The notes below the pieces were generated by a model. It did not search any database. It saw nothing but the letters and a program-made list of their open reading frames with translations, and was not told the origin of the DNA. A program made the position numbers and the translations under genes. Below are positions 1 to 64,000 of a stretch of DNA of 64,000 bases, one piece after another (positions within the stretch are counted from its first letter, which is position 1; each line of letters starts with the position of its first letter). Origin of the DNA: a virus; IMG/VR virus record IMGVR_UViG_3300046373_000039, positions 1 through 64,000 of that record; one strand, given 5' to 3'.

Positions 1-14
1 CCCCCCCCCCCCCC
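1..14. other. Poly-C run at the left edge
   Basis: Fourteen consecutive C at the first positions of the window. Nothing else in the window resembles it. It may be a true genome end, a homopolymer added in library preparation, or an assembly artefact. Sequence alone cannot decide. Confidence 0.9.
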
Positions 15-20
15 TCAGAA

Positions 21-57
21 AGACACTTAGCTTGTATTAGTGAGTGTCTATTTTTAT
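21..57 (+). terminator. Rho-independent terminator, rightward
   Basis: A 7-bp perfect stem (AGACACT at 21-27 with AGTGTCT at 43-49) is followed by ATTTTTAT. It would stop rightward transcription entering from left of the window. That makes sense if the genome is circular or permuted and a rightward unit ends here. Confidence 0.55.
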
Positions 58-79
58 GTCTGGAAATATGTGAAAGCCT

Positions 80-229
80 TTATTTGTAAGGGGTGTAGTC
101 TGTGAACTTACTGGATATCTCGTAGTAGGGCTTAACGCTCCTAGACACCACAGGCAATACCCATGCCAACTTTGCCAAATATAGAGAAATTCTATCAGCA
201 GACCTCACCCAATAGCTTTCCTCTATCAT
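80..229 (-). CDS. Small hypothetical protein (49 aa)
   Basis: Leftward ORF with ATG at 229 preceded by an AGG-containing sequence about 8 nt upstream, ending in TAA. The product is rich in aromatic and basic residues and has a hydrophobic stretch in the middle (LYLAKLAWVLPVV), which could be membrane-associated. No family recognised. The weak ribosome binding site and isolated position make it less certain than the genes further right. Confidence 0.35.
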   Translation of the reverse strand: MIEESYWVRSADRISLYLAKLAWVLPVVSRSVKPYYEISSKFTDYTPYK

Positions 230-387
230 TAACACAACCTATCACCTAAGCTACCCTGATAGAGACTGAGCAGAACACACCTGTAGACACCAATGTCTTG
301 CACAGAGGATATTAGTGAAGAGTCTATTAAGATGCTAATAGTTAGTGTACAAGATAGTTAAACAACAGGCATAAGAAAGGATTTGCA

Positions 388-413
388 AAGCAAAGAACCC
401 CTACAGAGAGGGG
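388..413 (-). terminator. Hairpin terminator, leftward
   Basis: CCCCT (398-402) pairs with AGGGG (409-413). On the leftward strand the stem is followed by TTCTTTGCTTTG. It lies about 70 nt downstream of the 55-aa gene ending at 485. The T tract is interrupted, so strength is uncertain. Confidence 0.4.
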
Positions 414-484
414 CTATTGATCAAGCTACCACTGTGTACCACTAGACATCTAACGTTGCTACAAGGGGTTGATACTGGCCTGTA

Positions 485-652
485 TTACAAGCCTCCTACC
501 ACCTCAGTGATGTACAAGACATCCTCTACAGTGTCACTTGCCCAAGCTGCTTTAGCCAGGATAGCGGCATCTTCCATAGAGTGTGCTTGAATTTCAAGGA
601 AGAAGAGTTCCTCAGTATTGTGATCTTTCATGGTTACTTTGTAAGAGTGCAT
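485..652 (-). CDS. Small hypothetical acidic protein (55 aa)
   Basis: ATG at 652 is preceded by AGGA with 8 nt spacing; the ORF ends in TAA at 485. The protein starts MHSYKVTMKDHNTEELFFLE and continues as an amphipathic, alanine-rich helix and an acidic stretch (SDTVEDVLYITEVV). The pattern suggests a compact alpha-beta fold, but I recognise no family. A promoter (TTGCAC-16-TATACT, 693-720) lies directly upstream, so it is probably the last leftward early unit. Coding is supported by the ribosome binding site and protein-like composition. Confidence 0.6.
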   Translation of the reverse strand: MHSYKVTMKDHNTEELFFLEIQAHSMEDAAILAKAAWASDTVEDVLYITEVVGGL

Positions 653-692
653 GATTGTATTCCTATCTAGGTTGTTTTGCTTTCTTGTGTTC

Positions 693-720
693 AGTATACT
701 TGATTCTTGAGTCTGTGCAA
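693..720 (-). promoter_or_regulatory. Sigma70-like promoter for the 55-aa gene
   Basis: On the leftward strand: TTGCAC (720-715), 16-nt spacer, TATACT (698-693). It is about 40 nt upstream of the start at 652. Confidence 0.5.
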
Positions 721-753
721 GCCTTATTTTTAGAATTTTATTAGTTAAAATTC

Positions 754-782
754 TTGACAGGTAATCTATCCAGGGTTAAGAT
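754..782 (+). promoter_or_regulatory. Sigma70-like promoter, rightward
   Basis: TTGACA at 754-759, 17-nt spacer, TAAGAT at 777-782. It points rightward into a hairpin (785-823) and then against leftward genes, with no rightward gene behind it. A short non-coding or antisense RNA is the simplest product. Confidence 0.5.
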
Positions 783-784
783 TA

Positions 785-823
785 CATTACTGGGCCACTC
801 CTGAGAAGGGGGAGTGGGTAATG
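785..823. other. Strong two-part hairpin
   Basis: CATTAC (785-790) pairs with GTAATG (818-823) and CCACTCC (795-801) with GGAGTGG (811-817), leaving a one-sided TGGG bulge. It starts at the expected start site of the rightward promoter at 754-782. No long T tract follows on either strand, so a simple terminator is not clear. Confidence 0.5.
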
Positions 824-841
824 TTAAAGTTTTCAGATGGG

Positions 842-866
842 TAAAAGAAAAGGCCCCGGAGGGCCT
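842..866 (-). terminator. Rho-independent terminator after the 57-aa gene
   Basis: AGGCCC (851-856) pairs with GGGCCT (861-866) around a 4-nt loop. On the leftward strand it is followed by TTTTCTTTT. It lies directly after the stop codon at 870. Confidence 0.7.
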
Positions 867-869
867 GTC

Positions 870-1043
870 TTAGATTGCTTGGATGAACTCAGGGGGCACA
901 CAGCGGCTGCTACGTCCTAACTTCACCCAAACCATACCATCCTTACATTGGAAGTCTACAACGCCCTTCTTACCAATAAGCTTCTTGTCGTTGATGATGT
1001 TGGTCTTGATCAGGGTGATTGCTTGGTTGGCTTGGAAGGTCAT
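870..1043 (-). CDS. Small hypothetical protein (57 aa)
   Basis: The start chosen is ATG at 1043 because AGGAG sits 8 nt upstream. An ATG further up at 1100 falls next to the promoter -10 and has no ribosome binding site. The product starts MTFQANQAITLIKTN, is basic, and has the beta-rich pattern of a small SH3-like domain (IGKKGVVDFQCKDGMVWVKL). It is monocistronic: promoter at 1083-1111 and terminator at 842-866. Function unknown. The gene at 7730-7876 shares the MTF start and general size. Confidence 0.7.
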   Translation of the reverse strand: MTFQANQAITLIKTNIINDKKLIGKKGVVDFQCKDGMVWVKLGRSSRCVPPEFIQAI

Positions 1044-1082
1044 GGTTGTTACTCCTAAAAGGTATGCTGTTTCGGTAGGGTT

Positions 1083-1111
1083 ATTATGAGAGACTTTCAT
1101 CTCTCAGTCAA
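1083..1111 (-). promoter_or_regulatory. Promoter with a dyad in its spacer
   Basis: Leftward TTGACT (1111-1106), 17-nt spacer, CATAAT (1088-1083). A 7-bp inverted repeat (TGAGAGA 1087-1093, TCTCTCA 1100-1106) fills the spacer and touches both hexamers. It is a candidate operator for the 57-aa gene. Confidence 0.5.
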
Positions 1112-1114
1112 CAA

Positions 1115-1231
1115 TTATTTTAAAGATTTCTTAAAACGATAATCAGAAATTAGAGAGCACAAACCACCAATTATTAGCAATGCAGGAGAAGCTACAGCAA
1201 AGTATTCAGCAGTAATGATTAGGTAAGCCAT
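1115..1231 (-). CDS. Tiny membrane protein (38 aa)
   Basis: ATG at 1231 has an excellent AGGAGA 7 nt upstream; TAA at 1115. About 20 residues are hydrophobic (FAVASPALLIIGGLCSLI), followed by a basic tail (DYRFKKSLK), consistent with a single membrane segment and a cytoplasmic positive end. No family recognised. Short membrane proteins of this sort are common among phage early genes that act on the host envelope, but that role is inference here. Confidence 0.55.
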   Translation of the reverse strand: MAYLIITAEYFAVASPALLIIGGLCSLISDYRFKKSLK

Positions 1232-1804
1232 GTGTATCTCTCCTGTGGTGTGTGTTTATTCTAACGGATTCTTATAGGGGAGTATAGTTGAATATTTCTA
1301 TTGTGCATTGTTGACTGATAGCCTCTACCTAACTCCAAATAACGCCCACAGTCGGCGTAAGGATAGTATAAACAAGGGAGTACTTTTGTGCAAGAGTTAT
1401 TTTCAACAAACTCTAACAAAGATTTCTACCACACTCTTGGCTAACAGTAGAGAAAACCTATCGTGTTCATATAACATTGTTTAATAGATTTGTACAGGAT
1501 TATTTGTAGTTAGAGTGTAAAGTAGCTAATGTTTAGTGTGCTAAATGATTGTGTCGTGGTAGTTTGTGTGTAAAGGTTGGAGGAAAGTAGTAGTGAGCTT
1601 AACCATAACACATATCCTGAACCACTCTCACACTCCCTAAAACTACACTAATCAGTTTACTTCTTGTAGTCATTTTGACTAGATTCTATAAGGCTTCCAC
1701 ACTAATCGCTAATATTAACCAGAAGATGATTTATTTACTAGTCTATTAATCTTGTTGATACACCTATGCCCATCAAATGATGGGCATTATACAGCCTGCT
1801 TAGA
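1232..1804. other. Gene-poor stretch
   Basis: About 570 nt without a convincing gene on either strand. It contains a 9-bp perfect hairpin (ATGCCCATC 1766-1774, GATGGGCAT 1779-1787), just downstream of the gene ending at 1805, without a T tract. A 21-codon leftward ORF starting at 1606 has a possible AGGA but is too short to call. TATACT-like hexamers near 1290 may serve the 38-aa gene. Confidence 0.5.
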
Positions 1805-2008
1805 TTAAATCTTGATAAAGTAGTGCTTCTCTTCTTGAGGATACTTCCAACCCGGATAAGTGTACCCCCAAACACTCCTTTGTGGAGTCATCCAGACGCT
1901 ATAATCAGGACTCTCTGACACACTTGGCATGATGTCTCTTTTATCTGCATACAGAGCTTCAAAGAATTGCTCTCTACTTACTTCTTTCATACCTTGTGGG
2001 GTATTCAT
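1805..2008 (-). CDS. Hypothetical protein (67 aa)
   Basis: Leftward ORF whose ATG at 2008 overlaps the stop of the preceding gene (ATGA). It is rich in Trp, Tyr and Pro in the second half (SVWMTPQRSVWGYTYPGW) and begins with an acidic and basic helix. I recognise no family. It is the last gene of the two-gene unit read from the promoter at 2280-2308, followed by the hairpin at 1766-1787. Confidence 0.7.
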   Translation of the reverse strand: MNTPQGMKEVSREQFFEALYADKRDIMPSVSESPDYSVWMTPQRSVWGYTYPGWKYPQEEKHYFIKI

Positions 2009-2238
2009 GACTGATATCCTTTAGCTGCCTTCTCAATGTCCTCTACTTCCATAATCAATTGTTCCATTGCAGAGACTTCACTAATTTCACGAACATAACG
2101 ATTATATGTGCTGTTCATGTCATCTACAGCAAACTGCGCGGCTATGCGTGCCCCAAGCTCATTGTGTGACATGTGATGTTTATAGCAGGTAAATCGAGCA
2201 TCAAACAGACGTTTTAGAAGAGATTCTTTAGTGTTCAT
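2005..2238 (-). CDS. Hypothetical helical protein (77 aa)
   Basis: ATG at 2238 is preceded by AAGGA with normal spacing. The protein appears all-helical, with charged heptad-like stretches and no membrane segment (NELGARIAAQFAVDDMNSTY, then an acidic C-terminal helix). It is the first gene after the strong promoter at 2280-2308 and overlaps the next gene by 4 nt. No known family. Confidence 0.7.
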   Translation of the reverse strand: MNTKESLLKRLFDARFTCYKHHMSHNELGARIAAQFAVDDMNSTYNRYVREISEVSAMEQLIMEVEDIEKAAKGYQS

Positions 2239-2279
2239 GTCTGTATTCCTTAATCAGTGTGTTTGTTTTGTATACCTAA

Positions 2280-2308
2280 ATTATAACCACACCAAAGCAC
2301 CCTGTCAA
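2280..2308 (-). promoter_or_regulatory. Consensus sigma70 promoter
   Basis: Leftward TTGACA (2308-2303), 17-nt spacer, TATAAT (2285-2280). Both hexamers match the consensus perfectly, so this should be one of the strongest promoters in the window. Confidence 0.8.
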
Positions 2309-2399
2309 CCACATATTTTGATTTATTTCACATGTCCTCAAAACAAGAAAACGAGGACATGTCTTAGCTGATGTGTTCTCGATACACTCATAACAGAAT

Positions 2400-2468
2400 A
2401 CACAAAGCAATAAAACCAATGATAAACAAGATTCCATAATCTGTAACATCTTCTCTATTGTGTGTCAT
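2400..2468 (-). CDS. Tiny membrane peptide (22 aa)
   Basis: The ATG at 2468 overlaps the stop of the preceding gene (ATGA) and is preceded by GGAGAACAACC. Eleven polar residues are followed by the hydrophobic run ILFIIGFIAL and a stop. Translational coupling and the ribosome binding site support it, but the length is at the limit of what can be called. Confidence 0.35.
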
Positions 2469-2677
2469 GGTTGTTCTCCAAAGAAATCTTTAAGCTGTAT
2501 TGTAGACTTTTCTTCAAACTCCTTTGTGACGCTATCTACAAAATTGATTGGCAAGAAGCCATTTTCAATCAGCAACAACTGAAACATTTCAATCGTAGAT
2601 GCAAACATAAGAAAATCTTTATCGTCTAGACTAGAAGCCTGTTCTGATATAACCTTGGCAACTTCTTTATAATTCAT
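2465..2677 (-). CDS. Hypothetical protein (70 aa)
   Basis: The ATG at 2677 overlaps the TGA of the 56-aa gene upstream. The product is acidic and mostly helical (FLMFASTIEMFQLLLIEN) with no membrane segment or metal motif. It belongs to a translationally coupled string of five small genes between 2400 and 3108 read from the promoter at 3146-3174. Function unknown. Confidence 0.7.
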   Translation of the reverse strand: MNYKEVAKVISEQASSLDDKDFLMFASTIEMFQLLLIENGFLPINFVDSVTKEFEEKSTIQLKDFFGEQP

Positions 2678-2844
2678 TTCTTAACACTCCCAATAATCTG
2701 CTCTTGTACCACTCGAATTCTAGTCTTTGTGTTCAATGTCTCTACATCATAATACTTCTTCTCTTTCTTCACAACAACACATTTAACACCATGATATTCA
2801 GAAAGGATGTCATTGATTCGTACAATGTCTTTTATGGAGTACAT
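2674..2844 (-). CDS. Small hypothetical basic protein (56 aa)
   Basis: ATG at 2844 has AGGA 7 nt upstream and the TGA overlaps the next ATG. Sequence: MYSIKDIVRINDILSEYHGV followed by a beta-like basic region (CVVVKKEKKYYDVETL) and a C-terminal helix. The layout resembles a small alpha-beta nucleic-acid or protein binder, but no family is recognised. Confidence 0.65.
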   Translation of the reverse strand: MYSIKDIVRINDILSEYHGVKCVVVKKEKKYYDVETLNTKTRIRVVQEQIIGSVKK

Positions 2845-2854
2845 AGCTTATTCC

Positions 2855-2929
2855 TCAGAGATTAGCCATAATAAACGCTATAACAATAATACAAACAAAC
2901 GCAAAACTAAAGAAAAATACAACTTCCAT
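2855..2929 (-). CDS. Tiny membrane peptide (24 aa)
   Basis: ATG at 2929 is preceded by GAGAGG with 7 nt spacing; TGA at 2855. Almost the whole peptide is one hydrophobic helix (VVFFFSFAFVCIIVIAFIM). It lies between two soluble small genes in the same operon. Likely a single-pass membrane peptide of unknown role. Confidence 0.5.
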   Translation of the reverse strand: MEVVFFFSFAFVCIIVIAFIMANL

Positions 2930-2964
2930 ATCACACCTCTCAAATTAATCAAACATCTTTGACC

Positions 2965-3108
2965 TTAGTCAAAGGTTATTGGACAATACATCCCGTGGTC
3001 ACCTAGCACTAAGAACAGCTTATGTGTATAAGCATTCCAATAGGGTTGGAACAACACCACTTCTGAGCCATCAAGCATTGTAAACATTGGGGTTCTTAAT
3101 TGCTTCAT
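2965..3108 (-). CDS. Small hypothetical protein (47 aa)
   Basis: ATG at 3108 has AGGA 9 nt upstream; TAA at 2965. The product reads like a small beta-sheet protein (FTMLDGSEVVLFQPYWN, then HKLFLVLGDHGMY). It is the first gene after the promoter at 3146-3174. A 7-bp hairpin (CTTTGAC/GTCAAAG) overlaps its stop codon. No family recognised. Confidence 0.6.
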   Translation of the reverse strand: MKQLRTPMFTMLDGSEVVLFQPYWNAYTHKLFLVLGDHGMYCPITFD

Positions 3109-3145
3109 GGCTATTGTTCCTAGAGAATGTCGTTCTGTAAGGTAG

Positions 3146-3174
3146 ATTCTATAGGTTGGCTAGGATGCTGTCAA
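3146..3174 (-). promoter_or_regulatory. Sigma70-like promoter
   Basis: Leftward TTGACA (3174-3169), 17-nt spacer, TAGAAT (3151-3146). It lies between the stop at 3189 and the start at 3108. Confidence 0.7.
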
Positions 3175-3188
3175 GGGTTTATTTTGAC

Positions 3189-3479
3189 TTATTTCTGTGG
3201 TTTTGTGTACAAAGGCGTAGCTACTCCACCGTCAACATACCCGTTTGCTGGGGGTTCAGAACGCACAGTGAAAGTATGTGAGTAGCCATCTTGAACTAGA
3301 TCATTAGAGTTAGCCCAGCCTACAGGATCTTCTAAACTAAAGTCAGTATTGTCAACAATCTCTAATAGTTGATCTGTTTTGATTCGAAGTTTGTTCAAGC
3401 CACTTTGTGTTCTACCAAATCCATTTCTCCATTCTTTAAGTAGTTCTGACATATTGTCAATCAGCTCTATATTGCTCAT
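3189..3479 (-). CDS. Hypothetical protein (96 aa)
   Basis: ATG at 3479 with AAAGGAG upstream inside the preceding gene, which it overlaps by 23 nt. An N-terminal amphipathic helix (LIDNMSELLKEWRNGF) is followed by a basic helix and a C-terminal half rich in Gly, Pro and Tyr (PPANGYVDGGVATPLY). No motif that I recognise. Probably cotranscribed with the zinc-ribbon gene upstream. Confidence 0.65.
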   Translation of the reverse strand: MSNIELIDNMSELLKEWRNGFGRTQSGLNKLRIKTDQLLEIVDNTDFSLEDPVGWANSNDLVQDGYSHTFTVRSEPPANGYVDGGVATPLYTKPQK

Positions 3480-3639
3480 TTGCTACTCCTTTACAGTCTT
3501 TACATACTTCTTGTTCTGGTTTCATCCACGAATAGTAGGGGCCACCATCTAGGGGATACCACCTATAAACACCGGTTCCTTTACAATTGAAACAATCATT
3601 AATCTTACGTAACTTTTTAAATGTTAAATGTGCGCTCAT
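3457..3639 (-). CDS. Small zinc-ribbon protein (60 aa)
   Basis: Two CxxC knuckles are visible: CFNCKGTG near residue 17 and CKDCKGV near residue 47. The CxxCxGxG form resembles the DnaJ-type cysteine-rich zinc finger. With only two knuckles it probably binds one zinc. Start ATG at 3639. It overlaps the next gene. Function unknown; small phage zinc proteins often bind nucleic acid or host proteins, which is inference here. Confidence 0.7.
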   Translation of the reverse strand: MSAHLTFKKLRKINDCFNCKGTGVYRWYPLDGGPYYSWMKPEQEVCKDCKGVANEQYRAD

Positions 3640-3641
3640 AA

Positions 3642-3935
3642 TTAATCCTGCCCAATCCCAGAGTAATAATCAGAGCCATTGCCCATTCTTTTAGACCAAA
3701 CATCCTCTACTGTCTCTTCAGACAATGTGTTCTCGATATTATCCCACGACATATAAACACTGTGAAATTTATACAACTTATTTGTCTTAAGATGTAGCTT
3801 ATAGTTATCTGTCAAGGATGCTACACCTTTGCTTATGAAGTAGGCCATACCATCCTCAACATAAGTACACACTACTTTAACACTGTTATAATAGTCAGTT
3901 TGTAGAGTGTATGTATTGTTTTCGATGAATTTCAT
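3642..3935 (-). CDS. Hypothetical protein (97 aa)
   Basis: Start chosen at ATG 3935, which overlaps the preceding TGA (ATGA). A TTG start 9 nt further up is possible. The N-terminal half is strongly beta-like (NTYTLQTDYYNSVKVVCTYV, GMAYFISKGV), as in small SH3-like phage proteins. The C-terminal part is acidic and polar. No family recognised. Confidence 0.65.
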   Translation of the reverse strand: MKFIENNTYTLQTDYYNSVKVVCTYVEDGMAYFISKGVASLTDNYKLHLKTNKLYKFHSVYMSWDNIENTLSEETVEDVWSKRMGNGSDYYSGIGQD

Positions 3936-4195
3936 TTTGACCAACTCTTTTTGTGGTTAAGGTATTCCTTGATAGCATTCTTATACCATTCAATCATCCT
4001 GTACTTGTGTGCCTTTTCTACATGTGTAATAAGTGCTGATCCCCAACCAAACCCGTTTGAAGTAGTCCAAACATGCCTTTTCCATGGTAAAAAACCTAGA
4101 ACCTTGGTTGGAAGGTAAACATTCGCTTCTGCATAAGACCAACCACATTGAGACCAATTACAATAATAAGTAACACCGTCTATTGTAATTTCCAT
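3932..4195 (-). CDS. Hypothetical Trp-rich protein (87 aa)
   Basis: ATG at 4195 has GGAG 9 nt upstream; a GTG at 4198 is an alternative. It is rich in Trp and Tyr (CNWSQCGWSYAEANVYLPTK, then FLPWKRHVWTTSNGFGWG) with a basic C-terminal helix. It could be a compact beta domain. No family recognised. Stop and start codons overlap on both sides. Confidence 0.65.
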   Translation of the reverse strand: MEITIDGVTYYCNWSQCGWSYAEANVYLPTKVLGFLPWKRHVWTTSNGFGWGSALITHVEKAHKYRMIEWYKNAIKEYLNHKKSWSK

Positions 4196-4353
4196 CACTC
4201 AACACTCCACATATCTCGTTTAAATGATCTTTGCTTGCTGTAGCTATTTCGCTTACTACTCTTATCACTATAATCTTCTGCACTATCTCGCTTAGATGTC
4301 TTAACGAATTTCTGGAATGTATTTTGTTCAGTGTGTTGTTGGATGTGTTTCAC
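4195..4353 (-). CDS. Basic Ser/Lys-rich protein (52 aa)
   Basis: GTG start at 4353 overlaps the preceding stop (GTGA) and has AAGGAAC upstream; the TGA overlaps the next ATG. The product is very basic and low in complexity (KTSKRDSAEDYSDKSSKRNS, then KQRSFKRD), so it is probably disordered and may bind nucleic acid. Coding is inferred from coupling on both sides. Confidence 0.5.
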   Translation of the reverse strand: MKHIQQHTEQNTFQKFVKTSKRDSAEDYSDKSSKRNSYSKQRSFKRDMWSVE

Positions 4354-4553
4354 TTGGTTTGTTCCTTAATAAAAGATTCTATGCCAACAGCACCACAACG
4401 AAAACTAACTTCAGTAGAGAGGTGTTTAGCAGCAACCATGCATTCAATTGAAGAACAACCCTCAAGAGTTTCAACAACCATCTCTGCTACCTTTTCAAGT
4501 AACTCTTCAAATTCTTTTGAAGAAACGTACCCATGTTCATCAAAATGTTTCAT
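4350..4553 (-). CDS. Hypothetical protein (67 aa)
   Basis: Leftward ORF coupled to both neighbours by 4-nt overlaps. Acidic N-terminal helix (SKEFEELLEKVAEMVVETLE), two cysteines, and a C-terminus KEQTK that is shared with the gene at 4747-4908 because the same 17-nt stretch carries the last codons and the ribosome binding site of the next gene. Function unknown. Confidence 0.65.
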   Translation of the reverse strand: MKHFDEHGYVSSKEFEELLEKVAEMVVETLEGCSSIECMVAAKHLSTEVSFRCGAVGIESFIKEQTK

Positions 4554-4750
4554 TTGTTATCTCCAAATTTATAGCCAGTGACATACCCTGTATCTAGTAC
4601 ATCTTTAAACTCAATAGCAGCATCCATACATTGACTAATTGCAAGTTCAAGGTAGGCTTTATCTACTGCATGCAACTTCTCATAATCCTTAGACATCATA
4701 TCACAAAAAAGCTTTGAGAAGGTTGAGATAAACTCTTTACGTGCGTTCAT
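4550..4750 (-). CDS. Hypothetical helical protein (66 aa)
   Basis: ATG at 4750 with AAGGAACAAACC upstream. It appears all-helical (ISTFSKLFCDMMSKDYEKLH, YLELAISQCMDAAIEF), with no motif recognised. It is coupled to the gene before and after by ATGA overlaps, so it is part of the long leftward operon from 6295 to 3189. Confidence 0.65.
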   Translation of the reverse strand: MNARKEFISTFSKLFCDMMSKDYEKLHAVDKAYLELAISQCMDAAIEFKDVLDTGYVTGYKFGDNK

Positions 4751-4908
4751 TTGGTTTGTTCCTTAACTAACTTGGCAGATAAAACGATAAAGTATGGTGA
4801 ATCGGGATCAGCTAAAACCATAGCATTAGATTCGTTGTAAGCAATGACTTTTTTATAGTAGTAATCCATTGCAGGGATGTCATATATTTTAACTTCATAC
4901 TCATTCAT
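4747..4908 (-). CDS. Small hypothetical protein (53 aa)
   Basis: ATG at 4908 preceded by GAGGAAGTGAA; TGA at 4747 overlaps the next ATG. Sequence begins MNEYEVKIYDIPAMDYYYKK and ends in KEQTK. A beta-alpha-beta pattern is likely. The gene is supported by the ribosome binding site and four-base overlaps on both sides. No family recognised. Confidence 0.6.
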   Translation of the reverse strand: MNEYEVKIYDIPAMDYYYKKVIAYNESNAMVLADPDSPYFIVLSAKLVKEQTK

Positions 4909-5012
4909 TTCACTTCCTCACAATGCCAGCTTCCATTAGATTTATACAGTTTAGCCTTAATCCCCTTCTCAAGCAAGGAGAAAGCTTTAGTGAATGCTTG
5001 TGTGCTTGTCAT
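4905..5012 (-). CDS. Small hypothetical protein (35 aa)
   Basis: ATG at 5012 with GAGG 6 nt upstream inside the end of the previous gene; TGA at 4905 overlaps the next ATG. One helix (QAFTKAFSLLEKGIKAKLY) and a short polar tail. Too short to assign. Confidence 0.5.
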   Translation of the reverse strand: MTSTQAFTKAFSLLEKGIKAKLYKSNGSWHCEEVK

Positions 5013-5013
5013 G

Positions 5014-5178
5014 TTAAACCTCACGCTCATAATAACATACTTCTAAGGACTCTCCCCACACTGCCTGAATCTTTTGAAGAGCCTCCTGATAGTTTTCTGC
5101 TGGTACAGATACAGATTCTTCAAAGCTGACCCCATCGAAGAACCACACAAATTCAATCAAGTATTTATAGCCTTTCAT
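5014..5178 (-). CDS. Small hypothetical protein (54 aa)
   Basis: ATG at 5178 with AGGTGATGTGAG upstream; TAA at 5014. Sequence begins MKGYKYLIEFVWFFDGVSFE and continues to an amphipathic helix (NYQEALQKIQAVWGE) and an acidic end. It looks like a small alpha-beta protein. No family recognised. Confidence 0.6.
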   Translation of the reverse strand: MKGYKYLIEFVWFFDGVSFEESVSVPAENYQEALQKIQAVWGESLEVCYYEREV

Positions 5179-5179
5179 C

Positions 5180-5371
5180 TCACATCACCTTATTCAAATC
5201 ATTAATGTTCCAATAACGCTTACCATCGATTGGAGTCCTAAGGCAAGCTTGCGTCTTGTTATGCTTATTGTAGGGTGATGACGACTTGATGTCAAGGCCA
5301 TACGTACACAATACAATAGCTGTAGAAGATTTATTTGAGACGTATACAGTGTCATTTGGGAGGATGTTCAT
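5180..5371 (-). CDS. Small hypothetical protein (63 aa)
   Basis: Start chosen at ATG 5371 (MNILPNDTVYVSNKSSTAIV), which has GGAG 8 nt upstream; a GTG at 5386 lacks a site. The N-terminal half resembles small SH3-like domains of phage proteins (NDTVYV ... AIVLCTYGLD), and the rest is basic and polar. Function unknown. Confidence 0.6.
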   Translation of the reverse strand: MNILPNDTVYVSNKSSTAIVLCTYGLDIKSSSPYNKHNKTQACLRTPIDGKRYWNINDLNKVM

Positions 5372-5604
5372 TTTGAAAGCTCCCACTCTCGTTGTACATA
5401 TTTACCCCCAGCATATTTTAAAAGGCTTACAGCCATTATTTCTTCATAACTTCCGGGTAATGGACAAGGTTCAATACCAAAATAGGCAAGACCTAAACAT
5501 TTCCAGCCATTGTCAAGAGATTCTATATTAGCACTGTCAATAGCTTTCAAGAATTCTCCTGTCAGCCTTTTAAAGCCCTCGAGGTCAACAGTTATTGTAG
5601 ACAT
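5368..5604 (-). CDS. Hypothetical protein (78 aa)
   Basis: ATG at 5604 directly follows the gene ending at 5606, with GAGGTGTGAA as ribosome binding site. Mixed alpha-beta composition with two cysteines and a C-terminal LKYAGGKYVQREWE. No known family. Part of the unit read from the promoter at 6336-6364. Confidence 0.65.
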   Translation of the reverse strand: MSTITVDLEGFKRLTGEFLKAIDSANIESLDNGWKCLGLAYFGIEPCPLPGSYEEIMAVSLLKYAGGKYVQREWELSK

Positions 5605-5605
5605 T

Positions 5606-6295
5606 TCACACCTCTTTCAATTCTTGGTAGTAGGCTTTTGCCCGTTGACACCACTTTACTAAAGTTTTAGCTGTTGTGCAAGCCTTTTGTAAAAATACTT
5701 TCAGGCAATTTTCATCACTCAAATCGTCAATAATCCCCACTCCACACACGGAGTTAGCTGAATGACTATCGTTGATTTCATAGGCTGATTCTATCGGTGA
5801 ATCGTCCTCTTCGATTGATTCTTGAGGTTGTGTAGGACGTACATTGATGGATTTGTCCAAAAGAATCTGTGCACGATCACGTTTAGCGAAAGCTACAGAC
5901 CTCAACAATGTGTATTCTTCTGGTGTAAACTCACCTCTACGATTAGCCTCTTCAAGCTCGATGATTTCTGCTGTGAGTTTCTCTAACCTAGCAGCTTGGG
6001 GCAGGATTCTTGATTTAAGAGGGACAGATGTTTTGCGTTTAGGGGATTCAACAGGATCAGCGTAAGCCTCGATGTTGGCACGATCTTTATTGAGCATATG
6101 AAGGTGTGCAGGGATAGCCTCTGTAGGACGATTCTGTTTACGAAGGTGCCAGTAATCAGCGCCCGAAAGATTACGAGTTTCCATACTGGTCTCATTCTTG
6201 TACTGCCGACCATTAGGGCTCACACCATCCCACGAATCGTAGTCACCACCGATTGTGCTGTCGCCGTAACCTGATGTACCTTTGGAAGTCCACAT
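5606..6295 (-). CDS. Hypothetical protein (229 aa), first gene of its unit
   Basis: Start chosen at ATG 6295 (MWTSKGTSGYGDSTIGG), which has AGGGG 8 nt upstream. The ATG at 6337 lies inside the promoter -10 hexamer, so the transcript would not contain it. The N-terminal 60 residues are Gly/Ser/Asp-rich and probably flexible. The middle is basic and then coiled-coil-like (RLEKLTAEIIELEEANRRGE, residues about 100-150), and the C-terminus is a helix rich in Lys and Cys. No family recognised. It is one of the larger early leftward products. The 12-bp inverted repeat over its promoter makes autoregulation a possible idea, not a finding. Confidence 0.7.
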   Translation of the reverse strand: MWTSKGTSGYGDSTIGGDYDSWDGVSPNGRQYKNETSMETRNLSGADYWHLRKQNRPTEAIPAHLHMLNKDRANIEAYADPVESPKRKTSVPLKSRILPQAARLEKLTAEIIELEEANRRGEFTPEEYTLLRSVAFAKRDRAQILLDKSINVRPTQPQESIEEDDSPIESAYEINDSHSANSVCGVGIIDDLSDENCLKVFLQKACTTAKTLVKWCQRAKAYYQELKEV

Positions 6296-6300
6296 GAGAA

Positions 6301-6348
6301 AAGCCCCTAGAACGTTAATTACCTTTCGATAACTCATTCTAGGGGCTT
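6301..6348. repeat. 12-bp perfect inverted repeat over a promoter
   Basis: AAGCCCCTAGAA (6301-6312) and TTCTAGGGGCTT (6337-6348) are separated by 24 nt. The right arm contains most of the -10 hexamer of the promoter at 6336-6364, and the left arm ends six nt upstream of the chosen start codon. On the leftward strand the second arm runs into TTCTC, so it could act as an operator, a 5' leader structure or a terminator for read-through. Confidence 0.65.
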
Positions 6349-6364
6349 AGGGTGTAGCTGTCAA
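6336..6364 (-). promoter_or_regulatory. Sigma70-like promoter
   Basis: Leftward TTGACA (6364-6359), 17-nt spacer, TAGAAT (6341-6336). The -35 overlaps the stop region of the gene ending at 6361. Confidence 0.7.
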
Positions 6365-6747
6365 GGATTATTTTTGAGGTATTCAATAACCAACAAGCTT
6401 TCTTTGTGGTAGCCTTCGTCATCATACCCACCTACCCAACCAAGAGAACCTTTAGTAGCTCGATGCTCAAGGGCTTCAACAGTTGTTTCTTCGGGGTCCC
6501 ATTGAGATTCAGTTTCACCAGAATAACCTGATTCACTCAAGCCATAACATGAACAGTGTGAGGCGTTTACTTCCCAAAGCTTACCATCTTTCCTATACAG
6601 GACAAATGCAGATGAATCACAACCATAGTCACCAACATGATAGTAGGCTAACAGAATCTCAGCACCTTCTAGTTCTGAAGAGTCAATACCAAACTCTGAT
6701 ATGATAGATTCTTTTGAACTAAAGTTGTGCATATAAATTGAAATCAT
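6361..6747 (-). CDS. Hypothetical acidic protein (128 aa)
   Basis: ATG at 6747 overlaps the preceding stop (TGATG) and has AAGGAGAAG upstream. Acidic, with several Cys and many Gly/Ser (CDSSAFVLY, HCSCYGLSESGYSGETESQW) and a C-terminal segment GSLGWVGGYDDEGYHKE. The pattern of a beta-rich enzyme-like or binding domain is clear but I cannot name the family. Last gene of the unit that starts at the promoter 7440-7468. Confidence 0.7.
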   Translation of the reverse strand: MISIYMHNFSSKESIISEFGIDSSELEGAEILLAYYHVGDYGCDSSAFVLYRKDGKLWEVNASHCSCYGLSESGYSGETESQWDPEETTVEALEHRATKGSLGWVGGYDDEGYHKESLLVIEYLKNNP

Positions 6748-6899
6748 CACTTCTTCTCCTTAATTAACTGCCTAAGTAAATCCATCTCTTCCTTACGCTT
6801 TCTGTTGCTTGCACTCACTGCACAGCATACCCAGACAAGAAGCCAAGGGAAGAAGATCAGTGTTAAAATCAAATGAAAACAATGTGATAGTCCAGTCAT
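6747..6899 (-). CDS. Small membrane protein with charged tail (50 aa)
   Basis: ATG at 6899 with GGAGAAG upstream, coupled to both neighbours. One membrane segment (LILTLIFFPWLLVWVCCAVSA, about residues 10-30) is followed by a highly charged helix (SNRKRKEEMDLLRQLIKEKK). The probable topology is N-out with a cytoplasmic coiled tail. Function unknown. Confidence 0.65.
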   Translation of the reverse strand: MTGLSHCFHLILTLIFFPWLLVWVCCAVSASNRKRKEEMDLLRQLIKEKK

Positions 6900-7192
6900 G
6901 ATTCTTCTCCAAACTCAATCTCTACACTACCACACTTTACACGTTTCAATGTCTTTAAGTTTACATTAATCCAACCCTGTTTAGCAACATCCACACAAGT
7001 ATACATCTCGATTTTGTGTGCAACAGTGCTGACGTTAGCCTTGCTTGCGTGACCACCTACAAACATCTTGTGTTGCATGTGTTGAACTGTTGCTTGACGT
7101 GCTTCACCGTTAGATTTTACCCAATCAATGTTGTAATATTTCCCGGCGAACGAATCGAGTAGTTGACGCTTTTGTTCAATTGAGTATTTCAT
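6896..7192 (-). CDS. Hypothetical protein (98 aa)
   Basis: ATG at 7192 overlaps the previous gene. An N-terminal basic helix is followed by beta-rich segments (IEMYTCVDVAKQGWINVNLK, then VKCGSVEIEF). The GWINVNLKTLKRVKCG stretch resembles the small beta domains in many phage early proteins. No named family recognised. Confidence 0.65.
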   Translation of the reverse strand: MKYSIEQKRQLLDSFAGKYYNIDWVKSNGEARQATVQHMQHKMFVGGHASKANVSTVAHKIEMYTCVDVAKQGWINVNLKTLKRVKCGSVEIEFGEES

Positions 7193-7398
7193 TTCAAAAA
7201 TCCTTCAAGAATTTGACGAGTTGTATCAGAGATACCTTTGTCTGTATTCAGTATATGTTCAACCAAAAGCTTTTGTCCATCATGATTTTTAATACCTTGG
7301 TTGATAAATTTATTGAACCATGTTGCAGGCTCTGATAGGCCATAAAGACCATAAGCCTCATCACCAGCATAAGGGATATTTGCAATTGGGTATTTCAT
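7189..7398 (-). CDS. Hypothetical protein (69 aa)
   Basis: Start chosen at ATG 7398 (MKYPIANIPYAGDEAYGLYG), with GGAGA 6 nt upstream. An upstream in-frame codon at 7440 falls in the promoter -10. Rich in Tyr/Gly in the first half and helical in the second (FNKFINQGIKNHDGQKLLVE). Function unknown. Confidence 0.65.
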   Translation of the reverse strand: MKYPIANIPYAGDEAYGLYGLSEPATWFNKFINQGIKNHDGQKLLVEHILNTDKGISDTTRQILEGFLK

Positions 7399-7439
7399 AT
7401 CATCTCTCCAATATCTGTTTGTCTTACTTCTTATGTACA

Positions 7440-7468
7440 ATCTTAATCGAAACCTCTCAATGCGTCAA
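7440..7468 (-). promoter_or_regulatory. Sigma70-like promoter with a dyad over the -35
   Basis: Leftward TTGACG (7468-7463), 17-nt spacer, TAAGAT (7445-7440). An 8-bp perfect inverted repeat (AAACCTCT 7450-7457, AGAGGTTT 7468-7475) brackets the -35, with a 10-nt centre. Confidence 0.6.
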
Positions 7469-7484
7469 GAGGTTTCTGGTAAAA

Positions 7485-7705
7485 TTATTCTTCTTCGTAG
7501 TCGTTCATATCAGCAGCAAAATTGAGAAGCATCAGTCCAATTTCACGAAAGTCTTCTTTAGTTAAACCTTGGAGAGAGAGCCTAGAACATTAGGATAACC
7601 ATGATAACTTGTGCTGATGGAAAGCGACGTATACAAGTCAGGAGTTTGACTCACCTCAACTGTAATACCGCCATTATCAATGTGACGATGATATTGCTTT
7701 TTCAT
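7485..7705 (-). pseudogene. Small gene frameshifted in a (CT)4 repeat
   Basis: ATG at 7705 has AAGGGG 7 nt upstream. The reading frame stops at 7562 after 47 codons (MKKQYHRHIDNGGITVEVSQ ... YHGYPNVLGSLS). The -1 frame continues with strongly protein-like sequence (QGLTKEDFREIGLMLLNFAA, then DMNDYEEE) to TAA at 7485. The frames meet at CTCTCTCTC (7572-7580). Removing one CT unit joins them into a single 72-residue ORF. It could be a real decayed gene, a sequencing error, a phase-variable repeat or a recoding site. Function unknown. Confidence 0.6.
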
Positions 7706-7729
7706 TTTATTTCCCCTTATCTATTTAAG

Positions 7730-7876
7730 TTACGAAGCGTAGTTTGTACGAACAGTAAAGCGTACTGCACCATATTTCAAGTCAAGCTTGTTAGCCTGAT
7801 TACGAGCTCTCACTTTGTCATTATATGGTTTACCAACGACTGCTTTGGTTTGAATGTCAACGATGGAGAAGGTCAT
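7730..7876 (-). CDS. Small basic hypothetical protein (48 aa)
   Basis: ATG at 7876 with AGGA 9 nt upstream; in-frame codons further up run into the promoter at 7924-7951. Sequence MTFSIVDIQTKAVVGKPYND followed by a basic segment (KVRARNQANKLDLKYGAV) and a beta-like end. It starts with the same MTF as the gene at 870-1043. First gene after its promoter. No family recognised. Confidence 0.65.
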   Translation of the reverse strand: MTFSIVDIQTKAVVGKPYNDKVRARNQANKLDLKYGAVRFTVRTNYAS

Positions 7877-7923
7877 ATCTGTTATTCCTGTCTGAAGAAA
7901 GGCTTTTCCTTTCCTATGGCTTA

Positions 7924-7951
7924 AGTATACTCCACACAGATCATCTGTCAA
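7924..7951 (-). promoter_or_regulatory. Sigma70-like promoter
   Basis: Leftward TTGACA (7951-7946), 16-nt spacer, TATACT (7929-7924). Confidence 0.65.
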
Positions 7952-7961
7952 CAATTTCTTT

Positions 7962-8153
7962 TCACTTTAATCCAAACTCTTTACTCGCCACTCTCATAAG
8001 ATCCCCTAATGAACGTGAACGAATCAATAGAGAATTGCTATTATCTACAGCTCCATCGTAGATTCCCCATTGATTCTCTTTCAAGTCTTTGTGGACAATG
8101 AAGCCGCTGTCTTTTAGTTGGGATAGGATGTTACTGGCGAATGTATGCCTCAT
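7962..8153 (-). CDS. Hypothetical protein (63 aa)
   Basis: ATG at 8153 overlaps the stop of the Lar-like gene. Basic helical start (MRHTFASNILSQLKDSG) and a C-terminal helix SLGDLMRVASKEFG. No motif recognised. Last gene of the long operon that begins near 10,505. Confidence 0.65.
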   Translation of the reverse strand: MRHTFASNILSQLKDSGFIVHKDLKENQWGIYDGAVDNSNSLLIRSRSLGDLMRVASKEFGLK

Positions 8154-8326
8154 GGATTTTCAATCCTCTCCAACTTATTCCAACGTTTAATAATAGCTTC
8201 TTCTGAACACTCATGCTGAAGTTTGAATTCACAATCACGACATTCAACTAAAGATGCACACCATGTGCTATCTACTTCAAGGTCTGTCGATTTGCATTTT
8301 GGGCAAGGTTTAGGTTTATAAGACAT
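8150..8326 (-). CDS. Lar-like zinc protein (58 aa), possible restriction alleviation
   Basis: The ATG at 8326 overlaps the preceding TAA; TGA at 8150. Sequence features: KPCPKCKS near residue 6, CRDC near residue 29, and HECSEEAIIKRWNK at the end. This is the layout of the Lar/restriction alleviation family (CPFCG ... C..C ... EAI..WN), which is zinc-binding and about 60 residues long. In the Rac prophage Lar modulates type I restriction. That the phage protein protects its DNA in this way is inference; many Lar-like phage proteins are untested. Confidence 0.65.
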   Translation of the reverse strand: MSYKPKPCPKCKSTDLEVDSTWCASLVECRDCEFKLQHECSEEAIIKRWNKLERIENP

Positions 8327-8508
8327 TAATTATTACCAACCATCATTTCAAAACGTTTACACCAGTGGCGCACACTAGGGAGCTCTTTAACACTAATCTC
8401 ATTAAGATTGTAGATAAAATCAACCGTATAGATGTTCCCAATAATAAGAGAATCCATACCATCAGAAGATACACACAAAACCTTATTACCATTAGCAAAA
8501 ATGTTCAT
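8326..8508 (-). CDS. Small hypothetical protein (60 aa)
   Basis: Start chosen at ATG 8508 (MNIFANGNKVLCVSSDG), which has AAGGAGAAAG upstream. The hydrophobic in-frame extension further upstream has no ribosome binding site and overlaps the neighbouring gene. The pattern KVLCVSS...LIIGNIYTVDFIY is typical of small SH3-like beta domains in phage. Function unknown. Confidence 0.65.
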   Translation of the reverse strand: MNIFANGNKVLCVSSDGMDSLIIGNIYTVDFIYNLNEISVKELPSVRHWCKRFEMMVGNN

Positions 8509-8761
8509 CTTCTTTCTCCTTAATAATATTCCACTGATCATGAACATAACAACATCCACGATAATAATCAATCTCTACAGGGCATGCAAGGATTTCTTCT
8601 GCTGGCATCATACACCAAGCCTGAAAGATTGTATTCAAAGCACTTTCTCCAAGCTCACATGCATACTGAGCATCTGATAGAGCCTCTTTGTATGCCTCGC
8701 TTTCTTGACACACTTCTAGATGTTCTTGGAGGATTTGTTTCAAGGATTGTAGGGAAGTCAT
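8492..8761 (-). CDS. Hypothetical helical, Cys-rich protein (89 aa)
   Basis: Start chosen at ATG 8761, which overlaps the preceding TGA and has GGAGA 8 nt upstream. The first half is helical (SLKQILQEHLEVCQESEAYK, then a long amphipathic helix); the second half has several cysteines (CMMPAEEILACPVEIDYYRG). The pattern resembles small host-takeover proteins only in a general way. No family recognised. Confidence 0.65.
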   Translation of the reverse strand: MTSLQSLKQILQEHLEVCQESEAYKEALSDAQYACELGESALNTIFQAWCMMPAEEILACPVEIDYYRGCCYVHDQWNIIKEKEDEHFC

Positions 8762-9006
8762 AAATGTTTTCTCCAGCATCCGTCCGGCATTGTTGAAAAA
8801 GTATCATGGAAAATAAGACCCTGTGTCTTAGCTTTAAGATAAGCTCTTTTGCATTCAGTGTCAAGCTTGGTTTTAGTCTTTCCTAAAAACAGAGCATAAT
8901 ACCAAATCGACTTAGGGTATTTGGCTATGATTTCAAGATTATTATTTGCAATCTTATACCAATCTTCAAGACACTGTAAAGCCTTTTCTCTATAATACAT
9001 ATTCAC
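8758..9006 (-). CDS. Hypothetical protein (82 aa)
   Basis: GTG at 9006 overlaps the preceding TGA and has GGAG 8 nt upstream; an ATG at 9000 is an alternative. Basic and helical (EKALQCLEDWYKIANNN, CKRAYLKAKTQGLIF). No motif. Coupled to the deaminase-like gene before it. Confidence 0.65.
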   Translation of the reverse strand: MNMYYREKALQCLEDWYKIANNNLEIIAKYPKSIWYYALFLGKTKTKLDTECKRAYLKAKTQGLIFHDTFSTMPDGCWRKHL

Positions 9007-9362
9007 AAGGAATACTCCACGGATTTTATGTTAGTAAACTCTTTAATTGCAAGCTGACAGGCTAGACAAGGTGCTGCCAAACAAGCTTTACCCATAGAGT
9101 CTACACGTCCTGTGATGATCTTGCAACCCTTTCTGTTACGATCTTTTAGCAAAGCTGCAATCTCTGAGTGAAGGTAACACTTATTTGGTGTACCTGTGCG
9201 CCTAGCATAATGAAACATTTGTGTATGTGTCTGAGAATAGCTATTCCCTGATTCACTGACCAATCTATTGCGTTTGTCAAGAATTATAGTCCATAAACGC
9301 TTCTGTCCCTTAACGAAAGGGATTGTCTTAGCCTTCTCCAAACAATACTGAATGTCCATCAT
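9003..9362 (-). CDS. Cytidine-deaminase-fold protein (119 aa)
   Basis: Two zinc-deaminase signatures are visible: HSE within CYLHSEIAALLKD (about residues 63-75) and PCLAC within AAPCLACQLAIKE (about 97-108). In the cytidine/dCMP deaminase superfamily the His and two Cys bind zinc and the Glu moves the proton. Here the first motif is HSE rather than HAE. The chain is shorter than standard dCMP deaminases, and the substrate cannot be read from sequence: nucleotide, nucleic acid or small molecule. It sits among small early genes, not with the dNTP genes, which argues against a simple pyrimidine-salvage role. Confidence 0.6.
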   Translation of the reverse strand: MMDIQYCLEKAKTIPFVKGQKRLWTIILDKRNRLVSESGNSYSQTHTQMFHYARRTGTPNKCYLHSEIAALLKDRNRKGCKIITGRVDSMGKACLAAPCLACQLAIKEFTNIKSVEYSL

Positions 9363-9541
9363 CTATATTCCCTAATAATCAACCTCCCAAGAGAATACAC
9401 CACCAACACAAGCACAATACACACAAATAGGTTAACCACTGAACCAAAGATAGCCTTAAAGAGAACAACAATTGCTCCCAAGGCTATGATAGATGTGAAT
9501 AGAATAATGAATATTGTTATTATATCTTTTAGGAGTTTCAT
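9359..9541 (-). CDS. Membrane protein with two helices (60 aa)
   Basis: ATG at 9541. Two hydrophobic segments (IITIFIILFTSIIALGAIVV and VVNLFVCIVLVLVVYSL) are joined by a short loop, with basic ends. It could be an inner-membrane effector, a superinfection exclusion factor or an accessory holin. Nothing in the sequence distinguishes these. It overlaps the deaminase-like gene by 4 nt. Confidence 0.7.
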   Translation of the reverse strand: MKLLKDIITIFIILFTSIIALGAIVVLFKAIFGSVVNLFVCIVLVLVVYSLGRLIIREYR

Positions 9542-9543
9542 GG

Positions 9544-9741
9544 CTAATCCTCAATACTTTCAATAATCCTTACCGTATCGAATACTAATGAGTATACAAA
9601 ATCTACCTTTGACTTATACTCTGCAAAATCCTTTTGTGTCTTCTCTAACTCTTTACGAAGTTTAATTTTTTCCTTACGGATCTTTTCCAGATTAGCTTTA
9701 AGATTACCGACTTCTTGTTTAAGATCATTAATCTCAGTCAT
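9544..9741 (-). CDS. Coiled-coil protein (65 aa)
   Basis: Almost the whole chain is heptad-patterned and charged (LKQEVGNLKANLEKIRKEKI, then KLRKELEKTQKDFAEYKSKV), so it probably forms a dimeric or trimeric coiled coil. It is located between a small helical protein and a membrane protein in the same unit. No family recognised. Confidence 0.7.
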   Translation of the reverse strand: MTEINDLKQEVGNLKANLEKIRKEKIKLRKELEKTQKDFAEYKSKVDFVYSLVFDTVRIIESIED

Positions 9742-9926
9742 TTCAATTCTCCCATCATTATCATTTCTTCAACAAGATCTTGGCAAGCCTCTGCATAATT
9801 AAACCTTGCATCTTTCAAAGCTGACTTTGCATTGATTAGTTCAATACTCCCGTCCAAGCTAGTTTTAGCTTTAGTGTATGCTTTCTCTGCTTGGCGGAGT
9901 GTCTCACGTAATTGTAGGATGTTCAT
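9738..9926 (-). CDS. Small helical protein (62 aa)
   Basis: ATG at 9926, TGA overlapping the next gene. Helical throughout (LRETLRQAEKAYTKAKTSLD, AKSALKDARFNYAEACQDLV) with alanine-rich faces that suggest a helical hairpin. Function unknown. Confidence 0.65.
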   Translation of the reverse strand: MNILQLRETLRQAEKAYTKAKTSLDGSIELINAKSALKDARFNYAEACQDLVEEMIMMGELK

Positions 9927-9928
9927 GG

Positions 9929-10108
9929 TTATTCAACCTCTGGTAACATATCAAGACACCAAACCAAAGTATCTTGAATAGCTGTACGATGAATCCTACC
10001 TTCTACATAAGGGTCCATACCAAACGGACATTCCATAGGGTTATTGTATTTCAAAAGAGCTTTTTCAAGCAGTTCTTTATACTCTTTCATACCATATTCA
10101 GATTTCAT
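9929..10108 (-). CDS. Tandem paralogue A (59 aa)
   Basis: ATG at 10108 with GGAG 7 nt upstream; TAA at 9929. The sequence aligns over nearly full length with the gene at 10323-10505: shared KEYKELLEKA, then NPMECPFGM-PY-EG, then WCL-MLPE-E. The conserved MECPFGM core with one Cys is characteristic but not known to me. The pair flanks an unrelated gene, which suggests duplication followed by divergence. Confidence 0.65.
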   Translation of the reverse strand: MKSEYGMKEYKELLEKALLKYNNPMECPFGMDPYVEGRIHRTAIQDTLVWCLDMLPEVE

Positions 10109-10326
10109 TCTTTATCTCCTTCAATAGCAGTCGTAATAAGACTGTTCAGTTCCTCAGAACTGCATTCTGTTGTGCCCATAGCAAAGTAGAACTCTTGCCA
10201 AGCTGGTGAAAGGTCTTCCCATGCGATTTGGCAATGGGCTACAAACTGTAGCCATTTCTGTGCGTCTAGGATTTGTTGTTGAGATGCCTTGATAGATACA
10301 CTGGCTGATTTCTTTGGGGTTTTCAT
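10105..10326 (-). CDS. Hypothetical protein (73 aa)
   Basis: ATG at 10326 overlaps the stop of paralogue B. Basic N-terminus (MKTPKKSASVSIKASQQ), a Trp-rich middle (QKWLQFVAHCQIAWEDLSPA) and an acidic C-terminal helix. No family recognised. It lies between the two paralogous genes. Confidence 0.65.
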   Translation of the reverse strand: MKTPKKSASVSIKASQQQILDAQKWLQFVAHCQIAWEDLSPAWQEFYFAMGTTECSSEELNSLITTAIEGDKE

Positions 10327-10505
10327 TGCTCTGTCTCCGGCAACATTTCAAGACACCATTGAAGCATTTCTAACTTATTCTGACGATAAAACGCACCTTC
10401 TGTGTAAGGATTCATACCAAAAGGACACTCCATAGGATTTTGATAGCGCTTATAAGCTTTCTCAAGCAATTCTTTGTACTCTTTAAGCCCGTATTGTTCG
10501 TTCAT
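10323..10505 (-). CDS. Tandem paralogue B (60 aa)
   Basis: Start chosen at ATG 10505 with GAGGAG 9 nt upstream. It carries the same NPMECPFGM core and W-C-L-E-MLPE end as the gene at 9929-10108. It is the first gene after the promoter at 10539-10567. Function unknown. Confidence 0.65.
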   Translation of the reverse strand: MNEQYGLKEYKELLEKAYKRYQNPMECPFGMNPYTEGAFYRQNKLEMLQWCLEMLPETEQ

Positions 10506-10538
10506 AAAATCTCTCCTCAATATTCTGTGTGTAGGGAC

Positions 10539-10567
10539 AGCTTAGGTGGTTTTTAGGGGTGTGTCAA
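10539..10567 (-). promoter_or_regulatory. Sigma70-like promoter
   Basis: Leftward TTGACA (10567-10562), 17-nt spacer, TAAGCT (10544-10539). It lies just beyond the stop of the gene ending at 10576. Confidence 0.65.
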
Positions 10568-10575
10568 GGGGTTTT

Positions 10576-10860
10576 TCAATCCTCATCATAAATTATGTCA
10601 ACCGAATAATTTTCAAGCCAATCATCGTAAGCTTCCTCTACTGTATTTCCGTGCCCTGCACAACTGATCCAATTAGAATTTGTATAAGGATTCTTCTCGT
10701 CACTGTTACACATCCAATTCAAACCAGACCACCTCTTATTCCAGACAATAACAGGTTTAGGGAAGGGTCCAATTCGCAAAGGATCTTCCGACATTTTATC
10801 AATCAATTTCTTGATTTCTTCGATCCTTTTAGAACTTCCTTTCAGTTTTATTTCAGTCAA
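10576..10860 (-). CDS. Hypothetical protein with TTG start (94 aa)
   Basis: TTG at 10860 has GAGGAG 7 nt upstream; no ATG is better placed. A basic helix (KRIEEIKKLIDKMSEDP) is followed by a Trp-rich section (VIVWNKRWSGLNWMCN) and an acidic C-terminal region with VEEAYDDWLENY, reminiscent of small proteins with a final DEAYxxWL helix. No family named with confidence. Confidence 0.65.
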   Translation of the reverse strand: MTEIKLKGSSKRIEEIKKLIDKMSEDPLRIGPFPKPVIVWNKRWSGLNWMCNSDEKNPYTNSNWISCAGHGNTVEEAYDDWLENYSVDIIYDED

Positions 10861-11032
10861 GAAATTTCTCCTCGCTCTCTATAAAGAATTTACACCCACT
10901 ATCGTTTATCTCTTTACAAGCTACAATCATGCATAAGTAGGCCTGATACTTCACAAGAGGGGTTTGTAGGTAGCGTTGACACCTGTGTTTTACGGGGCAG
11001 GATGTGCCTTCGCATAGTGATATGTTTGTCAT
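10853..11032 (-). CDS. Cys-rich small protein (59 aa), probable metal binder
   Basis: ATG at 11032; TGA at 10853. Six cysteines in the spacing C-x4-C-x5-C, a middle pair (LCMIVAC) and a final GCKFF. The opening CEGTSCPVKHRCQRY strongly suggests zinc or Fe-S binding. Similar short CPVKxxCxRY proteins are, from memory, frequent in phage genomes without assigned function. Confidence 0.6.
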   Translation of the reverse strand: MTNISLCEGTSCPVKHRCQRYLQTPLVKYQAYLCMIVACKEINDSGCKFFIESEEKFLD

Positions 11033-11263
11033 TTAAACCACTACAAACTTATGTTTGTTTTGAGAGTTCATAGCTTCATTCCACTTAACCACAGCAAGAT
11101 CAACATTCGTGTTGCCTTTTACTGACATATTTACACCGTTGAAATTGAATTTGACATATCCTACTTGCCAGAGTTTACACTTCTCTACTGCTTCTTGTAC
11201 AGCGCCCTCGATAGATGTTCCTGCAAGAAATTCAACACTTACACAGATATTTGATCCGTTCAT
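11033..11263 (-). CDS. Hypothetical protein (76 aa)
   Basis: ATG at 11263 with GGGAGG 6 nt upstream. Beta-alpha-beta character (NICVSVEFLAGTSIEGAVQE, then GYVKFNFNGVNMSVKG) with a basic end. First gene downstream of the promoter at 11299-11327. Function unknown. Confidence 0.65.
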   Translation of the reverse strand: MNGSNICVSVEFLAGTSIEGAVQEAVEKCKLWQVGYVKFNFNGVNMSVKGNTNVDLAVVKWNEAMNSQNKHKFVVV

Positions 11264-11298
11264 TTCACACCTCCCAAATTCGTTTAATTGACCAGCAC

Positions 11299-11327
11299 AG
11301 TGTAGCCCTTTCGGGCTGTCTTTGCAA
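11299..11327 (-). promoter_or_regulatory. Promoter candidate with a palindromic spacer
   Basis: Leftward TTGCAA (11327-11322), 17-nt spacer, TACACT (11304-11299). The palindrome AGCCC-TTTC-GGGCT (11304-11317) fills most of the spacer. The hairpin could instead be a weak terminator for the gene ending at 11375. Confidence 0.4.
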
Positions 11328-11374
11328 GGTTTCTAGGGTGGATTTTACCGCACAAATCCTAGAATAATTTTGCT

Positions 11375-11557
11375 TTATAGACTACCTGTCAAGTACATTG
11401 CAACACCAAAACATAATACAGTAAGGATCATACTTGTCAATGCCCTAGCTTCCCATTTGTGGTATGACCGGAAGGAGCTTGGTAGGTCAGTTATCCACAT
11501 AAAGATTAGTGAGAATATGAATAGCGCAAGGCCGGTTGCCCACAAAGTTGTGATCAT
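11375..11557 (-). CDS. Membrane protein with two helices (60 aa)
   Basis: Start at ATG 11557, which overlaps the preceding TGA. Two hydrophobic segments (TLWATGLALFIFSLIFMWI and LTSMILTVLCFGVAMYLTG) are separated by a basic loop (FRSYHKWEAR). Probable inner-membrane protein of unknown role. Confidence 0.65.
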   Translation of the reverse strand: MITTLWATGLALFIFSLIFMWITDLPSSFRSYHKWEARALTSMILTVLCFGVAMYLTGSL

Positions 11558-11748
11558 TTCCAAATCTCACAAAATTCAACCTCGTCGACCCAATATTCAA
11601 TATCAGATGTCTGGTAATTCCCTTGCATACTCTTTGCAGCCATGCTAGCTGTATCTTGAGTAGAATAGATTGCTACGTTTGATCGAGCATAGCGAGTCCC
11701 TGTCCATTCATCACAGACAACTACGTATAGATTTTCTGGTGCTTTCAT
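11554..11748 (-). CDS. Hypothetical protein (64 aa)
   Basis: ATG at 11748 overlapping the previous stop. Sequence suggests a small alpha-beta fold (NLYVVVCDEWTGTRYARS, DTASMAAKSMQGNY) ending EVEFCEIWK. No family recognised. Confidence 0.65.
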   Translation of the reverse strand: MKAPENLYVVVCDEWTGTRYARSNVAIYSTQDTASMAAKSMQGNYQTSDIEYWVDEVEFCEIWK

Positions 11749-11909
11749 TAGTGTAATTTCCCAAGGTCAGTATAATCATCAAGAAACTTAAAAGATGTGC
11801 GTTTCTCAATCTCTCTTGCGCAAGCCCAAATGTAAAGTACGTCGCAATAGACTGTGAACCAAACATTCGACCCATTACTGTGTTCAAATTTCAACAGATA
11901 ATTATTCAT
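11748..11909 (-). CDS. Small hypothetical protein (53 aa)
   Basis: ATG at 11909 preceded by GGAG; TAA at 11748. Aromatic and mixed (MNNYLLKFEHSNGSNVWFTV, CDVLYIWACAREIEKR), consistent with a beta hairpin plus helix. Coupled to both neighbours. Function unknown. Confidence 0.6.
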   Translation of the reverse strand: MNNYLLKFEHSNGSNVWFTVYCDVLYIWACAREIEKRTSFKFLDDYTDLGKLH

Positions 11910-12100
11910 TTTTCTAAATCTCCTTTAAAAACAAAAAATTCTTGACAAGCATAGACAAACAGCCTCTGTTCAGTCCTGTCTTCTGGATAATCACGTTCAA
12001 ACGGATGACCAGTGGACTTAGCTTCAAGACCTGATGTCTGTAGCTCTTTACCACAAGCTGTGCATAGTGGTGTAATTTTAATGGTGATTGTGTGGGTCAT
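11906..12100 (-). CDS. Small zinc-knuckle protein (64 aa)
   Basis: ATG at 12100. One CxxC (LCTACGKEL, about residues 12-20) and a later Cys near residue 52; a basic and acidic middle. The first knuckle resembles the treble-clef start of many small zinc proteins. No further assignment. Confidence 0.6.
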   Translation of the reverse strand: MTHTITIKITPLCTACGKELQTSGLEAKSTGHPFERDYPEDRTEQRLFVYACQEFFVFKGDLEK

Positions 12101-12301
12101 TTATTCTTCCTCATGAATAGAGCTTGTACCAGTCCAAATAGCCTTGGCATGTTCTGGATAGTTAAGACTTAAAGTGGACTGAATATCCTCAAACGATTTA
12201 CCTAGACGATGCATAGCATGAATAGCTTCCCGACGAGCAGCTAGAAAGTCAGCCCACCATTGATAGGATTCGTCAAATTGTTTTAGTTCTTGGGTGTTCA
12301 T
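12101..12301 (-). CDS. Hypothetical protein with HTH-like helix pair (66 aa)
   Basis: ATG at 12301. Contains AIHAMHRLGKSFEDIQSTLSL, a pattern like the helix-turn-helix of small regulators (G-x-S-F-x-x-I-x-x-x-L). An acidic tail ends the chain. A DNA-binding role is only a suggestion. It follows the palm-like gene directly. Confidence 0.55.
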   Translation of the reverse strand: MNTQELKQFDESYQWWADFLAARREAIHAMHRLGKSFEDIQSTLSLNYPEHAKAIWTGTSSIHEEE

Positions 12302-12312
12302 TTTGATCCCCC

Positions 12313-13662
12313 CTATTTCTTAGAAATCTTGCAATATTTATCTGATCCTAACACATCCTTCCATGCCTGTACCATAGCTGCTTGCAATAAATCTTCAACC
12401 GATTCTCGGCAGCAGAATGAATCATGATAGCATAGAGCAACCTCACCATTTTGTATCATCAAATCAATCACACGTAAAGCAATATCACTGTCAATCTTCT
12501 GTAACCATACTCCCTTATCACTATAAAATTCCTTTTCAATCACATAGTTATGATCTGCCAGTGCTTGAATAATCTTTCCTGTATCAGGCTTGTCAACCCC
12601 AAGAAATTCACGGTCTTTTTCTTCACGCAGATTGTCTTTAAATATTTCATTACCAAGTGTCCGTTTGGTCTGTGCAAAATCTACACAGTTAATAGACAGC
12701 AGCAATGCACGTTTATACAAAGCTCGTACAGGATCGTATTTAGCCAGTCCATATTTCATTTTATGCTTAGCAATCAACATCTTATCAACAGTCAAGAACG
12801 ATTTATCAGCATCATAAGGATCAAAAGAATCTGTTACTAAATCAGCAATTTCTGGATTATTGTTATAATAAAGAGAATATAGAGCATGAGGGTGGTTGGC
12901 TTTATAGTCCAATTCACAAATCTTCTCTTTGTTTATAGTAATATGTTCTAGTCGGTAGTCTTCTGGTAATAGCTGGATACCACCACCATGAACGAACAAT
13001 CTACCACCATGGAACAAATCGCCACTAAATGATCGCTTGTACTCCACCAGCGGTAAAGGCTCACCCATGAATTCAATCTGTACTTCAGTTAAGCTTTGGT
13101 TATAAGTATTCATCTCAGCAACCATTTTAAAGAACTCCTCGTTTTGCTCAATTAACATCTGTTCTTTTGTCTTTCGATCTTTAATTACAACAGGGTCAAT
13201 CAAACAACCTTCTGCTACATAAAGCTTTATTTGGTTGTCATCAAACAGATTCAATAGCTTATCTTCAAATCGGATAATGCTAGGATAAGACAACCAATCA
13301 CTACGTGTATCTTTGTTACCTAATAGTAGTGTAACATATCCTTCTTCCTGTAGGCTGTCAAGCACAGAATTCACTTGTCTTGCCCCAATCCCACATATAT
13401 TTCCAGACCAATAGCTAGCCTTCAGCCTAACACTGAATCCTTTATAACCATTTCGTATAGCTTTACTTGTGTTAGTGAAGAACCATTGAATGGCGTTATA
13501 CTTCTTATCTCCATACCTATTAGTAAAGGCGTCTACAATAAGATTATATGCTTTATTCTCTTCTCTAAAGGGTTTACCTTTCATGGTAGAGAGCAATACC
13601 TTATACTTCTCAACTCCCTCTATTTCTCTTACTTTCATCTTATTCCAATCCTCATCCCTCAC
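12313..13662 (-). CDS. Palm-polymerase-like protein (449 aa)
   Basis: GTG start at 13662 (ATG at 13638 possible). The N-terminus (about 40-115) looks like a winged-helix region with GIGARQVNSVLDSLQEEGYV. From residue 217 on a series of motifs appears in the order seen in family A DNA polymerases and T7-like RNA polymerases: an FHGGRLF stretch, ELDYKANHPHALY (candidate motif A, D252), YKRALLLSIN (317-325, motif B-like), LQKIDSDIALRVI (387-399, like the segment before motif C) and CYHDSF (413-416, motif C, D414; T7 RNA polymerase also has HDSF). I know similar motifs from unnamed plasmid and phage proteins. Catalysis is inferred, not shown. It is among the first genes of the leftward early operon, and the phage has its own replicative polymerase elsewhere, so the role is likely different: transcription, priming or regulation. 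Confidence 0.55.
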   Translation of the reverse strand: MRDEDWNKMKVREIEGVEKYKVLLSTMKGKPFREENKAYNLIVDAFTNRYGDKKYNAIQWFFTNTSKAIRNGYKGFSVRLKASYWSGNICGIGARQVNSVLDSLQEEGYVTLLLGNKDTRSDWLSYPSIIRFEDKLLNLFDDNQIKLYVAEGCLIDPVVIKDRKTKEQMLIEQNEEFFKMVAEMNTYNQSLTEVQIEFMGEPLPLVEYKRSFSGDLFHGGRLFVHGGGIQLLPEDYRLEHITINKEKICELDYKANHPHALYSLYYNNNPEIADLVTDSFDPYDADKSFLTVDKMLIAKHKMKYGLAKYDPVRALYKRALLLSINCVDFAQTKRTLGNEIFKDNLREEKDREFLGVDKPDTGKIIQALADHNYVIEKEFYSDKGVWLQKIDSDIALRVIDLMIQNGEVALCYHDSFCCRESVEDLLQAAMVQAWKDVLGSDKYCKISKK

Positions 13663-13686
13663 TATCCTCCTATATGGGAAACAAAC

Positions 13687-13773
13687 TTATTCTGACCAAA
13701 CCACCTCATATTTAGGACACACATCAGACAACCTATGTACATAAGTGTCGTAATCCCTAAAATTACCAACCAA
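13687..13773 (-). CDS. Short ORF with TTG start (28 aa), or 3' part of a frameshifted gene
   Basis: TTG at 13773 has AAAGGGG 8 nt upstream; TAA at 13687. Sequence MVGNFRDYDTYVHRLSDVCP then KYEVVWSE is clearly protein-like. The same frame is open further up to KGVFF, which abuts the end of the 36-aa ORF at 13763-13873. It may be the C-terminal half of that protein after a one-base change in the AAAGGGG run. Confidence 0.5.
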   Translation of the reverse strand: MVGNFRDYDTYVHRLSDVCPKYEVVWSE

Positions 13774-13873
13774 GAAGAATACCCCTTTGATTATTCATGA
13801 CAAGCATTTGCCGATCTTTTAGCTTAAATCTCTCGCCAGTAGATACATCAATGATTTTGAATTTCTTTTTCAT
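13763..13873 (-). CDS. Short ORF (36 aa), or 5' part of a frameshifted gene
   Basis: The ATG at 13873 overlaps the preceding TAA (TAATG) and has GAGGAAAG upstream. Product MKKKFKIIDVSTGERFKLKD followed by RQMLVMNNQ and four residues that seem out of frame. One base less in CAAAGGGGT at about 13784-13792 would give a continuous 61-residue protein with the 28-aa ORF. Function unknown; basic beta-rich start. Confidence 0.55.
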   Translation of the reverse strand: MKKKFKIIDVSTGERFKLKDRQMLVMNNQRGILLGW

Positions 13874-14064
13874 TATGCTTTCCTCACCAAATAACCAAGC
13901 ACCTTTAACATCTCTTCACTAAGATCCATTTTGTAAAGAATATTGATAATCTCTTGCTTCTCCTCCGCTGCATACCTATCTTCAAGAATCTTCTTGCAGA
14001 CCATCATACCTTCACCAGTTTCTTCACGAAGCTTACGAACATCTTCTGCTGTAATTGTTTTCAT
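13873..14064 (-). CDS. EF-Ts N-domain (UBA-like) small protein (63 aa)
   Basis: Residues 3-27 (ITAEDVRKLREETGEGMM then VCKKILED) closely match the UBA-like N-terminal domain of elongation factor Ts (VKELRExTGAGMMDCKKAL), which binds EF-Tu. The rest is a short helical tail (IINILYKMDLSEEMLKVLG) with no EF-Ts core. A stand-alone version in a phage could bind EF-Tu or act as a general protein-binding domain. The resemblance is from memory of the family and needs a profile search. Second gene of the leftward early unit. Confidence 0.6.
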   Translation of the reverse strand: MKTITAEDVRKLREETGEGMMVCKKILEDRYAAEEKQEIINILYKMDLSEEMLKVLGYLVRKA

Positions 14065-14067
14065 CTT

Positions 14068-14412
14068 TTAGCTCCAAACAACGTTATGGAAATTCTGAGC
14101 AGAGTGTACACGAACCTTGTCTTCCAGTCTCTGCGTACAGTTCGGCATATTAGCTTGCAACCAGTCTTCAATCAATCGCCAATCAACTACTTGGCTTGTG
14201 GGGTCAATAAACAACACTTTCTTTTTGTTGACAACCGCGGTAGTTAACGATATGAATACAGGCATGTCACCTAGACGGCCTACAACAACACCTGTACCAA
14301 AACAGTTCTGAATCCAATCAACCTTTTCATGCCATTGCTGCCAAAGACAAAAGTCCTCAAAGGTTGTAGCTTCTACTACAGACACAACGTCTTTCAAGAA
14401 ATCTTCATACAT
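14068..14412 (-). CDS. Hypothetical protein (114 aa), first leftward early gene
   Basis: Start chosen at ATG 14412 (MYEDFLKDVVSVVEATTFED), with GAGGAGAGG upstream; the in-frame ATG at 14439 lacks a site. Mixed alpha-beta with hydrophobic strands (GTGVVVGRLGDMPVFISLTT, KKKVLFIDPTSQVVDW) and a Trp-rich start. First gene after the leftward promoter at 14448-14476, so it is likely among the earliest products. No family recognised. Confidence 0.7.
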   Translation of the reverse strand: MYEDFLKDVVSVVEATTFEDFCLWQQWHEKVDWIQNCFGTGVVVGRLGDMPVFISLTTAVVNKKKVLFIDPTSQVVDWRLIEDWLQANMPNCTQRLEDKVRVHSAQNFHNVVWS

Positions 14413-14447
14413 TTTGCCTCTCCTCATCCATTTATCCAACAGCCCTC

Positions 14448-14476
14448 ATAGTACCCAACAAATCCGCAGTAGTCAA
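14448..14476 (-). promoter_or_regulatory. Leftward promoter of the divergent control region
   Basis: TTGACT (14476-14471), 17-nt spacer, TACTAT (14453-14448) on the leftward strand, 36 nt upstream of the start at 14412. Confidence 0.6.
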
Positions 14477-14511
14477 GAGGAAATTTAGAGAAATTATTTT
14501 GCATAGAGATG

Positions 14512-14540
14512 TTGACAGGTGTGGGGATGGGGTGTAATCT
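14512..14540 (+). promoter_or_regulatory. Rightward promoter of the divergent control region
   Basis: TTGACA (14512-14517), 17-nt G-rich spacer, TAATCT (14535-14540), 37 nt before the ATG at 14577, which has GAGGAGAA as ribosome binding site. Confidence 0.6.
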
Positions 14541-14576
14541 TGGTCTACGTTAATCGATAGGTAGAGGAGAACACCA

Positions 14577-15428
14577 ATGGAAATCAAAGCTTACGCCTGT
14601 AAACACTGTGAATCAATCTACAAGACAGCACAAAAAGCATCAGCATGTGAAAAGAAATGTGTAGCCCGTATTGCCGAGAAAAAGGTTGAAGAGGAGCGTG
14701 AAGCAAACCTTCAAACACTTGTTCATTATGTCCGTCTGAATGCTGAGTCTGTAGAAGATATCTGCCGAATGTCTGAGGAAGTCAGTCAGAAATTATTCCC
14801 TAAATCTTCTATCAAGAAGATGATATTGCGAGTAAGCTATAATTCTCACGCAAGTAATACGCACTCTCGTCCGATTGGTGGTGTTAGTAATTTCAGTCCC
14901 CGTAGTAATCCTGAAAAACCAACAGGGTACCCTGCACTGACTGGCACTATCGGGGTTGTCTATAACAAAGAACCTAAAGGATTTAGTGATGAAGTCTTTA
15001 ACCTATATAATGGTATTGCAGGGATTCACACAGGTTCTGGTGGTTATCAAGGGTCTGATGAAGGCTATACTGTAGGTTATAGTGTAACACTGTGGTTGTC
15101 TGACTTCCCAAAGATTCAAGCTACCATTGAGACTAAACAAAAATACATTGATAGCTATGAGGCGTTTCGCTCCAACCTTGCTGGAGAATATCTGGAACAA
15201 GTGAATGCAGATGCCGAGATTAATATTGCTAAGTCCAATATCAAAGACTTTGAAGATGAAATCAGAAAGCTACGTGAATTGATTGTTTGCGAGGCAGATA
15301 TCATCAAGGACAAGAAAGTAACGTACTCTGCACCGAAGCAAGAAATTCTCGATAAAGAGTATCAGAAGACCTTGAATGATTTTGGTATTAGTCGTGGTCA
15401 TCAGTACCTGACAAGCAGATTGGAATAA
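14577..15428 (+). CDS. Hypothetical protein with N-terminal zinc finger (283 aa)
   Basis: First rightward gene. The N-terminus CKHCESIYKTAQKASACEKK (about 8-28) has four cysteines spaced as a C2C2 finger similar to small nucleic-acid-binding ribbons. A charged coiled segment follows (AEKKVEEEREANLQTL), then a Gly/Ser-rich middle (SHASNTHSRPIGGVSNFSPR) and a C-terminal coiled coil (FEDEIRKLRELIVCEADIIK). No enzyme motif. I do not recognise the family. A second promoter (15432-15460) directly follows it. Confidence 0.75.
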   Translation: MEIKAYACKHCESIYKTAQKASACEKKCVARIAEKKVEEEREANLQTLVHYVRLNAESVEDICRMSEEVSQKLFPKSSIKKMILRVSYNSHASNTHSRPIGGVSNFSPRSNPEKPTGYPALTGTIGVVYNKEPKGFSDEVFNLYNGIAGIHTGSGGYQGSDEGYTVGYSVTLWLSDFPKIQATIETKQKYIDSYEAFRSNLAGEYLEQVNADAEINIAKSNIKDFEDEIRKLRELIVCEADIIKDKKVTYSAPKQEILDKEYQKTLNDFGISRGHQYLTSRLE

Positions 15429-15431
15429 CGC

Positions 15432-15460
15432 TTGACTGCACAGAATTTTACGAGTATTAT
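15432..15460 (+). promoter_or_regulatory. Sigma70-like promoter before the replication genes
   Basis: TTGACT (15432-15437), 17-nt spacer, TATTAT (15455-15460), 36 nt before the start at 15497. Confidence 0.6.
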
Positions 15461-15496
15461 TGATCGTATTGAAATTAATTGATGAGGAGAGATGTG

Positions 15497-15763
15497 ATGT
15501 TTACAGCCAAAGACCTATACAATAAGATTCAAGAATCAAATGAATGCCCAGCCATTGATTTCTGGATTGAAAATACTTTGGTGGAGAGGTTCAAATCAAA
15601 TCCACATAATGTGACAGTAGCAGTGAGTGTGTTGAAGGTTAACAATTGGACTAAGACAGGTTTTGAATTGTCTATGAAAGAACGTGGGTTTCATGTTAAG
15701 TTTGTAAGTGATCAGCGTGATGGAGATTATTATTCAATCAGCTATCCGCCACAGAGCCTTTGA
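15497..15763 (+). CDS. Hypothetical protein (88 aa)
   Basis: Start chosen at ATG 15497 (MFTAKDLYNKIQESNECPAI), with GAGGAG upstream. Alpha-beta pattern: helix, acidic loop, strands (NVTVAVSVLKVNNW) and a basic end (FHVKFVSDQRDGDYYSISY). Several phages carry similar-size FTAKxLxxK proteins, but I cannot name a family. Confidence 0.65.
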   Translation: MFTAKDLYNKIQESNECPAIDFWIENTLVERFKSNPHNVTVAVSVLKVNNWTKTGFELSMKERGFHVKFVSDQRDGDYYSISYPPQSL

Positions 15764-15764
15764 T

Positions 15765-15929
15765 ATGAGTAACATATACGAGATTTACTACGAAAATAAA
15801 CAAGGTGACATTGTTCATTGTCAAGATACATATGATGAACAAGAAGCTTTACGTGAAATTTACTCACTGAGTTATGAATTCCCTAAAAATAGCTATTGGT
15901 ATGAAGTAACTTATGAGGATGAACAATAG
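15765..15929 (+). CDS. Small hypothetical protein (54 aa)
   Basis: ATG at 15765 follows the preceding stop by one base. Product MSNIYEIYYENKQGDIVHCQ followed by an acidic helix (DEQEALREIYSLSYEF) and a Tyr-rich end. Probably a small beta-alpha-beta protein. An upstream in-frame ATG would overlap the previous gene and is less likely. Confidence 0.6.
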   Translation: MSNIYEIYYENKQGDIVHCQDTYDEQEALREIYSLSYEFPKNSYWYEVTYEDEQ

Positions 15930-15984
15930 CTATCCTTGAAAGCATTTGAATTAAGGTGGGATTAGAGATTATGGGAGAGATGAT

Positions 15985-17844
15985 TTGAGTAATATTAGAG
16001 AGGTTATATCTCACTATCTTGATATCTCTGGCGACAAATGCTGTTGTCCTTTTCATAAGGAACGTACACCTTCGCTGAATATCTTTGATGAGACAAATTC
16101 ATTCTATTGTTTTGGCTGTGGTCAAAGTGGTGATGAAATTGAATTTGTAAAAGAGTACAAAAGGTTGACATTTCCTAATGCTGTGAAGGAGGTGTGTTCA
16201 ATTCTAAAACTGACTAAAGAGGAGCTTATGGAAAGTAAAGATAAAGAAAAAGTTGCTGAGAAAGTATCTGTTGAAAATGCTGAAGTTATGGATGTTGAAG
16301 AGGTTAAATCTCTAATTCAATCTACAGGCTATGTAAGTAATGGTTATCGCGGTATCCGAGATGAGATTAACAAATTCTTTGGACACTTGAGTAAACTTGA
16401 TAGTCAAGGCAATGTAATTGCTCGTTATTATCCTGAAACCAATAACAATGGTAAATTAACTGGTTACAAATGCCGAAATACACCAAAAGACTTTAGTCAC
16501 GGGAACCAAGGTATTACAGGCAGCAAAAGTCAATTAAGCGGTCAAGTAAAATTCAAATCTCCTGCCAAATATGTTCTCTATGTTGGTGGCGAGGAGGACA
16601 AAGCAGCAGCTTTTCAAATGCTCAAGGACAATCGTAAGGATCAGGAATTTGATTCTATTCCTGTAGTAAGCTCAACGGTTGGTGAGTTGACAGCGGCCAA
16701 ACAAGCTGCACAACAGTATGATTGGTTTGATCAATACGATATCATTATAATTGGTATGGATAACGATGAAGCTGGTCGAATTGCTGCAAAAAAGATTGCA
16801 GACGTGCTACCTAAAGAAAAAGTACGTATTGCTACTTGGTCAGGTAAAGATCCAAATCAGATGCTGATTGACGGCAAAGAGAAACAGTTTGTTCGTGATT
16901 TCTATAATGCTAAGGAGTTTATAAACAGTGGTATTTCCTCTTCTGGTGATGCTGAAGCGGGTCTTGAAGAATTCCTGACAGCGCCTAAGATTGGTCTTCC
17001 ACCACAACTTAGTAAGCTTCAGGCTGCAATGCGGGGTGGTATTAAGTCAACTGGTTCCGTTGTAAATATCATTGGCGACACGAGCATCGGTAAGAGCTTT
17101 CTGTCTGATACACTGATTTATCATTGGTTGTTCAATAGTCCTCGTGTACCAACTATTGTTAGTCTTGAACGTACCAAAGAAGAGTTGACAATTGATTTAC
17201 TTTCCATGCACCTTAAGAAAAACCTGATGTGGTTTACAGATGGTCATGATGCTGTTGACTATTTGAATCAACCAGAAGTTCAGCTACTGAAAAATGAGCT
17301 TCTTTACAACGAAGCTGGTGAACCTCGATTCTTTATCATTGACGAGCGTGAAGGTGATATTGAACTTCTGAAGCGTCAGATGGAGAAAAGTGGTAAAGTT
17401 AATGACTCACGATTGATGGTTATTGACCCACTAACTGACTTCTTGCGGTCTTTGGGAACAGAAGTACAAGAGAATTTTATGATGTGGCAGAAGCTGCAAA
17501 AGAAGAATGGTTTTGTATTTATCAACATTCTTCACACACGCAAACCACCAACTGATAAAGATGGTAATGTCCGCAAGGTTACGGAATATGATGCGTTGGG
17601 GTCCGGGACATTTATCCAGTCAGCAGACGTTAACATTGTGATCAATCGTGATAAGATGGCCTCAGATCCGATTGAGAAGAATACGACCTATGTTGACATG
17701 CCTAAGTGTCGTGGGGGTATCACTGGTGAGATTTGTGCGCTATACTATGACGCTGAAACTCGTCAACAATATGATCGTGATGAGTATTTTAATAATCCAG
17801 TAGAAGAACCACCGCAACATCATGCGGATGAGATTGATTTTTAA
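15985..17844 (+). CDS. T7 gp4-like DNA primase-helicase (619 aa)
   Basis: TTG start at 15985 with GGGAGA upstream. The N-terminal CHC2-type zinc domain has CPFH (C21, H24) and CFGC (C42, C45). A TOPRIM domain follows, with the acidic GGEED near residue 201 and the DND motif in IIIIGMDNDEAGR near 258. The C-terminal DnaB/RecA-like helicase has Walker A GDTSIGKS near 367, Walker B LMVIDPLTDF near 478, and an NILHTRK stretch like motif H4. Fused primase and helicase of about 570-620 residues is the T7 gp4 layout: RNA primer synthesis and 5'-3' unwinding at the fork. It leads the replication block, and an HNH gene separates it from the polymerase. Confidence 0.93.
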   Translation: MSNIREVISHYLDISGDKCCCPFHKERTPSLNIFDETNSFYCFGCGQSGDEIEFVKEYKRLTFPNAVKEVCSILKLTKEELMESKDKEKVAEKVSVENAEVMDVEEVKSLIQSTGYVSNGYRGIRDEINKFFGHLSKLDSQGNVIARYYPETNNNGKLTGYKCRNTPKDFSHGNQGITGSKSQLSGQVKFKSPAKYVLYVGGEEDKAAAFQMLKDNRKDQEFDSIPVVSSTVGELTAAKQAAQQYDWFDQYDIIIIGMDNDEAGRIAAKKIADVLPKEKVRIATWSGKDPNQMLIDGKEKQFVRDFYNAKEFINSGISSSGDAEAGLEEFLTAPKIGLPPQLSKLQAAMRGGIKSTGSVVNIIGDTSIGKSFLSDTLIYHWLFNSPRVPTIVSLERTKEELTIDLLSMHLKKNLMWFTDGHDAVDYLNQPEVQLLKNELLYNEAGEPRFFIIDEREGDIELLKRQMEKSGKVNDSRLMVIDPLTDFLRSLGTEVQENFMMWQKLQKKNGFVFINILHTRKPPTDKDGNVRKVTEYDALGSGTFIQSADVNIVINRDKMASDPIEKNTTYVDMPKCRGGITGEICALYYDAETRQQYDRDEYFNNPVEEPPQHHADEIDF

Positions 17845-17861
17845 GGAGATAGATTTGATTT

Positions 17862-18449
17862 ATGGTAAGTAAATATTGTAAAGATTGTGATGAAGAAAAG
17901 GATCAGGAATACTTTTATCTACGAAACGGTAAACCAATCGGTCATTATTGTATCGAATGTGTATGTCGTAAGAATAGAGAACGTTGGATTAATGGGTACA
18001 AAGAAAAATCTGTAGAAACTCGTAAACTTTATGCTGAAAAGAACAGAGACGTTATACTCCAGTACCATAGGGATTATTACAACACTGAGCTTGGTAGAGC
18101 TAAAAGTATGATGAAGACTATCAAGAAACGAATGAAAACTTGGGGAATTTTAGATGAATTAGATTTTGAAGAATCTTATCTGATTGAGCTAATGAAAGCT
18201 GGTTTTTGTGTCGAAACTGGTATAGAATTTGTTTACGAGAAACAAGATAGATTTAAATGTCACCCTTATTCTCCTTCTGTTGATCGGATTGATTCTACAA
18301 AAGGTTATACTAAAGATAACGTTCGTATGGTAATCTGGCAGTATAACCTTATGAAAGGTGAGATGACGGATGAAGAACTTTTAATTGTTTGTGAGAGGAT
18401 TTCCGATTGGAAAAGAAATGGTACGAATCAGATTTCGTTTATGACTTAG
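17862..18449 (+). CDS. HNH-type homing endonuclease (195 aa)
   Basis: An N-terminal zinc ribbon (CKDC near residue 6, CIEC near 32) is followed by a basic helical region and a C-terminal HNH-like core (SPSVDRIDSTKGYTKDNVRM), the S-x-D-R-I-D ... GY...N-V/I form common in phage free-standing endonucleases. It lies between primase-helicase and DNA polymerase, and its last 43 nt overlap the polymerase start. The ATG at 17862 has AAGGAG only 14 nt upstream; a closer TTG (17855) is out of frame. It probably cuts phage genomes that lack it and spreads by recombination. Confidence 0.8.
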   Translation: MVSKYCKDCDEEKDQEYFYLRNGKPIGHYCIECVCRKNRERWINGYKEKSVETRKLYAEKNRDVILQYHRDYYNTELGRAKSMMKTIKKRMKTWGILDELDFEESYLIELMKAGFCVETGIEFVYEKQDRFKCHPYSPSVDRIDSTKGYTKDNVRMVIWQYNLMKGEMTDEELLIVCERISDWKRNGTNQISFMT

Positions 18450-20587
18450 AATCATTCCCTAATTGCTTCTCTATGAGCATCATCCATGCTTCTGGGAAAC
18501 ACATGCGAGTCTTTGAGATTAGTGATCGTAAGAATGAAATTGAAGGGATTGCTAAATGCTTGCGGTATCTGGTTCAGAATAAATGTCGTATGGTGGGGTT
18601 TAACAACAACTCATACGACTACACTCTTATCCATGAAATCATCAAGTCTCTTAAGGAAGCAAAGCAAACGGGTAAGACTCCGAATATTACAGCTCAGAAG
18701 CTTTATAAATTGACAACTCAAATTATCACAAAGATGCAGTCTGAAGATAAGTGGTACGGTATTAAAGAAGCTGACCACTTTATTCAGCAGGTCGATTTGT
18801 ACAAAATCCATCATATGGATAATATGGCAAAAGCTACATCGTTGAAGGTGTTGGAAGTCAATATGCGGTCTACTAACGTGGAAGACCTACCTTTCCCTGT
18901 TGGTAAGAAGTTAACAAGCGATGAAATTGATGTATTGTTGCACTATAACAAACATGATGTTAATGAGACTCTGAAGTTCTACTACTATTCCTATGAGGCC
19001 ATTCAGCTTCGTAAAGAATTGTCTGAGAAGTTTGGATTTGACTGTACAAGCTTTAGTGACAGTAAGATTGGTGAGACTCTATTTATTAATCGTCTTGAGC
19101 AAGCTCAGAAAGGTTTATGCTATGAGTACAGTAAACACGGTGGTCGTAAGATTAATCAGACTAAGCGCGATAACATAAAGATTAAGGATTGTCTTTTTGA
19201 CTACTTGAAATTTGATCGCCCTGAGTTTAAAGCTGTACATGATTGGTTGAGCAATCAGACCGTGCAAGAGACTAAAGGTGTCTTCAATGATTATGAAGAA
19301 CATCAGATTGGTGATCTTGCTAAGTATGCTCAGATGAAAACCAAAAAGGTGTTGTTCAAGAATAGATTGAATCTCGATAATAAAGATAAACCTAAAGCTG
19401 ACTTTGATTTTACTGATCTAGACCATTTGGAAGAGCTTCAGCGGCTGAAAGATGAATTCTTGAAAGAACATCCTATGGGATATTTTGAAGAGAAGGAAAC
19501 TAAAACCTCACGCTCTCATAAGCTTAAGGTAACTGCTTTTTATCGAGTGGTTGAGGCGATCAACACTGTAATTGATGGTAAGGTGTATGTATATGGTACT
19601 GGTGGTATTCACATGTCTATTGAAAGTGAGACTGTGAGGGCAGATGATGAATGGACAATCATAGACGCTGACGTCACCTCAATGTACCCCAGCATTTCTA
19701 TTGCTAACAATGTTTACCCTGAACATCTTGGTATCACATTCTGTAAAGTGTACAAAGATCTGTTTATGGAACGTGGTAGATATCCAAAAGGCAGCGGCCC
19801 AAATGGTGCAATTAAGCTTGCTTTGAACTCTGTGTACGGTAAGTCCAACAGTGAGTTTAGTCCTCTGTATGATCCAAAATATACGCTGACTATCACCATT
19901 AACGGTCAACTTTGCCTGTCTATGCTGGCTGAAAAACTGATTGGTCTTGGTTGCAAGATGATTCAGTGTAATACCGATGGTGTGACAGCCTTGGTTCCAC
20001 GTAGTAAAGAAGCTGAGTATTATGAAATTACAAAAGCGTGGGAAAAGACCGTTGGACTTCAGTTGGAATATGCTGTATATTCAATGATGGCCCTCGGGAA
20101 TGTCAATAATTACGTAGCGGTTTACGAAGACGGTAAGGTGAAGAGTAAAGGTCAGTATGAAGTTGCTCACTTTGAAAAGCTTGGGTGGTCTAAAAACCAT
20201 TCTGCAATGATCGTACCAAAGGCTGCATTGGATTACATTGTCTATGGTAAGGATATTGAAGAAACTATTCGTTCCCACAAAGACGAATTCGACTTCCTTT
20301 TGCGTGCCAAAGTACCACGTAGCTCAAAGCTGTATTTGTGCTATGAAGATGGTCGTGACATTCAACAACAGAATATTTGCCGATACTATCCATCTGAACA
20401 CGGCGGTAAATTGGTTAAGTTGATGCCAGCTTTGATTGATGGTGGTGAGTGGCGTAGACTTGGTATGGACACAGCATACTCAGTAGAAACTTGTAATAAC
20501 ATTACAGATTTTGATTGGAAAAAACTCAATTATGAGTATTATATTAACGAAGCTTTAAAGCTCGTAGAAGGTGTGGGGTTAAAATGA
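18407..20587 (+). CDS. Family B DNA polymerase with 3'-5' exonuclease (726 aa)
   Basis: TTG start at 18407, with GAGG 8 nt upstream, inside the HNH gene. Exonuclease motifs: YDLESF (D13, E15), GFNNNSYDYTLI near 64-75, and HYNKHDVNETLKFY as the third motif. Polymerase motifs: DADVTSMYPSI (D420/D422, motif A), KLALNSVYGKSN (K470-N474-YG, motif B) and CNTDGV (D524, motif C). The order and SxYPS, NSxYG and TD forms place it in family B. It differs from typical family B enzymes: the first Asp of the usual DTD is Asn, and only about 40 residues lie between motifs A and B, so the fingers must be short. This is the replicative polymerase, working with the primase-helicase and SSB nearby. Confidence 0.9.
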   Translation: MEKKWYESDFVYDLESFPNCFSMSIIHASGKHMRVFEISDRKNEIEGIAKCLRYLVQNKCRMVGFNNNSYDYTLIHEIIKSLKEAKQTGKTPNITAQKLYKLTTQIITKMQSEDKWYGIKEADHFIQQVDLYKIHHMDNMAKATSLKVLEVNMRSTNVEDLPFPVGKKLTSDEIDVLLHYNKHDVNETLKFYYYSYEAIQLRKELSEKFGFDCTSFSDSKIGETLFINRLEQAQKGLCYEYSKHGGRKINQTKRDNIKIKDCLFDYLKFDRPEFKAVHDWLSNQTVQETKGVFNDYEEHQIGDLAKYAQMKTKKVLFKNRLNLDNKDKPKADFDFTDLDHLEELQRLKDEFLKEHPMGYFEEKETKTSRSHKLKVTAFYRVVEAINTVIDGKVYVYGTGGIHMSIESETVRADDEWTIIDADVTSMYPSISIANNVYPEHLGITFCKVYKDLFMERGRYPKGSGPNGAIKLALNSVYGKSNSEFSPLYDPKYTLTITINGQLCLSMLAEKLIGLGCKMIQCNTDGVTALVPRSKEAEYYEITKAWEKTVGLQLEYAVYSMMALGNVNNYVAVYEDGKVKSKGQYEVAHFEKLGWSKNHSAMIVPKAALDYIVYGKDIEETIRSHKDEFDFLLRAKVPRSSKLYLCYEDGRDIQQQNICRYYPSEHGGKLVKLMPALIDGGEWRRLGMDTAYSVETCNNITDFDWKKLNYEYYINEALKLVEGVGLK

Positions 20588-21165
20588 CGGGCATTAGGGA
20601 CTATAAGGAGGCTTCACTATATTTTGAATATGATGAAAATTCACCTTCAGGACTAAAGTGGAAAGAAAATTCAGGATGGACAGGTAAATATTTTAAAAGA
20701 TTTCAAGGTACATATGCTGGTTCAAAATGTAAAAATCAAAAAAGGGTTTTCACAGCATGGGTAATGAGAGTAAATTCTAAAAATTATTTAGCTCATAGAA
20801 TAATCTGGTGCCTATTTAATGGCAATATAGACGAAAGTTTAAATATTGATCATATAGATGGTAATCCATTAAATAATAAGATTGACAATTTGAGGCTAAT
20901 CACTCAGACTATTAATAACAGAAATCATGCAAAACAGGTGAATAATAAAACTGGAAAAACTGGCGTGAGTAGATTGACTACGAGAGGCGTTGAGTATTAT
21001 TCTGCAACATGGTCGGAACCGTTAAAAGGAGCTAGATCTAAAAGGTTCAGTATCAAAAAGTATGGAGAGGCTAAAGCTTTTGAGCTAGCCAGCGAATATA
21101 GGGATATGAAAATGGCTGAATTTGATCAGTTAGGATTAACCTACTCTGATAGACATGGATTATGA
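20584..21165 (+). CDS. HNH homing endonuclease with AP2-like end (193 aa)
   Basis: The ATG at 20584 overlaps the polymerase stop (ATGA). The core is HRIIWCLFNGNIDESLNIDH followed by IDGNPLNNKIDNLRLIT, the HNH_3 form with H-N-N. The C-terminus (KTGKTGVSRLTTRGVEYYSA, then KAFELASEYRD) resembles the AP2-type DNA-binding domain found in such endonucleases. Its AT content is visibly higher than the polymerase, which suits recent arrival. It is inserted directly after the polymerase gene. Confidence 0.85.
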   Translation: MTGIRDYKEASLYFEYDENSPSGLKWKENSGWTGKYFKRFQGTYAGSKCKNQKRVFTAWVMRVNSKNYLAHRIIWCLFNGNIDESLNIDHIDGNPLNNKIDNLRLITQTINNRNHAKQVNNKTGKTGVSRLTTRGVEYYSATWSEPLKGARSKRFSIKKYGEAKAFELASEYRDMKMAEFDQLGLTYSDRHGL

Positions 21166-21186
21166 AAGAAATCTCAAAATAAAACC

Positions 21187-21215
21187 TTTACACAACACTC
21201 TTATTATGCGATAAT
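21187..21215 (+). promoter_or_regulatory. Sigma70-like promoter after the HNH gene
   Basis: TTTACA (21187-21192), 17-nt spacer, GATAAT (21210-21215), 43 nt before the start at 21258. It may restore transcription downstream of the HNH insertion. Confidence 0.5.
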
Positions 21216-21257
21216 ATACGTGTAAATTAAATATCAAGCTGAATGAAGGAGAGGGAA

Positions 21258-21446
21258 ATGAAGACTGAACAAGAATATAGCGACATGGCAGACCTGCACT
21301 ACGCACATCAGTTTGGTCAAGATTATGTTCGTCAAGGTTATAATAAAAATATTATTACAGAATTTGATAAAACCTTTAAGGGCGGGCATATTTACAAACA
21401 AGAGTTTGATCGTGGCGTAAAATACGAAGAAACAAAATTTAACTAA
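21258..21446 (+). CDS. Hypothetical protein (62 aa)
   Basis: Start chosen at ATG 21258 (MKTEQEYSDMADLHYAHQFG), which has GGAGAGGG upstream. Helical start, then a basic Tyr/Gly-rich section (DYVRQGYNKNIITEF, GGHIYKQEFDRGVKYEE). No family recognised. First of a run of small genes between the polymerase and SSB. Confidence 0.65.
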   Translation: MKTEQEYSDMADLHYAHQFGQDYVRQGYNKNIITEFDKTFKGGHIYKQEFDRGVKYEETKFN

Positions 21447-21463
21447 ACCCGAGGAGAAATAAA

Positions 21464-21637
21464 ATGAACACACTAATCCAATACGTAGTAGCAGATGAAC
21501 AAAACGTGTACGCTAGTGCATCAACTCGTAAAGATGCCCGTACATATCTCAAAACTGTAAAGCAAGAACTTGGTAAAACCACAGCTAAGATTTATCAGCA
21601 AGAGTTTCTACTTTTGTCTGAAAAGCAGGTTCGATAA
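21464..21637 (+). CDS. Hypothetical protein (57 aa)
   Basis: ATG at 21464 with GAGGAG 8 nt upstream; TAA at 21637. Sequence MNTLIQYVVADEQNVYASAS followed by TRKDARTYLKTVKQELG and a basic end. It resembles small phage proteins in which a beta strand is followed by an RKDAR helix. Function unknown. Confidence 0.65.
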   Translation: MNTLIQYVVADEQNVYASASTRKDARTYLKTVKQELGKTTAKIYQQEFLLLSEKQVR

Positions 21638-21638
21638 G

Positions 21639-21866
21639 ATGGGCACCATCCGCATTACTGAAACATCCCGTACAAGCGAACTATCCTCAACAGTTGAATA
21701 TGAATTCAGTGACTTCCAAGATTATATTTCTTGGCGTAATCTGCAAAGTAAACAACTGAAAGATTCTCTGATGGATATCTTTGGTGGACTTGGAGATATT
21801 CCAGGGGAAGAGTCTCAGGCAGAGATTGTAGATATTTCTGTTGGGAAGAAACCTACGAAACATTAA
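21639..21866 (+). CDS. Hypothetical protein (75 aa)
   Basis: ATG at 21639 follows the previous stop by one base. Product begins MGTIRITETSRTSELSSTVE and is acidic with a Gly-rich end (MDIFGGLGDIPGEESQAEIV). No motif recognised. The in-frame upstream extension overlaps the previous gene and is unlikely to be used. Confidence 0.65.
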   Translation: MGTIRITETSRTSELSSTVEYEFSDFQDYISWRNLQSKQLKDSLMDIFGGLGDIPGEESQAEIVDISVGKKPTKH

Positions 21867-21880
21867 TTGAGGAGAAATAA

Positions 21881-22174
21881 ATGCTAGAAGAAGTAATGCA
21901 ATACATTGAGTTAATTCCAGAGTTCAAACCAGTTGTACGTAAAGTGCTTGATGGTCTGAAAGCTTATGAAGAAGAGTGTAACGAGATTACAGACTTTGTA
22001 ATTGACCGTACAGTTGCTAACAAAGTTAAAATGTACAAAGCTTTCCAAGCTGCTGGTATTAGTGATGATCATTCGTTGGTTCTGACAGTGAACACTTATC
22101 AGCAGTTTGAGAAAACTGCAAAAGAATTTGGTAAGAATATTTCGGCTAACAAAGCGGATAAGATTGCTAAATAA
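21881..22174 (+). CDS. Hypothetical helical protein (97 aa)
   Basis: ATG at 21881 with GAGGAG upstream. Mostly helical (YIELIPEFKPVVRKVLDGLK, VKMYKAFQAAGISDDHSLVL) with a C-terminal basic helix. The AGISDDHALVL segment resembles small phage proteins found next to SSB genes, but no function is known to me. Confidence 0.65.
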   Translation: MLEEVMQYIELIPEFKPVVRKVLDGLKAYEEECNEITDFVIDRTVANKVKMYKAFQAAGISDDHSLVLTVNTYQQFEKTAKEFGKNISANKADKIAK

Positions 22175-22240
22175 ACGAGTCTTAAAATACTCAACGTAAT
22201 AGTGAACTAAATTAATACACACCAAAATAGAGAGAAATAA

Positions 22241-22933
22241 ATGACTACTTCTGTAATTGTAAAACAACTTCCTAAGTCTGGTACTCTGGAAACCTTTAAC
22301 GTGTACATCTTGAACACGCCTGTGTTCTATGCGAAAGTGCATGACGTGAAGTTTAAATATCAAAGCACTACTGATAAAGAATACAGCCTCACTCCTTTTG
22401 TAGACGAGGAGACAAAAGACAGGCTGCTAGACGAAGTTATGTTGAACAAAACTTTTGCCCAAGTTGGTAAGGATAAAACATCAAAGGCGCCGCGGCGCAT
22501 CAAGTATCCTCTGTCTTCACAAGTTGAAGAGGGCAAGACAAACTATGATGTAGTTGATGGTTTGTTTGGCTTCACTGTAGCAAAACCTGAGTTCAGCAAG
22601 GCCGGTAACAAGATGTCAGTCAATGTTATTGACAAAGATGGTCAAGCGTTCACAGCCGATATCGGCAATGGGTCTGTATGTACTCTGAAACTTTTTGGTT
22701 ACAAAAACGTTGAAGGTCAACTGACGGTTACGTTGGACACTGTACAGGTCATTGAACATGTACCTTATGAAAGCAAAGGCGGTGACGGTAGCGTTGAAGA
22801 TGAGGTTCTGGGTAACTACAAGGTTAAGAAGGCTGAGCCTAAAACAAATGAAGAGGAAGCTCCAGCACCAAAGACTAAAGCGGCACTAGAGCCTGTAGCG
22901 ATTGACGAAGAGGAAGACCCACTTCCATTCTGA
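22241..22933 (+). CDS. Single-stranded DNA-binding protein, T7 gp2.5-like (230 aa)
   Basis: The N-terminal three quarters is beta-rich, as expected for an OB fold (FNVYILNTPVFYAKVHDVKF, SVCTLKLFGYKNVEGQLTVT). The C-terminus is acidic and ends DEEEDPLPF, the flexible acidic tail with a final aromatic residue seen in gp2.5-type SSBs, where it contacts polymerase and helicase. Size matches T7 gp2.5 (232 residues). It sits within the replication block. I rely on fold pattern and tail more than on residue identity. Confidence 0.8.
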   Translation: MTTSVIVKQLPKSGTLETFNVYILNTPVFYAKVHDVKFKYQSTTDKEYSLTPFVDEETKDRLLDEVMLNKTFAQVGKDKTSKAPRRIKYPLSSQVEEGKTNYDVVDGLFGFTVAKPEFSKAGNKMSVNVIDKDGQAFTADIGNGSVCTLKLFGYKNVEGQLTVTLDTVQVIEHVPYESKGGDGSVEDEVLGNYKVKKAEPKTNEEEAPAPKTKAALEPVAIDEEEDPLPF

Positions 22934-22980
22934 TCTAAAACAAGGTACATGGATTGTGCCACTTATTTAAGGAGAGATTT

Positions 22981-23142
22981 ATGCAACTATCTGAAAGTGA
23001 GTTACTTAGTCTATTTGTGAAACGATATACTGAAATGAAAGGTAAGCAACGAAATGATCGACGAGATTACAAACCAGTTGAAGAAGCGCTGGATGCATTT
23101 GTAACCAAGTTTAAAGAAATCAATTCAACTCGATACATTTAA
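22981..23142 (+). CDS. Hypothetical protein (53 aa)
   Basis: Start chosen at ATG 22981 (MQLSESELLSLFVKRYTEMK), with AAGGAGAG upstream. Charged helical protein with a basic middle (GKQRNDRRDYKP). No family recognised. Confidence 0.6.
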   Translation: MQLSESELLSLFVKRYTEMKGKQRNDRRDYKPVEEALDAFVTKFKEINSTRYI

Positions 23143-23152
23143 GGGGACAAGC

Positions 23153-23284
23153 ATGACTGAAGCAACCTTGAACACAGAATCACAAACACTGAAGAATTTA
23201 TATGATGCACTTGATAAAGCAATTGCAAGTGAACAAGCGGATTTGATTAATGTGCTGAGTTCAGCAATTCAACGACTACGATAA
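23153..23284 (+). CDS. Small hypothetical protein (43 aa)
   Basis: ATG at 23153 with AAGGGG 8 nt upstream; TAA at 23284, followed directly by AAGGAG for the next gene. Helical throughout (TLKNLYDALDKAIASEQADL). No family recognised. Confidence 0.55.
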   Translation: MTEATLNTESQTLKNLYDALDKAIASEQADLINVLSSAIQRLR

Positions 23285-23295
23285 GGAGAAATACA

Positions 23296-23571
23296 TTGGA
23301 AACTATGATGCACATTGGTGCAAAGCTTGATAAAGAAACAGCAGATAATGCTTCAAATGCAATTGAGCAAATCTTGAAGGCAGCCTTTGAGTATCGCAGT
23401 AGCGATAAAGTTTTGCTGAAGAGTTTGGATGTGCTTAAAGCTGCTGTTACTGTACAAGGTGTTAATATTAGTGGCTGTACATTTGATAATGATCAGAGCA
23501 AAAAGGTTATTATTGAAGTCCTCTCTGATTACACAATACCTAATAGCAGTGCTGTAGAATACAAACTTTAA
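23296..23571 (+). CDS. Hypothetical protein with TTG start (91 aa)
   Basis: TTG at 23296 has AAGGAGA 8 nt upstream. Helical N-terminal half (KETADNASNAIEQILKAAFE) followed by a beta-rich half (AVTVQGVNISGCTFDNDQSK). Function unknown; cotranscribed with SSB. Confidence 0.65.
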   Translation: METMMHIGAKLDKETADNASNAIEQILKAAFEYRSSDKVLLKSLDVLKAAVTVQGVNISGCTFDNDQSKKVIIEVLSDYTIPNSSAVEYKL

Positions 23572-23581
23572 GGAGAAACAA

Positions 23582-23839
23582 ATGATTACCGAACGAGAAC
23601 TATACGACCGTCTTGTAGACCTAGAAACTCAAAAGCTTACTCTTACTGCTGACATCAATGCTTTGAAAGCTGACAGTAAGTATAGTGAATATGATAATCC
23701 AAAAGGCTTGGCAAAAGAAGATATTAAGAATATTCATGGTGCCAGCAAGCTTCGTGCAAAGGCTGACTACGAAGAGAAGAAAGAAGCTGCTCAAGCTGTG
23801 TTCAAGAAGTATGAAGAACTTGAGCAATATAATGACTGA
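23582..23839 (+). CDS. Coiled-coil protein (85 aa)
   Basis: ATG at 23582 with AAGGAG 7 nt upstream. Charged helical pattern (ELYDRLVDLETQKLTLTADI, YEEKKEAAQAVFKKYEELEQ). Similar short coiled-coil proteins are common next to phage replication genes. Followed by the terminator at 23853. Confidence 0.65.
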   Translation: MITERELYDRLVDLETQKLTLTADINALKADSKYSEYDNPKGLAKEDIKNIHGASKLRAKADYEEKKEAAQAVFKKYEELEQYND

Positions 23840-23852
23840 TAAGTAATATTGA

Positions 23853-23878
23853 GGGGAGCTTTTTGCTCCCCTTTGTTT
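23853..23878 (+). terminator. Rho-independent terminator
   Basis: GGGGAGC (23853-23859), loop TTTTT, GCTCCCC (23865-23871), then TTTGTTT. It ends the SSB unit; the exonuclease gene starts 16 nt further on. Confidence 0.85.
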
Positions 23879-23893
23879 AAGTGGGAGAAATAA

Positions 23894-24961
23894 GTGAGTG
23901 ATAAATACGAACTAGTCTTACTGGATGCTGACACTCCGGTCTTTAAAGCTGCAAAGTCTGTGCAACAAGATTACATTATCGTAAGCCGTAAATCTGATGG
24001 CGCAACTAAACGGTATAAGAACAAAACTGAATTCTGGGGACACCACAAAAAGAAAGAGGGTGGTGAGCTTGCAAAGAACAATCTTATTCGTATTGAGAGA
24101 GGACTTGAGCCAAATAAACCAGAAGATTATGAAGTAGAAGAGTGTGCTGAATTGGTACCTGAAATTGAGGATCATGTAGCAGCAGGAGTAGAACAGTTTG
24201 ACCGATTTGTAGGTAAAATTAAGGGATTAAACCTTGCTCAAGACTACAGGCTAGGCATTGGTGGGAATGGTAACTTTCGCTACGAAATGTCTCAACAATT
24301 GCCCTATAAAGGGGCTAGGAAGGACAAGCCTTTATTGTTCCTTGAAATTAAAGAAGCCATTATTAAAAAGTATCGAAACAAAGTTGTAGTGGTTGATGAT
24401 GAAGAAGTAGATGATTGGTGTTCAATCAAGGGTTATGAGAACTACAAACATTTTCTTAAAACAGGTAAGTGGAAATATGTTCTTGGGTTCTTGGATAAAG
24501 ACATCAAACAAGTTATTTCTCCTCAGTTCAACTTTGATGATCAGTTTCCAGAAGTGATTATTCCAACCCCGTTTGATGCTGCTAAATGTTTTGCAAGCCA
24601 ATGCCTAAGCGGGGATCTGTCCACGGACAATATTCTTGGACTTCCTAACTTTACAAAAGAGATTCAAGAGAAATATAAGTTAGGTGGAACTCGTGGAATT
24701 GGTAAGGCTACTGCTCTGAAGTACCTTGAATCGGCAACAACTATCAAAGAGTTGTTTGAACGAGTTGTTGAGGCTTATAAGAGCTATTACGGAACACAGA
24801 AGCAAGAGCTTGTCAGTCACACAGGACAGTGCTTGATGTGGGATTGGTTGGACTTTTTGCAAGACAATGCTCAGCTTCTCTACTTGCGAAGAGAGGAAAG
24901 CGAGATGTATCATATTTGTACTACATTAGATAAATTAGGGATTGATTATGGAGTTGATTGA
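23894..24961 (+). CDS. 5'-3' exonuclease, T7 gp6/flap-nuclease family (355 aa)
   Basis: GTG start at 23894 with GGGAGA upstream. Acidic metal-binding clusters typical of the FEN/5'-exonuclease fold are present: LLDADTP near residue 8, VVDDEEVDDW near 168-177, FLDKDIKQV near 200 and LSGDLSTDNILGLP near 240. The helix-hairpin-helix DNA-binding motif follows (GGTRGIGKATALKYL, about 265-280). Role: removal of RNA primers or resection for recombination at the replication fork. An HNH gene overlaps its last codons. Confidence 0.85.
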   Translation: MSDKYELVLLDADTPVFKAAKSVQQDYIIVSRKSDGATKRYKNKTEFWGHHKKKEGGELAKNNLIRIERGLEPNKPEDYEVEECAELVPEIEDHVAAGVEQFDRFVGKIKGLNLAQDYRLGIGGNGNFRYEMSQQLPYKGARKDKPLLFLEIKEAIIKKYRNKVVVVDDEEVDDWCSIKGYENYKHFLKTGKWKYVLGFLDKDIKQVISPQFNFDDQFPEVIIPTPFDAAKCFASQCLSGDLSTDNILGLPNFTKEIQEKYKLGGTRGIGKATALKYLESATTIKELFERVVEAYKSYYGTQKQELVSHTGQCLMWDWLDFLQDNAQLLYLRREESEMYHICTTLDKLGIDYGVD

Positions 24962-25682
24962 CAGAAAAACGGCATTAGATTTAGGGTTAACCACTTATTT
25001 CACCGGTAAGGCTTGTTTGAAAGGACACATTACAGTGAGACGTGTGGGTTGTGGTAGTTGCATTGAGTGTCGTAGAATCAGAACTAAGAGGTGGCGAGAA
25101 GAGGGTAAACAGACAGAATTTGTTCCCGCAGGCAAGCCTTTACCATCCCAAGAGTTTTTAAGGGAATGTTTTGATTATATTTTTGAGACAGGTCAATTAA
25201 TTTGGAGGACTAGACCGAGGCATCATTTTGCAACTCAACGAGGTTGTAGTACAGCCAATTCTAGGTTTGCTAATAAAGTTGCTGGACACTATCACAGCAG
25301 GAATGGATACCTTGAAATTAGATTTGATAAAAATCTATATAAGGGACATAGGATTATCTATAAACTTTTGACTGGAGAAGATCCTGAAGGCATGCTTGAC
25401 CACATTGATGGTGATGTATCTAACAATAGAATAGAAAATCTTAGGGCTTGCACTGCACAAGAAAATGCCAGAAACTCAAATAAGAGGTCGCAGAAAGGTA
25501 AAGCAACGAGTGTATACAAAGGTGTTAATAAACATAGAAATCTTTGGAAAGTTACATTGACCATAAATGATAACGAGGTGAAGATAGTCAGAACTTTTAA
25601 AACTGAGATTGAAGCTGCGCTATGTTACGACGAGCTGGCTAAAGAGCATTATGGAGAATTTGCACAGTTGAATTTCCCATGA
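24948..25682 (+). CDS. HNH homing endonuclease with AP2 domain (244 aa)
   Basis: Start at ATG 24948, which overlaps the exonuclease end and has AGGG upstream. An N-terminal zinc ribbon (GKACLKGH ... CGSCIECRRIRTKRWRE), the HNH core (HRIIYKLLTGEDPEGMLDHI then DGDVSNNRIENLRAC) and a C-terminal AP2-like DNA-binding domain (TSVYKGVNKHRNLWKVTLTI ... ALCYDELAKEHYGEFAQLN) are all visible. Same family as the gene at 20584. The stop overlaps the next gene (ATGA). Confidence 0.88.
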   Translation: MELIDRKTALDLGLTTYFTGKACLKGHITVRRVGCGSCIECRRIRTKRWREEGKQTEFVPAGKPLPSQEFLRECFDYIFETGQLIWRTRPRHHFATQRGCSTANSRFANKVAGHYHSRNGYLEIRFDKNLYKGHRIIYKLLTGEDPEGMLDHIDGDVSNNRIENLRACTAQENARNSNKRSQKGKATSVYKGVNKHRNLWKVTLTINDNEVKIVRTFKTEIEAALCYDELAKEHYGEFAQLNFP

Positions 25683-26287
25683 CACTTCCAACCCAAGCTG
25701 ACATTGACAAACGTAAAGCTAATCTTGAGAAATTCCTAAAAGAAATTGATCCCATGACAGGGAAGTCACATGAGAAGAGTATGGTCAGTGTTGTACGTTC
25801 ATCTATTCGTAAAGCGTGGATGCGTTCACCTACAAAGCTAGCTTACTTGTATATGAAGACAGAGCCTGACATGGACCCTAACACTCGCACGAAGTGGAAA
25901 GTTATGTGCGAGTGTTGTGGGAACTACTTCAAGATCAATGAGGTTGAGTGTGACCATATTGAAGGACACAACACATTCACCAAAGTATCAGATTTTCAAA
26001 CTTACTTTGACAGTATCTTGATGGTTGGATTTGATGGCTTGCAAATTTTGTGTTCTGAGAACTGCCACCCCACAAAGACTTTGGCAGAAAAACTTGACAT
26101 ATCTTTCGAATCTGCTAAAATTGAACGTGAAGTAATTAAAATCTGTAAACTGAAAGCATCAGAAATTGATTCTTGGCTAAAAGAGCGTAGTGTTGTAGTA
26201 GCTAAGAATCCAAAAAGCAGACGTGATGCTGTTCGTAAAGTGCTAGAAGAGGAGATGAAAAATGAGTCAAGTTTATGTAGTAACTAA
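25679..26287 (+). CDS. HNH endonuclease, likely a core phage gene (202 aa)
   Basis: Zinc/HNH features: CECCGNYF near residue 77, VECDHIEGHNTF near 90 and LQILCSENCHPTKT near 120, giving the CxxC...DH...CxxCH form. It differs from the mobile HNH genes here by lacking an AP2 or NUMOD region and by codon usage like its neighbours. It is therefore more likely a resident enzyme of recombination or DNA processing. The C-terminus is a basic helix that overlaps the next gene by 26 nt. Confidence 0.7.
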   Translation: MTLPTQADIDKRKANLEKFLKEIDPMTGKSHEKSMVSVVRSSIRKAWMRSPTKLAYLYMKTEPDMDPNTRTKWKVMCECCGNYFKINEVECDHIEGHNTFTKVSDFQTYFDSILMVGFDGLQILCSENCHPTKTLAEKLDISFESAKIEREVIKICKLKASEIDSWLKERSVVVAKNPKSRRDAVRKVLEEEMKNESSLCSN

Positions 26288-26432
26288 CCCAGAGCTTGGT
26301 TGGGATTGTGTCGTAGCTGTATTCAAGTGTGACGATGTTTCTAAAGAAAGTATTAAAAAGGTCTTTTCAGAAGATATCTATGTAATCCATTGTCCTCAAG
26401 AAGTTCATAAAGATACAGGAGAATTCCAATGA
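26262..26432 (+). CDS. Small hypothetical protein (56 aa)
   Basis: ATG at 26262 with GAGGAG upstream, inside the end of the HNH gene; TGA at 26432 overlaps the next ATG. Product MSQVYVVTNPELGWDCVVAV followed by FKCDDVSKESIKKVFSED and IYVIHCPQ. This is a well-formed alpha-beta pattern seen in several small phage proteins. No function known. Confidence 0.65.
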   Translation: MSQVYVVTNPELGWDCVVAVFKCDDVSKESIKKVFSEDIYVIHCPQEVHKDTGEFQ

Positions 26433-26602
26433 GCAAGCTAAGTAAAGAGACTATGTACACAGAACTGAGTATTCAAATTGGTTCATTGACTGCAAAGGTT
26501 GATAAGATTTTGGAACTACTTCTTGAAGATCAGAAACTTTACACTATCAACCAGACAGTAAATATTCTTGATGATGAGAAGTTTCGTGAGGAGTTCAAAT
26601 AA
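26429..26602 (+). CDS. Small helical protein (57 aa)
   Basis: ATG at 26429 overlaps the previous TGA. Heptad-like helix (MYTELSIQIGSLTAKVDKIL) and an acidic tail. TAA at 26602 overlaps the next ATG. Function unknown. Confidence 0.6.
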   Translation: MSKLSKETMYTELSIQIGSLTAKVDKILELLLEDQKLYTINQTVNILDDEKFREEFK

Positions 26603-26715
26603 TGATGCTTAAAGATCGATTCACTCTTTCGACCTATATTGAGATGTCAGTTCAATACTATACATTCTTCTATGTGTGGGCTTGCCAATTCCAACCTACA
26701 ATTCTTGGGTTTTAG
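26602..26715 (+). CDS. Tiny aromatic protein (37 aa)
   Basis: ATG at 26602 overlaps the previous TAA (TAATG) and has GAGGAG upstream; TAG at 26715, two bases before the next ATG. Rich in Phe, Tyr and Trp (EMSVQYYTFFYVWACQFQ). It may be a membrane-associated peptide. Evidence is coupling and spacing only. Confidence 0.45.
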   Translation: MMLKDRFTLSTYIEMSVQYYTFFYVWACQFQPTILGF

Positions 26716-26717
26716 CT

Positions 26718-26936
26718 ATGGGAGACGTCAGGGAGTTATTTCCTAAGAAGGTTGATAAGGTTACTGTTGAAGTAGATCCTCTTACATACTGGAAATTGCG
26801 TAATGAAGTGATTTCTGATGAATTTATTAAATACAATGCCTACGAGAAACAAGAGATTCTTGATACGGTGCTTCAGATGAACTTGGAGCTTTACGGATTA
26901 GTTATTAAATTGAAGGAGAGATTAAATGAAAACTGA
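26718..26936 (+). CDS. Hypothetical protein (72 aa)
   Basis: Start chosen at ATG 26718 (MGDVRELFPKKVDKVTVEVD); an upstream in-frame ATG would overlap the previous gene. Acidic helical C-terminal half (AYEKQEILDTVLQMNLELYG). No family recognised. Confidence 0.6.
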   Translation: MGDVRELFPKKVDKVTVEVDPLTYWKLRNEVISDEFIKYNAYEKQEILDTVLQMNLELYGLVIKLKERLNEN

Positions 26937-27066
26937 AATTTTAAATAATGGTGAACCTTTTCCTCTTAATTTTAATAAGATTGATGAAATTATTATTTGT
27001 CATGGTGCTGTTCAATGTTTTCGAAGTGGAAGCTGTTATGCCACATATTCATTGAGTATGTTTTAA
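26926..27066 (+). CDS. Small hypothetical protein (46 aa)
   Basis: ATG at 26926 with AAGGAGAG upstream, overlapping the previous gene; TAA at 27066. Product MKTEILNNGEPFPLNFNKID followed by EIIICHGAVQCFRSGSCYAT. Three cysteines. Function unknown. Confidence 0.5.
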   Translation: MKTEILNNGEPFPLNFNKIDEIIICHGAVQCFRSGSCYATYSLSMF

Positions 27067-27141
27067 GAAGACAGTACACAAACAATTTCTATTAAAGATG
27101 AGGAGTGATTGGTTTGAAACATTTGATCATTGTTGGTAAAG

Positions 27142-27612
27142 ATGACAGCAACAACTGAACGAGTATGTAAAAATTGTGAAGTTATTTTTACTAGGGTAGT
27201 CAGAGCCGCACAGTTGTTTTGTTCGGCTGATTGTAGGAAGAAATATTGGAACAAACAGTGTTCAGACTCCAGCCACAAATGGCACAAAAACAATCCAGAA
27301 AGAGTGATGTTACGATCAGCTAAACATAGAGCTAAGAAACAAGGGGTGGCTTTTGATTTGGTCTTAGGGGATATCGTAATACCGGAATATTGTCCTGTGC
27401 TAGGCATCAAACTAGAATGTAATGCAGGTAATGGAGGAGCTAAACAGAACTCACCATCTCTGGATAGAATAGTCCCCGCTCTAGGTTATGTGAAAGGTAA
27501 TATTCAGGTTATGAGTCATTTAGCAAATGTAATGAAACACGATGCAAACCCTGAGCAACTTCTTAATTTCGCTGCTTGGGTTATTGAAACTTACCGAGGA
27601 GAAACAAATTGA
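27142..27612 (+). CDS. HNH-type homing endonuclease (156 aa)
   Basis: Start at ATG 27142; a TTG at 27130 is possible. Zinc ribbon with CKNC near residue 10 and CSADCRKKYW near 33, a basic linker (NNPERVMLRSAKHRAKKQG), then ILGDIVIPEYCPVLGIKLE-like and SPSLDRIVPALGYVKGNIQV, the S-L-D-R-I ... GYVKGN-I-x-V-M-S core of phage free-standing endonucleases. Inserted just before the metallophosphoesterase, whose TTG start overlaps its stop. A 14-codon TTG ORF with a good ribosome binding site (from 27114) precedes it and may be a remnant of the interrupted gene start. Confidence 0.85.
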   Translation: MTATTERVCKNCEVIFTRVVRAAQLFCSADCRKKYWNKQCSDSSHKWHKNNPERVMLRSAKHRAKKQGVAFDLVLGDIVIPEYCPVLGIKLECNAGNGGAKQNSPSLDRIVPALGYVKGNIQVMSHLANVMKHDANPEQLLNFAAWVIETYRGETN

Positions 27613-28385
27613 GTTCACGTATTTTAGTAATTCCAGACGCACAAGTAAAAGACGGCGTAGACATCGAACACCTGAAGTGGTGTGGAGAATATCTTGTAGA
27701 AAAGAAGCCGGACACAGTTGTTTGTTTAGGCGATTTCTGGGATTTTGAGAGCCTTTCTTTCTACGACAAAGGGACTCTTTCTTTTGAAGGTCGCCGCCTT
27801 AAGAAAGATATTGATGTTGGTAAAGAAGCAATGGAATTGATGCTTAAGCCGCTTAAAGATCTACAAGAGCGTCAACGGGCGAATAAAAAGAAGGTTTATG
27901 AACCACGGCTTGTTTTCACTCTTGGTAATCACTGTGAACGATTGATGCGAGTTCCTAAAAGCTCTCCTGAGTTTGCTGGTTTTATTGGCTATGAATTGCT
28001 AGACTTAGAACGTCATGGTTGGGAAGTTTATGACTTCCTCCTTCCAGTCGAAATTGAAGGTATTTACTTTGTTCACTTCTTGGCTAACCCAATGACTGGT
28101 AAGCCTTATGGTGGTACAGCAACGAGCATGCTGAAGAACGTTGGTAAGAGCTTTGTTCAAGGTCATAAACAAACTTTAGATATTGCTGTACGACCTACGA
28201 TTGATGGTAAGATGCAGATTGGCATCATTGCCGGTGCGTTCTATCAACACGAAGAAGCCTACAAGGGTTATACCGGAAATAATCACTGGAGGGGTATGGT
28301 TATGCTAAATAATGCTAAGGATGGTTATGCTGATCCATGTTTTATTTCGATTGACTACCTTAAAAAGAAATACGGGAATAAATAA
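27609..28385 (+). CDS. Calcineurin-like metallophosphoesterase (258 aa)
   Basis: TTG at 27609 with GAGGAG upstream, overlapping the HNH stop. Metal-binding motifs appear in order: IPDAQVKDG (residues 8-16, in place of DxH), CLGDFWDFES (39-48, GDxxD), and LGNHCERL (103-110, GNHE-like). Later residues GHKQTL and GAFYQ may complete the site. The family cleaves phosphomonoesters or phosphodiesters with two metals; in phage some are protein or nucleotide phosphatases or nucleases. The substrate cannot be told. Confidence 0.75.
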   Translation: MSSRILVIPDAQVKDGVDIEHLKWCGEYLVEKKPDTVVCLGDFWDFESLSFYDKGTLSFEGRRLKKDIDVGKEAMELMLKPLKDLQERQRANKKKVYEPRLVFTLGNHCERLMRVPKSSPEFAGFIGYELLDLERHGWEVYDFLLPVEIEGIYFVHFLANPMTGKPYGGTATSMLKNVGKSFVQGHKQTLDIAVRPTIDGKMQIGIIAGAFYQHEEAYKGYTGNNHWRGMVMLNNAKDGYADPCFISIDYLKKKYGNK

Positions 28386-28386
28386 A

Positions 28387-28650
28387 ATGGAAAACTATGT
28401 ACTATATCACCCAAAAGACGCAGTTACCTTTACGCTAGCTCAGTCTGAAGACTACCTGCGACTACAGCATGAACTTGAAACCAAAGGATGTGAATACGAA
28501 GTCAAAGAGTGGGGCCGTACATTCGACCAAGTAAACTGTGAATATGTGCCAACAATCCGTGTATACGAAGATGAGCGGTTTGTAGACTATACTGCGAATT
28601 ACTTCAACACTTTTGATAAGATTAAAGCTGGACATTTCAAGGAGATTTAA
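28387..28650 (+). CDS. Hypothetical protein (87 aa)
   Basis: Start chosen at ATG 28387 (MENYVLYHPKDAVTFTLAQS). Alpha-beta with a clear strand-helix-strand start, an acidic and aromatic middle (EDYLRLQHELETKGCEYEVK) and a C-terminal FNTFDKIKAGHFKEI. No family recognised. It is located between the phosphoesterase and a coiled-coil gene. Confidence 0.65.
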   Translation: MENYVLYHPKDAVTFTLAQSEDYLRLQHELETKGCEYEVKEWGRTFDQVNCEYVPTIRVYEDERFVDYTANYFNTFDKIKAGHFKEI

Positions 28651-28651
28651 A

Positions 28652-28822
28652 ATAGAAAATTTCCGTTTGATAAACACTGTCAACGGTTTAAGTGATGAGG
28701 TTGACAGACTGACTAAAGAACTGTACACTCTTAGACAGCAACAAGAGAATATGCTCGACCAAATACAGAAATTGAAGAATATTGCTAAACAGAATGAGGA
28801 GAGGGTTGATGGAAGAAGCTAA
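28652..28822 (+). CDS. Coiled-coil protein with apparent AUA start (56 aa)
   Basis: A strong AAGGAG sits 7 nt upstream of ATA at 28652; no ATG, GTG or TTG lies at suitable distance (the nearest TTG, 28670, is about 20 nt too far). The frame is open for 56 codons and is typical coiled coil (LSDEVDRLTKELYTLRQQQE, MLDQIQKLKNIAKQNEERV). Either AUA starts translation, or an ATG was mutated, or the TTG is used. Confidence 0.5.
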   Translation: MENFRLINTVNGLSDEVDRLTKELYTLRQQQENMLDQIQKLKNIAKQNEERVDGRS

Positions 28823-29237
28823 GAAGTTTCGTGTAAGAGATGATATTTTGGTAAGTTATTATCTAGAGCCTGTTTCAAATGATGATACTCATGTAGTTTG
28901 GTGGATTGAGGATGATGGTACAAGAGAGTCAACCAAGTATCGAGCAGACGCCATTGAGAAGCATTTTGCAGATGGTACATTCAAGTTTGTTGATGTAAAA
29001 CCACAGGATATTCAAGGAACTCACACTTCAGCCCTAGACAAACAAGTAAGTGGTAATCACTATAAAGATTGCGGTATTCAACCAATTGAATATATTCACG
29101 CAAATGGTTTGAACTACTTCGAAGGTAATGCTGTAAAGTACATCACACGTCATCGTAAAAAGAATGGTAAGGCTGATATTGAGAAGGCCATTCATTATCT
29201 TGAACTTTTACTTGAGATGGAGTATAAAGAACAATGA
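28809..29237 (+). CDS. DUF3310-containing protein (142 aa)
   Basis: ATG at 28809 with GAGGAGAGG upstream. The N-terminal half is a beta-rich domain (RVRDDILVSYYLEPVSNDDT). The C-terminal 60 residues carry the DUF3310 signature (SGNHYKDCGIQPIEYIHANG, then YFEGNAVKYITRHRKKNGKA followed by DIEKAIHYLELLLE). In T7, gp1.7 carries a related domain and acts as a nucleotide kinase. Whether this protein has that activity is unknown. It fits the nucleotide block with DUF1937, ThyX and NrdAB. Confidence 0.8.
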   Translation: MEEAKKFRVRDDILVSYYLEPVSNDDTHVVWWIEDDGTRESTKYRADAIEKHFADGTFKFVDVKPQDIQGTHTSALDKQVSGNHYKDCGIQPIEYIHANGLNYFEGNAVKYITRHRKKNGKADIEKAIHYLELLLEMEYKEQ

Positions 29238-29557
29238 TCTATTTAGCCTCCCCATACAGCTACAAAGCTGATGCAGAACTTATGCATCTTCGATATGAAC
29301 AAGCTCTTGCCAAGACAGCAGAGCTTACGCTACAAGGTTTGGCAGTATTTAGCCCAATCGTGTCTAGCCACCAACTGTCCCTAGCTCATGAAATGCCCAC
29401 AACTTGGGACTTCTGGAAAACTGTAGATTATAAATTTCTAGATGCCTCTAGTGAATTATATGTTCTTATGCTAGACTGCTGGGATAAGAGTGCAGGAGTT
29501 ACAGCAGAAATTCAATATGCAAAAGAGATTGGGTTGCCAATTACTTATATTGTTTAA
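29234..29557 (+). CDS. DUF1937 / deoxyribosyltransferase-like protein (107 aa)
   Basis: The ATG at 29234 overlaps the preceding TGA. It begins with YLASPYSYKADAELMHLRYE and continues through SPIVSSHQL and YVLMLDCWDKSAGVTAEIQY to the end. This is the DUF1937 pattern, part of the nucleoside 2-deoxyribosyltransferase-like fold (ASPY start, an S-x-G-V-x-x-E-I-x-x-A helix). A role in nucleotide metabolism is likely from fold and neighbours; the reaction is unproven. Confidence 0.75.
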   Translation: MIYLASPYSYKADAELMHLRYEQALAKTAELTLQGLAVFSPIVSSHQLSLAHEMPTTWDFWKTVDYKFLDASSELYVLMLDCWDKSAGVTAEIQYAKEIGLPITYIV

Positions 29558-29568
29558 GGAGAAAAGAA

Positions 29569-29700
29569 TTGAAGTTTGACAAAAATGATCTATACTTGAT
29601 CAAGGATTACCTAGAGGGGTTGCTTGAAGAATATGTTCTAGATGATCCAGATACAATGAAACGTGCTATTGAAGTTATTGATAAACTGATTAAGGCTTGA
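29569..29700 (+). CDS. Small hypothetical protein, TTG start (43 aa)
   Basis: TTG at 29569 with AAGGAGAA 8 nt upstream; TGA at 29700. Acidic helical (FDKNDLYLIKDYLEGLLEEY, PDTMKRAIEVIDKLIK). The DxxLIxxYLxxxLE pattern is known to me only as a generic small phage helical protein. Confidence 0.55.
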   Translation: MKFDKNDLYLIKDYLEGLLEEYVLDDPDTMKRAIEVIDKLIKA

Positions 29701-29702
29701 AT

Positions 29703-29858
29703 ATGACTAAGCCCACAATGAACTGGAAGATTGACGTAAGAACAAAAGAATATTATAATGAATTAGTTGCTACAGGGTTAGCTTGGGAACTTTATAAAGA
29801 TCTTCCACTGACTTGGGAAGAGTGTTTGGAAGAATTGGAGGAGAGTGAGGATGACTAA
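29703..29858 (+). CDS. Small acidic protein (51 aa)
   Basis: ATG at 29703; TAA at 29858 overlaps the thyX start region. Trp-containing, acidic C-terminus (LTWEECLEELEESEDD). Its last codons contain the GGAGGAG ribosome binding site of thyX. No family recognised. Confidence 0.5.
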   Translation: MTKPTMNWKIDVRTKEYYNELVATGLAWELYKDLPLTWEECLEELEESEDD

Positions 29859-30720
29859 ACCAAGTGCCAAAGTAGTTGCAGACAGTTCTTTTTCAAACAG
29901 TCGTCTGATAACCCTAGAGATTGAGCTTCACCGTTTCGTACTTCCTGAGTTTAATACTCATCGAAGTATTAGTCGTAATTTCCAAAGTTCTCGTGCTGTC
30001 CCAGTTAAACAAATGATTGAACAAGTTCGTAGCAATCCTGCAATGCCTGTACATTGGGGGTTGAATGAAGCTGGGATGGTTGCGAGCCAAGAGCTAGGTT
30101 ATGGAGTGAAACAAGCTGTAGAGTTTCTGTGGGGCAAAGCAGCAATAGAAGCCGTAGATACTGCTGAAAGAATGGAAGCTCTTGGATCACATAAACAAGT
30201 TGTCAATCGAATTCTTGAGCCATTCATGTGGACTAAGGGAGTGGCTACAGCAACTTATAAAGACTGGCAAGCATTCTTAAAGCTTAGGTTACATAAAGAT
30301 GCACAACCCGAAATTAAAGCTTTAGCTGTACAGATTGACAAAGTTATTAAAGAGAGTAGTATTGCAGAGCTTGGAGACAGAGATTGGCACATGCCTTACT
30401 TTGGAGATGGTTATTGGCTAGAGGGTTGCGGTATCCCTCTTAAAGATGCCTTGATGATTTCTTCTAGTTGCTGTGGTCAGGTCAGCTACCGTAAACTAGA
30501 TGAAAGTTTAGACAAAGCTAAGAAGATTTATGGTATGCTTAATCTACCAGAGAATGGGAACTATAAAGAAGATCCTCCACACTTTAGCCCTACAGAACAC
30601 CAAGCTCGTGCGAGGAATGGAGATTTTGAGATGAGTGGTAATTTTCATTCAGAAGATTCTTGGCTGCAATACCGTAAGATTTTAGAAAGTGGTTATGAAT
30701 ACCAGATTGAGGAGAAATAA
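29851..30720 (+). CDS. thyX: Flavin-dependent thymidylate synthase ThyX (289 aa)
   Basis: Start chosen at ATG 29851 with GGAGGAG upstream; a GTG at 29845 also fits. The ThyX signature RHRX7S is present as THRSISRNFQSSR (T36-R48): the first Arg is Thr, the rest (H37, R38, S46, S47, R48) is kept. ThyX methylates dUMP to dTMP using methylene-tetrahydrofolate and FAD, unlike classical ThyA. The C-terminus ends with a substrate-loop-like region (PTEHQARARNGDFEMSGNFH). Length is slightly above the usual 220-280. It supplies dTMP beside ribonucleotide reductase genes. Confidence 0.9.
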   Translation: MTKPSAKVVADSSFSNSRLITLEIELHRFVLPEFNTHRSISRNFQSSRAVPVKQMIEQVRSNPAMPVHWGLNEAGMVASQELGYGVKQAVEFLWGKAAIEAVDTAERMEALGSHKQVVNRILEPFMWTKGVATATYKDWQAFLKLRLHKDAQPEIKALAVQIDKVIKESSIAELGDRDWHMPYFGDGYWLEGCGIPLKDALMISSSCCGQVSYRKLDESLDKAKKIYGMLNLPENGNYKEDPPHFSPTEHQARARNGDFEMSGNFHSEDSWLQYRKILESGYEYQIEEK

Positions 30721-30721
30721 A

Positions 30722-30913
30722 ATGATTATTGAACGTGATGACTACAACGTATCATCTTGGATTGCAGACTTGATCAACATCCTAAAGAAACGTGGCTTCC
30801 TCATGAAGAAAGAGGATGCTTGGCTAGTTGTACAAGAAAACATTGTAGAGTTTATTGAGTTGTATGAGGGTGGCAGTTCACCACAAGAAGCTTTTGAGGA
30901 GTACACAGAGTGA
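30722..30913 (+). CDS. Hypothetical helical protein (63 aa)
   Basis: Start chosen at ATG 30722 with GAGGAG 8 nt upstream. Helical (VSSWIADLINILKKRGFLMK, AWLVVQENIVEFIELY) with a short acidic end. No family recognised. Confidence 0.65.
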   Translation: MIIERDDYNVSSWIADLINILKKRGFLMKKEDAWLVVQENIVEFIELYEGGSSPQEAFEEYTE

Positions 30914-31278
30914 TTGGATACAGCCTAAGTTTGTCAGACATGCTTCTTGTGCAAGGCTTTAAAGAAGCCTTTGGTAATAACGATCAAGAACTAATTAAAC
31001 AATATCTTTACGATAACGGCTTAGACTCCTCACTAGGACTGGATGAGGTAGTTTGTGAACATCGTAATCTTCGTGGACAAGTTGTTAATTGTCTTCGATG
31101 GGAAGCCCACGAGAGGAATGATAGTGGTTGGATGTCTAGTGAGGGTTGTTCGTGGGAGAACAAGGTAGAACACTCAAGCTTGGACATGCGTATTCAACTA
31201 AAGACAATGGGTAAGATGCTTAATACAGGTGATTTTTGTGAGTATGCTCAGAAGCATGGGATTCAGTCAGATAATTAA
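30910..31278 (+). CDS. Hypothetical protein (122 aa)
   Basis: GTG at 30910 overlaps the preceding TGA and has GGAG 8 nt upstream. Acidic, with repeated hydrophobic helices at the start (SLSLSDMLLVQGFKEAFGNN) and a middle with Cys and Arg (VCEHRNLRGQVVNCLRWEAH). It lies between thyX and nrdB, so a link to nucleotide metabolism is possible. I do not recognise the family. Confidence 0.65.
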   Translation: MIGYSLSLSDMLLVQGFKEAFGNNDQELIKQYLYDNGLDSSLGLDEVVCEHRNLRGQVVNCLRWEAHERNDSGWMSSEGCSWENKVEHSSLDMRIQLKTMGKMLNTGDFCEYAQKHGIQSDN

Positions 31279-31287
31279 TAAGGAGAT

Positions 31288-32274
31288 ATGATGCTAACGC
31301 GAATTCAAACGCCTAAGACAGAGTTTACAGTTGACTATCCAGAGGCTTGCGAATTTACTGACCAACAAGCTGCGGTCTTCTGGCCGCACTTTGAAGTAAA
31401 AGTGCATAAGGATAAGCAAGACATTCTGGTAAACATGACACCAGCAGAACGACATGGTACAATCACAACACTCAAACTGTTTACTAAGTACGAACAGATT
31501 ATCGGAGATGAGTTCTGGCTTGGTTTTGTCTTTAACAAATTTCCACGTGCTGCTGATATTCAACCTATGGCTGCTATGTTTGGTGCAATGGAATTGGCAG
31601 TACATGGTAAATTCTACAGTACATTGAACGAAGAGCTCGGTCTTGCTACAGATTCATTCTATAATGAGTATCTTGAGGATGAAGACCTTAAAGCTCGTGT
31701 AGAATTTTTGGAAGAAAGTATTGGTAATAAAGATGACTTGCGGGCTCTAGGTTCTTTTACCTTCGGGGAGGGGGCTATTCTCTACTCTAGTTTTGCTTTC
31801 CTAAAGCACTTTCAGAGTCAAGGTAAGAATAAGCTTCTGAACGTTGTGAGTGGTATTAATTTCTCTGCCCGCGATGAGAATCTTCACTCTGAAGCAGCAG
31901 CTTGGTTATTCCGTACACTACTTAAAGAAAAGAAAGATGCAGGTTTGATTGACAATGTATTTGAAGAAGAATTGAAGAAAGATATTTACCTTGCTGCTGA
32001 AACAGTAATGGAACATGAGAAAGCAATTATTGGTAAGATCTTTGAGAAGGGTCGTATTGAGGGGATTACAGATAAGCAACTTGAACACTTTGCTCAGAGC
32101 CGTATCAACCTATGTCTCCGTAATCTAGGTTATGAGAATCTGTACAAAGTTGAGTACAACCCAGTTGCGGATTGGTTTTACAAAGGTATTAATGGTTACA
32201 GTTCTATTGACTTTTTTAACAGCCAAGGCAACCAATACCAACGAGATTGGGATTCTGAAGGATTTAAATTTTAA
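31288..32274 (+). CDS. nrdB: Ribonucleotide reductase small subunit NrdB (328 aa)
   Basis: ATG at 31288 (or 31291) with AAGGAGAT upstream. Ferritin-like R2 ligands are visible: a GDEFW acidic pair near 74-75, E102 and H106 in MELAVHGKFY, E161 in FGEGAILYSSF, and E197/H200 in ARDENLH. Tyr110, four residues after H106, is the expected radical tyrosine. The first ligand pair is spaced ExxxH, where the textbook class Ia pattern is ExxH. With NrdA it makes dNDPs or dNTPs for phage DNA. The gene order nrdB then nrdA is the reverse of E. coli. Confidence 0.9.
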   Translation: MMLTRIQTPKTEFTVDYPEACEFTDQQAAVFWPHFEVKVHKDKQDILVNMTPAERHGTITTLKLFTKYEQIIGDEFWLGFVFNKFPRAADIQPMAAMFGAMELAVHGKFYSTLNEELGLATDSFYNEYLEDEDLKARVEFLEESIGNKDDLRALGSFTFGEGAILYSSFAFLKHFQSQGKNKLLNVVSGINFSARDENLHSEAAAWLFRTLLKEKKDAGLIDNVFEEELKKDIYLAAETVMEHEKAIIGKIFEKGRIEGITDKQLEHFAQSRINLCLRNLGYENLYKVEYNPVADWFYKGINGYSSIDFFNSQGNQYQRDWDSEGFKF

Positions 32275-32284
32275 GGGGAATTAA

Positions 32285-33979
32285 GTGACAAATAGTTATC
32301 GTGCATTAAGTGATGAACGTAAGAAGTTGCAAGAAGACGGTTTGATGCCTGCACATTGGTCTACAGGCTCTTGGCAGTTGTTTAAGAACAAATATCTGTA
32401 TCAAGCTGCAAACCCAAAGGAACAGTATCAACGTATCGCTGCAACTCTTGCTGTACATACACCTGATCCAGCTTTGTGGAAAGAGAAGTTCTTTGATATT
32501 ATGTGGAAAGGCTGGCTAAGTCCTTCGACTCCGATCCTAGCTAATACTGGGACTAATCGTGGTTTGCCCGTTAGTTGCGCTGGTAGTTATATCCCAGACA
32601 GTATCGATGGTATCTATAAAGCAAAGCATGAAACTGCAATGCTAACTAAGATGGGTTTCGGTACTGCTGGTTATCTAGGTGATATCCGTCCACGGGGTTC
32701 TGTTATCAGTGTAGGAGGCAAAAGTACGGGGGTTTTACAGGTCATTGAGGGCTTCCAAGATGATATGGAGTACGTAGCTCAAGGTACAGCAAGACGTGGT
32801 TCTTGGGCTGGTTATCTCCCAATGGATCACGGAGATTTTGATGAAGTTTGTACCTATCTTGAGCAACATCCAGACGGTAATAACATTGGTTGGAATATCT
32901 CAGATGAGTTTATTCAAAAGCTTGAAGATAAAGACCCTGAAGCTATTCGTCGATATGGTAAAGCCCTAAAGACTAAGATGGTCAGTGGTAAAGGATACTT
33001 CTTCTTTCCAGGAAAAGCGGAACGTAAACGCCCTCAGTGGTATGTAGATCAGAACCTTGATGTGAAGGCTGCACAGCTCTGTAATGAAATCATGCTTCAC
33101 TCAAGCAAAGACTACACTTATACTTGTGTTCTAGCTTCAATGAATGATGAATTGTTTGATGAATGGCAAGGAACGGATGCAGTCTTCACAGCTATTGTCT
33201 TTCTTGATGCCGTATGTCAGGAATTCATTGAAAGAGCTAAGAATATTCCGGGGCTTGAGAAAGCTGTTGCATTCACAAAGAACAGTCGTGCTCTAGGCTT
33301 GGGTCAATGCGGCCTACATTCTTACATGCAAAAGAAGATGGTTGCATTTGAAAGCTTTGAAGCTCATATGGTTAACAACAAGATTGCTAAGTACGTCCAA
33401 GAGGAAGCAATTAAAGCTTCTGAATGGTTGGCAAGTGTTTGGGGTGAACCAAAGTGGATGAAGGGTTACGGTCGTGCCAATACTCACTTGATTGCAATTG
33501 CACCAACAAAATCTACTGCGTTGATTATGGGTGGTGTTAGTGAGGGTATTAGTCCTGATACTGCTATGGTTTACACACAAAAAAGTGCTGGTGGTGAAGT
33601 TGACCGAGTTAACCCATATCTTCTGAAATTGATGAAAGAAAAAGGAGTGTTTAGTAAGAAAAATGTAGAAGATATTCGTGATAAGATGGGCAGTGTGCAG
33701 CATGTTGATTGGCTGACTGATGAAGAAAAGCTTGTATTCCGTACAGCCTTTGAAATCAATCAACACACAATCTTGCGGTTAGCTGCTGCTCGTGGTAAGT
33801 TCATGGATCAATGGCAATCGTTGAATTTGTTCTTCGCTGCTGGTGAAGATGAGTCCTACATCAATGACGTACACAAGGCTGCATTCCTAGACCCTAACAT
33901 TCTTGGTTTGTATTATGTGTATAGCATGGCAGGGGTACAAGCTTCAAGTGATAAAGATGAATGTTTAGCTTGCCAGTAA
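32285..33979 (+). CDS. nrdA: Ribonucleotide reductase large subunit NrdA (564 aa)
   Basis: GTG at 32285 with AAGGGG upstream. Catalytic features: C98 in SCAGSYIPDS (redox Cys), C266 in QLCNEI (thiyl Cys with E268), C281 in CVLASMN (second redox Cys), the LYYVYSM tyrosine pair near the end, and C560/C563 in ECLACQ (C-terminal shuttle). The chain is shorter than E. coli NrdA (761) because the ATP-cone regulatory domain at the N-terminus is absent. The Asn normally just before LC (NLCxEI) is Gln here. Forms the active tetramer with NrdB. Confidence 0.9.
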   Translation: MTNSYRALSDERKKLQEDGLMPAHWSTGSWQLFKNKYLYQAANPKEQYQRIAATLAVHTPDPALWKEKFFDIMWKGWLSPSTPILANTGTNRGLPVSCAGSYIPDSIDGIYKAKHETAMLTKMGFGTAGYLGDIRPRGSVISVGGKSTGVLQVIEGFQDDMEYVAQGTARRGSWAGYLPMDHGDFDEVCTYLEQHPDGNNIGWNISDEFIQKLEDKDPEAIRRYGKALKTKMVSGKGYFFFPGKAERKRPQWYVDQNLDVKAAQLCNEIMLHSSKDYTYTCVLASMNDELFDEWQGTDAVFTAIVFLDAVCQEFIERAKNIPGLEKAVAFTKNSRALGLGQCGLHSYMQKKMVAFESFEAHMVNNKIAKYVQEEAIKASEWLASVWGEPKWMKGYGRANTHLIAIAPTKSTALIMGGVSEGISPDTAMVYTQKSAGGEVDRVNPYLLKLMKEKGVFSKKNVEDIRDKMGSVQHVDWLTDEEKLVFRTAFEINQHTILRLAAARGKFMDQWQSLNLFFAAGEDESYINDVHKAAFLDPNILGLYYVYSMAGVQASSDKDECLACQ

Positions 33980-33987
33980 AGAAAAGC

Positions 33988-34015
33988 TTGACAATATAAT
34001 CTGATGTGCTATATT
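33988..34015 (+). promoter_or_regulatory. Promoter-like sequence after nrdA
   Basis: TTGACA (33988-33993), 16-nt spacer, TATATT (34010-34015). Its start site would fall inside the terminator hairpin that follows. Confidence 0.4.
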
Positions 34016-34051
34016 GGCCTTATGCTCTTCGGGGTGTAGGGCCTTTTCTTT
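34016..34051 (+). terminator. Terminator hairpin with TTCG loop
   Basis: GGCC (34016-34019) pairs with GGCC (34040-34043); an inner stem closes on a C(TTCG)G tetraloop (34027-34032). The stem is followed by TTTTCTTT. It ends the nrdBA unit or attenuates transcription into the next gene. Confidence 0.7.
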
Positions 34052-34064
34052 ATGGAGAATTAAA

Positions 34065-34706
34065 ATGTATCGCCAACGTTACCAGTACTGGAGTCACAGC
34101 CGTCTCTCCAAATACATCCGTACTAAATTTGGACTAGACAATCCCACAGCATTAACTTGGGAAGGTTGGGATGAACACCACAAAGAATCCTCTGACAAAT
34201 CCCCAATAATCAATTGGATCACTGACAAAGGATTTGACAAACTACAAAATATTGTAATGTTCGTCCCAGACCTTTGGTTCAATATTCGCACAGCAACAAT
34301 TTGGAAATTCTTCAATAATTTATGGCTATTCCATAAATGCCTTTGGAACTACCGTTCATGGGATTATTCAGGGATGGTAAATTTCATGGTTACGTCTGCT
34401 AAGGACATGTCAGAGGTTCAAGAGAAATATGGTCATCACGTTGGGCACTTGAAAACAGCTAAAGAACTAAAAGTGTTTGCTCATGTTCTTGAACGTGTAC
34501 GCGATGACAGTTACACTGAGGATAAGCTTACCTATACTAATCGTTCTAAAGGGTTCGGTATGGGTGTGTTCACTAACAAACCTAACACACTCCCGAGCTA
34601 TAGGACTCCTCAACAATTCTACAAATTAACTGGACAACAGCGTAAGGATGATCTATCATTGGTTTGTAAGTTAATGGAGCGCAAGCTTCTGTCTTGGTGG
34701 AATTGA
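34065..34706 (+). CDS. Hypothetical Trp-rich protein (213 aa)
   Basis: Start chosen at ATG 34065 with GGAG 7 nt upstream; the ATG-less upstream extension covers the terminator. The N-terminal third is basic (YRQRYQYWSHSRLSKYIRTK), the middle carries hydrophobic Trp-rich helices (DLWFNIRTATIWKFFNNLWL then FHKCLWNYRSWDY), and the C-terminal part is charged. I recall similar proteins in other phages beside nrdAB but know no function. Confidence 0.7.
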   Translation: MYRQRYQYWSHSRLSKYIRTKFGLDNPTALTWEGWDEHHKESSDKSPIINWITDKGFDKLQNIVMFVPDLWFNIRTATIWKFFNNLWLFHKCLWNYRSWDYSGMVNFMVTSAKDMSEVQEKYGHHVGHLKTAKELKVFAHVLERVRDDSYTEDKLTYTNRSKGFGMGVFTNKPNTLPSYRTPQQFYKLTGQQRKDDLSLVCKLMERKLLSWWN

Positions 34707-34716
34707 GGAGAATAAC

Positions 34717-34926
34717 ATGAAAGGTCCATTGATCGACATTGCAGCCACGCTCTTCTTCTTAGCCACAGTAATGCTAGGTGGTTATTTGTACTTGGACTGG
34801 AAGAAGTCTCAGATTGAAGGTGGTGTGAGTGTAATTGAACAGAAGCAACAAGTGATTAATAAGAGTCTGAAGGATTTGGAAAAGTCTTTCGAGAGTAGTG
34901 TTAAGACGACTAATTTGGAGGAATGA
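34717..34926 (+). CDS. Single-pass membrane protein (69 aa)
   Basis: ATG at 34717 with GAGGAG upstream. A membrane helix near the N-terminus (IAATLFFLATVMLGGYLYL) is followed by a charged coiled coil (EQKQQVINKSLKDLEKSFES). TGA overlaps the next ATG. Role unknown. Confidence 0.65.
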   Translation: MKGPLIDIAATLFFLATVMLGGYLYLDWKKSQIEGGVSVIEQKQQVINKSLKDLEKSFESSVKTTNLEE

Positions 34927-35063
34927 TGAAAGACCATGAATTCAGAGAACAAGTGAATGAACTTAAAGAGTTAGTACTGAAGTTCAAAGATACTCAACAG
35001 TTACGTAGTCGTTTAACTACATTCTTATCTGACTTTAAGAAGAAAGTGGAGGAAACAAAATGA
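34926..35063 (+). CDS. Small coiled-coil protein (45 aa)
   Basis: The ATG at 34926 overlaps the previous TGA; TGA at 35063 overlaps the next ATG. Heptad pattern (EQVNELKELVLKFKDTQQLR). It carries the GGAGG site of the following gene in its end. Function unknown. Confidence 0.6.
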   Translation: MKDHEFREQVNELKELVLKFKDTQQLRSRLTTFLSDFKKKVEETK

Positions 35064-35434
35064 GTGTCGAGAGGATCAAAGAAGCTATTGAAGTCTACAA
35101 GAAAATGACTGCTGGCAATATCATGGAAGACGGTCGTCATCGTGCAGAATATTATGGTGTACAACTTCGTATTGCTCAAGCAGCTTATGACTTTAATGGC
35201 TATATTGTTACAGGAACACGACACTCTTGCCCTATTATGCAACTACAGATGATTGCTATTGGCAATGATGTGCTTGATGGGTGGTGTCATCCTAATGATA
35301 TGGTTCAAGGCTTCACTGATCAATATGGAACATTCTATAGCCGAAAAGATGCCTATGTAATTGCTAAAGCTGCCGGTCAACTAAATGATAGGCATGAATG
35401 GGGTGAAACACTTTACTCTGAAAGTTATATTTGA
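35060..35434 (+). CDS. Hypothetical protein with GFxxxxGxFxxRxxA motif (124 aa)
   Basis: ATG at 35060 with GGAGG upstream. C-terminal half: GWCHPNDMVQGFTDQYGTFY then SRKDAYVIAKAAGQL and LYSESY. The GF...G.FY.R.DA..IA..AGQ...LYSE pattern is one I have seen repeatedly in unannotated phage proteins. The Cys/His in the first part (RHSCPIM, WCHPND) could bind metal. Last gene of the rightward region. Confidence 0.65.
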   Translation: MSVERIKEAIEVYKKMTAGNIMEDGRHRAEYYGVQLRIAQAAYDFNGYIVTGTRHSCPIMQLQMIAIGNDVLDGWCHPNDMVQGFTDQYGTFYSRKDAYVIAKAAGQLNDRHEWGETLYSESYI

Positions 35435-35454
35435 CAAAATTTAGGCAAAATAAA

Positions 35455-35481
35455 GCCCCGCTATCCTTTCGGACGCGGGGC
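35455..35481 (-). terminator. Terminator of the late operon
   Basis: GCCCCGC (35455-35461) pairs with GCGGGGC (35475-35481), with an inner TCC/GGA pairing around TTTC. On the leftward strand it is followed by TTTATTTT. In the rightward direction no T tract follows, so it mainly ends the late leftward genes. Confidence 0.75.
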
Positions 35482-35553
35482 AAAGTTCTGAGATAAGGTT
35501 AATGGCGTAACCTCAAATGTCTGCTAGGGCAGTACTTATTTTTATTCTTTCTC

Positions 35554-35913
35554 TCAAGGCACCGTAGTGTTGATTACTGCGTTTGAGTTATTGTTGTTAA
35601 TTATCTTAGGTGATAACTTATTCTGTTGCTCAAGCTTATCCATACGCTTTTCAAGAATGTACATTTTATTACTTGTACTCACCTGATAACTATCTTGAAT
35701 CTCAGCTAATGTATTAATCCTACCTTCGATATAGGTTACATTCTTTGATGTAACTTTCTGACTCTCTTGCCTAAACTCTTCTAGTTTTAAACTAAAAGCA
35801 TTCCTTTCATCCCCAGTTTTATTATTATTGAAAATTATAGTTATCATCAATATCAGTAGAACCAAGGTCATTAGATGAACAAATCTTTCTACAATCACCC
35901 AGACCATGTACAA
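35554..35913 (-). CDS. Membrane-anchored coiled-coil protein (119 aa)
   Basis: ATG at 35913 (an ATG at 35907 is also possible). One N-terminal membrane helix (HLMTLVLLILMITIIF) is followed by a long coiled coil (FRQESQKVTSKNVTYIEGRI, YILEKRMDKLEQQNK) and an Asn-rich end. With the next gene upstream it forms a pair of N-anchored coiled-coil proteins right after the spanins, so a role in envelope disruption or lysis timing is possible. Last gene of the late operon. Confidence 0.65.
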   Translation of the reverse strand: MYMVWVIVERFVHLMTLVLLILMITIIFNNNKTGDERNAFSLKLEEFRQESQKVTSKNVTYIEGRINTLAEIQDSYQVSTSNKMYILEKRMDKLEQQNKLSPKIINNNNSNAVINTTVP

Positions 35914-35918
35914 TCCCC

Positions 35919-36236
35919 TTATCGACCACTTTTAGCCTTATCAAAGTAAAACTGGAATTGTCTTAAAATGTCTTGTTGGTTACTATCAATCCTTTGAGCC
36001 AAACTTGAAAAGCCCGCATCCATCCTTGAATTGGTCCTCACTTCAAAATCCCGCATGTCGGACTTGCCTACCTTATCCATTTGAAGTAAGACAATCTTAT
36101 CATTAGCATCTTTAACTTCTTTAGAGATATTGTTATAACTAAAGAACATAATAGTTACAAATAAGGACAGGAGACCAAGGGTTGCCCTTTCCCATAAGTT
36201 ATTAATTCTTGAGTTAGCATCACTTGGGCTTGACAT
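35919..36236 (-). CDS. Membrane-anchored coiled-coil protein (105 aa)
   Basis: Start chosen at ATG 36236 (MSSPSDANSRINNLWERATL), with GGAGG 9 nt upstream; an earlier in-frame start would add a basic stretch inside the o-spanin gene. One membrane helix (LGLLSLFVTIMFFSY), then coiled coil (VKDANDKIVLLQMDKV) and a basic end. Similar layout to the gene that follows. Located after the spanin genes; function unproven. Confidence 0.65.
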   Translation of the reverse strand: MSSPSDANSRINNLWERATLGLLSLFVTIMFFSYNNISKEVKDANDKIVLLQMDKVGKSDMRDFEVRTNSRMDAGFSSLAQRIDSNQQDILRQFQFYFDKAKSGR

Positions 36237-36507
36237 TATAAAGAGCCTCCTGCGCTTTTTTGTTCTGTTTAATCTTATCCATTTGCTTTTGCCACATAGC
36301 AATACAGCCAGTGTTCTTGCTGTAGGCTACAGCCAAATCCATTACACTTTCACCTGACGGGCTTGCTTTGCAAGGATACACTAGGAGGCTGTCCGGTGGT
36401 CCCACATATACTGTCTTCGGGGCTTGCAATGCAGTAGGCTGAGTCGAGCAAGAGACGCAAATCAAGAGAAAGCAACTCAGAACCGTAAATTGTAGTAGTT
36501 TTCGCAT
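36220..36507 (-). CDS. Outer-membrane spanin lipoprotein (o-spanin, 95 aa)
   Basis: A signal peptide (LLQFTVLSCFLLICVSC) ends in a lipobox Cys at residue 20. The mature part is a short polar chain with a Pro-rich start and a C-terminal basic helix. It starts inside the i-spanin gene in another frame (overlap 158 nt), the usual embedded arrangement of two-component spanins. The outer-membrane lipoprotein pairs with the i-spanin across the periplasm to fuse the membranes in the last lysis step. This implies a Gram-negative host. Confidence 0.8.
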   Translation of the reverse strand: MRKLLQFTVLSCFLLICVSCSTQPTALQAPKTVYVGPPDSLLVYPCKASPSGESVMDLAVAYSKNTGCIAMWQKQMDKIKQNKKAQEALYNVKPK

Positions 36508-36835
36508 TTTTATTTGTCTCTGTATCGGAAGGTGCTATTGCAACTCCTGTCTTGAGTTTATTTATTTTAACAACTAGGTTATCAATCTTATCTCTAACCT
36601 CTTGTTTCTCGGCTAAGGATTCAACTACTGAGGTATCATCAATCTTACAAGAAGAATCCTTGAGTTCGGCGTCCTTTTGATACCCTACAATCGCATCATT
36701 AGCATCTTTAAGCTGAGCTACTGCCACAGCTCTGTCGCCGTACAATGAGTAAGAAAGATAGCCAAAGCCTGCTGTTGAAGCTAACAGAGCTAGGATGATA
36801 TAGGGAGTAGCGCCGGAAAATAAGTTACTGAACAT
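36350..36835 (-). CDS. Inner-membrane spanin (i-spanin, 161 aa)
   Basis: One N-terminal membrane helix (YIILALLASTAGFGYLSYSL) and a periplasmic coiled-coil region (EKQEVRDKIDNLVVKINKLK), as in i-spanins. Cysteines near the end (YCIASPEDSICG) may matter for oligomerisation. The length is typical. It follows the holin candidate and overlaps the o-spanin. Confidence 0.75.
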   Translation of the reverse strand: MFSNLFSGATPYIILALLASTAGFGYLSYSLYGDRAVAVAQLKDANDAIVGYQKDAELKDSSCKIDDTSVVESLAEKQEVRDKIDNLVVKINKLKTGVAIAPSDTETNKNAKTTTIYGSELLSLDLRLLLDSAYCIASPEDSICGTTGQPPSVSLQSKPVR

Positions 36836-37166
36836 TTCCCTTATCCTCTTCTGGCTGCCACAACTTATGTTGTTTAATCATCCTGAAGACAGCCGCTGAT
36901 ACGTTGAGTACGAACATACATATGCCATACGCAGCTACAGACATTGTAGGTTCAAGTAGAGAGAAGAATGGAAGAATGATTTCAACCAAGGACAATAGAG
37001 CAGACGCTACGGTGGTCCAAAAGGAGTAAGTCTTGAGAACTTTCTTCCAGTTGGGAACTAAGGCTAGTTTAGTGGGAGTAGACGACAGAGTGGAAGTGAT
37101 TGTGGCTTCAACGGCTGTATCTTTTGTGATAGGTGTTACAGGATCTTCAACTTTTACATCTGTCAT
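36825..37166 (-). CDS. Putative holin (113 aa)
   Basis: Polar N-terminus of about 38 residues, then a basic patch (NWKKVLKTYSFW), two membrane helices (TTVASALLSLVEIILPFFSL and SVAAYGICMFVLNVSAAVF), and a basic, polar C-terminus. Two membrane segments with charged ends and the position between lysozyme and spanins fit a class II-like holin that opens the inner membrane for the lysozyme. The family assignment is from context. Confidence 0.6.
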   Translation of the reverse strand: MTDVKVEDPVTPITKDTAVEATITSTLSSTPTKLALVPNWKKVLKTYSFWTTVASALLSLVEIILPFFSLLEPTMSVAAYGICMFVLNVSAAVFRMIKQHKLWQPEEDKGNVQ

Positions 37167-37178
37167 TGTTATATCTGC

Positions 37179-37607
37179 CTAGGAGAGAAACAAATCTCTC
37201 TCTGCAATGCGTCTACGAGTTAGTCCAGCCAGAACTTTACCGCCAGCACGATTCCATCTTTCAAACTCTTTAGCTGCACCTGAATAATCCAGAGAGTTCA
37301 GTTTTCGCAGTAGAGTCGAGGATTTGAGATTACCTAAGCCAAGGTTGAAGCTAAAGCTAACTAAAGCATCAAATTGATTTTGATTTACTGGGACAGTAAC
37401 TAGATCACTTGCCCCTTTCTCAAACCTTGAAAGGTCACTTTTCAACAAAGATTCAGCTTGAGCTTCAGTGATGGTTTGTCCCATTGAAACATGTGAACCA
37501 GTGGAACCATATCCAATTGTAGTTACGCCAACAGAGTCTTTATAAGCTTTAAGAGATAATCCCTCAAAACTCTTAATAAGACTAATACCTTTTTGACTAA
37601 TATTCAT
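37179..37607 (-). CDS. T4-type lysozyme (endolysin, GH24, 142 aa)
   Basis: The GH24 catalytic triad is present with T4-like spacing: E15 (KSFEGL), D24 (YKDSVG), T30 (TTIGYG), i.e. 9 and 6 residues apart as in E11/D20/T26 of T4 lysozyme. Later blocks NQFDALVSFSFNLG and RRIAERDLF also match. No signal peptide or anchor is seen, so export probably needs the holin. It hydrolyses the glycan strand of peptidoglycan. Confidence 0.92.
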   Translation of the reverse strand: MNISQKGISLIKSFEGLSLKAYKDSVGVTTIGYGSTGSHVSMGQTITEAQAESLLKSDLSRFEKGASDLVTVPVNQNQFDALVSFSFNLGLGNLKSSTLLRKLNSLDYSGAAKEFERWNRAGGKVLAGLTRRRIAERDLFLS

Positions 37608-37620
37608 ATAAACCTCTTTA

Positions 37621-37692
37621 CTAAAAAGAAGCGACAGCCTTTACAGCTGCCTCCTCTACACCCAAGAGCTTTACAGCTTCTGAATAGTTCAT
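37621..37692 (-). CDS. 23-aa ORF resembling the start of a muramidase
   Basis: ATG at 37692 with AGG upstream; TAG at 37621. The peptide NYSEAVKLLGVEEAAVKAVA looks like the N-terminal helix of the phage N-acetylmuramidase family (DUF3380; A..LGVe.aaIkAVa.VES). The chain ends where that family would bring its ES catalytic segment. It may be a leftover of a replaced endolysin gene next to the current lysozyme, or a genuine small protein. Confidence 0.4.
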   Translation of the reverse strand: MNYSEAVKLLGVEEAAVKAVASF

Positions 37693-37702
37693 TTTATACC
37701 TA

Positions 37703-39961
37703 TTATGCTACATAAACAGCGTCAGTTATATTATTAACTGTGTTTGCTGTTGTGGAAGCATCTGGTGCAATAATAGAAAGTCCACTAGTCAAAATATTTC
37801 CCGACACCATACATTTAGCCGTAGCTGTCCCAATAGTTTGTATTGAAGCACCACTACCTGCCAAGAGGTTGGTGGAATTCCCAGTAAATCTAACACCAGT
37901 AGCATTGTTGACTTGAATTGATGGGCTTGCAAAAGCTGTTGTATTCCAAATGTCATTATTAGAAATTTTAGAGTTTGACAGACTACCAACCCCGCCAAGA
38001 TATATCGAGAAGCCAGTTACCTTTAAGGTATTGTCAAATATCTTGACCCTTTTCCAAGCAAGGTTGTTGTTCCCAACAATTCCAGAAGTTGATGAGATTG
38101 AGTTATCGCTAATCTCCAAACCATCCATAGCGACCGCATTACCGCTACCGAGGCTAATCCCATTATCCATACTTACAATATTATTACCGATAATCCTACA
38201 ACGAGCAACTTGCCAATCAATTCCTATACTACCGCCGCTAATACTGTTCCCAATAATCAGAGAAGGTTGCGTGCCAGTGTTAAGTTGGCTTCTAATACCA
38301 ATAGCATTTACAGATTGCATATTGATAATATTACTAGAAATAATGAACTGACCATCATGTGAAAATCCTGTAACAGAGCCCACAGAGACAGCTACTGTAA
38401 AAGAGCCTTGTAGGTTATTTCCAGAAACAATTATTTTATCTGTATGGCTGTTTAAGAATACCCCAAGTTGTTGTATACCAGTTACATTATTATCACAGAC
38501 ATTAATAGACACCCCGGCTAATACAGCACCAGGTGCTGGAAGTAGCGGATTACCGTTCAAGTCAACGTTTGAAGACTCAACCTTACAGAAGTGTAGAACG
38601 TTGTCTCCGGTATTACCCAGAATTGAACCACCCCTGCACCCTTGCGAAAAGTCAATGCAAAAACCACCTCCAAGGTTTTGGAAATTGTTATTAATAGCTC
38701 TCGGTCTATAACAGTTTGTTGCGACCATTCCATGAACTACTGTGCTTCTAACATCACAACCTTCCATCCATAAGTTGTACGATGTTTTGGAGCCAGTTGG
38801 ATCTAGTGCGTATTGTCTACCCCCCAAGAATCCTATAAGTTGCCCAGTCAAGATACAATCTTTTAGACCGACGTTATCTACGGAACCATCTGAGGAAGCA
38901 TCAACGATTATTGCTGAATACCCATTTACAAATGAAATTCCTGAAACCGTGATATTCTTACCGTTAATAACTCTGAAAAATGCTTGCGGTGTTCCTGTGC
39001 CACCCCATGTCAAGATTGAGCTTGCACCTTCGCCTGTTACATTCTGTCCTGTCACTAGCGTTGCTGCTGACGTTCTGTTCGGCTCTCTTCCACCTGGGTA
39101 AGATACTGTAGGTCCAATAGGAGCTACCTTGAAGTTACCAGAGGGAACGTGAAAAGGTAGACCAGTGTTTACAGCAGCCAAATAACCCGCCGTATCGTCT
39201 GTACCAGTTGTGCCGTTGTAATCGCCTTTACACCCAAATTGTCTTAAGGTTGGAGGAGATTGTTGGCACAGAACCAAGAACCCGCCATCAGTCATCGCAA
39301 TGACTGTACCACCATTTGCAGTTCCGGTTGTTTTTATGGTGTAAGATCCCCCACCACCATCACCAGCCAAATAGTAACCTAAGATAAATACGTTTTTAGA
39401 TGGACTATTTTTAGACAGTGCAATAGCTTCTGCAACATTTTGCACAACTTGAAATGACTTTGCTATAATTGGAGTCCCTGTAACAGCCAAATCATTTCTT
39501 AGGGCATCCGTATATGCTGCTGATTGAGAACTTGCGACATCTAATTCTGACTGCGATGCAAAGAACCCAACATCTTCAAATGCAGCAGTGCCTAAACCTG
39601 TGATGGTAGTCTCTACAGCGTCTAGTCTTGAATCAATCTGAGATACGTTATCAACCACTACCATGGTTGTACCGTTGAATTGATAAGTGACACCAGTAGC
39701 TCTTAGGGTAACTACAAACCACTTAGGTACAGGGGAAGAGTACCAAGTGTTTTTGACAGCAAAATAAAGTCTGTTGTCTGTTGTCAGAAAATAAGCTGTT
39801 CCATTTACAACAGCAGGGAGAGAACTTACGATACCGTCGATATTTCTATCAAACATAAAAGAGAATTTCAAAAGATTCTCATCCATGCCTGTATTCCAAC
39901 CACTCTCTCCATATTCCCAGCCGTATTTTCCTTCTAGGAAAGGTGAAGTTTGTTGTGACAT
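37703..39961 (-). CDS. Tailspike B, beta-helix type (752 aa)
   Basis: The first ~100 residues (SPFLEGKYGWEYGESGWNTG, MDENLLKFSFMFDRNIDGIV, then LPAVVNGTAYFLTTDNRLYF) form a virion-binding head nearly identical in plan to the upstream paralogue. A linker and repeated short strands with N/G turns follow (SDGSVDNVGLKDCILTGQLI, GNSISGGSIGIDWQ, DNSISST), typical of right-handed beta-helix tailspikes that bind or cleave surface polysaccharide. No catalytic residues can be named. Paralogue of 40033-42312. Confidence 0.82.
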   Translation of the reverse strand: MSQQTSPFLEGKYGWEYGESGWNTGMDENLLKFSFMFDRNIDGIVSSLPAVVNGTAYFLTTDNRLYFAVKNTWYSSPVPKWFVVTLRATGVTYQFNGTTMVVVDNVSQIDSRLDAVETTITGLGTAAFEDVGFFASQSELDVASSQSAAYTDALRNDLAVTGTPIIAKSFQVVQNVAEAIALSKNSPSKNVFILGYYLAGDGGGGSYTIKTTGTANGGTVIAMTDGGFLVLCQQSPPTLRQFGCKGDYNGTTGTDDTAGYLAAVNTGLPFHVPSGNFKVAPIGPTVSYPGGREPNRTSAATLVTGQNVTGEGASSILTWGGTGTPQAFFRVINGKNITVSGISFVNGYSAIIVDASSDGSVDNVGLKDCILTGQLIGFLGGRQYALDPTGSKTSYNLWMEGCDVRSTVVHGMVATNCYRPRAINNNFQNLGGGFCIDFSQGCRGGSILGNTGDNVLHFCKVESSNVDLNGNPLLPAPGAVLAGVSINVCDNNVTGIQQLGVFLNSHTDKIIVSGNNLQGSFTVAVSVGSVTGFSHDGQFIISSNIINMQSVNAIGIRSQLNTGTQPSLIIGNSISGGSIGIDWQVARCRIIGNNIVSMDNGISLGSGNAVAMDGLEISDNSISSTSGIVGNNNLAWKRVKIFDNTLKVTGFSIYLGGVGSLSNSKISNNDIWNTTAFASPSIQVNNATGVRFTGNSTNLLAGSGASIQTIGTATAKCMVSGNILTSGLSIIAPDASTTANTVNNITDAVYVA

Positions 39962-40032
39962 TTTATTGATTCCTTTATACGGACTAGCAAGATGTTATTA
40001 CTACAATTTTAGAATATATTGTCACTATTCAA

Positions 40033-42312
40033 CTATGCACTATATGATGCATTGATAATATTATTCGTATTAATAGTTCCCGCATTCGGGGTTCCTAAAA
40101 CAATAGGCCTATTGGATATATTGTTTGTGACTATGCAATTTGTAGTTGATGTTGATGTGGTTAAGAAGTTAAGACTTGAGGTGTTGGCATTCGATATATT
40201 TCCTACTACAGTGCAAGCAACTGGAGCCGGAAGTACTACGGCATCAAGTATTGGAGCTGTTGCATCTAGCCGATTATTATTAAATGTAAGCCTTGTAATA
40301 CTCGTAGGGGATGAACAGTAGAAAGCAGAAGAACTATAAGTAATTTGACTATTAACTACAGATATATTTTTAACTGCTGACGTCCCGGCAAAATTTATAC
40401 CAACACCTGCTGAAATAATATTTACCCCGGAAATAGATAAACTGGCCGTACCGCCTGTTGTATCCAACACCACGCCATTTGTCGCAGCCTTTATGAATCC
40501 ACCAGATATTGATACACCGTTACGTGCTACCCAAATACCATGTACCACATTCATAATACTATTATCAGAAAATATGTGAGGAGATGCACCATTTGTCATG
40601 GTGTCATAAATACCACCATTGGATGTACCTGCAATACCCGTCAGAATATTATCCGATATAATAACAGAACCTGCTGCTGAACTCGCGTAAGCCTGACCTA
40701 TAAGAATACCATTGAACACAAATTTGGAGAGTACGTTACCTGTTACGGTAATGTTATCAGCTGCGGTATTTAGAAGTATACCATTCTGAGAAATAGTATC
40801 AACAACATTACCAATTACACTAACTTTATAAGAAGAGAACAATGCCTCATTAGATCCTGAAACATCTGAAGACTCTACTTTACAGAAATACTGACAGTTG
40901 GTTGCTGTGTTGGATGAAATGACACAACCTCTTGTACCCTGAGACATGTCAATACACATTCCCTGAGTTACATCTTTAAAGTTATTACCAATTGCTTCTG
41001 CATTATATGTATTTGTAAATACGATAGAGTGGCTGCCACCTGGAGCCTTAAAGTTGCAATTTATAACTCTAATGTTTTCTGAATATTTGGAGCTTGGGTC
41101 AATTGCAAGCTGCCTACCACCAATAATATCAATCAGGTTATTTACAGTCGTGCAGTTCTCAACAACAACATTCTTAACTGATCCATCTGTGAGCGGATCG
41201 ACTATAAGAAGTGCAAAGGCATCTCTAGCAAACAAGTCCTTTATGCACACATCTGTGGCGTTTTGTATCTTAAAGAAACATTGTGGTAGTGTGCCAACAG
41301 GGCTTTTGCTTGTACCCCATTTTAGTTGAGATAACACACCATCTCCACGCACTGTTTGTCCGGTTGAAAGAACACAAGCTGAGGTACGATTACCCTCATT
41401 GACATATGGAGAAGGGAAAACAATAGTTGTTGTTAGAGGAGAAAATATCCACGTCCCAGAAGGTATGTAAACATTTTTACCTGTAGCTACAGCAGCAAGG
41501 ATAGCTGAGGTATCTATAGACTCATTGGCAGTATTACCATTACCTACACCACCAAACATATACGGAGTAACTTCGGCTTCTGTGTTTACCCTGTTAAATC
41601 TTCCAACCCCTGTTACCGCTGTTGGTTTGAACCATATACCGTTATCGTCTACATTAGTTGCTGTGGGCTTCCATGTTAAAAATCCATTACCTTTACCAGT
41701 ACCAGAAGTATGCTCTAGAAGGTAATAAACTGTTCTAGTGGTGGTAGGTGCAGTCAAGGATCTTAACTCTGCAACTGTAGCAACAACTTTAATAGAGTTG
41801 CCAACAATAAAAGCTCCCGAATCCGTAGAAAGCGATGCCAAGACCGCCCGCAGCGTATCTGTATAAGTATTAGCTTGTGAAGATACAACATCTAATTGAG
41901 CAGGGCTGGCAAAATCAGATATATTTTTAGTCGCAGCACTGCCAAGAGTAGAGAGGGTTAACTCAATTGCATTTAATCTTGTAGATACTTGAGCAGGAGT
42001 ATTAATAGTGGAAGCAGCTACCCCATTAAAAATATAGTTTTGACCTGTACTCCTAATGGTGAAAATAGCCCATTTGGGAGTTGGTGAAGAGTAGTATGTG
42101 TTGTTTACAGCAAAATACAGTCTATTATCCGTTGTGTTGAAGTAGGCTGTGCCATTTACAACAGCTGGTAACGTACTCACTATAGAGTCAACATTTCTAT
42201 CGAACATGAAAGAAAACTTTAATAAATTTTCGTCCATTCCATCATTCCAACCACTTTCACCATAGGACCAACCATACTTACCCTCTAAGAATGGGGAGGT
42301 TTGTTGAGCCAT
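40033..42312 (-). CDS. Tailspike A, beta-helix type (759 aa)
   Basis: Same N-terminal virion-binding region as 37703-39961 (SPFLEGKYGWSYGESGWNDG). The central parts also correspond (GMCIDMSQGTRGCVISSNTA against GFCIDFSQGCRGGSILGNTG, then YFCKVESSDV against HFCKVESSNV), while the C-terminal halves differ more. Beta-helix coils with repeated NI/V turns dominate. The ORF starts 3 nt after the adaptor gene. Two full-length paralogues suggest two receptor or capsule specificities. Confidence 0.82.
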   Translation of the reverse strand: MAQQTSPFLEGKYGWSYGESGWNDGMDENLLKFSFMFDRNVDSIVSTLPAVVNGTAYFNTTDNRLYFAVNNTYYSSPTPKWAIFTIRSTGQNYIFNGVAASTINTPAQVSTRLNAIELTLSTLGSAATKNISDFASPAQLDVVSSQANTYTDTLRAVLASLSTDSGAFIVGNSIKVVATVAELRSLTAPTTTRTVYYLLEHTSGTGKGNGFLTWKPTATNVDDNGIWFKPTAVTGVGRFNRVNTEAEVTPYMFGGVGNGNTANESIDTSAILAAVATGKNVYIPSGTWIFSPLTTTIVFPSPYVNEGNRTSACVLSTGQTVRGDGVLSQLKWGTSKSPVGTLPQCFFKIQNATDVCIKDLFARDAFALLIVDPLTDGSVKNVVVENCTTVNNLIDIIGGRQLAIDPSSKYSENIRVINCNFKAPGGSHSIVFTNTYNAEAIGNNFKDVTQGMCIDMSQGTRGCVISSNTATNCQYFCKVESSDVSGSNEALFSSYKVSVIGNVVDTISQNGILLNTAADNITVTGNVLSKFVFNGILIGQAYASSAAGSVIISDNILTGIAGTSNGGIYDTMTNGASPHIFSDNSIMNVVHGIWVARNGVSISGGFIKAATNGVVLDTTGGTASLSISGVNIISAGVGINFAGTSAVKNISVVNSQITYSSSAFYCSSPTSITRLTFNNNRLDATAPILDAVVLPAPVACTVVGNISNANTSSLNFLTTSTSTTNCIVTNNISNRPIVLGTPNAGTINTNNIINASYSA

Positions 42313-42314
42313 TA

Positions 42315-43190
42315 TTAGTTACCTCGTGCGTACCAATAAGCTAGAGCGTTAACACCACTTGCATTTCTGTTATCAAGACGCATACTACTATTATTTAATA
42401 GTGTTACGCCAATGGTAACTGCACTTGTGGCAGCAGCTGTAGAAATAAGAGTAGTTTGGATGTTAAAGACATTATTAGGAAAAGGCATGGGAAAAGTTAC
42501 GACCAAACTTCCGCCTGGAACAATGTTAGCAGTTGTCCCCCACATTTCTATTAGTCCACCGGGACTTATTTGATAGCCATTGACAGCCAGCAGTTGATTA
42601 GAACCTTGATAAGCTTGTGCCATTCTCAGCGGGCTAATCAGTACAGTATTACTTGTAAACGCCTGAGCCTGAGCAGTAGAAGCGACTGTAGTCTTTCCAT
42701 CAACCTCAGTTTTGGTATAGGTTTGTGCTTGGGAGTATACAGACAGGTTTGTACGAGCGGTTGCAGTATTAGTTAAATCAGAAAGGTTAGCTGATTTTTG
42801 TAAATATCTCGCATCACTTTGGGTTTGTGTGTAAAAGTCTGCAACGTTTGCAAAAGCAATTTCCCAATAAGTATCAGTCGTATCTGTAACAGGGTTCTGG
42901 TTGATGCTTACTTGTTTTGCACGATAAATAGTACCGTCAGAGCCCATGCAAATTGACTTAGTACCTGTACTGGACCACTGGTATTCTGTGGTGTTGTCCC
43001 ATACAGCAATACCGTGCTGATTGATGTGGGCAATAGCTTGGTCTTGTTTCCAGTCAATGTAATTAAAGTACTGCCTTGGTGGAATCTCAACCTGCCAGCC
43101 TGTAGCAACTTTAGAGTCAGAGGGAGCCAAGACATCACCAGCAGATGCCCAAATTTTGTTAATGTCTAGCGGCTTGGTGATTTCAGCCAT
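42315..43190 (-). CDS. Tail fibre or adaptor protein with gp53-like C-terminus (291 aa)
   Basis: The N-terminal domain (DINKIWASAGDVLAPSDSKV, then GWQVEIPPRQYFNYIDWKQD) is the common baseplate-attachment form of phage tail-fibre adaptors. A helical collar (YTKTEVDGKTTVASTAQAQA) precedes a C-terminal domain (GLIEMWGTTANIVPGGSLVV ... ALAYWYARG) resembling the gp53-like C-terminal fold. Located between the baseplate DUF2612 protein and the tailspikes, so it may attach them. Confidence 0.7.
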   Translation of the reverse strand: MAEITKPLDINKIWASAGDVLAPSDSKVATGWQVEIPPRQYFNYIDWKQDQAIAHINQHGIAVWDNTTEYQWSSTGTKSICMGSDGTIYRAKQVSINQNPVTDTTDTYWEIAFANVADFYTQTQSDARYLQKSANLSDLTNTATARTNLSVYSQAQTYTKTEVDGKTTVASTAQAQAFTSNTVLISPLRMAQAYQGSNQLLAVNGYQISPGGLIEMWGTTANIVPGGSLVVTFPMPFPNNVFNIQTTLISTAAATSAVTIGVTLLNNSSMRLDNRNASGVNALAYWYARGN

Positions 43191-43208
43191 GTCTATATTT
43201 TCCTTTAC

Positions 43209-44009
43209 TTAAATTTGATAGAGTGAGGCAAAGTACCCACCACTCACTGTTGCATAATCGCTGTCACCATAATGGAGGCCGTAACCGAGACCATACCCAT
43301 ATGTGCCTGTGAATTCTCCAAAACCTTTAGCTCCGGGTACTCCATCAAAACCAAAGAAGTTGTCTCCATCATACTCACCAAAGTTTATCCTGACACCAAC
43401 TGTCTTTGGAATAAGTCTTGATGGATAACCCGGTTCATTACTGATGTAGAAGAGGAGCGCTCTTTCAAAGTCAGTTAAGGTTCTAGATAACAATACAGTA
43501 ATAGAGGCGTCTCCCTCTTCCGTTAATACTGTTGTATCAGTCCCGAAAACAAGGTTGAGTACAGCTAGAAATTCTTCTGGTGTCGATGACGTGGTGTTTT
43601 TAAAGATCTTAGCTTTAATGAAGAGTCTGTAGGTAGCGTCATCTAGTTCGATATTACCACCAAGGGGTTTACCAAAATCGTAAAACATCCCACCTACAGA
43701 TGGGTTGCCAACTTCACCAAAACTTGATGCTTTGATAGCTCCCTGAAACCCAAAGAAATCATAGAAGTCAGCATTGAGTAAAATACGTTCTTGACCAACA
43801 ATCCTACCAATCACATCGAGTTGAGCACCAGTAGCAGTATCAAGGCTTCTAAGCTGCATCAAATCTTTGAATACTTTTTGTATTTCTACTTGAGCGTTGA
43901 TAAGGAGTTGAAGATATTTATCAAAAACTTCCTTTCCTACGAACTGCTCCGTCACTCGTTCACGAGCTTCAGAAAGATAATCGATTTCTTCAAAAGGCGT
44001 GATAGCCAT
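43209..44009 (-). CDS. Baseplate wedge protein, DUF2612-like (266 aa)
   Basis: N-terminal helix region (RVTEQFVGKEVFDKYLQLLI then NAQVEIQKVFKDLMQLRSLD) followed by TGAQLDVIGRIVGQERILLN, the typical DUF2612 start in which a helical domain leads to an LDxIGxIVGQxR motif. The middle (FIKAKIFKNTTSSTPEEFLA ... LVFGTDTTVLTEEGDASITV) also fits. The Gly/Tyr-rich C-terminus (GYGLGYGLHYGD) is a likely fibre contact. Follows the gpJ-like gene as in other contractile baseplates. Confidence 0.8.
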   Translation of the reverse strand: MAITPFEEIDYLSEARERVTEQFVGKEVFDKYLQLLINAQVEIQKVFKDLMQLRSLDTATGAQLDVIGRIVGQERILLNADFYDFFGFQGAIKASSFGEVGNPSVGGMFYDFGKPLGGNIELDDATYRLFIKAKIFKNTTSSTPEEFLAVLNLVFGTDTTVLTEEGDASITVLLSRTLTDFERALLFYISNEPGYPSRLIPKTVGVRINFGEYDGDNFFGFDGVPGAKGFGEFTGTYGYGLGYGLHYGDSDYATVSGGYFASLYQI

Positions 44010-44019
44010 ATATCACTCC

Positions 44020-45462
44020 TTATGTATTGATAATAATGTTGTCTGAAGACAGTGAAGCAATCATATCGAAAGCTACCGGAATACTGTCAGTACCTGTTGG
44101 GCTGGCGGATATACCAATAAACAAGCTATCAATCTCATGACCTTTTACAGTATTGATTGGAGTGAACAACCTACTCCAAATTACATCATCACCAATACCA
44201 AGATTACTATCAAAATAACTAATCAAGGCAGACTTAATATCATCAACACCAGTTCCTGGAAATTCACTGTCTGTAGTAAGATTGATCGTAATATAAACAG
44301 GTAGTGGATCAGGCCGTTCAAAACCAATATTATGAGAAAAACCTTGGGTATCGAAGATAACTACAACTGTATCACCGTAGCTTCTGATACCCATTGGTTT
44401 ATTTTCCCAGATGGTATTTGCAATATCAATACTAACACCACCAAGAACAATGGGCATAAAGCTGTGTGCAGGAACACCAAAAGCATCTACAACATCTGTA
44501 TCATTCTCGTAGATTCTTACTTCCTCAACACCTTCAAGATTAATCAATGCCGAGTACAAAGCTTCAAGAATATTAGAGGCCCGTTCAAACTTAGTCTCTC
44601 TAAACCTTAAGCGAAGCTCCTCATCTGTTTCGAGATTTCTACCAGGACTTGCAGCTTGGGGGTTTGTAACACTGTCCCAACCAAGCTGGGGAGTAAGAAT
44701 AACATTCAATGTATTAGCTTCGGCGTTAACTTCGCCCACTACACTACTCTGAACTTCACCAAGCTTTTGTACTTTAGTAATTCCAATATTAGGGGTAACA
44801 GTGAAAGTTACAACAGAGAATTCATCAACACGACTAATTTTAAGAGACGTACCCTCAATGCTGCTAACAAGGCTTGGGTGGCTTGCAATAATTACAGCAT
44901 TCAACCCAGCAACAATCTCAGCAGCTGTAGCAGAGGCATCACTTGTGAAATTGATCGTGTTAGCGGTAGTGATGGATGTATAAGTTATGCTATAAACTGT
45001 GGTGTTAGAAACCGTTATGGGAGTGACCGTAACACCGACCGCTTGAGAAGGAGAAAGAGCTACAGGAGACAGAATTGTCCACTGACTACTATCAATTGAG
45101 CTACCTACAGTGAGCCCTGATGACACCAGAGTACCATTATCCCCTGAGATGATCACTTGTGCTGTTGAATAGGTCTGCTCTTGTCTAGCGATACCACCAA
45201 GAGCTACAAGGTTATCCAGAGCAATACCCGTTGCAGAATTGGGGTCAAATGCTTGGTAATCAGCTTGTGCTACTTCCCATAAGTCTGCTAAGCTTGGGCT
45301 CACAAGCGCTACAAGCCTACCCAATGCTGAGCTATTGGATGTGTCGACCTGATCACCGGGTTCAACTAAATCTTGAAATAAAGAGGTAGCTTCAGCGCGT
45401 AGGTCTGAGAGTATCTCTGTCATTCTTTTAATTGTAAAGCCTTGGTCAGAAATACCCGCCAT
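44020..45462 (-). CDS. Baseplate J-like protein (480 aa)
   Basis: The gpJ/Mu gp47-like core is visible: LVEPGDQVDTSNSSALGRLV near the N-terminus, a central ATGIALDNLVALGGIARQ segment, and NLETDEELRLRFRETKFERA near residue 275. Within residues 150-230 lies a domain (TVYSITYTSITTANTINFTS then DASATAAEIVAGLNAVI) that is also found in the tail sheath gene. The protein forms the baseplate wedge with gp25- and DUF2612-like partners. Confidence 0.85.
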   Translation of the reverse strand: MAGISDQGFTIKRMTEILSDLRAEATSLFQDLVEPGDQVDTSNSSALGRLVALVSPSLADLWEVAQADYQAFDPNSATGIALDNLVALGGIARQEQTYSTAQVIISGDNGTLVSSGLTVGSSIDSSQWTILSPVALSPSQAVGVTVTPITVSNTTVYSITYTSITTANTINFTSDASATAAEIVAGLNAVIIASHPSLVSSIEGTSLKISRVDEFSVVTFTVTPNIGITKVQKLGEVQSSVVGEVNAEANTLNVILTPQLGWDSVTNPQAASPGRNLETDEELRLRFRETKFERASNILEALYSALINLEGVEEVRIYENDTDVVDAFGVPAHSFMPIVLGGVSIDIANTIWENKPMGIRSYGDTVVVIFDTQGFSHNIGFERPDPLPVYITINLTTDSEFPGTGVDDIKSALISYFDSNLGIGDDVIWSRLFTPINTVKGHEIDSLFIGISASPTGTDSIPVAFDMIASLSSDNIIINT

Positions 45463-45471
45463 TTTATTTCC

Positions 45472-45843
45472 TTAATTTATAGGGTTTAAAGTGAGGGGTG
45501 CTGAGATTGTCCCATCCACAACTTTAATTTTAAAAATCAGATCGTAGTGTCTATTAACAAAAGTAGACTCCCAAGACACAATTTCTTTAACGCCTTGGTC
45601 AGATAAAACTTTCTGTTGAAGTATTAAATCAACTGATGCCTTGGATACTTGTTTTTTAGCAAGTATTCTTTGTTCCCAAGGTATGCCATATGTAGTGTCC
45701 AAAAACCATTCACCCATCCACGTTCTGAGAAGGATCAAAAGTCTTTGACCTGTAACTTCCACTGGTGTTTGAGTTGTGTCTTGTTTGAGCAGTGACCCAT
45801 TCCGCCAGATGATATCTCGGTCTGAACCTAGTCTGAAATCCAT
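45472..45843 (-). CDS. Baseplate wedge protein, gp25-like (123 aa)
   Basis: Start chosen at ATG 45843 (MDFRLGSDRDIIWRNGSLLK), with AAGG 8 nt upstream just after the spike gene stop. The core VTGQRLLILLRTWMGEWFLD then TTYGIPWEQRILAK matches the gp25/lysozyme-like wedge family (LL...GEW-x-D...G-I-PW). Short size (about 120-140) is normal for this family. Confidence 0.75.
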   Translation of the reverse strand: MDFRLGSDRDIIWRNGSLLKQDTTQTPVEVTGQRLLILLRTWMGEWFLDTTYGIPWEQRILAKKQVSKASVDLILQQKVLSDQGVKEIVSWESTFVNRHYDLIFKIKVVDGTISAPLTLNPIN

Positions 45844-45853
45844 AACGTATACC

Positions 45854-46624
45854 TTAATTGCTTGGGGGGGCTGTAGAGGGTGCATGACGGTGTGTGTTGA
45901 ATACTACACCGTTGAAGGTAGCCTGACCCCCGACCAAAGTATAATTACCAGTCTGACTGTAATCCCCTTGATGAATTATCGAACCAATCCATGTGGTTGA
46001 TCCAATGTCTATTGTAGCTGTAGGGGCATTCCAACTAATACTAGAGGCTGCGTTGATAGTTATATCTGAACCTTCAATCACAATGGGCATATTACTTGTG
46101 GTGATACCAATACTCCCATCCACTTTAATTCTAACTTCAGCCTCGACACCACCAAGATTTCCAAATAAAACTGTATCCTTAGTGTCATGAGGCAGTATAT
46201 GTTTCGCTGGGTTATTCACAGCAACTCCGGGAGGTTGGATACCCGGAAGAAAGATAGCGTCACTCTTATCCATCTTAGCAAAATTACTTGGCATTGATGG
46301 TCTACCATTACCAGCCTTCCACCCATCCATGTTTCGCATAGAGAAGATAGCCATACCAGTATCACCAATCTCAATTGGGAATGTAAAGCCTGCTTTCTTG
46401 GAAACTTGGAAAGAGACTGGTATACCCGCCAGTATTGGATACTCTTTAACTGTACCATCTTGAAACTTTTGGTTAATGGTAGGTTGGATATCAACCATTT
46501 GACCATTCAACCCATCTCTGACAGCGACAACAATACAGGGGATATTTGTAAAAACATTATCCATCTGACTGCTGAAGGCACTAACCATTGAGGACTGGAT
46601 TGCTGCCACTGCTTCCGAACTCAT
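45854..46624 (-). CDS. Baseplate spike / central puncturing protein (256 aa)
   Basis: ATG at 46624 overlaps the hub stop and has GGAGG upstream. The N-terminal region is a gp138-type OB-fold domain (IPCIVVAVRDGLNGQMVDIQ, AGIPVSFQVSKKAGFTFPIE). The C-terminal part is Gly/Ser/Thr-rich beta repeats (SISWNAPTATIDIGSTTWIG) ending in HRHAPSTAPP, likely the spike tip with a metal-binding HxH. Fits the tail tip that pierces the outer membrane. Confidence 0.75.
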   Translation of the reverse strand: MSSEAVAAIQSSMVSAFSSQMDNVFTNIPCIVVAVRDGLNGQMVDIQPTINQKFQDGTVKEYPILAGIPVSFQVSKKAGFTFPIEIGDTGMAIFSMRNMDGWKAGNGRPSMPSNFAKMDKSDAIFLPGIQPPGVAVNNPAKHILPHDTKDTVLFGNLGGVEAEVRIKVDGSIGITTSNMPIVIEGSDITINAASSISWNAPTATIDIGSTTWIGSIIHQGDYSQTGNYTLVGGQATFNGVVFNTHRHAPSTAPPSN

Positions 46625-47520
46625 CAAGTACCTCCAGATTTAATAACTTTTTCAAGTGACGTTGCACGAATCTCGGTGTACCAGCTTGCGCTTCTCCACC
46701 CCCCTGTGTGCCTAAGAGACTCAACTTTGAACCACCCCGTAATTAAAGTATCTTCTAGCCTGATAATATCTCCAGCTCTTATATCGGGATTTAGCAAGAT
46801 TTTCATTTGAACACCAGGCTTCTTAACTTTATCTTTCTTAGACCTTTGTCTATCACCAGAGACGCGGTAAGGGGTTTCAATCAAACCGGTATACTTAGAA
46901 AGTACATATGCTTGTTGAAAATTCTCAGTGTTGCCTCTGTCATTATCATGGATGTACACAACACCATCATCAAGCTGCCAGTTACAAGCATACTTTTCAC
47001 ACAGCTCGTTAAGCATCTCTTTCGGAGTACCACTAAGAGGATACCCATAGAGGAGGGGACTGTTTAGGTTAGTTCCGTTGAACACTCCACGATCAGCACC
47101 AATCGCTTTAACAAGCCTATTGGCAGCATCTTTAGGGGATTGACCTTCAGGTACAAATTCAGATAAAACTTGATGGTTTAACTCAACGTAACCTGTGCCT
47201 AGAGTGATTTGCGTAATACGATCCGTACCAGATTTACGAGTTGTTACATGAGTAACTTGCCCAGAAAATAATCTTTGTGGTCCACCCGTATCTAAATAAC
47301 CAGCCTCAAATACTGCCGCTGGGTAATCAGTGTCGAGAAGTTTAATGTGCTCATCACTAAGATTATAAATTTCAATCGCTGCACTATTTGTCTTTTTCTT
47401 ATTATCTGAAGATTTAGATATATCAAATGTAACTTGAAGATCTATAATTTCTAGTGCTTCCCCAGATTCGTAATCTCCCACTATCAAGCGGTACTGCCTG
47501 TTGCGTTGTAGTAGGTCCAT
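46624..47520 (-). CDS. Baseplate hub protein, gp44/gpD-like (298 aa)
   Basis: Beta-rich hub pattern: LQVTFDISKSSDNKKKTNSA near the start, AAVFEAGYLDTGGPQRLFSG near 70, a middle helical segment (QSPKDAANRLVKAIGADRG), then KEMLNELCEKYACNWQLDDG and a later GDIIRLEDTLITGWFKVESL region. Typical of tail hubs of contractile phages. It joins the tube end and the spike. Confidence 0.7.
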   Translation of the reverse strand: MDLLQRNRQYRLIVGDYESGEALEIIDLQVTFDISKSSDNKKKTNSAAIEIYNLSDEHIKLLDTDYPAAVFEAGYLDTGGPQRLFSGQVTHVTTRKSGTDRITQITLGTGYVELNHQVLSEFVPEGQSPKDAANRLVKAIGADRGVFNGTNLNSPLLYGYPLSGTPKEMLNELCEKYACNWQLDDGVVYIHDNDRGNTENFQQAYVLSKYTGLIETPYRVSGDRQRSKKDKVKKPGVQMKILLNPDIRAGDIIRLEDTLITGWFKVESLRHTGGWRSASWYTEIRATSLEKVIKSGGT

Positions 47521-47523
47521 ATA

Positions 47524-47856
47524 TTACTCTTCTGAAAATATATAAAAACAGTTATAGTATTGATCAATCGAATCAGGGTAAACCTTATAAGGCTCACTGA
47601 TAATATCTGCTTTCTCCTCCATCCAAATAAATCCAGTAAGGGGGAAGAAGGCATAATCTAATAAGATTGGGTAATTCGGGACTAAAGCTTCTCCTAGCAC
47701 AATAGGGTTACTATCAGCATCGTACAAATTTATAAAGTATAAAGCAGATCGCTCATTATAAATAAACTCAAGAATATAAGAGTTACCTTGAAAAGCTATT
47801 GTATAAGTGTAGTAAGGATCTGGAAATAAAGGCATTGTTACATACTTATCAGCCAT
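47524..47856 (-). CDS. Baseplate plug-like protein (110 aa)
   Basis: Beta-rich, aromatic protein (YTYTIAFQGNSYILEFIYNE, LYFINLYDADSNPIVLGEAL, FFPLTGFIWMEEK). The size, aromatic strands and position between the Dit-like and hub genes resemble the small plug protein described for simple contractile tails such as cyanophage Pam3 (gp18-like). Assignment is from memory of that family. Confidence 0.55.
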   Translation of the reverse strand: MADKYVTMPLFPDPYYTYTIAFQGNSYILEFIYNERSALYFINLYDADSNPIVLGEALVPNYPILLDYAFFPLTGFIWMEEKADIISEPYKVYPDSIDQYYNCFYIFSEE

Positions 47857-48646
47857 TTTCTCTAGCCTTCCTTAGTGGGTCTGTGTCTTTAGGAGCATTA
47901 TCTCCTGCATTAGCCCCATCAACATCTTGAGGTGTGCTATCTTGTTTACCTTTTGATGCTTTAGTGGAAACTTTCTTTTTTAAAGAGTTTTGTACATCTT
48001 TAGGGATTACAGTTTTCTTCAAGAAAGCAAAAGTAACTTGTTCAAATGTAATATCACAATATAAACCATATCCCGTATTTGCATCTTCCTTAAAAGTAAT
48101 TTTAGTCATCACCAGATTATTAATTACTTTACGAAGGAGGGTGTTGTCATATTCGAACAAACGGACCAATTGAATACTTGGGTCAAACTGTCCCGACTTT
48201 TCATTGAAGATAACCCCAGCAGTAAGATCAATAAGCGCTTGTCTGATCTGTTCAATTAAATCAGTACGCCTACTGTCTATCACAACCTCTGGTGTACTAT
48301 CAGACAGAAATTGTCCAATACTGTCTGGGATAAACTTCTTAAGAACACTTAGGTCTGTTGAGTTCACACTAACAGCAGTAGGGGCTTCGTTGCTGTTATA
48401 AGGAGCATTGCCCTCCAAATCTTGGATTAGGTATGTTCCTGTAGAAATATCCACTCCTGTGATTACAGCGCTGATTGTGAAGACAGGATTATTACGGATA
48501 AAGTGATCCGTAATGTTTCCGCCTTGATCTACAGGATGCTTTGTAACACTGCCAGAATAATTCTGAGTATATGTTTGCACAGCGTCACAGTATATAAAGC
48601 CGCCATCTTCGTCCGAGGAGTCACCCCAACCAATTGCCAAACTCAT
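47849..48646 (-). CDS. Dit-like / distal baseplate protein (265 aa)
   Basis: ATG at 48646. N-terminal YTQNYSGSVTKHPVDQGGNI then TDHFIRNNPVFTISAVITGV is the pattern of phage distal tail (Dit-like) proteins with an N-terminal ring-forming beta domain. The middle is a loop-rich region with helices (RRTDLIEQIRQALIDLTAGV), and the C-terminus is charged and probably disordered (KKKVSTKASKGKQDSTPQDV). It links tube and baseplate hub. Confidence 0.7.
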   Translation of the reverse strand: MSLAIGWGDSSDEDGGFIYCDAVQTYTQNYSGSVTKHPVDQGGNITDHFIRNNPVFTISAVITGVDISTGTYLIQDLEGNAPYNSNEAPTAVSVNSTDLSVLKKFIPDSIGQFLSDSTPEVVIDSRRTDLIEQIRQALIDLTAGVIFNEKSGQFDPSIQLVRLFEYDNTLLRKVINNLVMTKITFKEDANTGYGLYCDITFEQVTFAFLKKTVIPKDVQNSLKKKVSTKASKGKQDSTPQDVDGANAGDNAPKDTDPLRKARENG

Positions 48647-48656
48647 AGGTGACTCC

Positions 48657-50519
48657 TTATTGTTTCACTGGGAATTGAACATTTACTTGATCAAATGATT
48701 GTACAAACATGTTTGCAACAGCTTCACCAATAGCTTGTGCTTGTGCATTGGCATCCATACCTTGTAGGGTTGACCCGTCCACATTAACTTCAATATTGAT
48801 TTCGTTACTGTTGTTATTAACAATACCCATAGCCTTATCTTCAGCAGCAGCTTTAGCCATTTCAGCTTGTTGGTCATCATAACCAGCGGCGTCATGGTAG
48901 TACAAAGAGTTTGGGTCTTCGTAGACAGCCCTACCTCGTTCACGAGCTTTATTTAAGTTAACACCAGTATTATTGATGATATCGCCAAAGATAGCAGCAG
49001 GAGAAGCATACTCCATCCCAAATAAACTTGCTTTCTCTGTAGCACTATTGTTTGTTGGCTCTGTAGGAAGAGCCCCACTTTTCCACTTTTGAAATTCAGC
49101 TATTGCATTCATAATAGAAGCAATTTCTTTGGCGGTTGACTCTAGAGTGGGTAAGAAGTCAAATTTAATAGAAGATATGTCTGTAAATATTTGTTGAATA
49201 TTTTTCCAATCTTCTTGTAGTTGTTTTGTTTTATCAATACCCAACCAGTCAGAAACTACACTATCTTTACCCTCTAGCGCCCTAATAAAAGACTGCGGGA
49301 AAAGGAGCAAATCATCGGCCCATTTGGTGGCTTCATTGAAGCCCTCAGCAAGAGTCCTTACTAGGCCATTGCTTTCACTTAAGCCCGCTGAAAGTGTGCG
49401 AAATATACGGGCAAAACCTTCTTCTACACCTGAGTTTGAAGCTATCACTGCAAGATCAGTTACAGTATTTTGGTACTTAGCTTGTTCCGCTTGCGAGGCA
49501 GCGGAGGCAGCTCCAATTCCCGGAGCTGCTTTTTGTGATGCAATGTTAGCTGCTACATTAAGGATATCACCACGAACTAGACCTTTCTTCATTGCAGCTT
49601 CAAGAGCAATTATTGCTTCAGAACCCGTCAGCTTTCCGCCTGTCTGTTGCTGGTACGCCTGCGCGAAAATATCTTTAGCTCCTGGCAAGCTATTACCAAG
49701 CTGTTTCGTCAATTCTTCGGCTTGAAGTTTATCCTTACCTGCGACTTGACTGAGTGCGTTGAACACTAACTTCTGTCTTTCGGCACTTAGTTTTTGCACC
49801 CTACCATATTCAGAAAACCCTTTAAAAATATTCCGAGCTTGAGCATTGGTTCCACCAGCACCAATAATATTTGCAGTTAGATTATTAAAATCCCCCGATG
49901 CTTGGAGATAATTGAAGCCTACGCGATTTGCTTGGTTTCGCAGCCACTCAAAGTTCTGCTTACCTTCTTCAACAGTACCACCGTTTGCTGTAGACACAGC
50001 CTGAGTTTGTAATTGAGCTGCAACAACCTCTTGGTTTCTTTTATTTAGGGCGCCAAGCCCATAGCCCCCTAATCCTAGCGCAAGTGCTGGGCCAAATAGA
50101 TTAGGCATTCCGCGAAGACCGCCTACACCTCCTGCGACGGCACCAGCGGCAAGTCCCTGTCTTCCCGAACCAACACCCGTCCTGACATTTGGTCTGATAG
50201 TGGCAGCTTCACCAGCAACACGGGTTGCTTGAATCGTGGCCGCAGTCATTACTCTGTTAAGATGTTGCTGATTCACATCAAAACGACTAATCTCAAACAC
50301 TAGCCTAGAGGAAGCTATATCTAACGCATTACCTAAGGCTATATTCAACCGGCGTTGGTCTACATCAAATCTTCCAAGTGATAAAGTTATTGGTGTGTTT
50401 GCAAACTTACCTAACTTCTTTAGTCGATTCTCAACATGATCAAGGGCCTTGTCAACTTTCTTAACGGAAGATTTATCAAGCTCAATCCCCATGCTGGCAA
50501 AGTACTTACTAATCTGCAA
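48657..50519 (-). CDS. Tape measure protein (620 aa)
   Basis: The N-terminal quarter is helical with repeats (LSLGRFDVDQRRLNIALGNA, FEISRFDVNQQHLNRVMTAA). A Gly/Ala-rich hydrophobic region (LAAGAVAGGVGGLRGMPNLF then GPALALGLGGYGLGALNKRN) and long helices in the centre are typical of tape measures that set tail length and may enter the host membrane. For a contractile tail 620 residues predicts a fairly short tail. It follows the tail assembly chaperone genes as expected. Confidence 0.8.
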   Translation of the reverse strand: MQISKYFASMGIELDKSSVKKVDKALDHVENRLKKLGKFANTPITLSLGRFDVDQRRLNIALGNALDIASSRLVFEISRFDVNQQHLNRVMTAATIQATRVAGEAATIRPNVRTGVGSGRQGLAAGAVAGGVGGLRGMPNLFGPALALGLGGYGLGALNKRNQEVVAAQLQTQAVSTANGGTVEEGKQNFEWLRNQANRVGFNYLQASGDFNNLTANIIGAGGTNAQARNIFKGFSEYGRVQKLSAERQKLVFNALSQVAGKDKLQAEELTKQLGNSLPGAKDIFAQAYQQQTGGKLTGSEAIIALEAAMKKGLVRGDILNVAANIASQKAAPGIGAASAASQAEQAKYQNTVTDLAVIASNSGVEEGFARIFRTLSAGLSESNGLVRTLAEGFNEATKWADDLLLFPQSFIRALEGKDSVVSDWLGIDKTKQLQEDWKNIQQIFTDISSIKFDFLPTLESTAKEIASIMNAIAEFQKWKSGALPTEPTNNSATEKASLFGMEYASPAAIFGDIINNTGVNLNKARERGRAVYEDPNSLYYHDAAGYDDQQAEMAKAAAEDKAMGIVNNNSNEINIEVNVDGSTLQGMDANAQAQAIGEAVANMFVQSFDQVNVQFPVKQ

Positions 50520-50533
50520 TGTTCATTACTCCG

Positions 50534-50807
50534 TCATTTGGGTTTATTCTTTTCAGCCTTTGCTTTATTTATGGCTTGTTGATTTAAAGAATCATACACA
50601 TCAAGAATCTCCAGCTGTTTTAGCATCTGTCTTGTAGAGTATTTCCACTCCATTTCAGCAGCTAACCCAAGACCACCTTTCTCATGCATCGCAATCCTAT
50701 AAATGCTCCAAGGCTGAGAGAACGTCAAATCAATTTCTTTTTCTAAAGTCGTTGGTGGTGCTTTTCCCGATACAGATGTATCAATTACTCTTCTGTATCG
50801 GGTGCCT
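50534..50807 (-). CDS. Tail assembly chaperone extension, probably made by -1 frameshift
   Basis: The frame is open from before the stop of the chaperone gene (50785) to 50534. It reads through coding-like sequence RVIDTSVSGKAPPTTLEKEI then DLTFSQPWSIYRIAMHEKGG. The only conventional internal start (TTG at 50728) has no ribosome binding site and would discard protein-like sequence. A -1 shift near the T run CTTTTTC (50814-50808) would fuse it to the preceding gene, as in the G/GT chaperones of other phages. The slip site is not a textbook heptamer in the right phase. Confidence 0.55.
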
Positions 50808-51105
50808 GAAAAAGTTCTTCGAAGTTGAAATTCAGCACCTCTTTATACAGTTTGTTGAGGTGGGCATACTTACGAGAAAAGAATACATCAAAGCTTTTCT
50901 CAGTAATTTGCATGTTGTCTTTAGAGACATAGTTACAGATGATTTGTTTCATCTGGCTAAGGTCTGCCTTACCTTCATCAATTGCTGCTTGATGCTTTTC
51001 AATAAACATCAAGCCTTTAGTTGCTGGCATAGCACTAACCAAATAGTCTACATCATCAACTGTAATAGTTGTTTGTTCCAATACTTGAAATTGTGGAGCT
51101 GCCAT
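50785..51105 (-). CDS. Tail assembly chaperone, short form (106 aa)
   Basis: Located between the tube genes and the tape measure, as all phage tail chaperone genes are. N-terminal beta strands (FQVLEQTTITVDDVDYLVSA), then helices (TKGLMFIEKHQAAIDEGKAD, FSRKYAHLNKLYKEVLNFNF) and an acidic end. The class and position argue for a tape-measure chaperone. A longer form can arise by frameshift into 50534-50807. Confidence 0.65.
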   Translation of the reverse strand: MAAPQFQVLEQTTITVDDVDYLVSAMPATKGLMFIEKHQAAIDEGKADLSQMKQIICNYVSKDNMQITEKSFDVFFSRKYAHLNKLYKEVLNFNFEELFQAPDTEE

Positions 51106-51126
51106 TTATTTTATCTCAGAATTAAA

Positions 51127-51624
51127 CTAAAAAATATTATCTATGAAATTGCCAGCCTCACTCAGTGCCCTGTCTAATAGGTCAGTTGCTGGTTTAGCAT
51201 TTCCCCCGACAGTGTATGTGTCAGTAGTTTGTGCAAAGAATTCCCAATTCCGGTATTCAAACTGACCTGAGAATGTTGCTGTTGGATACCCTGTAATAAA
51301 AGCTTCATTGGAAGAAAATACACTTCGCCCAGATCTATCTTTTAACATCAAAGAAATTCTAGCAGTACCCTCATCTAAATCTAATTCATGAATATATGAA
51401 AGTACATCATTTCCTTGAGAGCTTTGAAGCAGAGATATTGTGAGTGTCGCTGAAGTATCTACATTCCTTACACGAGTATTCTTGCCCCTAATACCCCTAA
51501 CTACAGCAAATCCTTTAACTGTTCTTGAGATAGTAACACTTTGCCAGCCAGTTAATTGATAACCACCAATAGTAAGAACCACATCTTTAGGGTTATAAGT
51601 TTGGACCGTAAAACCATTAGTCAT
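51127..51624 (-). CDS. Tail tube-like protein 3 (165 aa)
   Basis: Aligns with the two upst–ream tube-like genes through the block LMLKDRSGRSVFSSNEAFIT then GYPTATFSGQFEYRNWEFFA and GGN. The N-terminus (YNPKDVVLTIGGYQLTGWQS) matches NYSP... and GFADG starts of the others only loosely. One of three tandem DUF3277-like genes; it probably makes a tube tip or initiator ring rather than the main tube. Confidence 0.7.
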   Translation of the reverse strand: MTNGFTVQTYNPKDVVLTIGGYQLTGWQSVTISRTVKGFAVVRGIRGKNTRVRNVDTSATLTISLLQSSQGNDVLSYIHELDLDEGTARISLMLKDRSGRSVFSSNEAFITGYPTATFSGQFEYRNWEFFAQTTDTYTVGGNAKPATDLLDRALSEAGNFIDNIF

Positions 51625-52121
51625 CAGAGTACACCCTCAATAATAGAAGCAGCACCTGATGCAAGGTTGATAAGTTCTTGTAGAATACCACTAGCGTCTT
51701 GGTTACTACCAATATTTATAACAGCTTGGGAGGATTTCAGTATCCAAGTACGAGTGTCAAAGTTTGTACTTTGAATCATATTAGGCACACCCTCAATCCA
51801 AGTGCTGGTAGAGAAGAAAAGGTCAGTCCCTGATAAATCCTTAATAAACAGAGGAAATTTACCAACCTGAGATAACTCATCTAGTTGCCAAAGCTTAGTT
51901 AGAATATCATTAGACGTGGAGCCACGATGGAAAGTTAGTGAAATCGTGTAGGTTTGACTATTAGTATATATCCTAGCAACTTGCCCATCTGTTGTTTCTG
52001 TGGAACCGTAGGCTACTTTATCTTTGCTTATGCTGATAAAAGTTCCATCAGCGAATCCATCTAAAGGTATACCGAAAGCAAGACAATTGACAGCTTCTGG
52101 AGAGTAATTTGCTAATGTCAT
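51624..52121 (-). CDS. Tail tube-like protein 2 (165 aa)
   Basis: Shares NYSPEAVNCLAFGIPLDGFA then DGTFISIS with the first tube gene (NYSPDDF...GFADGTFVSM) and LFIKDLSGTDLFFSTSTWIE with its VTIKDLSGQTVVSSNSAIIA. Same size and fold are expected. The start overlaps the stop of the preceding gene in the same unit. Probably a minor tube or baseplate-proximal ring protein. Confidence 0.7.
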   Translation of the reverse strand: MTLANYSPEAVNCLAFGIPLDGFADGTFISISKDKVAYGSTETTDGQVARIYTNSQTYTISLTFHRGSTSNDILTKLWQLDELSQVGKFPLFIKDLSGTDLFFSTSTWIEGVPNMIQSTNFDTRTWILKSSQAVINIGSNQDASGILQELINLASGAASIIEGVL

Positions 52122-52139
52122 TATTATTCCTTAAGTACA

Positions 52140-52157
52140 AGGGGCCTTTCAGCCCCT
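52140..52157 (-). terminator. Hairpin after the main tube gene (attenuator)
   Basis: AGGGGC (52140-52145) pairs with GCCCCT (52152-52157). On the leftward strand it is followed by TGTACTT, a weak T tract. It would lower transcription after the abundant tube protein. Confidence 0.5.
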
Positions 52158-52165
52158 ATTAGGCA

Positions 52166-52699
52166 TTAAGGATTCAACCGCCAGCGACTCTCAACCGTAC
52201 CACCAGCAGCCTCAACAGCAGCCACTTCAGCAGGAGCCAGAGGGATATTACCACCAATAAACAAGTCGCTACCAAACAGATAGATCTGCCAATCACGGGT
52301 AGAAGTTTCTGAACTAAACTCTACAGCAGGTGGTGCAGCGATGATAGCGCTGTTAGAAGAAACAACAGTCTGACCACTCAAATCTTTGATGGTTACAGAA
52401 AAAACCCATGTATTATCTGTGGTTTGAGCATCAGCAATTTGAAGTTGTTGCAAAACAGTGTTTGATGGTGAATATTGATGCAAAGTAACATCAACAGTCA
52501 TACCAGTTACTTTACGCTTAACTCGACCGAATGAATTAGAAGTGCCAACACCCTGATAGGGGGTAGAACTTGGAACCAAGCGGTTCATTGAAACGAAAGT
52601 ACCGTCTGCAAAACCGCTTACAGTGTGTACAAAGTCACCTTTCGAAATAACAATTGTAAAATCGTCAGGGGAGTAGTTACCAATATAATTTGAAGCCAT
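52166..52699 (-). CDS. Main tail tube protein, DUF3277-like (177 aa)
   Basis: Begins NYIGNYSPDDFTIVISKGDF and contains SGFADGTFVSMNRL, LHQYSPSNTVLQQLQIADAQ and VTIKDLSGQTVVSSNSAIIA, the pattern of the short tube proteins of contractile phages with DUF3383 sheaths. First of three paralogues, closest to the sheath, and followed by an attenuator hairpin, so it is the likely bulk tube protein. Confidence 0.8.
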   Translation of the reverse strand: MASNYIGNYSPDDFTIVISKGDFVHTVSGFADGTFVSMNRLVPSSTPYQGVGTSNSFGRVKRKVTGMTVDVTLHQYSPSNTVLQQLQIADAQTTDNTWVFSVTIKDLSGQTVVSSNSAIIAAPPAVEFSSETSTRDWQIYLFGSDLFIGGNIPLAPAEVAAVEAAGGTVESRWRLNP

Positions 52700-52701
52700 T
52701 G

Positions 52702-53580
52702 TTAATTTTCCTGTGTTGCCCAGCTAAAACCGGGTGTATTATTCTTGAGACGGTTATAAATCATCTTCTTAGTAAACTCAGTATTTCTAGCCGCTTCTAA
52801 GATAGAGCCGTAGACAACACCGTTTATTTCTACAGGTTTAGACCTGTGATGGGCAAATCCAGTCCTTCCGAACATATGATTTTCTTCACCTTTTTGACCC
52901 TTAGGTCTCCCACATTGCTCTATAAAACCATCCCTAATTCTTTTATATAAAGCACTTTTCTTTTGACCTAAATAATTAGCGGCTCTAGTCAATGTATCAA
53001 ACCAAAATCCTGCAACATATGTTGGTATTTCAATGGAATCTTTACGCGGTTTAAAGGTACGTTGTGTATGTCCTAAGTTACCGTCTCTACGCCACTTGTG
53101 AAGTTGCGTTATATTTACAGATAACGCAATGGAAGCATCTTCTAGATGAGGAAACCAGAAGCCAGATACATAGTGCGGGTCATATTCTTTTCTTCGACCA
53201 ATCACTATTCCCTTATTCCAAGCCACGTTCTCCGAATGGTATTTGTTAAGCCCTTCTGAAATTTTAACTTTCATCTCATTCGACAAAAGTATTGCTCCAG
53301 TTTTAGGGTTTCCCAAAATCAGGTTGTAACCCTCTTCTATAGAGTTGTATGCAACAATAGCCTTCTCTTCTAGATCAAGGATATAAGACTCTTCTCCTAC
53401 ACACAATATAACATACTCAAAATTCTCCGAACGGTATTTTTGGATAGAGTTTCTAAGTTTCGTGCAAGTTGAGTACGGACTGCAATGCTCTTTAAATCTT
53501 GTGTCTGGTCTACACGTCATACCAATATAAACTTTCTGATTTATTTTATTAGTAATCTTGTATAAGTAAAATTTACGCAT
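52702..53580 (-). CDS. GIY-YIG homing endonuclease with NUMOD-like repeats (292 aa)
   Basis: Start chosen at ATG 53580, which has GGGAGG 6 nt upstream; the long in-frame extension upstream overlaps the sheath gene and is not protein-like. The N-terminus has the GIY-YIG form YLYKITNKINQKVYIGMTCR, with later R and E residues. A NUMOD3-like basic segment (SNEMKVKISEGLNKYHSE) and three helix-turn-helix-like repeats (SGFWFPHLEDASIALSVNIT; AGFWFDTLTRAANYLGQKKS; GVVYGSILEAARNTEFTKK) follow. It sits between sheath and tube genes. Confidence 0.9.
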   Translation of the reverse strand: MRKFYLYKITNKINQKVYIGMTCRPDTRFKEHCSPYSTCTKLRNSIQKYRSENFEYVILCVGEESYILDLEEKAIVAYNSIEEGYNLILGNPKTGAILLSNEMKVKISEGLNKYHSENVAWNKGIVIGRRKEYDPHYVSGFWFPHLEDASIALSVNITQLHKWRRDGNLGHTQRTFKPRKDSIEIPTYVAGFWFDTLTRAANYLGQKKSALYKRIRDGFIEQCGRPKGQKGEENHMFGRTGFAHHRSKPVEINGVVYGSILEAARNTEFTKKMIYNRLKNNTPGFSWATQEN

Positions 53581-53641
53581 TAAAACCTCCCAGTAAATAA
53601 ATATTGATTTTACCACATGAGAGGTTTTAACACAAGGCATT

Positions 53642-54934
53642 TTATACACTAAGGTAGAACTGAATGTCCACAGATCTAATCGCACCAGCAAGACGTGCTC
53701 TAATGACAAATACACCAGCAGCACGTTGAGCACGTAGTGTTGGGCTGATTGACAGCACAGGAGGAGTTTGCACAGTCCAGCCAGAATCAATCATGCCATT
53801 GTTTTCAGCCAGAGATAGCACAGAACGAATTTCGTTCTCTACAATCAAAAGGCCTGGATCAGTCATAGGAATTTTAAGGCTGTTAATGATACGGAAATAA
53901 ATACCTTCCTGAAGTCTGGCTTTTAGCCAATCTTTAGAAATCTGAATATCAATAGGTTTTCCGTCAAACATGTTACCGTCTTGGAATACATCAACACCAC
54001 CTTTACGGCGGAAAAAGTTCCATGATTTAGCACGCAAGTTAACAATCTGGCTAGGGCTCAAGATACTTCGAGTAACACCGGCAGCACGCTTAAAGTCCCA
54101 ATCGTTTGAGCCAGGAGTTACAGCCAATTGACTACCGGACCATGCCGCTTCTGGAAACTCGGTTGCAGCAGTTGCAGACCAAGCACCGAAAGTCCGACCA
54201 GCGGACTTAGCATTAAGTTTGTAACCAATGTCTGTAACACCGGCAGTCGGCGCTACTACATCAGCAGAGGAAAGACCATAGATCTTATCCATGGCTTGAA
54301 TAGTATCAGACAAAGCCTCTTGTTCAGCTACAACCTGTGTTTCAGCGAGAAGCTCATACCATACGTCATTTTCAGCATCAACTGCCAACAGCGCATCCGG
54401 CCAAGTTTCAGTTGGGGTAGCATTGGTTAGTGTCACATTAGACGAACTTGTCAGACTCCAAGCACTACCAGGCGTAGTTGGAGCTACTGTGAAAGTCCCA
54501 TCCAAGTTATCGGTAAAACTAATACCTGTAGGAGAACCAACAGCAGTATCGAGACCTGCAACAATTTCAATAGCAGTTGCAGAAGCATCAGAAGTAAAGG
54601 TGTAGGTAGTCCCATTAATGCTAATGGAATATACTGTTGAGTTAGCAACAGTTACTGTACCAGTAACGCTATTTACTTGACGACGACCAATAACTAAAGA
54701 AGGAATTGGAGCACCGATTACAGAGTCTTGACCGAACGCTTTACTAGCCATTTTATAGACATTGCTAGTAGTGGGAAAATCAGCGCCTACTTCATTGATA
54801 GTCAAGTACGTACGAGCACGTTCAGCAAAATTAGTGAAGGTGGCAAGAATGAGGGGAATTGCAAAAGAAGCCGTAGCGATTGCAGTAGTCTGATCGGTAA
54901 TAACTACCCTAACTACATCATCTAAATCACTCAT
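53642..54934 (-). CDS. Tail sheath protein, DUF3383-like (430 aa)
   Basis: N-terminal VVRVVITDQTTAIATASFAI then PLILATFTNFAERARTYLTI is typical of DUF3383 sheath proteins. The C-terminal half (AWSGSQLAVTPGSNDWDFKR, QISKDWLKARLQEGIYFRII, then VIRARLAGAIRSVDIQFYLS) carries the conserved sheath core. Residues about 90-170 form an inserted domain (NSTVYSISINGTTYTFTSDA then SATAIEIVAGLDTAVG) that is also in the gpJ-like protein. It forms the contractile sheath. Confidence 0.88.
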   Translation of the reverse strand: MSDLDDVVRVVITDQTTAIATASFAIPLILATFTNFAERARTYLTINEVGADFPTTSNVYKMASKAFGQDSVIGAPIPSLVIGRRQVNSVTGTVTVANSTVYSISINGTTYTFTSDASATAIEIVAGLDTAVGSPTGISFTDNLDGTFTVAPTTPGSAWSLTSSSNVTLTNATPTETWPDALLAVDAENDVWYELLAETQVVAEQEALSDTIQAMDKIYGLSSADVVAPTAGVTDIGYKLNAKSAGRTFGAWSATAATEFPEAAWSGSQLAVTPGSNDWDFKRAAGVTRSILSPSQIVNLRAKSWNFFRRKGGVDVFQDGNMFDGKPIDIQISKDWLKARLQEGIYFRIINSLKIPMTDPGLLIVENEIRSVLSLAENNGMIDSGWTVQTPPVLSISPTLRAQRAAGVFVIRARLAGAIRSVDIQFYLSV

Positions 54935-54967
54935 ATTTTATTATGATCCTTAATTATGTAGCGATTG

Positions 54968-55507
54968 CTACGGGTAAATAATACTTTCTGGAATTTTTAT
55001 AATTACTGGAATCTCTGAAGTTTCGTCAGCAATGACTACACCATCAACAGAGTCAATAAGTTGGTTTGTAACAACAATATAGCTAAAAGTCACGTCCATG
55101 TTATGGTATTCAACCCACTTTGTATCTGGTTTTTGAGGTGCCCTACGAATCTGACTCTTCCTCATAAAACCTAATCTGTTTCTGTTCAATTCCAACCGTG
55201 TAAGGGGATTGTTATTGACATTGTTGTTAAAGCTTTGTGACATCTCACCACTCAAGTTACCGATAAAACTAAACTGACACATTATTTCATATGCAACTTG
55301 AAATGTTAGTGTTTCATCAGTATTAACTAAAGTTGATGTGCTATGATGTCCTTGTTGCTCATCATTCAAAACATTGATCACAACATAACTAACAGAGGGT
55401 TCTGGTCCATTCTCATGACTGAAAATAACCATCGGATTAGTAAACTCTGACAAAGCTGCAATAGCACTTGTGCGGATGGCTTGTTTCAAGTCTGTAAATA
55501 TAGCCAT
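54968..55507 (-). CDS. Tail terminator-like protein (179 aa)
   Basis: Start at ATG 55507, overlapping the preceding stop (TGATG). Sequence AIFTDLKQAIRTSAIAALSE then FTNPMVIFSHENGPEPSVSY resembles the phage neck/tail terminator family LIC_12616 (an N-terminal helix, then a beta-rich domain with EPSVSYVVINVL). Located just upstream of the sheath gene, as tail terminators are. Confidence 0.65.
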   Translation of the reverse strand: MAIFTDLKQAIRTSAIAALSEFTNPMVIFSHENGPEPSVSYVVINVLNDEQQGHHSTSTLVNTDETLTFQVAYEIMCQFSFIGNLSGEMSQSFNNNVNNNPLTRLELNRNRLGFMRKSQIRRAPQKPDTKWVEYHNMDVTFSYIVVTNQLIDSVDGVVIADETSEIPVIIKIPESIIYP

Positions 55508-55989
55508 CAATTACTTCCTTTATTATCTACTTTAAACTCAATAGAGTTGTACAGCGTATCAGAATCTCTCAGAGGATCATTAAATCCTTTTTCAGCAACA
55601 GTAAACGGAGAGTTAGGCGGTGTATCCCAGTCAGCAACAGCTTTCTTAAGATCAGCCTTGGCCTGTACACCAATCCTTGTATACTCTTGTTTAAAGGTAG
55701 ACTTTCCTTCGGCAATTCTCTGCATACTATCTACAAAGAGTTTGTCATAAGACCCTTTCTTTATAGGTGCCATAAACCCAACACGAATAGCTGGGCGGGT
55801 GGGGATATTCTTAGCTGGTAATCCTTCTTCTTGCCACTGCCACACTTGTGCTACAGCTAAGTTATCATTATCAGAACCATAATTTACAGGCTCTACAATT
55901 CCAACCTGAACCTCTTGACCAGAAGCTTTGAGAAGATCCTTTTTCATCTTATCCCATACAGAAGTATCTACTTTTAATGTAAACGCCAT
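55507..55989 (-). CDS. Neck or tail completion protein, HK97 gp10-like (160 aa)
   Basis: Begins AFTLKVDTSVWDKMKKDLLK and has QEVQVGIVEPVNYGSDNDNL then LAVAQVWQWQEEGLPAKNIP and TRPAIRVGF, the pattern V-G-I ... A-x-x-x-E-x-G...IPxRPxxR of phage gp10/gpG-like tail completion proteins. Position between head closure and tail terminator agrees. Confidence 0.7.
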   Translation of the reverse strand: MAFTLKVDTSVWDKMKKDLLKASGQEVQVGIVEPVNYGSDNDNLAVAQVWQWQEEGLPAKNIPTRPAIRVGFMAPIKKGSYDKLFVDSMQRIAEGKSTFKQEYTRIGVQAKADLKKAVADWDTPPNSPFTVAEKGFNDPLRDSDTLYNSIEFKVDNKGSN

Positions 55990-55998
55990 AGATACTCC

Positions 55999-56367
55999 TT
56001 AGTTTGGTGTCAATTCCACGCGGGCACATTTGGCCTCATAGTGATCCCGGACGCCCATTGAAAACTTTTGAGTTTTCATAACTTCGTACCAATCACCATC
56101 CCAAAGAAACCTATCTGCACCATACCCTTCAGTACCTTCCTTCTTAGATCTAACTAAATCAGCTGTAAACAACCACATCCAACTTTTAGTTCTATCAGCT
56201 TCTGGTAGAAGGTACACTTGGTAATCCGAAAAAGGGTGAACGTTAGCTTGTATTGTTACAGCTACTTCATCTCCCTCTACCCAACGACCTTTTACATATG
56301 ATCCTTCAGAATGACGTACAATGCTTACATGTGTTTTTCTAACTAAAGAAAAATCTGCTATTGTCAT
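55999..56367 (-). CDS. Head closure-like protein (122 aa)
   Basis: Start at ATG 56367, overlapping the preceding stop. Beta-rich (KTHVSIVRHSEGSYVKGRWV, VTIQANVHPFSDYQVYLLPE, FLWDGDWYEVMKTQKFSMGV) as in head-completion proteins that seal the connector. The H-x-x-x-G-x-x...G-R-W-V-E-G pattern is common in this position. Family name uncertain. Confidence 0.6.
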   Translation of the reverse strand: MTIADFSLVRKTHVSIVRHSEGSYVKGRWVEGDEVAVTIQANVHPFSDYQVYLLPEADRTKSWMWLFTADLVRSKKEGTEGYGADRFLWDGDWYEVMKTQKFSMGVRDHYEAKCARVELTPN

Positions 56368-56840
56368 AACCACTGACCTCTTTCATAGAAAGAGTTTATG
56401 TAGAAATCATATCCTTCATTATTCCACAGATAATGATTATAAGGGCATCCTGCAATTCTTGGTAAACAAAGTCTTACGTTGTCTCTGTTTATATTATTCT
56501 TCCACATATCTGATCTAGAAATACCACCAGCATATGGCATACCTACATAGAGAGAACTTTCACCTTTATCAATCAGATCATCTAAAGCTGCTGAGTAAAG
56601 TTTAGCAAAATCACTCCAAACTTCGTAGTGACCCGCCTTCTCTCTTGTAGGGGATTTAGCAATTTGAAACTTAATGACTTTAGCAGCTGCGATAGCTGCT
56701 AGCATCTCATCACCTTCATACTTATCTAGGTAATATTGATAAGTACTGTCGTCCAAGATTTCAAAGTCAGAAAATACATCGCCAACTAGTAACCTTACAC
56801 GATCTATTAGATTTGTTGTTGGATCCCCCGTGAAAGGCAT
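56364..56840 (-). CDS. Head-tail adaptor-like protein (158 aa)
   Basis: N-terminal NLIDRVRLLVGDVFSDFEIL then DDSTYQYYLDKYEGDEMLAA and helices resemble head-tail connector proteins (D..R.L.GD....IL.D..Y...L). The middle (FAKLYSAALDDLIDKGESSL) fits too. The C-terminal part is Tyr- and Asn-rich. Located between capsid and head closure genes. Confidence 0.65.
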   Translation of the reverse strand: MPFTGDPTTNLIDRVRLLVGDVFSDFEILDDSTYQYYLDKYEGDEMLAAIAAAKVIKFQIAKSPTREKAGHYEVWSDFAKLYSAALDDLIDKGESSLYVGMPYAGGISRSDMWKNNINRDNVRLCLPRIAGCPYNHYLWNNEGYDFYINSFYERGQWL

Positions 56841-56851
56841 AGTTGGTTTCC

Positions 56852-57037
56852 TTAAACTTTAAGTGCAGCGATTAGTTCATTAACTTTTGCAACAGTCGTT
56901 GGCAAGTCTGCGCCACCAGCAAGTGGAGCTACGTTGGCAGGTTTAGTTGCCTGACCTGTACCAATGTCCACAAGCAGTTTACGCAAAGCAAACCAAAAAC
57001 CACCACGCTGATAGTCGGGTTTTAATTCCAGAGCCAT
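56852..57037 (-). CDS. Small head fibre-like protein (61 aa)
   Basis: Small protein MALELKPDYQRGGFWFALRK followed by LLVDIGTGQATKPANVAPLA and a terminal helix VAKVNELIAALKV. The end resembles short head fibre/decoration proteins located just downstream of the capsid gene in some phages. Tentative. Confidence 0.5.
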   Translation of the reverse strand: MALELKPDYQRGGFWFALRKLLVDIGTGQATKPANVAPLAGGADLPTTVAKVNELIAALKV

Positions 57038-57064
57038 TTTTTATTCCTTCTTTAATAAAGTACA

Positions 57065-57082
57065 GAGGGGATTTCTCCCCTC
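57065..57082 (-). terminator. Hairpin after the capsid gene (attenuator)
   Basis: GAGGGG (57065-57070) pairs with CCCCTC (57077-57082). On the leftward strand it is followed by TGTACTTTATT. It would reduce transcription after the abundant capsid protein. Confidence 0.55.
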
Positions 57083-57100
57083 ATAAAGTTAACCTAACTC

Positions 57101-58204
57101 TTATGGAGTATAAGGTTGAACTGGTACAGTACCTGTTGGCAGGTAAGCAACTACGATTTCTTGTGGACGAGATACGAAGTTCAAGAGGTTACTTTCAGTC
57201 TCGATTTCGATAATTTCGTCTTTAGGGTCACGGAATTCCCAAGCATAAGAAGCCTGTGCAACAGTGTTTACAGTGCTAAACTTATTAGGGGTAGCGTAGT
57301 AAGTTGTGAACAGGTCTTGTACACCCAGTGGCAGGAAGTAAGCTTGGCCTTCTGGGATGAAGGTAGTACCGGCTTGTGGACGAACTTCGTAGAAGGTTAC
57401 ACCTTGGTATTCGAAGCTACGATACAGAACACCTTGGTCACCAGGAACCAGACCACCAACTTGACGGTTCAACAGCAGGTTGGAAGTACCACCAGCAAGT
57501 TGAGCTTTCAGAATATCAGTGATATAAGGATTGTTGATCAGTGCTTGGAAATAAGTAGGTGAGCACAGAGCAATGAAACGGTTAACAACTTCGCCAGATT
57601 GCAGATTGTCTTGCAGAGCAGCGACAACGTTGTTAATCATAGCATCAGGAGTGGTGGATGCAACAAGATCAGTTACGATCTGAGTACGAGAAACACCGAA
57701 CTGCTGATAGAAGTTCTGGGTCACTGTGCCACGAGGTGCATACACACCACCAGTGGTGATCAGGTTGAAACGGGACACTTCACGAACCCATGCGTGAGCC
57801 TTACGGGCTTTAGCAAGTTTACGTTGGCGTACTGCTTCGATAGTTTCCAGATCATTGCCTTGGTACACTTGAGCCCATGCAGCAATACCTTCAACATCTT
57901 GTGGAGTGATTGCATAAGAAGCTGGGAAGTGTGGAACATCAATACGAAGGTATTGTTTGTTATCTGGGGTCAGAGTTTGTGACTTTTCACCCCAGTTGTA
58001 GTCTTGTAGAGCACCACTAAGTACTTCAGTGTATACTGGAACCAGAGCATGTTTCTGGGTCAGGAATACATCTTCGAACAGGCCAAGTTGGTCCATAAGA
58101 AAGAAGCGGTTAGGGATTACGTTAATTGGTTGTGTGATTTCGATACGAAGGTTGGCGTTAGCCGGATCGAAAGCAAGAGCTTTGCTCAGGAATTGCTCAG
58201 ACAT
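57101..58204 (-). CDS. Major capsid protein, lambda gpE family (367 aa)
   Basis: The N-terminal region INVIPNRFFLMDQLGLFEDV followed by PVYTEV and the later KARKAHAWVREVSRFNLITT block are typical of the lambda gpE-like major capsid family. The chain length (about 340-370) and position downstream of a D-like decoration protein match lambda D/E. The HK97-like fold is expected. A hairpin follows the gene. Confidence 0.85.
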   Translation of the reverse strand: MSEQFLSKALAFDPANANLRIEITQPINVIPNRFFLMDQLGLFEDVFLTQKHALVPVYTEVLSGALQDYNWGEKSQTLTPDNKQYLRIDVPHFPASYAITPQDVEGIAAWAQVYQGNDLETIEAVRQRKLAKARKAHAWVREVSRFNLITTGGVYAPRGTVTQNFYQQFGVSRTQIVTDLVASTTPDAMINNVVAALQDNLQSGEVVNRFIALCSPTYFQALINNPYITDILKAQLAGGTSNLLLNRQVGGLVPGDQGVLYRSFEYQGVTFYEVRPQAGTTFIPEGQAYFLPLGVQDLFTTYYATPNKFSTVNTVAQASYAWEFRDPKDEIIEIETESNLLNFVSRPQEIVVAYLPTGTVPVQPYTP

Positions 58205-58226
58205 TATATTTTTCCTTAGATAATTA

Positions 58227-58628
58227 TTAAACAGCTACCAAAACATCAATACCTTGAGCATTGAGTTGAGTAGTTACGATAGCCATCTGAGCAGTACTAA
58301 TACCGTTCACAGATTTGAGTAGGAAATCGCTCACTTGAGCGGGACCACGCCACATAACCAAGCCCAATGCGTTAGCAGTAAGGGTAAAGGTAGGACGCAC
58401 GTCATAGTGGTCGCCAAGTACGATAGCCAATACAGAACCGGCTGGAACAGCCGCGCCTGCAACATATTTAGCGAAGGTAGCACTCAGGGCAGTACCAACA
58501 ACCAAAGTACCCAGAGGATAGGTGCCAGCAGGAAGAGTTACTTCTTCACGGCAGTAGCCATCAGCAGGGGAGAATTCACGTACAACCAGATCACCAAGGG
58601 TGCGGATGTTAAAATCAGTAAGAGGCAT
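58227..58628 (-). CDS. Head decoration protein, lambda gpD-like (133 aa)
   Basis: Begins MPLTDFNIRTLGDLVVREFS and is Gly/Ala/Val-rich with beta pattern (YPLGTLVVGTALSATFAKYV, GSVLAIVLGDHYDV) and a final SVNGISTAQMAIVTTQLNAQ helix. Size and place just upstream of the gpE-like gene fit lambda D, which binds capsid trimers. Confidence 0.78.
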   Translation of the reverse strand: MPLTDFNIRTLGDLVVREFSPADGYCREEVTLPAGTYPLGTLVVGTALSATFAKYVAGAAVPAGSVLAIVLGDHYDVRPTFTLTANALGLVMWRGPAQVSDFLLKSVNGISTAQMAIVTTQLNAQGIDVLVAV

Positions 58629-59608
58629 TATTTACCTTCCTTATTATTGAACTTTTCTTGATAGGATTTAGTCAGAGCGGCTACGCCGTCTTCTTCGACT
58701 TGAGTATTAGTCTCGCCTGAAACGCCTTTTTCTTTGAACATATCAGATTCTTCAACAGCTTTTTTGTCTTTAGCCATTGCTTTAACGATAGTTTCAAAAG
58801 CTTCAGCGCCTAGTGCCTCGGTTGATTTGTAGAGAACTTCTACCTGATCTTCGGCAATACCTGCTTCTTTTAGGACGGCTTTACGGCCTTTTTCTACAGA
58901 TTCTTTTTCTTTGGCTTCAAAGCCTTTAACAACTTCCAGAAGACCATCAAGTTCAGCTTGTTTGGCTACTAGTTTTTCTTCTTGTTCTTTAACAGCTTTA
59001 GCAACAGCTTCTTCAACTGCTTTGCTAATCTGTTCTTCGTGAACTGCTTTAGTTACGAACTCAGACATTTGTTTACCTTTATTTTTGGTCTTTTCCACAG
59101 AGGGAGAGGTTGTATCGGGTGATACAGTTACGCCCTCTTTCGAGGACAATGCTTGTTCGAACTTCTTCTGTGTTTCAAGAAGTAGGAGCAATTCTTCAGG
59201 TTTAAGGTTAGCGATAGCTTTATGTACCTCGGCTTCACTCTTATCCATAACCAAGGACTTCATTAGAGTTACGGCTTCAACGCGCTCATCAAGCCACTCT
59301 TGATACCAATCTTTATACTCTTCAGGATCTTCTTCAGACTCAACATCCATACCCATAATACGGGCAAGAACAATTGCATCGTCATACCACATACAAAAGA
59401 AAGTGGTTAGGAAGTCAACAATGTTCATTTCAACTTGAACCATTGTAGCTTTTTCTACTTGATCTTCTGTAATACTTTTGGTGGCTTTGGTCAGCAAAGT
59501 AGTTACGCCGTTAGCTGGACCGCCTTGATGTTTACCAACCAAGGCTACGTGACTACCTGTCCCTTCAAAATTAAAGTTAGATAGCCGCTTACGTGCTTGT
59601 TCTGTCAT
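58628..59608 (-). CDS. Scaffold-containing head assembly protein (326 aa)
   Basis: The ATG at 59608 overlaps the protease stop. Residues 1-150 are mixed and helical (TEDQVEKATMVQVEMNIVDF). The C-terminal half is charged, Lys/Glu-rich coiled coil (AVEEAVAKAVKEQEEKLVAK then KEKESVEKGRKAVLKEAGIA), as expected of a scaffold. An internal ATG at 59068 has AAAGG 7 nt upstream and would give a separate 146-residue scaffold, like nested scaffold genes in lambda-type phages. Confidence 0.7.
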   Translation of the reverse strand: MTEQARKRLSNFNFEGTGSHVALVGKHQGGPANGVTTLLTKATKSITEDQVEKATMVQVEMNIVDFLTTFFCMWYDDAIVLARIMGMDVESEEDPEEYKDWYQEWLDERVEAVTLMKSLVMDKSEAEVHKAIANLKPEELLLLLETQKKFEQALSSKEGVTVSPDTTSPSVEKTKNKGKQMSEFVTKAVHEEQISKAVEEAVAKAVKEQEEKLVAKQAELDGLLEVVKGFEAKEKESVEKGRKAVLKEAGIAEDQVEVLYKSTEALGAEAFETIVKAMAKDKKAVEESDMFKEKGVSGETNTQVEEDGVAALTKSYQEKFNNKEGK

Positions 59609-60066
59609 TATAGTTCTTCCACAGAAGCGCGGCAGCCAATACTAACTCCGCAAATATCGCCTGATTTAACTTGTTTCCAAAGCTTGTCTGATTCATCGTT
59701 TCCTTCTGGAAAGTGAAACCATTGGAGCCAAGTACCTTTCTTAATCATTCGTCCATCATCCAACATAAAGTCAGAGGGTGAAATAAATGATTGTTCAATC
59801 TTAGCTGTTTCAATCTGAACTTGATGGAAGAGATTAGCCTTATTACAATGCGTGTTGAAATTAATACAAGCCTTTTCAACTTCTTCAGCAGAATAGATGT
59901 CTCCGTGAAGATCAACTGTTTCAGGTTCAAGTACTACAAACAAAGCTCGACGTTCTTCAACATCAATGGATTTAGTTACTTCCATTTCAATATCTTTATC
60001 AGCCTTAGATCCACCAAAGAATTTCTCTAGGATTTCATAAAGCTTTTCGGATTTCGATTCACTCAT
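59608..60066 (-). CDS. Prohead protease-like protein, XkdF family (152 aa)
   Basis: ATG at 60066 with AAGGAG. Begins with a helical lead and continues RALFVVLEPETVDLHGDIYS then AEEVEKACINFNTHCNKANL and FHQVQI, and ends SGDICGVSIGCRASVEEL. This is the pattern of XkdF-type putative serine proteases (VVLxPxxxDxxGD...H...S-x-G). Likely cleaves scaffold or capsid. It is placed directly between portal and scaffold. Confidence 0.75.
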   Translation of the reverse strand: MSESKSEKLYEILEKFFGGSKADKDIEMEVTKSIDVEERRALFVVLEPETVDLHGDIYSAEEVEKACINFNTHCNKANLFHQVQIETAKIEQSFISPSDFMLDDGRMIKKGTWLQWFHFPEGNDESDKLWKQVKSGDICGVSIGCRASVEEL

Positions 60067-61649
60067 TGAAACTCCTTAGCATCTTCTTTCATAAATTTAA
60101 ATTGTTTACCATTAACTTCAACTACAACGAAATCTTCATCTAGAGATTTGTGTAGTGATTTATTCTCAGTATTTGCTGTTGAGCTATCACCAGAAGATCC
60201 TGAAGCACTGCCAGTTCCACTATTAAGACCTTCTGCCATTCCTGCGCCACTATTAGATGTGCTTTCTGGTAGATAGTCTTTTAAAGGCTCTTCATCAATA
60301 GCATGAGGCTTAGCACCAACAGATTGGCGGGTGATGTTCAGAACTTCACGGTCCAGCTCAATAGCACCCGTAGCAGCATACCGCTGGATAGCTTTAGACA
60401 GAATATCAAGATCAGTTTCCTGAACCTCTTCATATTCCCAATAAGGAAGGTCGCCCTCCAAACTCCAGCCATTCTGTTTGAATAGCAGGTCTCTTAGTTC
60501 CTTGAGGGTCTCTTGCATTCCCATAAGCTTGTCTTCAACAGCCATAATAACCAAGCCACGCTTAGTATCTGACAGGCTGAAGGAGCCTACTGAGCTTTGT
60601 CCCATTTGAAGGATGTCTGCCCAAAGGGATTGAAGAATAATACTGTTATAGCGTCCAATAATGCTGTTGGTGTCAAAGCGATTTGATCCGCTAGAAGTAA
60701 CAAGGTCAAACTCAAAAATCAAATTGCCTTTATCATCGCGGTCACTTGGAACAACAACCGACGCTTGTTCGTTAGCTTGAATGTTTCTGCCAATTTGCAT
60801 GTAAGCAGCAGCAGCAGCTTTCTTATCGTCACTAGCACCTTCCGAAAGATACTCAGAAGGAATCTTAAAACGAGGGATACCATTCAAATCACGAGATAGA
60901 CTTACTGCTTCATGTTCTTCTATCTTAGTCCGATACTTCCATGCGTAATAACACTTAAGAAGTGGGCTTGTCCCGAAGGGATTACCACGGCTTGAGTCGC
61001 AGGTGAAGTTTAAAAGCTTACCTTTACGAATGAAAACCTCGTCCATACTTGAAGCTTTGCCACCATTAAAACCACCATAGAAATCTAAGATTCCTTTAGG
61101 GTCTTGATAAAACCCTAAGAACTCTCTTCCATCTTCTGAGAATTTAGCACGAGAAATTGTATCTTGTGATCTAATAGGAAGCTTACGAATACCAACCAAA
61201 CCATCATCGTACTTACTCCCGTTAGATTTTAATCTCTTACGTAGTACAATTTCATGAGGAGCAAAGCCATATGTATAGAAGCTGACAGCCTCTTTCATAA
61301 ATGCGTACCAAGAATGTTCCATATCTTCTTGGATTTGCTTAAGGTATAAAGCTTTCTTTTTAATATCTTCAGAGGAGTCTTGTGGAATATGGACCCCCCA
61401 CTTAACTCGACTCATCATCATTTGAAACAAATCTAACCCAGATGCGATTGTGGCATCACGACTCATTGTTTTAAATGTTCTTGCAGCTTGAGGGTACTGT
61501 AGTTCTCTACGAGACTCTTCAAGTACTTGACCATTAATTTGCTTAAGGCCAATTGCACCTGTCTCACTGTAAGGGATACGAGGAACACTTTCAGATCCTT
61601 GAGTGAGGTCTAGGCTTTCAGCAGCTTTCTTAACTCGTGCCATAGGCAT
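60063..61649 (-). CDS. Portal protein (528 aa)
   Basis: Contains blocks typical of DUF935-like portal proteins: AARTFKTMSRDATIASGLDL near residue 60, EDMEHSWYAFMKEAVSFYTY near 110, YGFAPHEIVL, then GNPFGTSPLLKCYYAWKYRT near 225 and a QEtLKELRDLLF region near 395. It forms the dodecameric DNA channel. The ATG at 61649 has no ribosome binding site in front; the strong AAGGAGG is 9 nt before an out-of-frame ATG at 61662. A direct repeat ATGCCTAT lies between the two. Confidence 0.85.
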   Translation of the reverse strand: MPMARVKKAAESLDLTQGSESVPRIPYSETGAIGLKQINGQVLEESRRELQYPQAARTFKTMSRDATIASGLDLFQMMMSRVKWGVHIPQDSSEDIKKKALYLKQIQEDMEHSWYAFMKEAVSFYTYGFAPHEIVLRKRLKSNGSKYDDGLVGIRKLPIRSQDTISRAKFSEDGREFLGFYQDPKGILDFYGGFNGGKASSMDEVFIRKGKLLNFTCDSSRGNPFGTSPLLKCYYAWKYRTKIEEHEAVSLSRDLNGIPRFKIPSEYLSEGASDDKKAAAAAYMQIGRNIQANEQASVVVPSDRDDKGNLIFEFDLVTSSGSNRFDTNSIIGRYNSIILQSLWADILQMGQSSVGSFSLSDTKRGLVIMAVEDKLMGMQETLKELRDLLFKQNGWSLEGDLPYWEYEEVQETDLDILSKAIQRYAATGAIELDREVLNITRQSVGAKPHAIDEEPLKDYLPESTSNSGAGMAEGLNSGTGSASGSSGDSSTANTENKSLHKSLDEDFVVVEVNGKQFKFMKEDAKEFQ

Positions 61650-61662
61650 CACCAATAGGCAT
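61630..61662 (-). CDS. Possible 10-aa leader ORF before the portal gene
   Basis: ATG at 61662 with AAGGAGG 9 nt upstream encodes MPIGDAYGTS and stops inside the start of the portal frame. It would position ribosomes for reinitiation at the portal ATG at 61649, or it may be a by-product of a 13-bp duplication. Coding value is unproven. Confidence 0.3.
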   Translation of the reverse strand: MPIGDAYGTS

Positions 61663-61686
61663 CCGTTTATGCCTCCTTATATTTGT

Positions 61687-63108
61687 TTAAAGTCTGAATT
61701 CGTTTGACTTAGTATTGATCGGGACAGCAAAAGAGGGAATATCACGGCGTTCTGCTAATGTGATGAAAGCATCACTTGTAGCATCTACCTGATCGTCCTT
61801 GTTAGCCCTATCACCATTAAAAGCTTCCATTTCAGAAAAGTAAGTATCGTTCCAAGAACCAAATGCGTAGCGTACTAGACCAGCCTCGGCAGCTGAGGCC
61901 ACCGGCATAAATCTTGTTATCTTAGACTTATTAGAAGATTTAAGTTTTGCACTAAAACCTTCTTCAATAAGAGCTTTTACCATCATCAACCCGGCTGACT
62001 TCCCGGCTTGCCCTGGTTCTTGTGGCAGCACTATTTGAGTCTCTTCTGGATCAGACTTTGCGGTCTCAATAATCTTTTGGATCACTTCACCATAACGACC
62101 ACGAAACCTTATAACATCTTCTATGATGTACAAACCGCTTCTGGTCTTAGCCATCAAAACTCCAGCAGTCCAATCAGGGTTTGGTAAAACCTCGCTCGGA
62201 AGCGATCCGGCCAGATCCCACGCCCTTACCCTTTTAACAATATCCATGTCATATGGGTTGATGGGCTCACCTAGCCAATCTAGTTTAAAGTATCCAGAAG
62301 CCTCTTCTCTAATATCCCAATTACCGTAAAGATCGCGCTCTTGTTTTACGCGTTTAAGACCTTGTAGGTTTGCTAAATATCCTGGGTTGGATTTAATAAG
62401 CGGCGGATTGTCATAGATTGTTGCGGATATGAACTGCAAGGATAATGGGAGAACATGACTACCATAAGTATCAAGAAGTTCTTGTTTAGTATCAGCCCAT
62501 ATCATTTCGTTATTTTGGCGAATAAACCAACGAATCTTACCATCTTTCTTAGGGTCAGCTCGACCAGCATTCTCTTCACCCTTGGGGATTAACCACCAAT
62601 CGATCCAACGGCGAATGAAGCTGTCTGGGGATGGGTTGCAAGTTAGGAAGAGGTTAGGTATCATCTTAGCTTTAGACCTAAGACGAGAAAGAATAACCAG
62701 AACATGGTCTTCTAGAAGTTGGGTAGCCTCATCTACCATACAAGCTGAGACTTGCCTACCACGCCATTTTTCAGCGTCTTCATTGGTTTCACAATGACCC
62801 ATAGCCACTACTGCGCCGGATGGGAATGTGAACGTCATGGCTTTTTTATTTGGTTTGACATTTTCATCAAAAGCTTTATATAAACCGTAAGCTTCGTCAA
62901 AAATACCACCAGTAGCCATAACACTTGTTTGCTGTTTACGAACAACATAGCCCCGGTAATGGGGGTCATCTATCCATCGTAAGTGCCTAAGCAATCCACA
63001 ATAGGTCTTGCCCCCTCCCATAGCTCCACCATATACAATGATGTTTGCATCACTTGAGAGAAACCAACTTTGCTTTAAACTTGCAGGCTCAAAATTATAA
63101 TCTGACAT
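61687..63108 (-). CDS. Terminase large subunit (473 aa)
   Basis: ATG at 63108 with GGAG. ATPase Walker A GGAMGGGKTYCGLLRH (about residues 26-41), Walker B CMVDEATQLLEDHVLVILSR (about 129-148), and coupling motif with FLTCNPSP near 170. The nuclease half has acidic residues in RVRAWDLAGSLPSEVLPNPD near 290 and PGQAGKSAGL and KDDQVDATSDAF at the end, consistent with an RNase H-like fold. Packages DNA into the prohead. Size is normal for phage large terminases. Confidence 0.9.
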   Translation of the reverse strand: MSDYNFEPASLKQSWFLSSDANIIVYGGAMGGGKTYCGLLRHLRWIDDPHYRGYVVRKQQTSVMATGGIFDEAYGLYKAFDENVKPNKKAMTFTFPSGAVVAMGHCETNEDAEKWRGRQVSACMVDEATQLLEDHVLVILSRLRSKAKMIPNLFLTCNPSPDSFIRRWIDWWLIPKGEENAGRADPKKDGKIRWFIRQNNEMIWADTKQELLDTYGSHVLPLSLQFISATIYDNPPLIKSNPGYLANLQGLKRVKQERDLYGNWDIREEASGYFKLDWLGEPINPYDMDIVKRVRAWDLAGSLPSEVLPNPDWTAGVLMAKTRSGLYIIEDVIRFRGRYGEVIQKIIETAKSDPEETQIVLPQEPGQAGKSAGLMMVKALIEEGFSAKLKSSNKSKITRFMPVASAAEAGLVRYAFGSWNDTYFSEMEAFNGDRANKDDQVDATSDAFITLAERRDIPSFAVPINTKSNEFRL

Positions 63109-63132
63109 TTAAACTCCATTGCGTCAGAAGTT

Positions 63133-63489
63133 TTATTCTGTCTCCTGAACTTTCTTAAACGTTTCCAAATACTCTCGAATCATCTGTTGACAATCCCGAC
63201 CTGTCACACCACGTTCTTTAACTATTGGTCGCAGTTCTTGAATAGTCAATGTTTCAAGATATTCTTTACCATACTGAATCTCAATAGGCCAAACACGCAT
63301 GCCGTTAGCCATATCGTCTTCAAGGAATTCTTCAGTTTCTACAAGCATCATCACTTTATTTGGGAAAGTATTTTTATTAGGATAATTAGCATCCAACTTT
63401 CCGCCCATATTAGCAAATCGTACAACTTGATTTAGAAACAGCATACCACCACGGTCAGTTGCCTTAAGCTCGATATTATACTTATTCAT
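63133..63489 (-). CDS. Hypothetical protein, first gene of the late operon (118 aa)
   Basis: ATG at 63489 with GGAGAG. The C-terminal third (LTIQELRPIVKERGVTGRDC then QQMIREYLETFKK) looks like a SAP/HeH-type DNA-binding helix-extension-helix. The place before the large terminase gene would suit a small terminase, but the fold differs from typical TerS (HTH plus coiled coil), so I keep it open. A possible DNA-recognition role is inference. Confidence 0.65.
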   Translation of the reverse strand: MNKYNIELKATDRGGMLFLNQVVRFANMGGKLDANYPNKNTFPNKVMMLVETEEFLEDDMANGMRVWPIEIQYGKEYLETLTIQELRPIVKERGVTGRDCQQMIREYLETFKKVQETE

Positions 63490-63523
63490 ATATCTCTCCG
63501 TTTGTCTTCAATTCATAAAAGAG

Positions 63524-63553
63524 ATATTACACGATAGGTATGCTGTTTGTCAA
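63524..63553 (-). promoter_or_regulatory. Late-operon promoter candidate
   Basis: Leftward TTGACA (63553-63548), 18-nt spacer, TAATAT (63529-63524), 35 nt before the start at 63489. Confidence 0.65.
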
Positions 63554-63597
63554 GTGCTTGTCTGATTTATTTTAACTATTTTCAAATTAACTTATTG

Positions 63598-63623
63598 AAA
63601 CCATCTGTATTTCAAGATGGTTT
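63598..63623. terminator. Hairpin between fibre gene and late operon
   Basis: AAACCATCT (63598-63606) pairs with AGATGGTTT (63615-63623). The rightward strand adds a fourth T, then GTAAAC; on the leftward strand only CAATAAG follows. A perfect 9-bp stem six bases after the stop at 63630 probably ends the fibre gene transcript. Confidence 0.55.
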
Positions 63624-63629
63624 TGTAAA

Positions 63630-64000
63630 CTAACTTCTAGATGTAACCTGAACGGTAATAGAAGCACCAACAAGATTAACTGTTGCGCCAAGTAATACTT
63701 CTATACTTAGAAGAGTTACAAGATTACGCTGAGCAGCCTGTACAACACACCCTGTAGTAGATACTGATACAACCCTGACAGATTGATTAAAAGTACCACC
63801 AATTATTTGAGGCTGTACATCAGGTGGTGTTGCGTAAGTATTCGCAAAGGTGATTGTAACATTACCACTTGCATCACTTGTACCCAGGAATGTTTCAACT
63901 TTACGATAACCCGCCAAGACGGCACTTGTGAGATAGCCACTGTCGTTTGTAAAAGCGCTTACATTAGTTGGTACTGTAGGAATCGTAGGGAATGTTGCTA
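63630..64000 (-). CDS. Tail fibre protein, 3' end (cut by window edge)
   Basis: The leftward frame is open from the window edge to the stop at 63630, so this is the C-terminal part of a longer gene; an internal TTG at 63917 is not the start. It contains NVSAFTNDSGYLTSAVL, a collar motif common in phage fibres, then a beta-rich tip (FLGTSDASGNVTITFANTYA, TPPDVQPQIIGGTFNQSVRV, LLGATVNLVGASITVQVTSR). It lies upstream of the late promoter, far from the other receptor-binding genes. Confidence 0.75.
   Translation of the reverse strand, partial: ATFPTIPTVPTNVSAFTNDSGYLTSAVLAGYRKVETFLGTSDASGNVTITFANTYATPPDVQPQIIGGTFNQSVRVVSVSTTGCVVQAAQRNLVTLLSIEVLLGATVNLVGASITVQVTSRS

What the first reader, a model, noticed from the sequence alone, without database searches (positions are those of the whole stretch)
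12313..13662. A second polymerase-like protein among the first leftward early genes
Seen: motifs in the order FHGGRLF ... ELDYKANHPHALY (D252) ... YKRALLLSIN ... LQKIDSDIALRVI ... YHDSF (D414), after an N-terminal region like a winged helix. Established: family A DNA polymerases and T7-type RNA polymerases carry a motif A Asp, a motif B Lys/Arg helix and a motif C HD (HDSF in T7 RNA polymerase). Inference: a compact palm enzyme used early, distinct from the family B replicase of this phage. It could be a transcriptase, primase or regulatory palm domain. I know of no characterised member of this exact layout.
Basis: partly seen in the sequence, partly recalled or inferred. Interest (0 to 1): 0.75.

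Follow-up and report, generated by a model that had tools for sequence, protein, structure and literature searches.

The report
Spare Pol I-like phage DNA polymerase
The gene encodes a small, intact-looking relative of DNA polymerase I that this phage carries beside its main DNA polymerase; the family was named divPolA2 in 2024 and no biochemical test of it was found, and here it is traced into bacterial genomes and shown to occur as two alternative versions in cholera phages.

Summary
Window 12313-13662 (-) encodes a 449-aa protein with every listed motif where stated. The palm-enzyme reading holds too: the AlphaFold model is confident (pLDDT 90.6), all 50 listed PDB matches are family A DNA polymerases, and a family profile aligns with Pol I in register (D252 with D705, R313xxxK317 with R754/K758, D414 with D882), far above shuffled controls. 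D252 is conserved in 103/103 relatives and D414 in 102/103.

It is not new in kind. It belongs to divPolA2 (Yutin et al. 2024), described as an extra polymerase without a known thumb in phages that also carry a regular one.

Added here: relatives form a large family in bacterial genomes; the Pol I steric-gate position is an almost invariant His (Gly in T7 RNA polymerase), Glu in one clade; 82 ICP1-type records carry one of two deeply diverged versions, never both; the nearest relative keeps only 68 C-terminal codons beside an HNH endonuclease.

I favour an accessory, exonuclease-less DNA polymerase (repair, gap-filling), with de novo priming the main rival. A transcriptase is unlikely: no shared phage promoter motif, and sigma-70-like sites are enriched. 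Early expression is not shown.

The parts
12313..13662 (-). divPolA2-type family A-like polymerase gene, 449 aa
   Evidence: (phrog_4756, E 1e-74)
13252..13545 (-). N-terminal domain with winged-helix topology (residues about 40-137)
   Evidence: AF2 models and DSSP; no significant PDB match, many winged-helix folds among the weak ones
12319..13077 (-). catalytic core: beta-hairpin, palm and fingers (residues about 196-448)
13000..13008 (-). GGR (219-221), hairpin Arg matching Pol I 'TGR' before QNIP; R221 in 102/103 relatives
12889..12915 (-). motif A ELDYKANHP: D252 (103/103) and H257 at the Pol I Glu710 steric-gate position
12712..12726 (-). motif B R313xxxK317 (each 102/103), O-helix equivalent
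12487..12504 (-). LQKIDS (387-392), conserved helix start aligned with Pol I 'iQG.aAD'
12418..12426 (-). motif C HDS: H413, D414 (102/103), S415
13666..13671 (-). AGGAGG Shine-Dalgarno-like site, 3 nt before the GTG start
   Evidence: sequence
13873..14439 (-). two upstream co-directional small ORFs (123 aa phrog_18096 of unknown function; 63 aa)
14448..14476 (-). sigma-70-like site TTGACT-17-TACTAT before the leftward cluster (such matches are at chance level in this stretch)
15985..17844 (+). context: DnaG-type primase-helicase (CHC2 zinc ribbon, Toprim, DnaB_C)
18407..20587 (+). context: the phage's regular DNA polymerase (phrog_1252)

Best explanation
The protein is an active, metal-dependent, template-directed polymerase of the family A type, of the divPolA2 branch. 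It has no exonuclease and no recognisable thumb. The fold and intact catalytic motifs are shown by computation only. It most likely extends DNA 3' ends with dNTPs: D252 and D414 hold the two metals, R313/K317 of the fingers helix position the incoming nucleotide, R221 contacts the template, and H257 acts as the bulky gate that Glu710 provides in Pol I. The winged-helix N-terminal domain probably grips DNA in place of a thumb (inferred). The phage has its own polymerase, primase-helicase and an SSB-like protein, so the enzyme most likely does accessory synthesis (gap filling, repair or recombination, lesion bypass) rather than genome copying (inferred).
For: AF2 model with pLDDT 90.6 and pTM 0.86. 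Foldseek against PDB: all 50 listed hits are family A DNA polymerases, probability 1.00, best E 1e-5. Family profile against PolA profile: E 2.7e-5, score 46.7 against a maximum of 22.1 for 100 column-shuffled controls, motifs in register. Catalytic residues conserved in 102-103 of 103 relatives. divPolA2 representative AUR84708: BLASTP E 4e-7, hhalign 99.8%; Barba1A homologue 99.9%. The D+5 position is His in 97 relatives and Glu, as in Pol I, in a clade of four, never Gly. The experimentally studied family A relative CcPol is dNTP-selective and keeps E710 (PMC7581432). Own replication genes present. Single copy in an apparently complete genome (127-bp end repeat). No repeated promoter motif; sigma-70-like sites enriched, 14 against 5.3 expected.
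Against: I found no assay of any divPolA2. Foldseek TM-scores to Pol A are low (about 0.33) because only the core matches. Asn325 replaces the usual Tyr eight residues after the motif B Lys. The steric-gate argument is by analogy. The phage-only profile against PolA is weak on its own (E 0.006). No conserved neighbour points to repair.
Confidence: 0.6

Rival explanations
1. It is a primase-polymerase: it starts DNA strands de novo on single-stranded template, with the winged-helix domain doing the template-gripping job that the SSB-like MP protein does for CcPol.
For: TV-Pols were predicted to be prim-pols (PMC2579912). CcPol-MP primes de novo with dNTPs (PMC7581432). The thumb helix proposed to block de novo initiation in Pol I (PMC10061031) belongs to a thumb that is not seen here. 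Bacterial relatives are sometimes next to integrase or resolvase genes.
Against: This phage already has a DnaG-type primase-helicase 2.3 kb away. No conserved SSB or D5 helicase partner next to the gene. I found no test of a family member.
Confidence: 0.22
2. It is a single-subunit RNA polymerase (transcriptase), as the first reader and Yutin et al. considered.
For: Motif C 'HDS' matches T7 RNA polymerase. Yutin et al. found structural matches to mitochondrial and N4 RNA polymerases (PMC11348598).
Against: The D+5 gate is His or Glu, not Gly. No profile match to T7 RNA polymerases beyond motif C (E 0.027; but the PolA-against-RNAP control also fails, so this is weak). No repeated phage promoter motif, and sigma-70-like sites enriched. 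No T7-type promoter-recognition domain seen. ICP1, which carries a homologue, is not predicted to encode an RNA polymerase (PMC9040626).
Confidence: 0.08
3. It acts in phage-host conflict, for example synthesis past defence-made DNA damage, or untemplated synthesis, which would explain the alternative alleles and patchy retention.
For: Two deeply diverged versions are mutually exclusive at one ICP1 locus; ICP1 swaps alleles at counter-defence and helicase loci (PMC9040626). Gene reduced to a remnant in the nearest relative. Variable neighbourhoods.
Against: Allele swapping is common at phage loci, and homing endonucleases can drive it. No defence target known; no PADLOC match.
Confidence: 0.08
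4. It is a catalytically dead, regulatory palm domain.
For: Probably inactive RRM-only forms exist among PolA-SSB relatives (PMC10061031).
Against: D252 in 103/103 and D414 in 102/103 relatives, with Arg and Lys of the fingers equally conserved.
Confidence: 0.02

Closest known systems
divPolA2 (Yutin et al. 2024, Virol J 21:200, PMC11348598)
   Same: Homologous over nearly the full length (hhalign 99.8-99.9%), same size, intact palm, no standard thumb, no exonuclease, extra to a regular polymerase; the replication and packaging genes of this phage also resemble those of barbaviruses and relatives.
   Different: The target sits in the main His-gate/HDS branch; the published representative AUR84708 is in a branch with Glu gate and FDE. 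The N-terminal domain called unassignable there shows winged-helix topology here.
TV-Pol family (Iyer, Abhiman and Aravind 2008, PMC2579912)
   Same: Hairpin Arg, two palm Asp, fingers RxxxK, 400-600 aa, mobile-element and virus setting; bacterial relatives beside integrase or resolvase in some loci.
   Different: No two-helix thumb and no D5 helicase link seen; direct sequence match to a phage said to carry a TV-Pol (Ma-LMM01, MAP_030) is weak.
CcPol-MP / PolA-SSB primases of SCC elements (PMC7581432, PMC10061031)
   Same: Family A catalytic core used by mobile elements, without the full Pol I architecture.
   Different: CcPol is close to Pol I, keeps a (shortened) thumb and part of the exonuclease domain, and works with an OB-fold partner next to a helicase; none of these is seen here.
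T7-like single-subunit RNA polymerase
   Same: HDS motif C and the general palm motif order.
   Different: Gate residue, size, no T7-type promoter-recognition domain found, no repeated phage promoter motif.

Membership tests
divPolA2 | Homology to the published representative AUR84708 and to barbavirus copies | tested here: met
   BLASTP E 4e-7; hhalign 99.8% over 359 columns and 99.9% with Barba1A gp034; common phage clade in the tree
divPolA2 | Palm with conserved catalytic residues, no exonuclease, no standard thumb, globular N-terminal domain | tested here: met
divPolA2 | Present in addition to a regular DNA polymerase | tested here: met
   Window 18407-20587 is phrog_1252 DNA polymerase, 44% identical to the Barba1A enzyme
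TV-Pol | Beta-hairpin with an absolutely conserved Arg | tested here: met
   R221 in 102/103, aligned with the Pol I TGR motif
TV-Pol | RRM-like palm with two conserved Asp | tested here: met
   D252 103/103, D414 102/103; Pol A fold matches
TV-Pol | Fingers with a conserved Asp and RxxxK | tested here: met
   R313/K317 each 102/103. The finger Asp may be that of the DPY motif (D281 in 86/103); this assignment is inferred
TV-Pol | N-terminal thumb of two antiparallel helices | tested here: not met
   Only one helix (175-192) precedes the hairpin in the model; winged-helix domain before it
TV-Pol | Sequence relation to a listed TV-Pol | tested here: inconclusive
   Ma-LMM01 MAP_030 is the best of 39 CDS tested from the first 50 kb, but only E 6e-4; that it is the published TV-Pol is a guess. 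Zamilon virophage protein in BFVD at E 8e-4
PolA-SSB primases (CcPol-MP) | OB-fold SSB partner and helicase in the same operon | tested here: not met
   No conserved adjacent partner in 49 phage loci; the next downstream ORFs are 53-66 aa
T7-like RNA polymerase | Small residue (Gly) at motif A D+5 and profile match to the family | tested here: not met
   His257; RNAP profile E 0.027, motif C only
Family A DNA polymerase superfamily | Motifs A, B and C in register on a family A palm/fingers fold | tested here: met
   the D252-D414 distance itself was not measurable here

The most novel reading that the evidence does not exclude
A family A-derived primase-polymerase in which a fused winged-helix domain replaces both thumb and SSB partner, starting DNA synthesis de novo, and shared between lytic phages and bacterial mobile elements.
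Probability: 0.2. Interest if true: 0.65.

Novelty: new member of a known kind. Interest (0 to 1): 0.4.

Why it matters
divPolA2 enzymes sit unassayed, mostly as 'hypothetical protein', in well-studied lytic phages (ICP1, barbaviruses, Aeromonas phages) that already have their own polymerase and primase, so their job is an open question. This report gives testable handles: a predicted His/Glu steric gate, a branch switch between Pol I-like and T7-RNAP-like motif C, a natural pair of alternative alleles in ICP1, and a natural near-deletion in a close relative. If de novo priming were found, it would extend the family A route to DNA primases, known so far from CcPol-MP, to lytic phages and without an SSB partner.

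Tried and rejected
Pfam, NCBIfam, PADLOC and PDB sequence searches gave nothing significant. Plasmid search empty. A broad 13-sequence alignment was too diverse for a collection scan. hhalign with the 30-row alignment against single T7 DNAP/RNAP sequences or small PolA/RNAP profiles failed; only the 103-row profile found PolA. A conserved operon partner (SSB, helicase) was sought and not found. A phage promoter motif was sought and not found. A second copy or T7-type RNA polymerase in the own genome: none (the PF00940 control rang nowhere, so that null is weak). N-terminal domain PDB search not significant. Gene-specific expression data for the ICP1 or barba18A homologue were not found in the main texts read.

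Full report
Observation. It is a real gene: about 1e-9 open frames of this length are expected by chance, the mismatch pattern against its sister gene is that of a conserved protein, and phrog_4756 (function unknown) matches residues 40-448 at E = 1e-74. Pfam, NCBIfam, PADLOC and the PDB sequence search are silent.

Relatives. tblastn finds 126 phage records, among them Aeromonas 2L372X, Pseudomonas M1, ICP1, Pseudoalteromonas J2-1 and many Vibrio phages, nearly all annotated 'hypothetical protein'. Viral contigs give 37 loci. A scan of bacterial genomes with the alphaproteobacterial branch gives 195 loci (80 kept), in Methylobacterium, Rhizobium, Nitrosomonas, Desulfovibrio and others. The tree splits a lytic-phage clade (31 rows) from a mostly bacterial clade (26 rows) with 97/93 support; the target is sister to L015 in the phage clade. 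Among 143 neighbour proteins of bacterial copies, phage integrase (8) and resolvase (5) are among the commonest known domains, which fits mobile elements in part of the loci.

Fold and active site. The AF2 model from 30 window and viral-contig sequences has pLDDT 90.6 and pTM 0.86. All 50 listed PDB hits are family A DNA polymerases, probability 1.00, best E 1e-5, about 8-12% identity; TM-scores near 0.33 show that only the catalytic core matches. A 103-sequence family profile aligns with a Pol I profile at E = 2.7e-5, score 46.7 against a maximum of 22.1 in 100 column-shuffled controls and 15.7 reversed. The register is GGR221 with TGR, Q230 with QNIP, D252 with the motif A Asp (E. coli D705), R313xxxK317 with R754/K758, LQ..DS with iQG.aAD, and H413-D414 with H881-D882 (E. 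coli numbers from own knowledge). D252 is invariant (103/103); D414, R221, R313 and K317 are each 102/103. Coordinates are not exported by the tool, so the distance between D252 and D414 was not measured.

DNA or RNA. The position five after the motif A Asp is Glu710 in Pol I, a gate against ribose, and Gly in T7 RNA polymerase (own knowledge; CcPol keeps E710, PMC7581432). Here it is His in 97 of 103. In one clade (L006, L052, L055, L056; 100/99 support) it is Glu, and the same four have an acidic residue after the motif C Asp (YDE, FDE, HDD, FDE), the Pol I pairing. By the tree this is one event, not four. A bulky gate argues for dNTPs; it does not prove it. The genome shows no repeated upstream motif as a T7- or N4-type transcriptase would need, while sigma-70-like sites are enriched before genes (14 regions against 5.3 shuffled, maximum 11). 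No RNA-polymerase family hit occurs in the own genome (weak null).

N-terminal domain. Folded alone (pLDDT 89.4) it shows helix-strand-helix-helix-strand-strand, a winged-helix topology. Foldseek finds no significant match; the weak ones are largely MarR-type and other winged helices. Only one helix precedes the hairpin, so the usual thumb is missing.

Context. The contig has an exact 127-bp end repeat, so it is probably complete. The phage has a CHC2-Toprim-DnaB primase-helicase, a DNA polymerase of the barbavirus type, an exonuclease and a protein with an acidic SSB-like tail (22241-22933). The gene lies in a leftward set of small ORFs facing away from that module and is by far the longest of them. 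No partner gene is conserved directly beside it in 49 phage loci.

Two natural experiments. First, in ICP1 and ICP1-like phages two versions of the gene, in different deep branches of the tree, occupy the same locus: 43 records have ORF100, 39 have the other, the accession lists do not overlap, and each of the 53 records MW794140-MW794192 has exactly one. This resembles the helA/helB exchange of 'functionally redundant alleles' described for ICP1 (PMC9040626); a search of that review for the gene by number found no mention. Second, in the nearest relative (83.8-kb contig, about 90% identical) only the last 68 codons remain, abutting an HNH endonuclease gene, and nothing else of the gene is in the record. 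So the gene is usually kept, but can be lost.

What is known. Yutin et al. 2024 (PMC11348598) described divPolA2 in 110 barbavirus genomes and others, with representative AUR84708; the target is homologous to it and to Barba1A gp034. They left function open between repair DNA polymerase and RNA polymerase. TV-Pol (PMC2579912) shares the hairpin Arg, palm Asp pair and RxxxK; its two-helix thumb is not seen here and a direct sequence link was inconclusive. CcPol-MP shows that a family A core can prime with an SSB partner; no such partner is seen here.

Mechanism, graded. Shown by computation: fold, motif register, conservation, membership of divPolA2, presence of other replication genes. Inferred: catalytic activity, dNTP use, DNA gripping by the winged helix, accessory role. 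Most likely it extends 3' ends in repair, recombination or gap filling; priming is the leading rival; transcription is unlikely; a dead domain is very unlikely.

Verdict. Interest is moderate because the family is widespread, apparently unassayed and now has clear tests.

Noticed in passing
L005:5554-7221 and L006:5302-6606: ICP1-type records carry one of two deeply diverged divPolA2 alleles at the same locus, never both (43 against 39 records, no overlap).
   Followed up: yes
L001:9379-10222: In the nearest relative the polymerase is reduced to 68 C-terminal codons abutting an HNH endonuclease ORF; the rest is absent from the 83.8-kb record.
   Followed up: yes
L006, L052, L055, L056: One divPolA2 clade has Glu at the steric-gate position together with an acidic residue after the motif C Asp, as in Pol I.
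   Followed up: partly
window 1-127 and record end 84157-84283: Exact 127-bp repeat at the two ends of the contig, suggesting a complete genome of about 84.16 kb although no completeness was listed.
   Followed up: partly
window 22241-22933: 230-aa protein with an acidic tail ending DPLPF, a probable ssDNA-binding protein between polymerase and exonuclease genes.
   Followed up: no
window 11748-11909 and L015:8292-8450: A 53-aa ORF near the polymerase is 89% identical between phages whose polymerases are only 47% identical, a sign of local mosaicism.
   Followed up: no
window 17862-18449, 20584-21165, 24942-25682, 27130-27612: Several ORFs that look like HNH or homing endonucleases lie between the replication genes.
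   Followed up: no
window 37703-39961 and 40033-42312: Two adjacent, probably tail-fibre-like, proteins share a 271-nt direct repeat (72% identity) at their 5' ends, as if duplicated.
   Followed up: no
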